A stretch of 35,567 nucleotides of DNA from Spartobacteria bacterium (GTDB lineage: Bacteria > Verrucomicrobiota > Verrucomicrobiia > Chthoniobacterales > UBA6821): positions 1-35,567 of the forward strand of contig CANKJN010000012.1 in the NCBI GenBank assembly GCA_947482345.1, given 5' to 3'. Positions 1 to 35,567 of this stretch are shown in pieces. The notes under the pieces were generated by a model, which saw only the letters and a program-made list of their open reading frames with translations, was not told where the DNA came from and searched no databases. The first letter of the stretch is position 1; each line of letters starts with the position of its first letter. The position numbers and the translations under genes were made by a program.

Positions 1-164
1 AAATTCTAAAACCACTTCTAACCAAAATCACCCTTCCTACCCCTTCAATACTTAATCAGCACTCAGTCTTTATGCCCCTGTGGGATGGCTGTGATCGCGA
101 TTCCGAATTCATAATCGGCTTTTTCATCCTTCATAATTCATCCTTCATCCTTTTTCCTTACCCC

Positions 165-2651
165 ATGTCCTCCGAGGGAACGCCCATGATGAAGCAGTAT
201 CACGCCCTTCGGCGTGACCTGCCGCCGGGCACCTTCCTGCTCTTCCGGCTCGGCGATTTCTACGAGATGTTCTTCGACGACGCCAAGGAGGCCTCGGCGA
301 TCCTGAACGTCGCCCTGACCAAGCGCGGTGAGATCCCGATGTGCGGAGTCCCCTACCATGCGGCGCGCGGCTACATGGAGAAGCTCCTTGCCGCCGGCCG
401 GCGCGTCGCACTCTGCGAGCAGGTCGGGGAGGTCCAGACTGGCAAGCTGGTCCGCCGCGAGATCACCCGTATCCTGAGTCCGGGGACCTTGGAGGATGCG
501 GGCCTGGAGGAGAAGAACCACAACTTCACTGCCGCCATCCTTCCTCCGGCCAAGGAGGGGGGTGTCTACGGGTTTGCCTGCGCCGATCTGAGCACGGGGG
601 AGTTCCGCGTGACCGAGCTCGCATCGGCCGATGCCCTGCTCGACGAGGTGGTCCGCGCGGCCCCTGCCGAGATCCTCGTTCCCGAGGGGAGGAAGGAGTT
701 GCTCCGTGATCTCCCCCTCGGTTTCCCTTCTCCCGAGGAGGTCGAACCCTACCTCTTCGACCCGATGGCGGCCCCGGAGCTTCTCCTCTCCCATTTCAAG
801 GTTCACTCGCTTGATGGATTCGGGGTCACCGACCTTCCGGTGGCCGTCGCCGCGGCCGGGGCTCTCCTGCACTACCTCACCAGAACGCTTCGCCGGGACG
901 CTTCCCATCTTCGATCGCTCAAGGCCTACCGGCAGGCCGATCACCTCCTCCTCGACGCATCGACCCAGGGGCATCTTGAGTTGGTGGCCTCGCGCGCCGG
1001 TCGTGGCATGACGCTGCTCGGCACACTTGACCGGACAGTCACCCCGATGGGAGCGCGCACCCTGCGCGACTGGATCCTTCATCCCCTGATTGATCCCGCC
1101 GCCATCATGGCCCGTCAGGATGCGATCGGGATGTTCATTTCCTCCCCTCTCAAGCTCGGTGATCTGCGCGACCGCCTGGGTGGCATCCGTGACATCGAGC
1201 GCTCCGTCTCCCGTCTCAGCCAGAATTCCGGCAACGCTCGCGACCTTGCCGTGCTGGCCGCCTCGCTCGGCGCGGTCCCTGCAATCCGCGAAACCTCCGG
1301 ACAATGCGGCGGGGGGCTTCTGGCGGGGCTTGCGGAGAAGCTGCATCTCCTGCCGGAGATCACCGCCCTGCTTGCCTCCTCGCTTGTTGAGGAGCCTCCC
1401 CCCACCATCCGCGAGGGAGGGATGATCCGTGCGGGATTCGATGCCTCGCTCGATGAACTTCGCAATGCCTCCACCGAGGGTAAGGCTTGGATCGCCGCCC
1501 TGCAGGAACAGGAGATCCAGCGCACCGGCATCAAGTCGCTTAAGGTCCGCTTCAATGCCGTCTTCGGTTATTTTATCGAGATCACGACCTCCAATCTGGG
1601 CAGTGTTCCAGACGACTACACCCGCAAGCAGACGACTGCGGGGGGAGAGCGCTTCATCACCCCCGAACTCAAGGAGATGGAGGGGAAAATCCTCGGCTCC
1701 GAGGAGCGCGCGAGGGCGCTCGAGATCGAGATCTTCCAGCGTTTGCGTGCCGCGGTTCTCGAGCAGGTGCTTCCGCTGCAGGAGACCGCTTCCGCCGCCG
1801 GGGCGCTTGATGCCCTTTGCTCGCTGGCTGAGACGGCGCGCCTCTTCGGCTACACGCGCCCCGTTGTCGATGATTCCACGGTGCTGGAGATCCGCGACGG
1901 GCGGCATCCCGTCCTTGAACAGCGCGCGGGAGGCGAGGCCTTCGTGCCCAACGACACCGATCTGGATGCCGGCAAGCACCGCATGGGAATCATCACCGGC
2001 CCCAACATGGCGGGAAAATCGACCTACCTCCGCCAAGTGGGGCTCCTGACCGTCATGGCCCAGACCGGAAGCTGGATCCCCGCCGCCTCCGCCCGCATAG
2101 GTGTGGCCGACCGGATCTTCACGCGTGTCGGGGCCAGCGACGATCTCGCCAAGGGGCACTCGACCTTCATGGTCGAGATGAACGAGACGGCGAATATCCT
2201 CCACAACGCCACCGCCCGCAGCCTGGTGCTGCTCGACGAGATCGGTCGCGGTACGGCCACCTTTGACGGGCTCTCGATTGCGTGGAGCGTCGCCGAGTAT
2301 CTCCACGACGTGACGGGATGCCGCGCCTTCTTCGCCACCCATTACCACGAGCTTCCCGATCTGGCGCGGACCCGCGCCGGGGTGAGGAATCTGAATGTCG
2401 CTGTGCGCGAGCAGAATGACCGCATCGTCTTCCTGCGGAAGATCGTCGAGGGGGCGGCCGACCGGAGCTACGGGATCCAGGTGGCCCGCCTGGCGGGTCT
2501 CCCCGCGAGCGTCATCGACCGGGCCCGCGAAATCCTGACCAATCTGGAAAAGGCGGAACTCAACGCCGAGGGGCGCCCGACGCTCGCCGGAACGCGGAAG
2601 AAGTCCGCCATGGCCCCCGATCCGACCGCGGAACTTCCGCTCTTCGGCTGA
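165..2651 (+). CDS. mutS: DNA mismatch repair protein MutS
   Basis: MutS binds mismatches and small loops in DNA as a dimer and starts methyl-independent or methyl-directed repair with MutL. At 828 residues it has normal family length. The mismatch-binding Phe-X-Glu motif (FYE) is at residues 32-34. The Walker A motif GPNMAGKS is at 612-619 and the Walker B Asp-Glu at 691-692, followed by the signature GRGTATFDG. The reading frame stays open upstream to 72, but that part translates pyrimidine-rich repeat-like DNA (TTCATCC/TTCATAATTC), so the ATG at 165 is chosen; the ATG at 186 is an alternative. The chromate-transporter-like gene follows after 8 bp, so the two may be cotranscribed. Confidence 0.97.
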   Translation: MSSEGTPMMKQYHALRRDLPPGTFLLFRLGDFYEMFFDDAKEASAILNVALTKRGEIPMCGVPYHAARGYMEKLLAAGRRVALCEQVGEVQTGKLVRREITRILSPGTLEDAGLEEKNHNFTAAILPPAKEGGVYGFACADLSTGEFRVTELASADALLDEVVRAAPAEILVPEGRKELLRDLPLGFPSPEEVEPYLFDPMAAPELLLSHFKVHSLDGFGVTDLPVAVAAAGALLHYLTRTLRRDASHLRSLKAYRQADHLLLDASTQGHLELVASRAGRGMTLLGTLDRTVTPMGARTLRDWILHPLIDPAAIMARQDAIGMFISSPLKLGDLRDRLGGIRDIERSVSRLSQNSGNARDLAVLAASLGAVPAIRETSGQCGGGLLAGLAEKLHLLPEITALLASSLVEEPPPTIREGGMIRAGFDASLDELRNASTEGKAWIAALQEQEIQRTGIKSLKVRFNAVFGYFIEITTSNLGSVPDDYTRKQTTAGGERFITPELKEMEGKILGSEERARALEIEIFQRLRAAVLEQVLPLQETASAAGALDALCSLAETARLFGYTRPVVDDSTVLEIRDGRHPVLEQRAGGEAFVPNDTDLDAGKHRMGIITGPNMAGKSTYLRQVGLLTVMAQTGSWIPAASARIGVADRIFTRVGASDDLAKGHSTFMVEMNETANILHNATARSLVLLDEIGRGTATFDGLSIAWSVAEYLHDVTGCRAFFATHYHELPDLARTRAGVRNLNVAVREQNDRIVFLRKIVEGAADRSYGIQVARLAGLPASVIDRAREILTNLEKAELNAEGRPTLAGTRKKSAMAPDPTAELPLFG

Positions 2652-2659
2652 TCAATCCG

Positions 2660-3922
2660 ATGAATTCCCCGGAGACAAAGCCGCCGGGTTTTACCGAGGC
2701 CGCGCGCCTCTGGCTGAAGATCGGATGCATCGGTTTCGGCGGACCTTCCGGTCAGATCGCGATCCTGCATCGCGAGGTGGTGGAGAGGCGGAAGTGGATC
2801 GGTGATAGCGAGTTTGTCCGTGCGCTTCAGTTCTGCATGCTTCTGCCCGGGCCCGAGGCCCAGCAACTTGCAACCTGGATCGGCTGGCGTCTCCATGGGA
2901 TCAGGGGAGGGGTCGTCGCCGGGACTCTCTTCGTTCTGCCCGCCGCACTCCTGCTCTGGGGGCTTGGCGTTCTCTATGTGCTTGGGCGTGACTGGCCGCT
3001 GCTGCATGGGTTCTTCGATGGGCTCAAGCCGGCCGTGGTGGCGATCGTGGTTTCCGCGCTCTGGCGGATCGCCCGCCGGACCGTGACGACTCTTCCGCTC
3101 GCGATCCTGGCTCTGGCCGCGTTCGCCCTCTTTCTGCTTCATGCCTCCTATCCCTCTGTCGTGATCGGCTTCGGTCTTGCCGGTGCCCTTCTGCTCTCGA
3201 AGAAAGGGGAACCCGCTCCCCCGCGTCACGCGGTGACGGAAGCAGGCTGGAGCGGCTCATGCAGGGTTGCCCTTGCCACAACCGCCCTCTGGGCGCTTCC
3301 GGTTGCCGGATTACTGTTCTGGCTGGGATCCGATGCGCTCCCTTCGCGGATCGCGCTCTTCTTTGCCAAGGTCGCGGTTTTGAGTTTCGGAGGTGCCTAT
3401 GCCGCCCTCTCCTATGTTTCGCTTCATGCCTCGGGTGACTGGGGATGGATCACGCCCGGCGAGATGCTCGACGGGTTGGGGCTTGCCGAGACGACGCCGG
3501 GGCCACTCCTGATCGCCCTGCAATTCGTCGCCTTCCTGGCTGCTTACAAGTCCCCGGGGGTGCTGGCCCCGCTGCTCTCGGCAACCCTTGGAAGCATTGC
3601 CGCTCTCTGGTCCCTCTTTCTCCCCAGCTTCCTCTGGATCTTCTCGCTCGCGCCGCACATGGAGCGCCTGGCCTCGCACCGCCGCATGGCCGGCGCCCTG
3701 GCCGCGATCGGGGCCGTGGTGACCGCCGTGATCGCCCATCTCGCCCTCTGGTTCGCCGGGAGCATATTCATGACTCAGTCATCCTCGGGCACCTCCTTTC
3801 ACCCGCTTTCGATCGTGATGGCACTGGTTGCTTTGGTGCTGCTCCGGACGAACCGCCTCGGAATCGCCTCCTTGATCCTCCTCTCGGGAATGACCGGCGT
3901 CCTTGTGAGGTTGGTGACTTAA
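2660..3922 (+). CDS. chrA: Chromate transporter (ChrA/CHR family), two-domain
   Basis: Inner-membrane protein of 420 residues, the usual size for bidomain CHR proteins, which export chromate or exchange related oxyanions. Both halves carry the family marks: FGGP at 26-29 and LPGP at 62-65 in the first half, FGGA at 243-246 and TPGP at 279-282 in the second. Long hydrophobic stretches between them fit about ten membrane segments. The ATG lies 8 bp after the mutS stop. The TAA stop (3920-3922) is the first part of the TTAACCC end of a repeat element, so the natural C-terminus may have been reset by the insertion. Chromate is inferred from the family; the true substrate cannot be read from sequence. 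Confidence 0.9.
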   Translation: MNSPETKPPGFTEAARLWLKIGCIGFGGPSGQIAILHREVVERRKWIGDSEFVRALQFCMLLPGPEAQQLATWIGWRLHGIRGGVVAGTLFVLPAALLLWGLGVLYVLGRDWPLLHGFFDGLKPAVVAIVVSALWRIARRTVTTLPLAILALAAFALFLLHASYPSVVIGFGLAGALLLSKKGEPAPPRHAVTEAGWSGSCRVALATTALWALPVAGLLFWLGSDALPSRIALFFAKVAVLSFGGAYAALSYVSLHASGDWGWITPGEMLDGLGLAETTPGPLLIALQFVAFLAAYKSPGVLAPLLSATLGSIAALWSLFLPSFLWIFSLAPHMERLASHRRMAGALAAIGAVVTAVIAHLALWFAGSIFMTQSSSGTSFHPLSIVMALVALVLLRTNRLGIASLILLSGMTGVLVRLVT

Positions 3923-4204
3923 CCCAGAATTTGCATTGGGAACCTGAAGAGCAAAGAGGAAGAACCAAAAAGTTAGAACGTAGAAGCGTTAGAAAGTGGA
4001 TCAAAACAGCCCTGGTCTGAGAATCGAGATGGCAAATTCAGAGAACTCGTCACAGCAGCACGGGCCGAAGAGTCGAATCAATGGTTCCAATGCAGTCCCT
4101 TCTAACCCTTTTAACGCTTCAACGTTTTTAACTCCTTGAGGGCCCACCATCAGGGGAAACCATCCACACCAGTTGATGCCGCTCTATTGCAAAATCCGGG
4201 TTGA
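3919..4204. repeat. MITE-like element M1 with inverted ends, after chrA
   Basis: Fills the gap between chrA and aat. The left end reads TTAACCCAG then TTTGCATTGGGA. The right end, inverted, reads TCAACCCGG then TTTTGCAATAGAG. Inner copies of GTTAGAA-type and CTTTTAACG-type sequence sit near the two ends and could pair. The right half (about 4090-4204) is clearly similar to 8124-8232, and its inverted end matches the left end of 31253-31551. No transposase is encoded. The ends look like a non-autonomous mobile element, but no clear target-site duplication is visible. Confidence 0.7.
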
Positions 4205-4220
4205 AGGAACCTCTGATGCT

Positions 4221-4820
4221 TTAAGCTTCCGGAAGGGCGAAGCGGGTCTTTCGACCCACGGCATCCCCAAGCAGTCTCAGGTACTCCTCCCGGGGGATTT
4301 CGCGCGCGCCGAACTGCTCCAGATGGGAGGTGATCCACTGGGTGTCGAGAAGGGTGAATCCGCCGTCCCGCAGGATCCGGACCAGATGCCAGAGCGCTAC
4401 CTTGGAGGCATCCGTCACGCGGTGGAACATCGACTCCCCGAAGAAGGCGCCTCCCAAGGCCACCCCGTAGAGGCCTCCGGCGAGCCTGCCCTCATTCCAG
4501 ACTTCCACGGAATGGGCATGTCCGCTGGCAAAGAGTTGCCGGTAGCTGGCCGCGATGGTCTGCGAGATCCATGTCTCCTCGCGCTCGGCGCAGCCTTCAA
4601 CCACGGCCGCAAAATCCGTGTCGATCCGGATCTCCCAACCGGGCCTTCTGAGCGCCCGCTTCAGCCCGTGAGGCGTGTGAAACTCCTCCAGCGGCAGGAT
4701 CCCCCGCGGATCGGGTGAGAACCAACCGATCCTTCCATCCTCCATGCCCATCGGGAACATCCCGCTGCCATAAGCCTCCAGCAGGAGTTCGGGGGGGAGG
4801 CTGGTTTTCATGACGGCCAT
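4221..4820 (-). CDS. aat: Leucyl/phenylalanyl-tRNA--protein transferase
   Basis: Aat transfers Leu or Phe from tRNA to proteins with N-terminal Arg or Lys, marking them for ClpS/ClpAP degradation. The 199-residue product shows family motifs: AYGSGMFPM near the N-terminus, then WFSPDPRGILP, HSVEVW, GGLYGVALGGAFFGESMF and LLDTQWITSHLEQFG. The start is set at 4820 (MAVMKTS). The frame is open further upstream, but that DNA (4851-4980) is a dispersed hairpin repeat also found elsewhere in the window, so it is unlikely to be coding. The ATG at 4811 is an alternative start. No strong Shine-Dalgarno is visible. The gene stands alone on the minus strand and converges with chrA. Confidence 0.95.
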   Translation of the reverse strand: MAVMKTSLPPELLLEAYGSGMFPMGMEDGRIGWFSPDPRGILPLEEFHTPHGLKRALRRPGWEIRIDTDFAAVVEGCAEREETWISQTIAASYRQLFASGHAHSVEVWNEGRLAGGLYGVALGGAFFGESMFHRVTDASKVALWHLVRILRDGGFTLLDTQWITSHLEQFGAREIPREEYLRLLGDAVGRKTRFALPEA

Positions 4821-4850
4821 CAGGTTATCAAAAAAGTCGGAAGGAAAAAT

Positions 4851-4980
4851 GAAGAAACAAGCCGCTGGGTAGCGGCGCGGTAGACTGCCGTAACGGATGC
4901 GAAGCAACGGCCGGGTCTGCAAAGCGTAGCGAACAGCCCTGAAAGGGCGGCACCGCTTTGCGGGAGCAAAGTGCCGTCAA
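4851..4980 (-). repeat. Covarying multi-hairpin element, copy 1 (with inserted module)
   Basis: Read on the minus strand: TTGACGGCAC, inner stem TTTGC-TCCC-GCAAA, GC, GGTGCCGCC, small hairpin CCCT-TTC-AGGG, an insertion of about 46 nt containing CCGTTGCTTCGCATCC, then GTCTACCGC and the final hairpin CCGCT-ACCC-AGCGG followed by CTTG. It ends about 30 nt before the aat start and reads in the same direction, so it could lie in the aat 5' leader. The fixed linkers and variable stems match the copies at 7901, 12341, 26996, 27195 and 35449. Confidence 0.8.
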
Positions 4981-5031
4981 AGATGATCAATGGAATCAAC
5001 AATCAACAATCAGCTGTCAGCCCAACAGCAT

Positions 5032-5080
5032 TCAGGTCTCAGGTCTCAGGTCTCAGGTCTCAGGTCTCAGGTCTCAGGTT
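5032..5080 (+). repeat. 7-bp tandem array, unit TCAGGTC, 7 copies
   Basis: Seven consecutive TCAGGTC units, the last one TCAGGTT. Related arrays of the same period occur at 11314 (CAGCCTT), 12174 (TTCAGGT), 25417 and 26871 (GGCTGAA). It is directly followed by the CCGGCCGTTGCT module and an AGCGGCTTGGTTCA tail, which are parts of the hairpin element family. It is too short and without spacers to be a CRISPR. Confidence 0.9.
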
Positions 5081-5081
5081 T

Positions 5082-5124
5082 GCTTGCCCGGCCGTTGCTG
5101 CGCATCCCAGCGGCTTGGTTCAGC
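5082..5124 (+). repeat. Partial hairpin-element copy (CCGGCCGTTGC module plus CTTGGTTCA tail)
   Basis: GCTTGCCCGGCCGTTGCT is followed by GCGCATCCC and AGCGGCTTGGTTCA. This joins the mobile 30-nt module to the 3' arm and tail of the last hairpin of the multi-hairpin family; the rest of the element is absent. It lies about 80 bp before the lipoprotein gene at 5203. Confidence 0.65.
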
Positions 5125-5202
5125 ATAACCCCCTACCCCCCCCTCCCCGCCTTCCCGTGTTGCCATCTTGCGATTTCGTCCAAGTCTCCCTAGGTTCGTC
5201 GG

Positions 5203-5400
5203 GTGAAATCGCTCCTCAGACTCTTTTTCCTCCTCGTTCTGCTCATTCCCCTGCTTGCCTTGGCCGGATGCGCCACCACCGAGCAAGATGCCGACGATGT
5301 CGCCAATAATGTCGTCAAGGGCATAGAGGGCAAGGGGCAGCTCTACAATGAAAAGGTGATGAAGGGTGACATGGGGGCCTTCGGAAACGACTTTCAATAA
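5203..5400 (+). CDS. Small entericidin-like lipoprotein, function unknown
   Basis: A 65-residue protein with a hydrophobic signal peptide and a lipobox LALAGC whose Cys23 would be lipidated, giving a mature peptide of about 43 residues. The mature part is polar (CATTEQDADDVANNVVKG). It recalls entericidin-type or other small Verrucomicrobial lipoproteins, but no family can be assigned with certainty. The start is a GTG; no better ATG exists. It ends 41 bp before guaA. A role in the envelope is inferred from the lipobox only. Confidence 0.7.
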   Translation: MKSLLRLFFLLVLLIPLLALAGCATTEQDADDVANNVVKGIEGKGQLYNEKVMKGDMGAFGNDFQ

Positions 5401-5441
5401 TTCCCCTCAGCGCTTCTTTATAACTTCCAATCAAGCCCACC

Positions 5442-7103
5442 ATGCCGTCTCTCTCCAAGAAATCCGTGAAGAAGAAAGCGACCAAGAAATCTTCCGTTAA
5501 GAAACCCGCCTCCTCCGTGGCATCCAAGGCTCCCAAGGCATCCTCCAAGATTGTCATCCTTGATTTCGGATCGCAGTACACGCAGGTGATCGCCCGCCGC
5601 GTGCGTGAGTGCCGCGTCTTCTCCGAGATCGTCCCGCACACCACCAAGGCCTCCGAGATCATGGCTGACGGCACGGTGAAGGGGATCATCCTCTCGGGCG
5701 GTCCCGCCAGCGTCTACGCCCCGAAGGCCCCGAAGGTCGATCCCGCAATCTACGAACTCGGCCTCCCGATCCTCGGCATCTGCTACGGCATGCAGCTTCT
5801 CTCGCGCGATCTGGGCGGTTCCGTCGCCCGCTCCACCTACCGAGAGTATGGCAAGGGAGTCCTCGCGACCATCGGATCCTCCCCGCTCTTCAAGGGGCTG
5901 CCGAAGAAGCTCGATGTCTGGAACAGCCATGGTGACCGCGTCGAGAAACTCCCCAAGGGCTTCACCGCCATCGGAACCACGGAGAACGCACCTCACGCCG
6001 TCATCGCCGACGCGAAGAGGAAGATCTACGGGATGCAGTTCCATCCCGAGGTGCACCACACCCCGAAGGGGAAGGCGATCCTGGAAAACTTCCTCCACGC
6101 TATCTGCGGCTGCAAGAGCGACTGGACGATGGGCTCCTTCATCGAGCGTATCTGCTCGCAGATCCGCGATCAGGTCGGAGAGGGGCGCGTGATCCTCGGC
6201 CTCAGCGGCGGCGTCGATTCGAGCGTGGCGGCGGCCCTCATCCACAAGGCGATCGGCGACCAACTCACCTGCATTTTCGTGGACAACGGCCTTCTCCGCT
6301 TCGGCGAGCGTGATGCGGTCGACAAGCTCTTCGGACGCAACTTCAAGATCCGTCTCAAGATCGTCGATGGAACCAAACGGTTCCTGGGAGGTCTCAAGGG
6401 AGTCACCGATCCTGAGAAGAAGCGCAAGATCATCGGCACCGAATTCATCCGTATCTTCGAGCAGGCGGCGGAGGATCTCCGGAAGTCGGCAAAGGGATCG
6501 AAACACCCCTTCCGGTTCCTTGCTCAGGGAACCCTCTACCCCGACGTCATCGAGAGCGTGCCGATCGCGGGCAACCCCGCCTCCCTTATCAAGAGCCACC
6601 ACAATGTCGGCGGATTGCCAAAGGACATGAAGTTCGAGCTCGTCGAGCCGCTCCGTCAGCTTTTCAAGGATGAGGTCCGCGAGGTGGGTCGCGAGCTGGG
6701 CCTACCCCGCGAGGTGGTCGACCGCCAGCCCTTCCCCGGTCCGGGTCTCGCAGTCCGCATCGTCGGCGCCATCACCCCGGAGCGTCTCCGTATCGTGCGT
6801 GACGCTGACCGCATTGTCCTCGAGGAGATGAAGAACTCGGGCTGGTACTTCAAGGTTTGGCAGTCCTTCGCAGTCCTCCTGCCCGTCCAGTCGGTCGGAG
6901 TCATGGGCGACGAGCGTACCTACGACTATACGATCGCCCTCCGCGTCGTGGAGAGTCAGGACGGCATGACGGCCGACTGGGTCCGTCTCCCCTACGACCT
7001 GCTTGGCAAGATCTCCAGCCGCATCATCAACGAGGTGAAGGGAGTCAACCGCTGCGTGCTCGACGTCTCGAGCAAGCCCCCCGCCACCATCGAGTGGGAA
7101 TAA
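5442..7103 (+). CDS. guaA: GMP synthase (glutamine-hydrolysing)
   Basis: GuaA converts XMP to GMP using ATP and glutamine. The class I glutamine amidotransferase domain holds the triad Cys114 (GICYGMQ), His201 and Glu203 (FHPEVHH). The ATP pyrophosphatase domain has the P-loop SGGVDS at 255-260, and the C-terminal dimerisation domain follows ([10 protein letters not shown] to the end PPATIEWE). At 553 residues it exceeds the usual length of about 510-525 because of an extra N-terminal tail: residues 1-36 are almost only Lys, Ser, Ala, Val and Pro, and the conserved core starts at [14 protein letters not shown] start at the core would need a non-AUG codon, so the tail appears to be genuine. 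coaD follows after 8 bp. Confidence 0.97.
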
Positions 7104-7111
7104 CCCGTTCC

Positions 7112-7600
7112 ATGAGCCGCCGCCGCGCGATCTATCCGGGAAGCTTCGACCCGGTGACCAATGGTCACCTCGACCTGATCACGCGGTCGCTCGGTCTCTT
7201 TGACGAGGTGATCGTCGGGGTGGCCGACAACGAGGCGAAGAGCCCTCTCTTCACCACGGCGGAACGCGTCGACCTGATCCGCCGGAGCGTCGGCGATCAG
7301 CCGGGTCTTTCCGTGGAGCCGCTCAACGGTCTCTTGGTCGATTTCTGTCGCCGCCGTGAATCCTTCGTCGTCATCCGGGGCCTGAGGGCCGTCTCCGACT
7401 TCGAGTTCGAGTTCCAGATGGCACTGACCAACCGCCGCCTCGAGCCGAAGATCGAGACCATCTTCCTCACGCCCAGGGAGGATTGCATCTTCCTGAGCTC
7501 CCGGATCGTCAAGGAGGTGGCCCGCCTCGGCGGTGATGTCACCCCGTTTGTCTCCGCTCCGGTGCTTGATGCCCTGACCGAAAAATTTCCCAAGGCCTAA
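7112..7600 (+). CDS. coaD: Pantetheine-phosphate adenylyltransferase
   Basis: CoaD makes dephospho-CoA from 4'-phosphopantetheine and ATP, the fourth step of CoA synthesis. The 162-residue product has the nucleotidyltransferase motif YPGSFDPVTNGHLD near the N-terminus, the RGLRAVSDFEFEFQMALTNR block and the C-terminal SSRIVKEVA motif (the ISSR type). The ATG at 7112 gives the standard length and is 8 bp after the guaA stop, which suggests cotranscription. The TAA stop at 7598-7600 is also where a dispersed repeat begins. Confidence 0.97.
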   Translation: MSRRRAIYPGSFDPVTNGHLDLITRSLGLFDEVIVGVADNEAKSPLFTTAERVDLIRRSVGDQPGLSVEPLNGLLVDFCRRRESFVVIRGLRAVSDFEFEFQMALTNRRLEPKIETIFLTPREDCIFLSSRIVKEVARLGGDVTPFVSAPVLDALTEKFPKA

Positions 7601-7766
7601 GGAATCGCTGATTTAATCGCATATAGGCCGTTACGGGAAGAATGGGCCGCGGGCAAGGCAGCTTCGCGGGCGCATCCCCGCAGTGGGCTGCAACCGCGAA
7701 GCCAACGCAGCCCCCGGCCCGTTATCCCCGCAACCCGGAGGGCTGAACCCATTTGTCGATTTTTGC
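7598..7766 (+). repeat. Dispersed repeat A, copy 1
   Basis: Matches 35189-35429 over its length: CGCTGATT, AATCGCATA, AGGCCGTT, CGGGAAGAA, GGCCGCGGGCAAGGC, GCTTCGCGGGCGCATCCCC, CAGTGGGCTG, ACCGCGAAGCC and a final GTCGATTTTTGC are shared. CTTCGCGG and CCGCGAAG within it are inverted and can pair around a 20-30 nt loop. This copy lacks a segment of about 35 nt present in the other one. The gap 7601-8281 contains this, a hairpin element and a MITE-like element, and no gene that can be supported. Confidence 0.85.
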
Positions 7767-7837
7767 GGCGTTGCTCGCTCGGGCGAGACCGCTGCGGGTA
7801 TTGACTCGCTCGCTCCCGCTCGGCTCGCCCTGACGGG

Positions 7838-7882
7838 TTTGCCTTCGGCAAATCTACCCAAGCCGCCCACGCAGCTACGTGT
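7838..7882 (+). repeat. Degenerate fragment of the hairpin element
   Basis: TTTGCC-TTC-GGCAAA is followed by TCTACCCAAG. This resembles the third hairpin and the GTCTACC linker of the multi-hairpin family, but the rest is diverged. It faces the intact copy at 7901-8003 on the opposite strand. Confidence 0.4.
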
Positions 7883-7900
7883 TGCCCAGCACTCGCGCCT

Positions 7901-8003
7901 TCAACCAAGCCTCCGGGAGGAGGCGCGGAGAAGCATGCCGAAGGCATGATCCCCCATCACAATGGGGGACGGCACCGCTTCTCGGGAGAGAAGTGCCGTT
8001 CAA
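7901..8003 (-). repeat. Covarying multi-hairpin element, copy 2
   Basis: Read on the minus strand: GAACGGCAC, inner stem TTCTC-TCCC-GAGAA, GCG, GTGCCGT; second hairpin CCCCCAT-TGTG-ATGGGGG; third hairpin CATGCC-TTC-GGCATG; linker CTTCTCCGCG; fourth hairpin CCTCC-TCCC-GGAGG and tail CTTGGTTGA. All four hairpins are perfect and their stems differ from those of other copies. It points toward the 3' end of coaD, so it would be antisense to coaD read-through. Confidence 0.85.
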
Positions 8004-8044
8004 AAATCAGCAAATGCTCTTCAGTGGCCTTCATGGGATTTAAT

Positions 8045-8232
8045 CAACGGTTCCCTAATGAAACTGGAAGGAGGGTTAGAAGGGTTAAAACGGAATGGAG
8101 AATCTGAAACCCGTCGGCATTCGGTCCCTTGTAACCCTTTTAACGGTTCAACGTTTTTAACTCCCTGAGGGCCACCATCCGGGTGAACCATCCACACCAG
8201 TTGATGCCGCTCTATTGCAAAATCCGGGTTCA
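8045..8232. repeat. MITE-like element M2 (left end uncertain)
   Basis: The segment 8124-8232 closely follows 4090-4204 of M1: GTCCCTT, TAACCCTTTTAACG, TTCAACGTTTTTAACTCC, TGAGGGCC, CATCCACACCAGTTGATGCC and the inverted end CTCTATTGCAAAATCCGGG. The left end is diverged and its position is a guess. The element stops 50 bp before yceD. Confidence 0.6.
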
Positions 8233-8281
8233 ATTTTCACCATCCCTTCCATCCCTGCGAATCTTGGGCTAGAGTATCCCC

Positions 8282-8764
8282 ATGAAAGTCCATCTGCGCC
8301 AGATTCCCGCCGGGAGCACCCTTCATCTGGAGGGGGAAGAGGATTCCGACCCCCTCGGGCTTGAGGAGGCGGGAGCCGAACCTGTCGGTCCCTTGGAGTA
8401 TTCCCTGGATGTCGGTCTCTCCGACGGGGGGCTCTTCGCCACCGGCAGTCTGGCCCAGAGGGTGCGGATGACCTGTGTTTCCTGCCTAGAGCCCTTTGAG
8501 AGGGAGGTGGTTGTCGACCCGTTCGCCACCCAGATCGAACTGGAAGGAAGTGAATTAGTGGACTTGACCCCCGAGGTAAGGGAGGATATTCATCTCCTTC
8601 TGCCCACGCATCCCCGATGCGATCAGGGCGGAGAAAAGACCTGCCCCGCCCACTTCCCCGCGGGCGCCCGAACCACTCCCTTGCAAACGGAGAAGACGGC
8701 GCGCCCGGCGGTCTGGGAAGCACTCGACCAACTCAAAACACCACCATCCGATGGGAGTCCCTAA
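8282..8764 (+). CDS. yceD: YceD family protein (DUF177), 23S rRNA accumulation protein
   Basis: The 160-residue product fits the YceD/DUF177 family, linked to 23S rRNA accumulation and almost always found directly upstream of rpmF, as here. The central CVSCLEPFEREV block is the family hallmark. The second cysteine pair is reduced (CDQGGEKTC) compared with the usual motif. The C-terminus has the expected WEALDQL. It overlaps rpmF by 14 bp, so translation is probably coupled. Sequence identity to the family is low, but context supports the call. Confidence 0.88.
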   Translation: MKVHLRQIPAGSTLHLEGEEDSDPLGLEEAGAEPVGPLEYSLDVGLSDGGLFATGSLAQRVRMTCVSCLEPFEREVVVDPFATQIELEGSELVDLTPEVREDIHLLLPTHPRCDQGGEKTCPAHFPAGARTTPLQTEKTARPAVWEALDQLKTPPSDGSP

Positions 8765-8933
8765 ACGTAAAACTTCAAAGATGCGCCTTCGCACCCGCAA
8801 GGCCGCGAACCGCTGGCATGCCCCCAAGCTCGGCAAGTGCACCCAGTGCGGCGCCACTCTCCGCTCTCACACCGCCTGCCCCGCTTGCGGAACCTACCGC
8901 GGCCGTCAGGTTCTCGATGTCGAGGTGGCGTAA
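8751..8933 (+). CDS. rpmF: 50S ribosomal protein L32
   Basis: A 60-residue basic protein beginning GVPKRKTSKMRLRTR, the typical bL32 N-terminus. It has the four-cysteine zinc ribbon CTQCG and CPACGTYRGR, so this is the zinc-binding form. The ATG at 8751 gives the standard length and overlaps the end of yceD. plsX follows after 60 bp, the conserved yceD-rpmF-plsX-fabH order. Confidence 0.97.
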   Translation: MGVPKRKTSKMRLRTRKAANRWHAPKLGKCTQCGATLRSHTACPACGTYRGRQVLDVEVA

Positions 8934-8993
8934 CCACCCCCCTCCTCTTCCGATCAGGAAGCAGAAAGCTCCAGCCCGGTATCCAGTAGCATC

Positions 8994-10034
8994 ATGAGGA
9001 TCGCCCTCGACGCCATGGGGGGTGACTATGCCCCGAAGAACACCGTGGCCGGGGCCGTCATGGCCCTGCGCGAGTACCCCCGGATCACCAAGCTCTTCCT
9101 CACCGGGGACGAGCAGGCGATCAAGGCCGAACTCACCTCCCTCGGGTGCGCCGACCCGCGCATTGAGATCGTTCACACCACGCAGGTCGTCGAGATGAGC
9201 GACGCGGCCGTCGAGGCCGTCCGCCGCAAGAAGGATTCCTCCGTTTCCCGGGCCGTCGACCTCGTCAAGGCCGGCCAGGCCGATGCCATCGTGAGTGCCG
9301 GGCACACCGGTGCCGCCGTCGCCGCGACCACCATCAAGCTCCGCACCCTCGAGGGAATCGAGCGCCCCGGCATCGCCTCATACCTCCCCACCGAGAAGAA
9401 CGTCTGCGTCCTCATCGACGCCGGGGCCAACATCGACGCCAAGCCCTTTCATCTCCTGCAGTACGCGATCATGGGATCCGTCCTTTCCAAGCATGTCCTC
9501 GGATACGCGAACCCCGAAATCGGCCTCATGTCGATCGGCGGCGAGGATGCGAAGGGGAGCGAGTTCACCAAGGATGTCTTCAAGTTGCTCAAGGCCTCCT
9601 CGCTCAATTTCCGCGGCAACATCGAGGGGCACGACCTCTTCGAGCATCCGGTCGAGGTCATCCTCTGCGACGGGTTCACCGGCAACGTCGTCCTGAAGAC
9701 CGCGGAGGCCACCGCCAGCGCCGTCTTCCGGTGGCTCAAGAGCGAACTGACCAAGACCCCGCTCCGCATGCTCGGTGCCTGGATCGCCCGCAATGCCTTC
9801 CGCGCCATCCGCCGCAAGACCAACTACGAGAACTACGGCGGCAGCCCTCTCCTCGGAGTCAACGGCATCTGCATCATAGCCCACGGCTCCAGCACCCCGC
9901 TCGCCATCAAGAACGCCATCCGTGTCGCCGCCGACTTCATCGACCAGCAGGTGAATCCCCGCATCGTCGAGGCCGTGCGCGCCTACAACGAGAAGAACGT
10001 GGTCTCCGCTTCCGCGGCAAAACCGGCAGCCTGA
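8994..10034 (+). CDS. plsX: Phosphate acyltransferase PlsX
   Basis: PlsX turns acyl-ACP into acyl-phosphate for PlsY, the first committed step in bacterial phosphatidic acid synthesis. The 346 residues begin with the family motif IALDAMGGDYAPKNTVAGA. Further family blocks are SAGHTGAAVAAT, GANIDAKPFHLLQYA, ILCDGFTGNVVLK and YGGSPLLGVNGICIIAHGSS. The start at 8994 is the only one that keeps the full motif. fabH follows 30 bp later. The protein is a soluble, membrane-associated homodimer in known cases. Confidence 0.97.
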   Translation: MRIALDAMGGDYAPKNTVAGAVMALREYPRITKLFLTGDEQAIKAELTSLGCADPRIEIVHTTQVVEMSDAAVEAVRRKKDSSVSRAVDLVKAGQADAIVSAGHTGAAVAATTIKLRTLEGIERPGIASYLPTEKNVCVLIDAGANIDAKPFHLLQYAIMGSVLSKHVLGYANPEIGLMSIGGEDAKGSEFTKDVFKLLKASSLNFRGNIEGHDLFEHPVEVILCDGFTGNVVLKTAEATASAVFRWLKSELTKTPLRMLGAWIARNAFRAIRRKTNYENYGGSPLLGVNGICIIAHGSSTPLAIKNAIRVAADFIDQQVNPRIVEAVRAYNEKNVVSASAAKPAA

Positions 10035-10064
10035 ACGCCTGCAGGCCAAGTCTCCAAGATTTTC

Positions 10065-11048
10065 ATGAACCGCACCGCATCCATCATCGGCACCGGCAGC
10101 TACGTCCCCGACCGCGTGATGACCAACGCTGATCTCGAGAAGTTGGTGGAGACCAGCGACGAGTGGATCCTGAGCCGCACCGGCATCCGGGAGCGCCGTA
10201 TCGCCGGGCCTGAGATGCCGACCAGCGAGATGGCCGCCCGCGCCGCCGAGGCCGCCATCCAGAATGCCGGGATCCAGGCCGGTGAGATCGACCTCATCAT
10301 CTGCGCCACCGTCACGCCCGACATGTTCTTCCCGAACACCGCCTGCTTCGTGCAGACCAAGATCGGCGCGGTCAATGCCGTCTGCTTCGACCTCTCGGCC
10401 GCCTGCTCCGGTTTCCTCTTTGGAGTCGAGACTGCCCGCCAGTTCATTGCCTCAGGCACCTACAGGACCGTCCTCGTGATCGGCGCCGACAAGCTCTCCA
10501 GCATCGTCGACTGGACCGACCGCAACACCTGCGTCCTCTTCGGCGACGGAGCCGGAGCCGCCATCCTTCAGCACCGCGAGGGATCCAAGGGAGTCATGGC
10601 GACCCGCATGGGAAGCAACGGTGCCCTTGCTGACATCCTCTACATCCCCGGCGGCGGAAGCGCGCACCCGGCGAACTCCCCGACATCCGCCGAGAACCCG
10701 GTCACCATCCGCATGAACGGCCGCGAGACCTACAAGCACGCCGTCACCGCCATGGTCGAGGCCTCCCAGCAGGTCCTTGTCGACGCCGGAGTCTCCCCTT
10801 CCGAGATCGCCTGCTTCATTCCCCACCAGGCCAACCTCCGCATCATCGAGGCGATCGCCAGTCGACTCGACGTCTCCATGGAGCGCTTCCATATCAATCT
10901 CGACCGCTACGGCAACACCTCCGCCGCCGCCGTCGCCATCGCACTCGATGAGGCGAACCGCACCGGGCGCTTCAAGCGCGGGGAGAAGATCCTGATGGTG
11001 GTGTTCGGCGGGGGGCTGACTTGGGCCTCCACCGTCGTCGAGTGGTGA
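10065..11048 (+). CDS. fabH: 3-oxoacyl-ACP synthase III (KAS III)
   Basis: FabH condenses acetyl-CoA with malonyl-ACP to start type II fatty acid synthesis. The product has 327 residues. The catalytic triad is visible: Cys114 in SAACSGF, His254 in IPHQANLRI and Asn284 in RYGNTSAA. The C-terminal GGGLTWAS motif is present. It follows plsX in the usual order; no fabD/fabG/acpP follows, since the gap to 11472 is repeat-rich. Confidence 0.97.
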   Translation: MNRTASIIGTGSYVPDRVMTNADLEKLVETSDEWILSRTGIRERRIAGPEMPTSEMAARAAEAAIQNAGIQAGEIDLIICATVTPDMFFPNTACFVQTKIGAVNAVCFDLSAACSGFLFGVETARQFIASGTYRTVLVIGADKLSSIVDWTDRNTCVLFGDGAGAAILQHREGSKGVMATRMGSNGALADILYIPGGGSAHPANSPTSAENPVTIRMNGRETYKHAVTAMVEASQQVLVDAGVSPSEIACFIPHQANLRIIEAIASRLDVSMERFHINLDRYGNTSAAAVAIALDEANRTGRFKRGEKILMVVFGGGLTWASTVVEW

Positions 11049-11420
11049 CCTTTTAAAGGCTCGCGATCTTGGCGGATAGCAGCGTTGTTGCTCGCTCGCG
11101 GTAGGTGCACTACCGCTTCGCTCTCACGCCTTGCTCTCCATCCAAGCTTGCGAGCTTTGGGAAAAATTCATGCGCCTTGCCATCATCAAAAATCCCCTCG
11201 CCATAACTGAATAGGGTTGGGCTTTATTTGAGGGCTTAACGCCTTGCTCTCCATCCAAGCTTCCAAACCTATTGGGAGGAATTGATCCCATCGATTGCAG
11301 TCATCGCACCTTCCAGCCTTCAGCCTTCAGCCTTCAGCCTTCAGCCTAAACCGCTAAGAGCCTGCGGCCCGACAGGCCGCCAGGCGGCGAGCGCTTCCCT
11401 AATGCAAAATCCGGGTTCAT
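11049..11420. other. Gene-free, repeat-rich interval after fabH
   Basis: No gene can be supported here. CGCCTTGCTCTCCATCCAAG occurs twice (about 11127 and 11239), the first after CGGTAG-GTGCA-CTACCG, a perfect 6-bp hairpin. GCGTTGTTGCTCGCTCG near 11090 resembles 7767-7784 beyond repeat A. Five CAGCCTT units lie at 11314-11348. The end, 11390-11420, joins AGCGCTTCCCTAA (the inverted start of repeat A) to TGCAAAATCCGGGTTCA (an end of the MITE-like family). Confidence 0.7.
11314..11348 (+). repeat. 7-bp tandem array, unit CAGCCTT, 5 copies
   Basis: Four perfect CAGCCTT units and one CAGCCTA. Same period and similar composition as the arrays at 5032 and 12174, and the inverted complement of GGCTGAA at 25417 and 26871. 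Confidence 0.9.
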
Positions 11421-11471
11421 CCGCTTTGTGGATTGCCACTGCGAGCTAGAGTTTCTACTTCATCAATGCCA

Positions 11472-11660
11472 ATGAAACTCATGAAGAAATTCGTACCTCT
11501 CATCGCCATCGCCCTGCTTGCCGGTTGTGCCGCGCCCCCGCCGGTGCGCATTGCCAGTTCGGTTCTCGGAAGAACCGTCGGAAAGAAACTCAAGGATGAC
11601 TATCAACAGGCTCATCCGAAGGCCTCTCCGAGCCCGACTCCCGGCTCGAGTCCGCAATAG
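11472..11660 (+). CDS. Small lipoprotein, function unknown
   Basis: A 62-residue product with a short signal peptide and lipobox ALLAGC, Cys19 being the predicted lipidation site. The mature part is a short basic stretch (LGRTVGKKLKDDYQQ) and a Pro/Ser tail. Three in-frame ATGs (11466, 11472, 11481) lie close together and the choice is arbitrary; all keep the lipobox. The next gene starts 20 bp downstream, so they may be cotranscribed. No family recognised. Confidence 0.65.
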   Translation: MKLMKKFVPLIAIALLAGCAAPPPVRIASSVLGRTVGKKLKDDYQQAHPKASPSPTPGSSPQ

Positions 11661-11680
11661 CCCGACTTCCCCCTGAGAAT

Positions 11681-12067
11681 ATGAACATCCCTATTCGATC
11701 TGCCATCCCGAGGTTGCTTCTGGCTTCGGTTTATATGGCTGCCATAGCCTTTGGATCCCTACTTCATGCGCAGACCCAATCCCCCGAGCAGGTTCTTGCC
11801 GCGATGGAGAAGTGCCGCGAGCAGGTCATCAGCCTGCTCTCCTTTTCCGACAAGATGAAGATGAAGGCGGCGATGGGAGCCATTGCGAACGATCCCGAGT
11901 TCATCGCCGCCAACAATGCGGTCACCAATGCCTCAACGCCCCAAGCACAGGTTCAGGCCAAGCGGGCCCTCGCAAAGGTGAAGCTTGATCTGATCGAGAA
12001 GCAGGATCCCTCGTTGAAGCCGATCGTGGAGAAAATCCGCGCGGCCCAGGCCTCGGTGCTGAAGTAG
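11681..12067 (+). CDS. Secreted hypothetical protein
   Basis: The 128-residue product has a signal peptide of about 30 residues (hydrophobic LLLASVYMAAIAFGSLLHA, likely cut after LHA). The mature part is helical, rich in Ala, Lys and Gln (QVLAAMEKCREQVISLL, ALAKVKLDLIEKQDP) with one cysteine. It follows the lipoprotein gene by 20 bp. No family recognised; a periplasmic location is inferred from the signal peptide. Confidence 0.65.
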   Translation: MNIPIRSAIPRLLLASVYMAAIAFGSLLHAQTQSPEQVLAAMEKCREQVISLLSFSDKMKMKAAMGAIANDPEFIAANNAVTNASTPQAQVQAKRALAKVKLDLIEKQDPSLKPIVEKIRAAQASVLK

Positions 12068-12110
12068 GGGCGCGGCTCCCTAAAAAGTCTTCATCCTTCT
12101 CCTGCCGCCC

Positions 12111-12153
12111 GCACCCCCAACGGGCTCGTCCCGTTGGAGCGCAAGTTCTGATG
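12111..12153 (+). repeat. Dispersed repeat C, copy 1 (hairpin)
   Basis: CCAACGGG-CTCGT-CCCGTTGG hairpin followed by AGCGCAAGTTCTGAT. The same flank and layout recur at 27106-27149, where the left arm has changed to CCAACTGG. It is 45 nt after the stop of the secreted protein gene and lacks a T tract, so it is not a clear terminator. Confidence 0.7.
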
Positions 12154-12173
12154 GGAGGGGATTCTTTTTAGCC

Positions 12174-12201
12174 TTCAGTTTTCAGGTTTCAGGTTTCAGG
12201 T
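12174..12201 (+). repeat. 7-bp tandem array, unit TTCAGGT
   Basis: One TTCAGTT and three TTCAGGT units, then TTGCTTGCCCGGCCGTTGCT, the same junction of heptamer array and 30-nt module as at 5080-5100. Confidence 0.85.
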
Positions 12202-12227
12202 TTGCTTGCCCGGCCGTTGCTTCGCAT

Positions 12228-12300
12228 TTGAACTCGGGCTTTCCCAAGCCACTGGCCCCCATGGGGGCTGCTTAGCAGTCCTATCAACTCGAGCCAGTCG
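12228..12300 (+). repeat. Degenerate multi-hairpin element copy
   Basis: It holds GGCTT-TCCC-AAGCC (first-hairpin type), CCCCCATGGGGG (second) and CTGC-TTA-GCAG (third), in the right order, then GTCCTATCAACTCGAG in place of the GTCTACCGC linker and last hairpin. Linkers are diverged, so this is either an old copy or a subfamily. It directly precedes the intact copy at 12341. Confidence 0.5.
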
Positions 12301-12340
12301 CTGATTTGTTTCGGCAGGTTTCCCCTTTGAACCTTTATAA

Positions 12341-12433
12341 TTGACGGCACTTGCCGCCCGGCAAGCTGTGCCGCCCTTGCTTCGGGTCCCGCATGCGCGG
12401 GATCTACCGCGCCCGATCCCTCGGGCTTGGTTC
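12341..12433 (+). repeat. Covarying multi-hairpin element, copy 3
   Basis: TTGACGGCAC, inner stem TTGCC-GCCC-GGCAA, GCT, GTGCCGCCC; then a weak CCC...GGG hairpin, CCCGC-ATGC-GCGGG, linker ATCTACCGCG, last hairpin CCCGA-TCCC-TCGGG and tail CTTGGTTC. It reads toward purA, whose start is about 165 bp away. Confidence 0.85.
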
Positions 12434-12530
12434 TTCATTTTGCCTTTCTCCCCTTCAGCCTTCAGCCTAACCCCTTCTTTCATCCTTCATAATTCCGCCC
12501 CGCCCCCTTTCTCCTTGCATTCCTTCAGGG

Positions 12531-13875
<1,345 letters not shown>

Positions 13876-13898
13876 CGGGTGGCCGGTCTGAAAGAGTC

Positions 13899-14645
13899 GT
13901 GAACACCCAGACGTCAGCCAAGGTGCCCCGGCACATCGCCATCATCATGGATGGCAACGGGCGCTGGGCGCGCGAGCGTGGATGGCCGCGCCTCAAGGGG
14001 CACGAGCAGGGCGCCCGCAATGTCGAGCCCGTCTGCGAGGCCTGCATCGCCGAGGGTGTCGGGTTCCTCACCCTCTACGCCTTCTCCACCGAGAACTGGA
14101 AGCGTCCCGCCCACGAGGTTGCCGGCCTGATGCTGCTTCTCGAGCGGTTTCTCTCGGAAAAGGTCGCCATGATGGAGAGAAATGGCGTCCGTCTCGCCAC
14201 GATCGGCCGGACGGCCGATCTGCCAGGTCCCGTCCGCAAGCGCCTCGAGAGGGCCATCGCCGACACCGCGCACAACACGAAGCTGACCCTCACGCTGGCG
14301 CTCAACTACGGCGGCCGCGACGAGATCGTGGACGCCGTCCGCTCCATTGCGCACGAGGTGAAGCAGGGGAAGCTCGACCCCGGCTCCATCTCGGGGGAAA
14401 CCCTCTCCACCCATCTCTACACCGCCGCCATGCCCGATCCCGATCTCCTGATCCGCACCTCGGGCGAGATGCGTCTCTCGAATTTCCTCCTCTGGCAACT
14501 GAGCTACACCGAGATCCATGTCACCCCTCGGCTCTGGCCTGATTTCGGAGCGGAGGATCTTCGGGCGGCGATCGCCGATTTCCAGTCCCGTGACCGCCGC
14601 TTCGGGGGTGCCGTCGAGAACCCCGTGACAACCGCATCCGCATGA
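13899..14645 (+). CDS. uppS: Undecaprenyl (polyprenyl) diphosphate synthase
   Basis: UppS extends farnesyl diphosphate with cis-isoprene units to make the lipid carrier for peptidoglycan and other glycans. The signature IAIIMDGNGRWA (catalytic Asp18), FSTENWKRP, LALNYGGRDEI and the RTSGEMRLSNFLLWQ substrate region are all present. The GTG at 13899 gives 248 residues, the usual size. An alternative GTG at 13872 overlaps the purA stop by 4 nt and would add nine residues; neither has a convincing Shine-Dalgarno. The stop overlaps the next start as ATGA, so translation is probably coupled to the regulator. Confidence 0.95.
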   Translation: MNTQTSAKVPRHIAIIMDGNGRWARERGWPRLKGHEQGARNVEPVCEACIAEGVGFLTLYAFSTENWKRPAHEVAGLMLLLERFLSEKVAMMERNGVRLATIGRTADLPGPVRKRLERAIADTAHNTKLTLTLALNYGGRDEIVDAVRSIAHEVKQGKLDPGSISGETLSTHLYTAAMPDPDLLIRTSGEMRLSNFLLWQLSYTEIHVTPRLWPDFGAEDLRAAIADFQSRDRRFGGAVENPVTTASA

Positions 14646-16093
14646 GCATCCCGGCACCCGCCTCACAGACCGTCCTGATCGTCGACAGCGAGACCGACTT
14701 CCTCGACTGGGCCCGGCACCAGCTCAAGGCCTCCGGCGTGAAGGTGATCACCGAGACCAGCTCCGCCAACGCCTTCAAGATCTTCTGCCTCGAGAAGCCC
14801 GATCTCGTCATCGCCGAGATGCACCTGCGTCCCTCGGGGGGGCTCGACCTGCTTGCCAGGATCAGGGCCGAATCGCCCAACGCGATGGTGATCATCACGA
14901 GCGCCTTCGGCACCACCCAGGCGGTCATCGAGTCGATGAAGCTCGGCGCATTCGACTTCCTGCGCAAGGAGTCGCTCCCCTTCAGCATGAAGGTGGTCGT
15001 CGACACGGCCCTCAAGGCTGCGGCGGAACTCCGCGCCGCCTCCCCCGCCAAGCCCGCCCTCACCGTCGAGCAGTACCGCGACGACATCGTCGGCCAGTCC
15101 GAGGCGATGCAGTCGGTGTTCAAGATGGTCGGCCGCGTGGCCATGAGCGATGCCCCGGTGCTTGTCACCGGCGAGAGCGGCTGCGGCAAGGAACTTGTCG
15201 CCCGCGCCATCCACAGCTACAGCGAGCGCAGCAAGAAGAGCCTGCTGGCCATCAACTGTGCCGCGATCCCCGAGAACCTGCTCGAGAGTGAGCTCTTCGG
15301 GCACGAGAAGGGGGCCTTCACCGGGGCCGCGACCCAGCGCATCGGCCGCTTCGAGCAGTGCAACGGCGGCACCCTCTTCCTCGACGAGATCGGGGAGATG
15401 CCGCTCGCCGTCCAGAGCAAGCTCCTGCGCGTGCTGCAGGAGGGTGAATTCTCCCGCGTCGGCGGCAACGCCACGATCAGGTCCAATGTCCGCATCGTCG
15501 CCGCGACGAACCGCAACCTCGAGGAGGCGATTGCAAAGAAGGAGTTCCGCGAGGATCTCTACTACCGCCTCAATGTCGTCGGCATCCACCTGCCTCCGCT
15601 CCGTGCCCGCGTCGAGGACATCCGGTTGCTGGCGGAATACTTTCTCTCCCGCATCGCCAACCAGCAGCACCGCCCGCTCCTCCAGCTCTCCGGCGAGGCG
15701 ATCAGGGTCATGGAGTCCTACCCCTGGCCCGGGAATGTCCGCGAGCTCCAGAACACGCTTCAGCGCGCCGTCGTGCTCGCCACCAGCGACGTGCTTTTGC
15801 CGAAGGATCTTCCCCTCGGTCAGGTGGCCGGTGCAGCCGGGCAGGCCGACCTTGCGACCATCGTCGCTCCCGTTTGCGCCATGACGGTCGCGGAGGCCGC
15901 CAGTTCCCTCTTCGAGGCACTCTGCCGCGAGGGAGGCGAGCGGGAACTGCTTCCCTGGGTCGAGGAGGACTTCACCCGGCGCGCGATGGAGGTGACCGGG
16001 AACAACCAGGTCAAGGCCTCCAAGCTGCTCGGCATCACCCGCGCCACCCTGCGCAAGCGTCTGGAGAGACTGAACGGGGCCTCCGGGGAGTGA
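14642..16093 (+). CDS. Sigma-54-type response regulator (NtrC family) with altered receiver site
   Basis: A three-domain transcription activator of 483 residues. The receiver domain is about residues 10-125. The AAA+ domain has Walker A GESGCGKE at 177-184, the sigma-54 contact loop GAFTGA at 224-229 and Walker B Asp248-Glu249. A Fis-type helix-turn-helix is at about 455-478 (NNQVKASKLLGITRATLRKRL). In the receiver, the place of the phosphorylated Asp is Glu59 (LVIAEMHL), and the usual acidic pair is Asp15-Ser16-Glu17. This fits a regulator that does not need phosphorylation. The conserved Thr/Ser (IITS) and Lys (FLRKE) are kept. It overlaps uppS by 4 nt and no histidine kinase is nearby. Target genes unknown. 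Confidence 0.93.
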   Translation: MSIPAPASQTVLIVDSETDFLDWARHQLKASGVKVITETSSANAFKIFCLEKPDLVIAEMHLRPSGGLDLLARIRAESPNAMVIITSAFGTTQAVIESMKLGAFDFLRKESLPFSMKVVVDTALKAAAELRAASPAKPALTVEQYRDDIVGQSEAMQSVFKMVGRVAMSDAPVLVTGESGCGKELVARAIHSYSERSKKSLLAINCAAIPENLLESELFGHEKGAFTGAATQRIGRFEQCNGGTLFLDEIGEMPLAVQSKLLRVLQEGEFSRVGGNATIRSNVRIVAATNRNLEEAIAKKEFREDLYYRLNVVGIHLPPLRARVEDIRLLAEYFLSRIANQQHRPLLQLSGEAIRVMESYPWPGNVRELQNTLQRAVVLATSDVLLPKDLPLGQVAGAAGQADLATIVAPVCAMTVAEAASSLFEALCREGGERELLPWVEEDFTRRAMEVTGNNQVKASKLLGITRATLRKRLERLNGASGE

Positions 16094-16100
16094 TCATCCC

Positions 16101-16946
16101 GTGAAAGGGCGCGCGACATTCAGGGTCTGGCGCTGGGATGGGAAGCGCATCGCATCGCATCGCGGCGGGATCCCGCTGGATGACCGGGGATTCCGCTACG
16201 GTCAGCACCTCTTCGAGAGCATCGCCGTGAGGAACGGGTCGGCCCTGCTGGCACGGGAGCATCTTTCCCTTCTCTCGGCCGCGGCGAAGCGCCACGCCAT
16301 CCCCTTTTCCCGATCCCTCGCCTCGTCACTCCGATCCTTCCTCGGATCGGTGAAGCTGGCCGACGGAATGCTCCGTATCTACCTCACCGCCGGATCGGGG
16401 GCCCCCTGTGCCCCGGTCATCGCGCCCAGTTGTTACCTCGCTTGGGAGGCGACGCGCTTTCCCACGGAGGAGGAACTCGCCGCGGGCTGTCGTCTGGTTA
16501 TCTCGGGGAAGGCGGTTGCCGCTGGAGGCTGGGGGGAAAAGAGCGGCAACTACGGGTCGCATCTCACGGCCCTTGCCTATGCCCGCAAGGCCGGAGCCGA
16601 CGAGGCGATCGTCCTCGATGAACAGGGGAGGATCCTCTCCTGCGCCATGGGAAATCTTCTGGTGTGGCTCCCGACGCGTTCAGGAACCATTCTTTGCACG
16701 CCGCCGGCCTCATCCGGAGCGCGCTCCGGGGCGGTGATCGGATGGGTGCGCCGGAAAGCCCCCCTACACGAACGTCCCCTTCGCCCCGCCGATCTGCGCC
16801 GCGCCGTGGCGCTTGCCGTCACGAATTCCCGGCTCGGGGTGATGCCTGTCGCCCTGCTCGACGGGAAGCCTCTTTCCCATCCGGACCCCGCGCAGCAACT
16901 TGCCCGCGATTACCTCAGATCCCATGGATTACTCCGGGGCGCATAA
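16101..16946 (+). CDS. Class IV aminotransferase, possibly aminodeoxychorismate lyase
   Basis: PLP enzyme of fold type IV with 281 residues. The N-terminal DRGFRYGQHLFESIAVRNG is the family start motif; Lys147 (GEKSGNYGSHLTAL) is the expected PLP lysine, followed by ADEAIVLDEQGRILSCAMGNLLVW and, near the end, AVTNSRLGVMPV. This could be PabC (folate pathway) or a branched-chain or D-amino acid aminotransferase. The Glu usually found after the GR-I/V segment (VxE) is replaced (ILSC), so activity type is unsure. GTG start 7 bp after the regulator; the 3' end overlaps mfd by 23 bp. Confidence 0.85.
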   Translation: MKGRATFRVWRWDGKRIASHRGGIPLDDRGFRYGQHLFESIAVRNGSALLAREHLSLLSAAAKRHAIPFSRSLASSLRSFLGSVKLADGMLRIYLTAGSGAPCAPVIAPSCYLAWEATRFPTEEELAAGCRLVISGKAVAAGGWGEKSGNYGSHLTALAYARKAGADEAIVLDEQGRILSCAMGNLLVWLPTRSGTILCTPPASSGARSGAVIGWVRRKAPLHERPLRPADLRRAVALAVTNSRLGVMPVALLDGKPLSHPDPAQQLARDYLRSHGLLRGA

Positions 16947-19900
16947 CGACCTGCTCGACGCCGCCGCGGAGCATCCGCTGCTCCGTGCGGTTCTGGCCGC
17001 GGTGGGAAGCGGGAGGGCGGTGTCACCTCCGGTCCTGCTGGGGGATGCCTCCGAGCAGGCGTGGCCCTTCCTTGCGGCGCTCGTGGCGCGTCATCTCGGC
17101 AACGGGCGGCGCGTCTGGTTCGTCTGCCGTGATGTCAGGGCACAGGAGGAGTTTGCCTCGGAACTTTCGTCGTGGATCGGGCAGTCGCTTCTCTTCCCTG
17201 ATCTTGAGATCCCCGCGGCGGGCCTCGGCCTGCCCGACCCGGAGACGGCCTCCGAGCGTCTGGCCCTGCTTGGCAGGATTGCCCGCGGCGAGAGCGTGGC
17301 ACCGGTGATCACCGCGACCCAATGGGAGGAGAATGTCCCCTCGGCCGGAGACCTCACGGGTGATCTGCTGACGCTCGCCACCGGATGGAAGGGTGCTCCG
17401 GGAAGCGTGGCCGTCCGGCTTGCCGACGCCGGCTACGAGCGGGTGGCCCAGGTGACGCGACGCGGCGAGTTCGCCCTGCGCGGAGGCATCCTTGACCTCT
17501 TCTCCTGGCAGCAGGCGATGCCGTGCCGTCTGGAGTTCGACGAGGAGGGGATCGGTTCGATCCGTGAGTTCGATCCCGATACGCAGACCTCCGTCGGGGA
17601 GGTCGAGCGGTGCGAGGTGCAGTTGGGGGATACCGACAAACCGAGCATTCCCCTTTCCGGATACCTCAAGGAGAACGACCTCGTGGTCGAAATCGGCTGG
17701 GAACCCGAATCGGAGAAGGGAGTCGGGGAGGGGGAGTCCGCGCCGGATCGTCCTGCCGCACACCCCCCTGCCCATCGGCTCCTGATCTCTTCCGTCCCGA
17801 TGCTGGAAAGAGCGGGGGAGGAGGAAGATGGGGAGGGGGATTCCAAGGTGCTCAGTTTCGATCCGATTCCCTTCGCCGCCTTCGGGGCCGGGGATTTCAT
17901 CGTCGACGAGGCGCGCCGCCGCGAGTTCTTCCGACAGCTTGCCGACTGGAGGGGGAGCGGATGGAGGGTCGTCCTGCTCAGCGCCACGGAGGGGGAGGGG
18001 GAACGCTTCCGGGAACTCGCCCTCGCCGCCATGGAATCGCCGGCCAAGCATGCCACTGCATCCTCAGCATCCAAAGCCTCCAAAAAATCCAAGGCCGGGC
18101 CCGGTCTTCCCGAGACCCGGATCGGCGCGATCTCGCGTGGCTTCTGCTTTCCGGCGGCGAAGCTCGCGATCCTCGCCGATGCCGAACTCTTCGGGCGCTC
18201 GGCCAGCCAGCGTCTCCGGAGGCTTCATCTGCGGCGCGAGCGGCAGAAGGCCTCCCGCTCCGCCATCGACTTCACGGAATTCACGGAAGGAGATCTGGTG
18301 GTCCATGCGGAGCACGGGATCGGCCGCTACCTCGGACTCCAGAAGCTCCCCGCAGCCGACGGGAGCGAGGGGGAGGTTCTGGCGCTGGAGTTTGCGGATG
18401 ATTCGCGGCTCTTTGTCCCGATCGATCAGGCGTGGCAGGTTTCCCGCTATGTCGGCGTCGGAAAGCACGCCCCCGATCTCTCCTCCCTCGGCGACGACAA
18501 GTGGTCGAAGACCCGCAAGGCCGCCGAGAAATCGGTCTTCCTTTACGCCGGCCGCCTTCTCCTTCTGCAGGCGGAGCGGGAGACCGGTCAGGGCCACGCC
18601 TACGGGCCCGACACGCCGTGGCAGCACGAGCTGGAGCATAGCTTTCCCTACCGCGAGACCCCGGACCAGTTGCGCGCGATCGTGGAGATCAAGCAGGACA
18701 TGGAGTCGCGCAGGCCGATGGATCGCCTTCTCTGCGGCGATGTCGGGTTCGGCAAGACCGAGGTGGCGCTGAGGGCTGCCTTCAAGGCGCTCATGGGCGG
18801 GAAGCAGGTGGTCTTTCTCGCCCCCACCACGGTGCTGGCCCAGCAGCATGCCCGCACGCTCCGTGAGCGGATGAGCGAGTATCCTGTCAAGATCGAGCTG
18901 CTGAGCCGTTACCGCAGCGCCGCCGAGCAGCGGGAAGTGGTGAAGGGACTGGCCGACGGGTCGGTGGACCTGGTGGTGGGGACGCACCGGCTACTCTCGC
19001 CCGACGTGGCCTTCAAGGACATCGGGCTTGTCATCGTCGACGAGGAACAGCGCTTCGGGGTGAAGCACAAGGAGGCGCTCAAGGACCGCTTCCGGCTCAT
19101 CGACGTGCTGACCCTCTCCGCCACGCCGATTCCCCGCACCCTCTACCTCTCGCTCATGGGGGCGCGCGACATGTCGGTGATCGAGACGCCGCCGCCTGAC
19201 CGCCAGCCGGTCGAGACCGTGATCTGCGCCTACGACGAGCGCGTCATCCGCGACGCGATCCAGCGGGAGCGGGCCCGGGGAGGGCAGGTCTACCTGCTCC
19301 ACAACCGGATCGGCTCGATTGAAAAGGTGGCCGCCCGGCTCGGGGAACTCTGCCCCGGCGTGCGTGCGTTGGTGGGGCACGGCCAGATGGAGGAGGGGGA
19401 GCTCGAGACCGTGATGAAGCGCTTCGTGGAGGGCGATGCCGACGTGCTTGTCTCGACCACGATCATCGAGAGCGGGCTCGATATCCCCAACGCCAACACG
19501 ATCATCATCGACCGCGCCGACCGCTTCGGTCTGGCCGATCTTTACCAACTCCGCGGACGCGTGGGACGCAGCCGGCAGAAAGCCTACGCCTACCTGATGC
19601 TCCCGCGTGACATGATGATGGTGGGTGAGGCCCGCCGCCGCGTGCAGGCGATCCGCCAATACTCCCAGCTCGGCGCCGGATTCCGGATCGCGATGCGCGA
19701 TCTCGAGATCCGCGGTGCGGGGAATCTCCTCGGAACCGCCCAGAGCGGCCACATCGCCGCCGTCGGCTTCGACCTCTATTGCCGGATGCTCCGTCAGGCC
19801 GTCGACCGGATGAAAGGGGATCCCGCCACGGCTGCCACCGGCTCGCTTGACGAGAAGCAGGCACTGCTCCGCTTCGATTTCGTGGCCAACACGCCCGAGG

Positions 19901-20307
19901 AGATGGGAGAGTTGGGAGCCGCGACCGGGGAGGAGGGGGTGCGGATCACGCGTTGCGGCGCCTATATTCCCTCGGGCTACCTTCCCGAGGCGAAGCTCCG
20001 GATCGAGGCGCACCGCTCCCTTGCCTCCGCCCCCGACACCGCCGGGTTGGAGGCTCTCTCGGCCGGTTGGCGCGACCGCTTCGGCCCGCTTCCTCAGGAG
20101 ATACGCCATCTGCTGGTGATGGAGCGCATCCGCCGGGCGGCGGCCGCCAAGGGGATCACCAAGGTGGAGACGCGGGGCGAGAGGCTGATGCTGACGCGTC
20201 GGGGCGATTTCCTTCTGATCGGTCACAGGTTTCCACGCTTGACGGCCTCCAAGCCCGCTTCCAAGCTTTCCGAGATTTTGCGCTTTCTGGAGGCCCTGAA
20301 AGTCTGA
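16924..20307 (+). CDS. mfd: Transcription-repair coupling factor
   Basis: Mfd releases RNA polymerase stalled at lesions and recruits UvrA. The 1127-residue product has the UvrB-like N-terminal region (ending in GEFALRGGILDLFSW), the polymerase-interacting domain (GDLVVHAEHGIGRYLGL), the helicase core with Walker A GDVGFGKTE, DEEQ box (VIVDEEQRFGVKHKE), LSATPIPRTLY, QLRGRVGRS, and the C-terminal TRCF domain. A Ser/Ala/Lys-rich linker lies at about residues 375-393, and a Glu/Gly/Pro-rich insert near 260-280. The ATG at 16924 is preferred over an upstream TTG at 16900. It overlaps the aminotransferase gene. Confidence 0.97.
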   Translation: MDYSGAHNDLLDAAAEHPLLRAVLAAVGSGRAVSPPVLLGDASEQAWPFLAALVARHLGNGRRVWFVCRDVRAQEEFASELSSWIGQSLLFPDLEIPAAGLGLPDPETASERLALLGRIARGESVAPVITATQWEENVPSAGDLTGDLLTLATGWKGAPGSVAVRLADAGYERVAQVTRRGEFALRGGILDLFSWQQAMPCRLEFDEEGIGSIREFDPDTQTSVGEVERCEVQLGDTDKPSIPLSGYLKENDLVVEIGWEPESEKGVGEGESAPDRPAAHPPAHRLLISSVPMLERAGEEEDGEGDSKVLSFDPIPFAAFGAGDFIVDEARRREFFRQLADWRGSGWRVVLLSATEGEGERFRELALAAMESPAKHATASSASKASKKSKAGPGLPETRIGAISRGFCFPAAKLAILADAELFGRSASQRLRRLHLRRERQKASRSAIDFTEFTEGDLVVHAEHGIGRYLGLQKLPAADGSEGEVLALEFADDSRLFVPIDQAWQVSRYVGVGKHAPDLSSLGDDKWSKTRKAAEKSVFLYAGRLLLLQAERETGQGHAYGPDTPWQHELEHSFPYRETPDQLRAIVEIKQDMESRRPMDRLLCGDVGFGKTEVALRAAFKALMGGKQVVFLAPTTVLAQQHARTLRERMSEYPVKIELLSRYRSAAEQREVVKGLADGSVDLVVGTHRLLSPDVAFKDIGLVIVDEEQRFGVKHKEALKDRFRLIDVLTLSATPIPRTLYLSLMGARDMSVIETPPPDRQPVETVICAYDERVIRDAIQRERARGGQVYLLHNRIGSIEKVAARLGELCPGVRALVGHGQMEEGELETVMKRFVEGDADVLVSTTIIESGLDIPNANTIIIDRADRFGLADLYQLRGRVGRSRQKAYAYLMLPRDMMMVGEARRRVQAIRQYSQLGAGFRIAMRDLEIRGAGNLLGTAQSGHIAAVGFDLYCRMLRQAVDRMKGDPATAATGSLDEKQALLRFDFVANTPEEMGELGAATGEEGVRITRCGAYIPSGYLPEAKLRIEAHRSLASAPDTAGLEALSAGWRDRFGPLPQEIRHLLVMERIRRAAAAKGITKVETRGERLMLTRRGDFLLIGHRFPRLTASKPASKLSEILRFLEALKV

Positions 20308-20344
20308 GTTCCCGAGAGGTGAACCGCACCGCAAACCGCCTCCC

Positions 20345-21328
20345 ATGATCATGATCACCAAACGAATCCTTCTCCTTCTCACCCTGCTTGCCGCCACGGC
20401 CCCGCTCAAGGCGGTCGAGGAGGTGCTCAACGGCATTGCCGCCGTGGTCAACGGCGAGATCATCACCTTCTCTCAGGTGAGGGAGTTGGTGGGTGCGCGC
20501 GAACGCTCCGCCGCCGAGATCTACCATGGCGAGGAGTTGCAGCGGCGGATCAAGGAGATGCGCCAGGGCGCTGTCCAGGACCTCGTCGACCGCGCGCTGA
20601 TCCTGCAGGAGTTCAGGAAGAAGGAGTTCAACATCCCCTCCTACATCATCGACGACAGCATCAACCGCATCATCCGGCAGGAGTTCGGCGGTGACCGCAC
20701 CGCTTTTGTGAAGACCCTTCAGGCCCAGGGCTACACGATGGCCCGCTTCCGCGAGGTCGAGAAGGACAAGATCACCGTGCAAGCGATGCGCCAGGCCAAG
20801 ACCAGCGACAACATCATCGTCTCCCCGGTGAAGATCCGCGAGTACTACAACAAGAACAGTGCCGCCTACACCTCTCCCGAGCAGGTCAAGCTACGGATGA
20901 TCGTCCTCAAGGAGGGATCCTCCAACGGGGACGCCCCCTCCGATTCCTCCGCCGGCAAGAAGCAGATGGCCGCCGAGTTGCGGGAGAAACTAGCCGGTGG
21001 CGCGGAATTCGACCGTCTGGCCCAGATGTACTCGGAGGATTCAACCAGTGACATGGGCGGTGACTGGGGCTGGATCGAGCGCAAGACCCTCAACGAGGAT
21101 CTCGCCAAGGTGGCCTTCTCGCTCAAGCCCGGCGAGATCAGCACGGTCACCCAACTCGACAACGGCTACTACATCCTCATGGTCGAGGCCAGGAAGCCCG
21201 CCGTCACCAAGCCCCTCTCCGAGGTCCAGCCCGAGATCGTCCAGGCCCTCATCCAGGAAGAGAAACTCAAGGGGCAGGAGCGCTGGCTCAAGGGCCTCCG
21301 CGAGAAGGCCTACATCAAGATTCTGTAG
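20345..21328 (+). CDS. surA: SurA-like periplasmic chaperone/peptidyl-prolyl isomerase
   Basis: A 327-residue exported protein with signal peptide (LLLLTLLAATAPLKA), a SurA N-terminal chaperone domain (VLNGIAAVVNGEIITFSQV onward) and one parvulin PPIase domain from about 175 (EQVKLRMIVLKEG to DNGYYILMVEARKPA). The E. coli SurA has two parvulin domains; one-domain forms are common elsewhere. It assists folding of outer-membrane proteins, so the host is a diderm. Starts at ATG 20345 (or 20351). It follows mfd by 37 bp, and pdxA follows by 8 bp, a cluster resembling surA-pdxA in other bacteria. Confidence 0.88.
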   Translation: MIMITKRILLLLTLLAATAPLKAVEEVLNGIAAVVNGEIITFSQVRELVGARERSAAEIYHGEELQRRIKEMRQGAVQDLVDRALILQEFRKKEFNIPSYIIDDSINRIIRQEFGGDRTAFVKTLQAQGYTMARFREVEKDKITVQAMRQAKTSDNIIVSPVKIREYYNKNSAAYTSPEQVKLRMIVLKEGSSNGDAPSDSSAGKKQMAAELREKLAGGAEFDRLAQMYSEDSTSDMGGDWGWIERKTLNEDLAKVAFSLKPGEISTVTQLDNGYYILMVEARKPAVTKPLSEVQPEIVQALIQEEKLKGQERWLKGLREKAYIKIL

Positions 21329-21336
21329 CCCCGGCG

Positions 21337-22242
21337 ATGTCCGCCATGATGGCATCCACGCCACTTCCCGTCATCGGTCTTGTTGCCGGTGATCCCGCCG
21401 GTGTCGGTCCCGAGCTTCTTGCCGAAGCACTGCGCCATCCTCCCGAGGGAGTGACGCTCTCGGTCATTGGGGATCCGACACCCCGCAATCCCGGCCGCCC
21501 CGACGAGGAGGGCTCCCGTCGGGCGATTGCGGCACTCGAGGAGGCCGCACGCCGGGCCCTTGCCGGGGAGCTTGCCGCCGTGGTCACGGGACCCGTGAGC
21601 AAGAAGCACCTTCACGGTGCCGGATTCACCTTTCCCGGCCAGACGGAGTTCTTTGCGGCGCGGGCCGGCGTCGAGAACTTCGCCATGCTCCTGACGGGAG
21701 GCCCCCTGACCGTGGCGCTCGTGACCGCTCATGTTCCGCTGCGCGAGGTGGCCGCGATGCTGAGCTCGGATGAGATCGTTCGGGTGGGGGGATTGCTTGC
21801 AGCATTCCTCCGGCGGCGCGGTATCGCCTCTCCTCGCATTGCCGTGGCCGGGCTCAATCCCCATGCGGGGGAGCAGGGTGATCTCGGCGACGAGGAGGAG
21901 AGGATCATCTCCCCGGCCATTCCCTTGCTGGAAGCCGCCGTTCCCGAAGCCCGGTTCACCGGTCCCTTGAGCCCCGACACCGTCTTCTGGCGCGCCACCA
22001 ACGGGGAATTCGACGGCGTCCTCTGCATGTATCATGACCAGGGATTGATCCCGCTGAAACTTCTCGGCTTCCACGACGGGGTCAACGTCACCCTCGGTCT
22101 GCCGTTTATCCGCACGAGCCCCGACCACGGGACGGCCTACGAGATCGCGGGAACCGGGAAAGCCCGCCCCGACAGCTTCCTTGCCGCCCTCCGCCTCGCC
22201 GCGGAATTGGTTGGAGGGAAGGAAGGAAATTCACAGGGATGA
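21337..22242 (+). CDS. pdxA: 4-hydroxythreonine-4-phosphate dehydrogenase
   Basis: PdxA oxidises 4-phosphohydroxy-threonine in DXP-dependent pyridoxal phosphate synthesis. Motifs: GDPAGVGPELL, VVTGPVSK, FPGQTEFFA, VTAHVPLR (His132 as metal ligand candidate), GLNPHAGE, MYHDQGLIPLK and SPDHGTAYEIAGTGKA. At 301 residues it is shorter than the usual 325-335, mainly because the segment between VIGDP and ALEEAARRAL is compact. The last residues (GGKEGNSQG) are translated from purine-rich repeat-like DNA, and the stop falls inside it. PLP made here would serve the class IV aminotransferase upstream, among others. Confidence 0.94.
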   Translation: MSAMMASTPLPVIGLVAGDPAGVGPELLAEALRHPPEGVTLSVIGDPTPRNPGRPDEEGSRRAIAALEEAARRALAGELAAVVTGPVSKKHLHGAGFTFPGQTEFFAARAGVENFAMLLTGGPLTVALVTAHVPLREVAAMLSSDEIVRVGGLLAAFLRRRGIASPRIAVAGLNPHAGEQGDLGDEEERIISPAIPLLEAAVPEARFTGPLSPDTVFWRATNGEFDGVLCMYHDQGLIPLKLLGFHDGVNVTLGLPFIRTSPDHGTAYEIAGTGKARPDSFLAALRLAAELVGGKEGNSQG

Positions 22243-22484
22243 AGGGGATAAAAGGGATGGGAGCGGAGGCGATCGGGTTAAAAAGTTGAATGGTTAAAAG
22301 GTTAGGAGGGGTTTGAACCAATCCCTCGGAACTTCTGCCCCGGAAGCTGCAAGACTCTTGGGTAGCAAGGCGCTGTCACTGAAATTGCATCAGGTCCGCA
22401 TTGTAACGATTCAACATTCTTCGTGCTCACATCCCCAACTCCTCTCTGCTCGCCAGGCGCGGACTTTTCAGGCAACCTCTTCGG
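22243..22484. other. Gap before lysS with degraded repeat
   Basis: Contains GGTTAAAAAG and GGTTAAAAGGTTAGG near the left and GCATTGTAACGATTCAAC on the right. These resemble the inner arms of the MITE-like elements at 3919 and 31253, but no clear ends remain. No T-box antiterminator sequence was recognised, and no gene is supported. Confidence 0.45.
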
Positions 22485-23972
22485 GTGGAACAGTCAACCC
22501 AGTCACCTCTCAGCGATCTTGTAGCCGTCCGCCGGCAGAAACTTCAGGCCATCCGTGATCTCGGAGTCGATCCCTACGGGGCCGCCTTTGACACCTCCGG
22601 CACGGTGGAGGAAGTCCGGGCCTCTTTTGCCGAGGGGAAATGCGTCACCATGGCCGGGCGCATCACCGCGTACCGCGACATGGGGAAGAGCCGCTTCCTC
22701 GACCTCTCCGATATCGGAGGACGCATGCAGGTCTATCTCAACGGCAAGGAACTCGACGAGGCGGCGCTTGCCCTCGCCGCCCAACTCGACATCGGGGACT
22801 TCATCGGTGTGGAGGGTGAGTGCTTCACGACCCGGACCGGCGAACCGAGCATCAAGGTGACCCGTCTGGTGATGCTCTCCAAGTCGCTCCGCCCCCTTCC
22901 CGACAAGTGGCACGGGGTGCAGGACTCCGAGACCCGCTACCGCCAGCGCTACCTTGACCTGATCGCCAACGCCCCGTCGCGAGAGACCTTCCGCCAGCGC
23001 AGTCTCGTCGTGCGCGAGATCCGCCGCTTCCTCGACGAGCGCGGCTTCCTCGAGGTGGAGACCCCGATGATGCAGGCGATCCCGGGGGGCGCCGCCGCCG
23101 AGCCGTTCAAGACCCATCACAACGCGTTGGGCATGGACTTCTATCTCCGCATCGCGCCGGAGCTCTACCTCAAGCGCCTTCTCGTCGCCGGCTTCCCGAA
23201 AGTCTTCGAGCTCAACCGCAGCTTCCGCAACGAGGGGATATCCCGCCGCCATAATCCCGAGTTCACCATGCTCGAGGCCTACTGGGCCTACGCCGACTTC
23301 CGGGTGATGTCGGTGCTGGTCGAGGAGCTGATCTGCCATCTCGCCGTGATGCTCGGCAATGCCGATCATCAGGTCCATCACCGCGACGCGGAGGGGAATG
23401 TCACCCGCACCATCAATCTCTCCCGCCCCTGGAAGCGCGCCTCCTACCATGACCTCATCGAGGAGGCTGTGCCCGGATGGTTCGCCCTCGACAAGGAGGG
23501 GAAGATCCGGCGCTGCGCCGAACTGAAGCTCGACATCTCCCACTGCCCCGAGGAGTTCGAGATGACCCAGCATGTCTTCGAGAAGCTTGTGGAGGAGAAG
23601 ACAATCGATCCCTGCTTCGTCACCCACGTCCCCAAGGAGCTTGTCCCCTTGGCGCGTCTCAACGATGCGGATCCCTCGACGGTCGATGTCTACGAGCTCA
23701 TCATCAACGGGCAGGAGATCTCCCCCGGCTACTCGGAGCTCAACGACCCCGACCTCCAGCGCGAGCGACTCGAGCACCAGGCTGGCGAGGAGCAGCAGAA
23801 GATCGACACGGAGTTCCTCGATGCCCTCGAGTACGGCATGCCTCCGGCCGGCGGCATCGGCATCGGCATCGACCGCCTTGTCATGCTCCTGACCGGCGCC
23901 GAGTCGATCCGGGACGTCATCCTCTTCCCCCATCTGAAGAACCGGCCCAAGGAAGCCGTTTCCGGGGAATGA
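22485..23972 (+). CDS. lysS: Lysyl-tRNA synthetase, class II
   Basis: LysS charges tRNA-Lys. The 495-residue product has the OB-fold anticodon-binding domain ([23 protein letters not shown]), motif 1 ([21 protein letters not shown]), motif 2 ([23 protein letters not shown]) and motif 3 ([15 protein letters not shown]). The start is a GTG at 22485; no ATG gives a full N-terminus. A tRNA-Lys(CTT) gene is in the same window at 29224, not linked as an operon. The MFS gene follows after 105 bp. Confidence 0.97.
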
Positions 23973-24077
23973 GCGGGGGACGACTTTTTCGGGCACCGGA
24001 GTTAGGAAACCGGATGCCGGAGAACGGAGGTGGGTTGTTCCGACCCCTGACATCGGCTCTCTAATTCCGATGGTATC

Positions 24078-25436
24078 GTGAAAACAGCCGACACTCCCCC
24101 GGGGACGCCCGGCACCGGTGGCTACAAAGGCCCGCTCGGTCTTTTCGATGTTCCCTACACTCAGGAAACCTTCGGGTTTCATTGGTTTCAGTTCTACAAT
24201 GCGATCTGCTTCCAGATCATTCTTGGTGCTCCGATCGTCCTGCTGGCCAAGGATCTCGGGGCCAACTCCGTCATCCTAGGAGTGATCGCCTCCTTCACGC
24301 CCCTGATGACGGTGCTGCAACTTCCCGCGGCGCGTTATCTTTCGCGGTACAGTTACAGATCCTTTGCCCTGATGGGATGGGGACTCAGATCGTTATTCAT
24401 CGGCACTTCGGCGGTCGTTCCTTTACTCTTCTTCCTCTCCCCTGAGGTGCGGCTCTGGATCCTTCTTGGAAGCCTCTTTTTCTTCAACGTGCTGCGAGGG
24501 ATCGCCACTGCGGCCTTCATGCCGTGGCTTACCGGGATTGTGCCCGCCGCCGTGAGGGGTCGGTTCATCTCGGTGGATCACACGTTCATCAATGCGGGGA
24601 GCCTTCTTGCCATGCTGCTCTCAGCGCTTCTGATGAAGGACGGGGCGGAGCCTTGGCGCTACTCGCTAGTCCTATGGATCTCGGTGGCAACCGCCGTGGT
24701 GAGCCTTCTCTATCTGCGCCGCATTCCCGACGCGAGGCATGGGGAGATGACTGCCGAATCCTCCGTCAAGGTGCCTTTCGTCGACATGGCCCTGCTGGCA
24801 CCTTTTCGCAAATGGGTTCTCTTCAGCCTGCTCTTCGTCCTTGTCGGAGGGGGTCTCGGGGTCTTTCCGGTGGAGTATCTCAAGGATCAGGCCCGGTTTT
24901 CCCCCTACCTGATCTACATGCTCTCCACCGGAACATTTCTGGCGCCGATGATCATTCTCCAGGCGGTCGGGAAAAAGGTCGACCGCTCGGGAAGCATCCC
25001 ATTGATCCGCATATCCTTACTGGCCTTTGCCCTCGTGCTTGGGATCTGGTTCATGATGTCCGCGGGGGTGATCACGCCGAGTTGGTGGCTTGTCCTTCTG
25101 CTAAATGTCTCCGGCGGTGCGGCGATGGCTTCGTTCAATATGGCGAACGGCCACCTCTGGATGAGTGTGGTTCCCGAATCGGGTAAGAACCACTACTTTG
25201 CCGTCTCCACAGTCATCGTGAGTCTTGTCGCGGGAGTTGTGCCGATGCTCTGGGGATGCTTGCTCGATTCGCTGGGTGGGCTCGATCTTGTCGCCGGTCC
25301 CTTCCATCTCAGACGCCACAGCGTCTATTTCCTCGGGATCACCCTCCTCTGCCTGGCCTCACTCCTTGCAAGCAAGATCCTGATCCAACCGGGGAAGCAC
25401 GGAGACCGAGGGGAAAGGCTGAAGGCTGAAGGCTGA
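24078..25436 (+). CDS. Major facilitator superfamily transporter
   Basis: A 452-residue integral membrane protein with about 12 hydrophobic segments in two halves separated by a short loop near residues 215-235. The loop after the second segment (ARYLSRYSYRSFALMGW) is the MFS-type cytoplasmic loop. Substrate unknown. The start is a GTG; the N-terminus up to 35 is soluble. The C-terminal residues RLKAEG and the TGA stop are made by three GGCTGAA repeat units, so this end derives from intergenic repeat DNA, and the stop codon is the first base triplet of a 14-bp palindrome. Confidence 0.85.
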   Translation: MKTADTPPGTPGTGGYKGPLGLFDVPYTQETFGFHWFQFYNAICFQIILGAPIVLLAKDLGANSVILGVIASFTPLMTVLQLPAARYLSRYSYRSFALMGWGLRSLFIGTSAVVPLLFFLSPEVRLWILLGSLFFFNVLRGIATAAFMPWLTGIVPAAVRGRFISVDHTFINAGSLLAMLLSALLMKDGAEPWRYSLVLWISVATAVVSLLYLRRIPDARHGEMTAESSVKVPFVDMALLAPFRKWVLFSLLFVLVGGGLGVFPVEYLKDQARFSPYLIYMLSTGTFLAPMIILQAVGKKVDRSGSIPLIRISLLAFALVLGIWFMMSAGVITPSWWLVLLLNVSGGAAMASFNMANGHLWMSVVPESGKNHYFAVSTVIVSLVAGVVPMLWGCLLDSLGGLDLVAGPFHLRRHSVYFLGITLLCLASLLASKILIQPGKHGDRGERLKAEG

Positions 25437-25437
25437 A
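25417..25437 (+). repeat. 7-bp tandem array GGCTGAA, 3 copies, inside the MFS gene end
   Basis: Three perfect GGCTGAA units encode the last residues and stop of the MFS gene. Elsewhere (26871) the same unit occurs in non-coding DNA. Confidence 0.85.
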
Positions 25438-25465
25438 CCAAGCCGCTTCCTAGCGGCTTGGTTCA
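25434..25465 (+). terminator. 14-bp perfect hairpin at the MFS stop codon
   Basis: TGAACCAAGCCGCT (25434-25447) pairs with AGCGGCTTGGTTCA (25452-25465) around a TCCT loop. The right arm is the last hairpin and tail of the multi-hairpin family; here the stem is extended to include the tail. There is no T tract, so termination is possible but not certain. It may also protect the transcript end or be the solo form of the repeat. Confidence 0.7.
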
Positions 25466-25533
25466 GGTTTCCTCCCCCCTCCCCCCTCATCCTTCAGCTT
25501 TCACTTTTCCCGTTTTCACTTTTTACTCTGCTG

Positions 25534-26835
25534 ATGTCGATGAGCCTGCCTGCACCCCTGTTCCTGGCCGCGCGCTATCTCAAGCCGAAGCGCACGTTTC
25601 TTGCGGTGATCACGCTGATCTCCGTGCTGGGGGTGACACTGGGCATCACGGTGCTCATTCTGGTCATGTCGGTGATGACGGGTTTCGAGCGTGAGCTTCA
25701 GCGCAAGGTGATCGGCTTCGACGCCCACCTGCTCCTCACCAACAACGGCCTGATCGAGGGATGGAGAGGGCTGGCAGAGAAGGCAGCCAAGACCCCCGGT
25801 GTGGTCGCGGTCGCTCCCTTTGTCCAGGGGCCCGTGATTGTCGAGTTCAACCACCAGCGCCTTGCTCCCAAGATTCGTGGAATCGATCCGGCACGGGAGA
25901 AAGAGATCGGGGATCTCTCCAGGTTCATCGTCTCCGGGAAACTCGATCTGGACGGCGATCATGCCGTGCTCGGAAGCGAAGTGGCCCGCGCCCTCGGGGT
26001 GAGGGTGGGGGATGTCATCACCGTCTACTCGCCCGGGAATCTCGGCCAGGTGCTCGAACAGCTCGACAGGATGAAGGGAAAAGACACGAAAGGACCCAAG
26101 GGGGGCGACATCGACTCGCTCCGCCAGATGGTGCTCCCGACCGAGTTGACCGTCACCGGGATCTTCGAGAGCGGCCGCTACCAGTATGACAGCGAGTTCC
26201 TGCTGATCCCGCTGCACGTCGGACAGGAACTCTACGGGCTCGGTGGGGCGGTCCATGGACTCGCCGTCCGGACGACTGATCCCGACCGTGCCGCCGAGAT
26301 CCGCGAGGGGATGAGGAGTCGGCTTCCCGAGGAGATTTCCTGCGTGACCTGGATGGAGATGAACAAACAGCTATTCGATGCCATCGCCATGGAGCGTCAT
26401 GTCATGTTTTTTCTCCTCATGTTCATCATTCTGGTGGCCGCCTTCGGCATCATGAACACGCTGATCACCGTCACGGTGCAGAAGACCCGCGAGATCGGGG
26501 TGCTGAAGGCTCTCGGCGCCCGGACTTGGCAGGTGATCTCCGTCTTCCTGGCGCAGGGAATGGTGGTGGGTGTCATCGGTGTTGCCTGCGGCCTTGCCTT
26601 GGGAATGAGTCTCATCCGCTGGCGCAACGAGGTGAGCCAGTGGTTGGCCAACGTGCTCGGAGTCGAGATTTTCCCGCGCAGCGTCTACCAGTTCAATGAG
26701 ATTCCGGCCGAAGTGATCCCGACCGACGTCGCCCTGATCTGCATCAGCGCGTTCCTCATCTGCTCGCTGGCCGCCCTGATCCCCGCCTGGATCGCCTCAC
26801 GCCTCGACCCCGTCAAGGCGCTGAGGTGTGACTGA
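25534..26835 (+). CDS. LolC/LolE-type lipoprotein-releasing ABC permease
   Basis: A 433-residue permease with the LolC/E/FtsX layout: TM1 near 25-48 (LISVLGVTLGITVLILVMSVMTGFERELQ), a large periplasmic domain (about 50-285) and three TM segments near the end (FFLLMFIILVAAFGIMNTL, VVGVIGVACGLALG, VALICISAFLICSLAALIPAW). TREIGVLKALGA and the C-terminal DPVKALR are family marks. It would lift lipoproteins off the inner membrane with an ATPase LolD, which is not adjacent. Whether it is C, E or a fused single-permease type (LolF) cannot be decided. ATG at 25534 (alternative 25540). Confidence 0.9.
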   Translation: MSMSLPAPLFLAARYLKPKRTFLAVITLISVLGVTLGITVLILVMSVMTGFERELQRKVIGFDAHLLLTNNGLIEGWRGLAEKAAKTPGVVAVAPFVQGPVIVEFNHQRLAPKIRGIDPAREKEIGDLSRFIVSGKLDLDGDHAVLGSEVARALGVRVGDVITVYSPGNLGQVLEQLDRMKGKDTKGPKGGDIDSLRQMVLPTELTVTGIFESGRYQYDSEFLLIPLHVGQELYGLGGAVHGLAVRTTDPDRAAEIREGMRSRLPEEISCVTWMEMNKQLFDAIAMERHVMFFLLMFIILVAAFGIMNTLITVTVQKTREIGVLKALGARTWQVISVFLAQGMVVGVIGVACGLALGMSLIRWRNEVSQWLANVLGVEIFPRSVYQFNEIPAEVIPTDVALICISAFLICSLAALIPAWIASRLDPVKALRCD

Positions 26836-26995
26836 GGGAGGAGGGGGAGGGTGACTGAATAAGACTGTTAGGCTGAAGGCTGAAGGCTTTTAGGAAGAAG
26901 CCGAAGACTGAGGGGGAAAGTAGCCGTCGATCGTCGAGAGACGAGCGTCGAGGGCCAGCAGGGGAGAAAGGCTATTGGGCCTCCCCGACCCTCGA
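26836..26995. other. Repeat-rich spacer after the LolC/E-type gene
   Basis: Two GGCTGAA units lie at 26871-26884, the complement of the CAGCCTT array. The rest is purine-rich, then pyrimidine-rich, with CGTCGATCGTCGAGAGACGAGCG, a set of short inverted CGTCGA/TCGACG-like words. Nothing coding is seen. Confidence 0.5.
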
Positions 26996-27083
26996 TTGAC
27001 GGCACCCGCTGCCCGCAGGCTGTGCCGCCCCTCTGGGGCTGCCTTCGGCAGTCTACCGCGCCGCTACCCAGCGGCTTGGTTCA
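26996..27083 (+). repeat. Covarying multi-hairpin element, copy 4
   Basis: TTGACGGCAC...GTGCCGCCC with a weaker first inner stem (CTG-CCCG-CAG). Then CCCC-TCT-GGGG, CTGCC-TTC-GGCAG, linker GTCTACCGCG, last hairpin CCGCT-ACCC-AGCGG and tail CTTGGTTCA. About 110 bp before the next copy, in the same orientation. Confidence 0.85.
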
Positions 27084-27105
27084 TCATTTTGCCTTCCCCT
27101 AAATG

Positions 27106-27149
27106 CCGCCCCCAACTGGTTCATCCCGTTGGAGCGTAAGTTCTGATCT
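27106..27149 (+). repeat. Dispersed repeat C, copy 2
   Basis: GCCCCCAACTGGTTCATCCC, then GTTGGAGCGTAAGTTCTGAT, matching 12111-12153 with several substitutions. It sits between two hairpin element copies. Confidence 0.7.
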
Positions 27150-27194
27150 GGCCCTCGACCCTCGACCCTAGTCTCACGACTTCAGCCTTTAGGT

Positions 27195-27287
27195 TTGAAG
27201 GAACTTGCCTCCCGGCAAGCAGTGCCGCCCCGTTGGGGCTACGACTGCGTCGTAGTCTACCGCACTCGTTCCCACGAGCTTGGTTCA
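27195..27287 (+). repeat. Covarying multi-hairpin element, copy 5
   Basis: TTGAAGGAAC, inner stem TTGCC-TCCC-GGCAA, GCA, GTGCCGCC; CCCC-GTT-GGGG; CTACGAC-TGC-GTCGTAG; linker TCTACCGCA; last hairpin CTCGT-TCCC-ACGAG; tail CTTGGTTCA, then TTCAGGT-like words. It lies in the gap between the LolC/E-type gene (plus) and a membrane protein gene (minus), which converge. Confidence 0.88.
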
Positions 27288-27358
27288 GGTTTCAGCTTTC
27301 AAGTTTCAGGTTTCCACCTTCCGCTTTCCCCTTTTCATCCCTCATAATTCATAATTCC

Positions 27359-27928
27359 CTAAAGCATCTCCATCTTCAGTCCGCCCAGCAGGAGGAAGAG
27401 GCCGTAGAGGATGCCCGCCCAGCAGTGGATTTTCCAGATCCAGCGGCGTTCGCTAATCCAGAAGAGCAGGTCGCGGTGGAGATAGGGCATGCCGACAAGG
27501 AAGAGGCCGACGAGCACCCACGCGTAAGCCAGCACGGCGAGGGCGATCTTCACGGGTCCGTGCTGCAGAAACGTGGTCTCCAGAACGGGATGAGCCACCA
27601 GCAGGAGCAGGAAACCCAGCGACCGGGATGCGAGAAAGTCGGGGACAAACTTCCAGAGCAGGATTGCTCCGCCCACGATCCCGATCACCACGTAGGAACG
27701 CATCGGTGAGAACTCACCGAGATCCGTGGTGGAGGCAATGGTGAGCGACCAGAGGGCGGCGACCGCCAGCAGGAGAGTGCCCCAGAACCGAGAACGGGGT
27801 ATGGATCGTGCCCAGGCGATGCAGGGCCCGGGTGCAAGAAGTCCGAAGAGATGGGCGACAGCCAGCCAGCCCCCGATGATGATGGCCACCAGGGGAAGGT
27901 TGGGGGAGGCGGAGTTTAGTGGATCCAT
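27359..27928 (-). CDS. Multi-pass membrane protein, unknown function
   Basis: A 189-residue very hydrophobic protein with five or six membrane segments (LVAIIIGGWLAVAHLFGLL, TLLLAVAALWSLTIAS, YVVIGIVGGAILLW, LGFLLLLVAHPVLETTFL, IALAVLAYAWVLVGLFLVG, AGILYGLFLLLGGL). Start at the ATG at 27928 (MDPLNSASP); the frame upstream is open but translates low-complexity DNA. It may be cotranscribed with rnc upstream on the same strand, 383 bp away. No family recognised. Confidence 0.7.
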   Translation of the reverse strand: MDPLNSASPNLPLVAIIIGGWLAVAHLFGLLAPGPCIAWARSIPRSRFWGTLLLAVAALWSLTIASTTDLGEFSPMRSYVVIGIVGGAILLWKFVPDFLASRSLGFLLLLVAHPVLETTFLQHGPVKIALAVLAYAWVLVGLFLVGMPYLHRDLLFWISERRWIWKIHCWAGILYGLFLLLGGLKMEML

Positions 27929-28311
27929 GGGGGTGAAGATGATGAAGGATGGAGTGAAAAGCGAGATGGGAAAAAGGGGAGTAAAAAGTGAAAATGTGAA
28001 AAGTGAAAAGGACTGATTGGGAAGGGTCGAGGACTGAGTTGCTCCCGCAGTGGCGCAGAGGCGCTGAGATAGAGAGGGATGAAAGGGATTTGAACCATGA
28101 AGGATATGAAGATCATGAATGTGGGTTCGGACTAGAGAGATGGGATCCGTGAAACGGATCTGGTTTGGCGGGAGAATCTGCCCTGACAAGCTCGCTTGCA
28201 GGGGCATTCATTAACCAACCCCCACCACGGCGCTTCGCGCTGCGGCCATCTCTCTTTGTTTAGCTTCTCTGCGCCTCCGCGTCTCCGCGCGAGACCTTCG
28301 GCCATTCCCGA
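27929..28311. other. Gene-free interval between rnc and the membrane protein
   Basis: Contains purine-rich GTGAAAA/GTAAAAAG runs (27955-28015), a GCGCAGAGGCGCTGAG word near 28055 and its inverted relative CTCTGCGCCTCCGCG near 28270, and two hairpins: GATCCGT-GAA-ACGGATC (28144-28160) and CCCTG-A-CAAG-CTCG-CTTG-CAGGG (28181-28203). No T tracts follow, so they are not obvious terminators. No gene is supported. Confidence 0.55.
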
Positions 28312-29055
28312 TCATCCCTGCGCGAGACCGGAAGCGGTTTTCCGAAGCCAGAGTTCGGCGGAGAGGGCTGAGATCGCAGCGGCCACCTCGGCCTCTTTCT
28401 TGCTGTGTCCCTCGCCCGTTCCGAGAATCATGCCCTCCCAGACAACCCGGCAACCGAAGTTCTTCAAATGCTCAGGGCCGCTCTCGTGGAGGATCTCATA
28501 GACAGGAGCGCTCGGGGCGAGTGACTGCAGCAGTTCCTGCAGTTTTCCCTTGGGATTGATCTCCTCGGGTTGCAGGGAAACGGTTTCGAGATCCCCCGCC
28601 GCCACCCTCAGGATAAAACGCTCGGCCGCTCGGATCCCTCCGTCCATGTAGATCCCTCCGACCAGTGCCTCAAAGGCATCCCCGAGAGTGGATGCCCGTT
28701 CGCGCCCGCCGCTCGACTCCTCCCCGCGGCCCATCATCAGGTGCTCGCCGAGGCGAAGGGTGCGGGCGTGCTCCTTGAGCGCTGTGCGCGAGACCAGACG
28801 GGTTCGGATCTTGGTCAACTGTCCCTCGGTGAAGTCGGGAAAGCGTGAAAAAAGCTCCTCCGTGATCACGAGTTGGAGCACCGCATCGCCGAGGAACTCG
28901 AGCCGCTGGTTATCGAAGGGGTAGTCCTTTCGCTCCAGCGAGATGCTTGCGTGGGTCAGTGCCTCGGCCAGGAGCAGGGAGTTGCGGAACTTGTAGCCGA
29001 TCCGCTCCTCGAGCGGATTCATCAGGTGTTCGGCGGCCAGGGATTTCGTGTCCAT
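28312..29055 (-). CDS. rnc: Ribonuclease III
   Basis: RNase III cuts double-stranded RNA in rRNA precursors and many mRNAs. The 247-residue product has the signature NQRLEFLGDAVLQL, the second acidic cluster GDAFEALVGGIYMDGG, and a C-terminal dsRNA-binding domain (NPKGKLQELLQ to GEGHSKKEAEVAAA). Start at ATG 29055; ATG 29022 (NPLEERIGYKF) is also possible. In this genome the abundant hairpin repeats, if transcribed, would be candidate substrates; that is speculation. Confidence 0.97.
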   Translation of the reverse strand: MDTKSLAAEHLMNPLEERIGYKFRNSLLLAEALTHASISLERKDYPFDNQRLEFLGDAVLQLVITEELFSRFPDFTEGQLTKIRTRLVSRTALKEHARTLRLGEHLMMGRGEESSGGRERASTLGDAFEALVGGIYMDGGIRAAERFILRVAAGDLETVSLQPEEINPKGKLQELLQSLAPSAPVYEILHESGPEHLKNFGCRVVWEGMILGTGEGHSKKEAEVAAAISALSAELWLRKTASGLAQG

Positions 29056-29168
29056 CAGACCGTCAGTAATGCGGCTGCCGTATCGTGTCGCAAGAGAAAA
29101 GGACGATGGCTGAACTGGGGCGATGGAGAGGCGCCGTCGAAGAAATCGGCAAAAAGATATTTTTCATT

Positions 29169-29197
29169 TTGCACGGAAGCCTCCTTGCGGGTAAAAC
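29169..29197 (+). promoter_or_regulatory. Possible sigma70 promoter for tRNA-Lys
   Basis: TTGCAC (29169-29174), a 17-nt spacer and TAAAAC (29192-29197) lie 27 bp before the tRNA. A hairpin CCCTGC-TAG-GCAGGG at 29204-29218 would be in the leader just upstream of the mature 5' end. Promoter call is by eye and weak. Confidence 0.35.
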
Positions 29198-29223
29198 AAC
29201 AGACCCTGCTAGGCAGGGCGATT

Positions 29224-29298
<75 letters not shown>

Positions 29299-29511
29299 CC
29301 TTATTTTATAAGCCTCCAGAGTCGATTGGCTTCCCTAGGTTTTATTCTCACAGCGTTCTTTCTGTGCGCTTTTGCAACTAATCTCCTCACCAATTGGCAA
29401 TTGGGAGCACTGGCACCCCGTTTCCATCAGATGATCCCAAAGAAAAAACATACTCCGATTGGATGCCGTCGACAACGCCACCGGGAAGTTGGCGGCAATT
29501 GTTTCAGTCTG

Positions 29512-30318
29512 TCAGTTTTTGGATGGCAGATGCTCCGAGCAGTAGTCGGAGCCGTTAGATGAAACGCGGAATTCCAACTCGGGATTGCTGACATCCGTGC
29601 GCCCGCATTGCTCGCAGCGGTGAAGGGGTTCGCTCCCCCCGGAGGAGACTGCTTGCCGGGAAGTTACCATTTTAGGGGTTCGTATCCTTGGTGCGGTGAG
29701 TCCGAAGTTGCCCAGTAGCTGCCGGTGGAAGAAGAGAAGGTAATTCAGGAAGGAGGCGCCGAGCGTGGCGGCAACGACAAGGGGTTGACCCAGTGTTGCC
29801 ATCAGCATGATCACCGTACTGAAGAGGGCCAGCCAGGCGATCTTCACGGGGATGACGAAGAAGACGAGCACCTTGAAGTCGGGGTAGAGTGTCGCAAAGG
29901 CCAGCAGCAGGGAAAGGTTCAGGAAGGTGTTAGCCCTTCCGAGGACGACTCCGCTTCCCTTCATGCTGAAGAGAAAATTCACCAGTGTGCAGAGGATGAC
30001 GCCGGACACGTAGAAGAGGGTGAGCTTTGATGCACCCATCGCGGCCTCCAGTCCGTCACCCAGATAAAGAAGAAAGAGCAGGGCAAAGAAGATCCAGAAA
30101 GGGCTCAGCGTCTCGGGAATGAAGATCCAGGTGACGAGACGCCAGATTTCGCCGTTGAGGACCAGTCTGGGATCGAGTTCCAGCATTGAGAGATAACCCG
30201 GTGCCAGCAGGTGAAGGATGAACACCAGGGCGTTGAAGAGAGCCACGTAACGGATTAATCCGGGAATGGCACACCGGTCTGCGAGCGAGCGGAGGCGCTG
30301 GGGAAGGTGGATCGGCAT
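29512..30318 (-). CDS. Rhomboid-like membrane protein, probably non-proteolytic, with zinc ribbon
   Basis: A 268-residue protein with about six membrane segments and a rhomboid-like layout: NGEIWRLVTWIFIPE in the first loop, then YLGDGLEAAMG and YPDFKVLVFFVIPVKIAWLAL. The catalytic GxSG and the downstream His of active rhomboids are not seen (the region reads LGRANTFLNLSLL), so it is probably a pseudoprotease. The C-terminal 50 residues carry a zinc-ribbon-like CEQCG and YCSEH pair. Start at ATG 30318. Function unknown. Confidence 0.7.
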   Translation of the reverse strand: MPIHLPQRLRSLADRCAIPGLIRYVALFNALVFILHLLAPGYLSMLELDPRLVLNGEIWRLVTWIFIPETLSPFWIFFALLFLLYLGDGLEAAMGASKLTLFYVSGVILCTLVNFLFSMKGSGVVLGRANTFLNLSLLLAFATLYPDFKVLVFFVIPVKIAWLALFSTVIMLMATLGQPLVVAATLGASFLNYLLFFHRQLLGNFGLTAPRIRTPKMVTSRQAVSSGGSEPLHRCEQCGRTDVSNPELEFRVSSNGSDYCSEHLPSKN

Positions 30319-30499
30319 GGGGTGGGATAGTGGCAGTAAGGGAGTGGATTTGGAATGACGAATGGTATCCGCGTCGAAGGGTGCCGTTCCCCAATGGCTT
30401 AACCTGGCTGTTTCCCTAAGTGGAGAATCGTCTTTATGATGGCGAAAATGACACAATCTTTTTGGTGGAAAGTGGTAGGGATGGTAGTAGATTCAACTA

Positions 30500-31168
30500 A
30501 TGGGTCTCCCAGAGGAAATCCCCAACATCACACAGTTCCCGCTTTCTCCAAGGGTAGCGCGGGGTGTTGATGCGTCGGCTGATAGTCAGGAGAAACCCAG
30601 TGTTGGAACGGTCAAGCGCTCCCTGACTCCTCTGCAAAAGACGAAAGTTGAGTTCTGGCATCAGGGGGAGCAGTCCGTGGAGCGTCACGTAACAGCTCCC
30701 AGAAAGAGGATTGACCATGCCCGCCGGGCCGATCAGATGGGGCTTCTCATGGGTATCATTGCAATGGTGATCCTTACTCTGGTGGCGGCGATGCTGTATC
30801 TGAATAACAAGAAATACTCCTTCAACGGATCACTTGGCAAAAAGAGTGTCACGCCGATGGTCGACTTCTATCAGGGCAATCAGGCTTTCAGCAAAAAAGT
30901 GAAGGAGGAAAGGGCGGGGAGTCGCACTTTAGAAACACCTGTTCCCGAGGCGAACGATGATTTTGAGATCTCGCTTCAGGCCCAGATGGCCAGCATGAAC
31001 CAAAAGTTGGAGAAGATTCGTTCCCAAAAACTGCTCGAAGAGCCGCCCATTCCGATGCCCGACAAAGGGTCGCAACCTGCCCCGATCATCGGTGTCCGCC
31101 CCACCGAAACAAAAAACTTCAAGTCGCCCCTTGAGTTCAATGGGATGCTACCAAAGACACTGCAGTAG
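30500..31168 (+). CDS. Single-pass membrane protein, unknown function
   Basis: 222 residues: a basic cytoplasmic N-terminus of about 78 residues, one membrane helix at 81-100 (GLLMGIIAMVILTLVAAMLY), then a polar outer domain with a helical, possibly coiled-coil part (ISLQAQMASMNQKLEKIRSQKLLEE) and a Pro-rich tail. It is transcribed away from the rhomboid-like gene, with about 180 bp between. No family recognised. Confidence 0.65.
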   Translation: MGLPEEIPNITQFPLSPRVARGVDASADSQEKPSVGTVKRSLTPLQKTKVEFWHQGEQSVERHVTAPRKRIDHARRADQMGLLMGIIAMVILTLVAAMLYLNNKKYSFNGSLGKKSVTPMVDFYQGNQAFSKKVKEERAGSRTLETPVPEANDDFEISLQAQMASMNQKLEKIRSQKLLEEPPIPMPDKGSQPAPIIGVRPTETKNFKSPLEFNGMLPKTLQ

Positions 31169-31252
31169 GGCGAGTGAAGTGGGGGTATGGTGGGGATTGG
31201 CCAAGTCAAGCGACGGGATGTTGTTTGTTCCGGGATAGAAGAGAGAGGGTGT

Positions 31253-31551
31253 TTAACCCAGATTTTGCATTAGAGCGTCGTTGACAGGTTTGAGCGTTTC
31301 ACCCGGATGGTGAGTCCCTGAAGGGTTAAAAGCGTTACACCGTTAAAAGGTTAAAAGGTTAAAAAGGGGCTGAAGTCCGAGGCCGAATTGAACTCATGCA
31401 GGCATCTTTTGACGGCGCTTTGCCTGACATTCCCCTTCCGAATCTCGGGTCAGGGCTCTCCCGGATCCACGTTGTAACATTTTCACTTTTTAACTCTTTT
31501 AACGCGGCCTCCTATTATCTCAGGAATTCCCAATGCAAATTCCGTGTTTAA
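31253..31551. repeat. MITE-like element M3 with TTAA at both ends
   Basis: Left end TTAACCCAG, TTTTGCATTAGAG; right end, inverted, TTAAACACGG, TTTGCATTGGGA. The left part matches the inverted right part of M1 and M2 (shared CACCCGGATGGTG at 31300-31312), so M3 is in the opposite orientation. Inside, GTTAAAAG is repeated near the left end (31324-31362) and CTTTTTAAC/CTTTTAAC near the right end (about 31484-31503), able to form a long stem. The right TTAA supplies the stop codon of the minus-strand gene ending at 31548. Confidence 0.75.
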
Positions 31552-32318
31552 GGTGTTTCGAAGACCCTGACGAAGGTCGGTTTGCCGTCACGAAGGAAGA
31601 AGGGAATGAGACAGTTTGCAGCGGCTCCCTCCTGCATGATGGAGAGTGGATGAGCTTTTCCATCTATCTCGGCGATCCATTCGACGCAGGGTGGTTGACC
31701 CGTCAGGAGAAGACTATTGCCCGGGGCAAGGAGGCACAGTTGCCTTGACGGCCTGTTCTTTTCAGGAAGTGTCTTGAGCACAAGGGTCTTGGAGGGCATC
31801 GCGTTAACCACCCGGTAGTGGCAGGGATCCTTGCAGACGAATTCCACCGGATAGAGATGGAATTGGAAATTCGGCGGCCACTTGACGGAGACCTGAAGCT
31901 GGTTGTCCGCCACTTGGGGAAGCTTGTCGGCAGGGCCGGATCGGCTGAGATCACCCGTGAGCAGCAACACTTGGGAGGAGATCGGTCTGAAGCGGATGCT
32001 CTTCTCCGCAATAGGGGTTCCTTCCATGGTGCGGGCCAGGTAATGGATCTCGGTGGTCCGAAGCGGTTCATTGGCCGTCCATTCACCCTGGGGGAAGCGG
32101 GGGTAGGCTGCGGGGAGGTTGATGCCGTGGGTGGAGAGGGAAATCGCAGGAACGCAGGTGGCGTTCACGATGGTGATTTTCACCCTGGGTGTGGGTAACG
32201 GAGTGGCGTGGCCTTGATGCGGCGGGTGTGCCAAAGGCCGATGTTGTTCTTGAGAGGACTCGGCACCAAGGGGAAGCAGTGCCGCTTGTGCGATGATCAG
32301 CAGGGTGGCCGGCAGCAT
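31548..32318 (-). CDS. Secreted hypothetical protein downstream of the pseudopilin-like gene
   Basis: 256 residues with a signal peptide (LLIIAQAALLPLGAES), a His/Pro-rich start of the mature part, then beta-rich sequence with several cysteines (CVPAIS, CKDPCHYR, QLCLLAPG, PPCVEWI, NCLIPFF). Start at ATG 32318. It is 46 bp downstream of the 934-residue gene on the same strand and is probably cotranscribed, so a shared surface or secretion role is inferred. The stop codon is part of the end of repeat M3. No family recognised. Confidence 0.7.
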   Translation of the reverse strand: MLPATLLIIAQAALLPLGAESSQEQHRPLAHPPHQGHATPLPTPRVKITIVNATCVPAISLSTHGINLPAAYPRFPQGEWTANEPLRTTEIHYLARTMEGTPIAEKSIRFRPISSQVLLLTGDLSRSGPADKLPQVADNQLQVSVKWPPNFQFHLYPVEFVCKDPCHYRVVNAMPSKTLVLKTLPEKNRPSRQLCLLAPGNSLLLTGQPPCVEWIAEIDGKAHPLSIMQEGAAANCLIPFFLRDGKPTFVRVFETP

Positions 32319-32364
32319 GGGTAAAAATAGGTAAAAAAAACAGGACAGGTTACAAACGCTCCGC

Positions 32365-35169
32365 TCAATGCCGGGAAACATCACGGAGGCTGGGGATCAG
32401 CCGCCCTGAAGGATCCGGGGTGATCCTGATTAATCCCTGAATGAGCGATCTGGAGGAAGGTTTGCCCGAGTGGTCAAGGGCTTCGCCAACAACAGTGATC
32501 CGAAAGGTCCTCGATTGCACGGTGCAGTGCCCGATGATCCTGCCGAAGGCCTCCTCGCGGGCCCGGTCGAAGACGTCGGCCACCGGCGGGGTGCTGCCCG
32601 GAACATTCACCGAAAGGCTCGGGAGGTAGGTCTCGGCGTTGATGAGGTTGGTGGTGAGGAGGCGGAGGTCGGAGAGCCGCGAATAGGGGCGGTGATCCTC
32701 CAGCAGGGTGGCGAGTTCATCGGCCGCCTTGGCGCTGATCACGCTGTTGGTGAAGCGGCGGTCGGAGGTCGCTGCGACACCGGTGAAGAGGGCGGTCAGA
32801 ACGGCATGGGTGGCCGTATTGACATTGATCCTGCCGGGAATGCCGACGGAGGCGGCGTCAGTTGCGGCCGCATTGGTTCCAGGTTGGCGTCCCGGTGCGC
32901 TCACGGTGAAAAGATCGATCAACTCCACGGCCCTCTTGCCGGAAACATCCCAGTCGAACTTCGGGGCGGGGACATGGAATTCCGGTTGTCCGATGCGAAG
33001 GGTGCGCCCACCGCCGCAGCAATAGGGGGTCTTTTTCGGAGAACCAGCGGCGGGGGCCTCGCAGTTGTCGGCAACCTGGGCCGGGTCGAAAATGTTGCCA
33101 AGTTCCGCCAGTGAAACCATGGGTCCCTTGCGCATGACGAAGGGGGCTTCGGAGGCGGAGGGGTTGGCATCATAGGGGGATGGGATCCGGTCCGGTGTCT
33201 GAAGCACGGAGTTAGGAGTGATTCCCTTGACCGGATTCACGGGAACACGATCCCGGCGGCTCCAGATATTCATGGGGTCGAGCACATACCCTCCCTGCCT
33301 GCTGCCCGTGGGATTGATTCCGCACCAGAGGCTCTTGAGCCGGTAATCCGTGACGACCGGCCATTTGTAGGCCGTGAGGAAGGTGGCGCGGGGATCACCC
33401 ACGAAATTGTAGTGTCCGGGATCGATCGCTTGATCAGTTTCCGCTGCCCCCTCCTCGCTGCTGTCAGCAGAGGTCCGTGTCGGGATGGTCATGCACTGCC
33501 AACGGGGGGTCGTGTCATCGAGGGTCTGCTTGTAATGGACAAGGCCACCCGATGCATCGCCCGGGGAGATGCCGGCGCGGCGGGAGAGGTCGACGAGCCT
33601 GCCGTTCCAGAAGAACGAGAACGCCTGATGGGTCGTCCCGTCGGTGTTCCCCTGGGGGCCCGCATCCCAGAGCGGGGGATTGGTCGCCGCGGTGGGCGAT
33701 ATCCATGTCTGCTCCTCGGGGTCGAAGGCGATGACAAGGAATTCATTGGGTCGGATGGAGGGTAGTGCAACCGACTTTTTCCGGTACTCGGCAAACGGGG
33801 TCATGATCCCGTCGCCGAACTTGAGCCGCGCCCGGTTGGTAATGAGGAGTTCCGCCACGCCGCCCGCAGGGATTGCGGAAGTGGTGGGATTCCAGACCTC
33901 TGCGAAGAAGCGGCTCTCAACGGTGACACCGTTGCTCCCAAGGGACTTTCTCGTGCAGCATTCGGCGATCTGCGTGACATAGGGCACGAGGTCGCGGCCC
34001 AGGGGTTCGGCGGTCGTGGGGCCTGTCGGGCCGGGTTTCGTGGAGATGTAGTCGATGATGCTGCAGGCAAGCCGCACCATATAGAGATCGGCCTGCTTTG
34101 CGGGGAGCGAGGGATCCCGGAATTTGAAATTCGGGAGGTTCCTGTCGATGATGGCGGCGATGTTGGTGGCTCGCGCGTAGGGAGTCGTCCCCCAGGCGGG
34201 ATTGGTCGCCAGATCATTGAGGTTGTATTTCGGAAGCCCACCCTCCGAGTAGCCGGAGGGAATCAGGTCGGGAAGCAAGCAGGGGTCGCGCGTCAGCAGA
34301 GCGCGCTTTTCGGCAAAGGCCTCGGGGGTGTCGAACGCCCTCTCGAAACTCCCCTCCGTCGGCACCGGTCCCTCGTCACGAAGCCTGCGGGCCTCACTGG
34401 CCGTGAGCAGGGTTCCGGAAACATTGGTCATCGGAAGATCCCCCGGGCCCTTGTGCCAGGAATCCGGATCGTTGCGCTCATGGCCTGCATGGAGGGCCGG
34501 ATTAAGGCGGGCCGATTCATCGGTCATGACAAAGGCGTAGCGTGCCACGGCTTTCCCGGTGGAATCCTTCAGATATTGCCAGAGCGCGGGGTAGCTTCCC
34601 TCGCCCGCGATGAGGCCGCCCTGCGGGGGGGACTGATGCGCATCCTGTGTCGACGTTTTTGCGGGGTCTCTGTCCGTATGGCTCTCGCCGGCAAACCTTG
34701 GATCATTGAGATTCACCGCCTCGTTGGAATTGGTGGAGAGGCGCTTGGTGAGCTGTTCGGGAAGGTAATCCGCGGGGAGCTTCGGGTAGGAGGAGAGCGG
34801 TTTTGTGTCGCAGGAGAAGAGCGGGATCAATTGCGTCGGTGTCACGAGGTTCGTGGCGCCGATGACCACGGCAGGCACTACACGAGTCCCGCTCTCGCCG
34901 ACATCCTCATCATCTAGGCCCACCAGAAAAGCTGGCCGGTTGGAGGTGCAGATCATCAGTCGTGCCATGGCCGCCGCCACCCCTGAGTCCGCAGCGATGC
35001 GCGCCTGCGTTTCAGCGGCGGCATTCGCCGAACTCCCCCTCTCCATTCGACTGCCATGCAGCATGGAGATCAGGATCAGGCTGAGGATGGCGACCGCCCC
35101 CAGGACGGCAATGATGGCGGAAGCGTCCTCAATACGCCCTGTTGATATTCGGGGTCGATGCGACTTCAT
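32365..35169 (-). CDS. Pseudopilin/GspK-like protein, likely Verru_Chthon cassette protein A type
   Basis: A 934-residue protein with an N-terminal membrane helix (about 17-39, ASAIIAVLGAVAILSLILIS) followed by SGVAAAMARLM, the typical start of GspK and related minor pseudopilins. Near residue 779 it has RINVNTATHAVLTALF, the GspK-type helix-hairpin motif, and ELATLLEDHRPYSRLSDL after it. Size and layout resemble the large proteins named Verru_Chthon cassette protein A, found with pilin-like partners B, C and D; those partners are not seen within the window. The next gene upstream is beyond the window end. Repeat A begins about 20 bp before its start codon. The cassette assignment is from memory of the family, not a search. 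Confidence 0.65.
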   Translation of the reverse strand: MKSHRPRISTGRIEDASAIIAVLGAVAILSLILISMLHGSRMERGSSANAAAETQARIAADSGVAAAMARLMICTSNRPAFLVGLDDEDVGESGTRVVPAVVIGATNLVTPTQLIPLFSCDTKPLSSYPKLPADYLPEQLTKRLSTNSNEAVNLNDPRFAGESHTDRDPAKTSTQDAHQSPPQGGLIAGEGSYPALWQYLKDSTGKAVARYAFVMTDESARLNPALHAGHERNDPDSWHKGPGDLPMTNVSGTLLTASEARRLRDEGPVPTEGSFERAFDTPEAFAEKRALLTRDPCLLPDLIPSGYSEGGLPKYNLNDLATNPAWGTTPYARATNIAAIIDRNLPNFKFRDPSLPAKQADLYMVRLACSIIDYISTKPGPTGPTTAEPLGRDLVPYVTQIAECCTRKSLGSNGVTVESRFFAEVWNPTTSAIPAGGVAELLITNRARLKFGDGIMTPFAEYRKKSVALPSIRPNEFLVIAFDPEEQTWISPTAATNPPLWDAGPQGNTDGTTHQAFSFFWNGRLVDLSRRAGISPGDASGGLVHYKQTLDDTTPRWQCMTIPTRTSADSSEEGAAETDQAIDPGHYNFVGDPRATFLTAYKWPVVTDYRLKSLWCGINPTGSRQGGYVLDPMNIWSRRDRVPVNPVKGITPNSVLQTPDRIPSPYDANPSASEAPFVMRKGPMVSLAELGNIFDPAQVADNCEAPAAGSPKKTPYCCGGGRTLRIGQPEFHVPAPKFDWDVSGKRAVELIDLFTVSAPGRQPGTNAAATDAASVGIPGRINVNTATHAVLTALFTGVAATSDRRFTNSVISAKAADELATLLEDHRPYSRLSDLRLLTTNLINAETYLPSLSVNVPGSTPPVADVFDRAREEAFGRIIGHCTVQSRTFRITVVGEALDHSGKPSSRSLIQGLIRITPDPSGRLIPSLRDVSRH

Positions 35170-35188
35170 CGGTTGACGGGGGTTTCCT

Positions 35189-35429
35189 TAGGGAAGCGCT
35201 GATTAAATCGCATAGAGGCCGTTGCGGGAAGAACTGGCCGCGGGCAAGGCGGCTTCGCGGGCGCATCCCCGCAGTGGGCTGCCGTAACGGATGCGAAGCA
35301 ACGGCCGGGCAAGCAAACCGCGAAGCCAACACAATTGGCCCCCGTGCCACGCCACGAAGCCAAAGGCTTTGTGGCCTTTGGCTTGGATCTCCGCAACCCG
35401 AAGGGCTGAAGTCATTTGTCGATTTTTGC
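35189..35429 (+). repeat. Dispersed repeat A, copy 2 (with inserted 30-nt module)
   Basis: Matches 7598-7766 at both ends. Inside, GGGCTG is followed by an extra segment (about 35279-35315) holding CCGTAACGGATGCGAAGCAA, the same module as in the hairpin element at 4885. Further right, AAGCCAAAGG-CTTTGTGG-CCTTTGGCTT forms a perfect 10-bp hairpin absent in copy 1. It lies directly upstream of the 934-residue minus-strand gene. Confidence 0.85.
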
Positions 35430-35448
35430 CTCGCCGTCTCCCGACGGG

Positions 35449-35539
35449 TTGATGCCACTTCCCTCCCGGGAAGCTGTGGCACCCTTCGGGGAGCGATTGC
35501 ATCGCTCTCTTCCGCACACCCTCCCGGGTGTTTGGTTCG
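35449..35539 (+). repeat. Covarying multi-hairpin element, copy 6
   Basis: TTGATGCCAC, inner stem TTCCC-TCCC-GGGAA, GCT, GTGGCACCC; CCC-TTC-GGG; GAGCGAT-TGC-ATCGCTC; linker TCTTCCGCA; last hairpin CACCC-TCCC-GGGTG; tail TTTGGTTCG. The outer stem TGCCAC/GTGGCA differs from the CGGCAC/GTGCCG of other copies on both sides. GTCC-TTC-GGAC and CTGC-TTC-GCAG hairpins follow up to the window end. Confidence 0.88.
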
Positions 35540-35567
35540 TCCTTCGGACTGCTTCGCAGGCTACGAC

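Follow-up and report, generated by a model that had tools for sequence, protein, structure and literature searches.

Stop codons as target sites of IS5- and IS1380-family MITEs in a Spartobacteria genome

The stop codons of three genes in the window, the whole 35,567-nucleotide stretch of Spartobacteria DNA that was analysed, are transposon target sites. These are the stops of a chrA-like chromate transporter gene (PF02417; 2660-3922), of coaD (PF01467; 7112-7600) and of a minus-strand gene of unknown family (31548-32384); unless stated otherwise, features are on the forward strand. The coincidence of repeats and stops follows from ordinary transposon behaviour and involves no new mechanism: the insertion of MITEs at short target motifs, the duplication of the target and the survival of insertions outside coding DNA very probably explain it. 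Two further genes, an MFS gene and pdxA (PF04166), represent a different case. All five repeat/stop junctions listed in the initial annotation are present in the window sequence as it described them, and the coincidence is real, while its interpretation, that repeats supply the stops of neighbouring genes, insert or are tolerated only at gene ends and sometimes alter C-termini, is partly supported and mostly wrong.

The five junctions are of two kinds. In the first, the stop is located next to a transposon-like terminus, on its outer side. The chrA TAA (3920-3922) is part of the left target copy CTTAA (3918-3922) of M1, a 278-bp IS1380-type MITE (3923-4200) with the termini CCCAGAATTTGCATT, which begins immediately 3' of the stop, and ATTGCAAAATCCGGG; the right flank, TTGAA (4201-4205), fits TTNAA and is identical to the left copy at three of five positions, so this junction has an imperfect TSD rather than a clean one. 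The coaD TAA (7598-7600) is contained in the left target copy CTAA (7597-7600) of the first copy of repeat A, a 454-bp IS5-family MITE (7601-8054) bounded by the TIRs GGAATCGCTGATTTAATC and GGATTTAATCAACGGTTCC and followed by the right target copy CTAA (8055-8058). The TAA of the minus-strand gene (31548-31550) falls within the right TSD copy TTTAA (31547-31551, minus strand) of M3, a 290-bp IS1380-type MITE (31257-31546), the left copy of which, also TTTAA, occupies positions 31252-31256. In junctions of the second kind the reading frame continues into a repeat, where it reaches its stop. The MFS TGA (25434-25436) comes after GGCTGAA heptads (25417-25437) and begins a perfect palindrome, TGAACCAAGCCGCT..AGCGGCTTGGTTCA (25434-25465), and pdxA ends at 22242 within the dispersed repeat AATTCACAGGGATGAAGGGGATAAAAGGGATG (22228-22259). 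The list of five cases was selective, as other repeats of the window are not at stops. These include M2 (8059-8228), an M-type sequence directly to the right of the first A copy with a right terminus and no recognised left one, another M end at 11415, and the second copy of repeat A, which has a target copy TTAG (35188-35191), extends from 35192 to the contig end and lies 5' of a gene start.

Repeat A is an IS5-family MITE with an 18-bp TIR, GGAASCGCTGATTWAATC, and a 4-bp TSD, YTAR. The 2.36-Mb assembly, a fragmented MAG, contains 184 sites matching TARGGAASCGCTGATTWAAT with up to three mismatches versus one for the reversed control. In a sample of 925 kb, made up of stretches picked around repeat copies and also used as the source of controls, 46 copies have both TIRs in convergent orientation, with a modal length of 276 bp. 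Identical 4-bp flanks occur in 21 of 45 intact copies versus 7.2 expected by re-pairing the ends, and both outer flank positions covary (31 versus 21.6 and 34 versus 20.7 expected); outside YTAR the flanks show almost no compositional bias apart from a mild preference for C one to two bases away. The copy at coaD was assigned from its paired TIRs, the dispersed family and an IS5 element with the same TIR. Its two target copies are further supported by an empty-site alignment, in which the sequence to the right of A matches that 3' of coaD in the same-genus genome G002, with an identical offset of +13 bases. An IS630/Tc1-type target consisting of TA alone was rejected for A, since the bases outside TA covary between the flanks and thus indicate a 4-bp TSD. 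A REP/BIME palindrome identity was likewise rejected for both A and M, since each carries a TIR at either end and is flanked by target duplications.

Neither the modal copy of repeat A nor the 454-bp copy in the window has room for a transposase. A 1199-bp copy in another genome (locus L272), flanked on either side by TTAG, encodes an IS5-family transposase (NF033581, 283.7 bits; PF01609, PF05598) between A-type TIRs; the protein passes the cut-off of the NCBIfam model IS5_4 and of no other IS5 model. In a genome of the same genus as the window (L391), an IS5-like gene of 50% identity is enclosed by A-type TIRs that have TTAA on either side, and the A TIR with YTAR duplications also occurs in MAGs of many phyla. 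No autonomous IS5-type partner of A turned up in the assembly to which the window belongs, a MAG in which contigs often break at these repeats, and a stricter motif scan found no A- or M-type ends near the PF01609 transposases located elsewhere in the genome (contigs C13, C2 and C55). The A copies were probably mobilised by an IS5-family transposase.

M1 and M3 are members of a set of IS1380-family MITEs that have CCCRGAWTTTGCAWT ends and a 5-bp TSD with the consensus TTNAA. There are 68 termini within two mismatches, compared with zero for the reversed control, and TTNAA is the consensus outside the terminus at 71 ends. Exact 5-bp repeats flank six of nine intact copies, M3 included (TTTAA, TTCAA, ATTAA, ATAAA and ATCAT), and two more copies match at four of five positions. 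A TTAA target of the piggyBac-like type was initially considered, and was replaced by the 5-bp TTNAA once the flanks were compared. As in IS1380-family elements, an IS1380 transposase (PF13701, 143 bits; NF033539, 247.5 bits) is encoded between M-type ends on another contig of this genome (C53:7949-9193, within the element C53:7868-9260), whereas the M copies in the window are non-coding derivatives of about 280 bp, which an IS1380-family transposase presumably mobilised.

These target preferences very probably account for the A and M repeats that abut stop codons. An IS5-type element joins into YTAR and duplicates it, and an IS1380-type element joins into a 5-bp TTNAA-like site with the same outcome. 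Any YTAR carries a TAR (TAA or TAG) on either strand, and TTNAA holds TAA or TGA on any strand where N is not C. In a genome of about 60% GC such sites are rare in coding frames and insertions into them probably seldom survive, so a gene's own stop is one of the few target sites touching a gene. Upon insertion at a stop the target is duplicated and the gene keeps both its stop and its C-terminus, with the repeat only appearing to supply the stop.

The initial annotation had named the lack of a genome-wide excess of repeats at stop codons as a refutation of its proposal; for repeat A such an excess was found. With genes called by a simple codon-usage method in the 925-kb sample, the stop of a called gene lies exactly at offset +1 for 17 of 141 A ends, and each other offset from -60 to +120 has between zero and three. 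Among loci from other phyla, some of which share a genome so that the counts are not fully independent, the stop is at the exact offset for 26 of 211 A ends, with zero to three at other offsets except +11. The coincidence is specific to the motif: A occupies 12 of 130 YTAR stops versus 2 of 430 RTAR or TGA stops in this genome, and 17 of 125 versus 1 of 496 in the loci from other phyla. In the M family a stop lies within the target 5-mer at 4 of 73 ends, a weak excess that is too small to stand alone.

The occupancy of YTAR sites by A indicates where insertions persist. Only 0.2% of coding YTARs are occupied. The figure is 11.0% for stops, 5-6% for the 100 bp that follow genes, 12.6% for the interval 30-100 bp upstream of them and 3.5% for sites distant from confident genes, a class inflated by missed genes; gene-proximal non-coding YTARs other than stops thus range from 4 to 13%. 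Repeat A is therefore excluded from coding DNA and is not confined to gene ends. Of the earlier proposal that repeats insert at gene ends or are tolerated only there, the importance of tolerance outside coding DNA stands, and the restriction to gene ends does not, since upstream sites are occupied as often as stops. The scarcity of A in coding DNA probably results from selection after insertion.

A specific direction of the repeats to gene 3' ends, or their retention there beyond what the motif accounts for, for example through terminator structure or transcription, would offer another explanation. It would agree with the 2.4-fold excess of A at stops relative to non-coding YTARs as a whole (odds ratio 2.4, p=0.003) and with the location of 43% of A targets, versus 22% of control YTARs, no more than 30 bp from the 3' end of a gene. 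However, RTAR and TGA stops, which are equally at gene ends, are essentially never hit, and the excess at stops is not significant against YTARs of the 3' flanks alone (odds ratio 2.1, p=0.06) and amounts to 1.2-fold against those of the 5' flanks (p=0.59). Moreover, convergent gene pairs show no enrichment for A, and the nearly flat composition beyond YTAR gives this explanation no support. Since nearby non-coding YTARs are occupied to a comparable degree, a special gene-end preference is not established; the modest, roughly two-fold residual excess at stops may include a further preference, as yet unproven. On balance, targeting of gene 3' ends as such is improbable. It is even less probable that IS5-type transposition is enriched at stops beyond motif availability and that YTAR and TTNAA targeting form an evolved host-sparing strategy, in which stop-shaped targets serve as safe gene-touching sites and on which two unrelated IS families have converged.

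Another explanation is that the repeats bring their own stops and shorten or lengthen the genes into which they insert, making both the stop and the C-terminus repeat-derived. For A and M this is contradicted by orthologues, and as an account of the coincidence it is quite unlikely. In congeners coaD encodes 162-168 aa, most often 162, with no A at the gene end, and the C-terminus KFPKA-stop found in the window is kept in these element-free genomes. The product of the gene at 31548, which ends RVFE-T/D-P-stop in most congeners, has the same end residue in all congeneric matches that reach the C-terminus, none of which has M3 there. For the chrA product, the C-terminus of most congeneric orthologues is no more than a few residues away. 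A and M3 thus left the C-termini as they were, and there is no indication of a change through M1, the history of which is less clear given its imperfect TSD. In addition, where YTAR is duplicated the in-frame TAR was a stop before the insertion. The earlier statement that repeats supply the stops of neighbouring genes is consequently not supported for A and M, whose stops reside in the duplicated target and pre-existed. In favour of repeat-derived stops, nine ORFs in other phyla account for the peak at +11, which is consistent with a TGA inside the A TIR.

Insertion at pre-existing target motifs, which remains the preferred explanation for A and M, does not extend to pdxA and the MFS gene, the frames of which run a few codons into unrelated repeats containing TGA. 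Only pdxA, and probably the MFS gene, takes its last codons and stop from repeat DNA, and the tails concerned are small and unconserved. The pdxA frame runs into the repeat and ends NSQG-stop in the window and in G011. G004 and G012 have this repeat too, immediately preceded by a TAA. Most other relatives have no repeat at pdxA and end several residues earlier. The repeat is present in 17 copies in the 925-kb sample, and no transposase or duplication was identified for it. It is purine-rich and often lies between genes, in some cases close to the 3' end of a gene (the window copy and 16 further sample sites). The GGCTGAA heptads encode the MFS tail RLKAEG-stop and, owing to their 7-bp period, have a TGA in every frame of that strand; the tails of MFS orthologues vary freely. 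The suggestion that C-termini are sometimes altered thus holds clearly for pdxA and probably for the MFS tail, in both cases through repeats other than A and M, and not for the A and M junctions. Seven-base tandem repeats of the TCAGGTC, TTCAGCC and TTCAGGT types also recur between genes of the window (5039-5080, 11311-11348, 12166-12203 and 25417-25437).

A chance coincidence in one window, with five junctions picked from many repeats, would fit the copies lying away from stops and the weak M-family excess, but is already refuted for A by the exact-offset spikes in the 925-kb sample and across phyla and by the preference for YTAR stops over RTAR and TGA stops, and can be set aside with near certainty.

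In E. coli, insertions of IS5 carry the TSD YTAR (PMC10359306). Repeat A resembles IS5 in its YTAR duplication and in the IS5-family transposase found between A-type TIRs in other genomes, and differs in being non-autonomous. A similar element is MITEPsy1 of Pseudomonas syringae, a short non-coding sequence with an 18-nt TIR starting GGAAG and a TSD of CTAG or YTAA, thought to derive from the resident ISPsy2 (PMC3189936). MITEPsy1 shares with repeat A the 18-nt TIR beginning GGAAG and the 4-nt TSD, and differs in internal sequence, in length (100 nt versus 276-454 bp) and in the body of the TIR (GGAAGGTCTGAAAAAGCC versus the A sequence given above); a coincidence with stop codons was not found for MITEPsy1 in the passages covered. 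A published parallel to repeat-derived stops is provided by QMITE2 in enhC of Coxiella, a MITE at a gene 3' end that is read through in one strain and preceded by a stop in another (PMC5896051). The same alternation between read-through and a stop just before the repeat is seen in pdxA, although the repeat family is another one and the extension is 33 residues in Coxiella versus about four in pdxA. In the part of the open-access literature that was covered, no direct precedent was found for IS1380 with TTNAA or for stop-codon targeting by an IS, and no paper stating the consequence of YTAR or TTNAA targets for stop codons. For annotation, a stop next to an IS5- or IS1380-type MITE usually belongs to the gene itself and persists in the duplicated target; C-termini should therefore not be called altered without orthologues. 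The stops also provide a clean measure of how a target motif and selection against coding insertions place repeats on stops in unrelated bacteria.

Several further features of the two families were observed. Many contig ends (the starts of C8, C19, C24, C33, C46, C52, C53, C73, C84, C85, C98 and C120) have an M- or A-type terminus no more than a few hundred bases away, suggesting that these repeats interrupt the assembly and conceal full-length IS copies. M-type sequence follows coaD both in the window, as M2, and in the same-genus genomes G002 and G009 (L283, L286), and is thus probably older than the A insertion at the coaD stop. M-type elements were found inside an A-type TIR (GCTGATT/AACCC) at three loci (L019, C8:431; L028, C85:546; L035, C20:12822), a nesting explained by the TTWAA site within the A terminus itself, which fits the M target. 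Very short derivatives of A include sequences of about 56 bp in which the two TIRs almost touch (C1:48176-48231 and C13:16677-16732) and a nested palindrome of 33 bp (C6:42158-42190).
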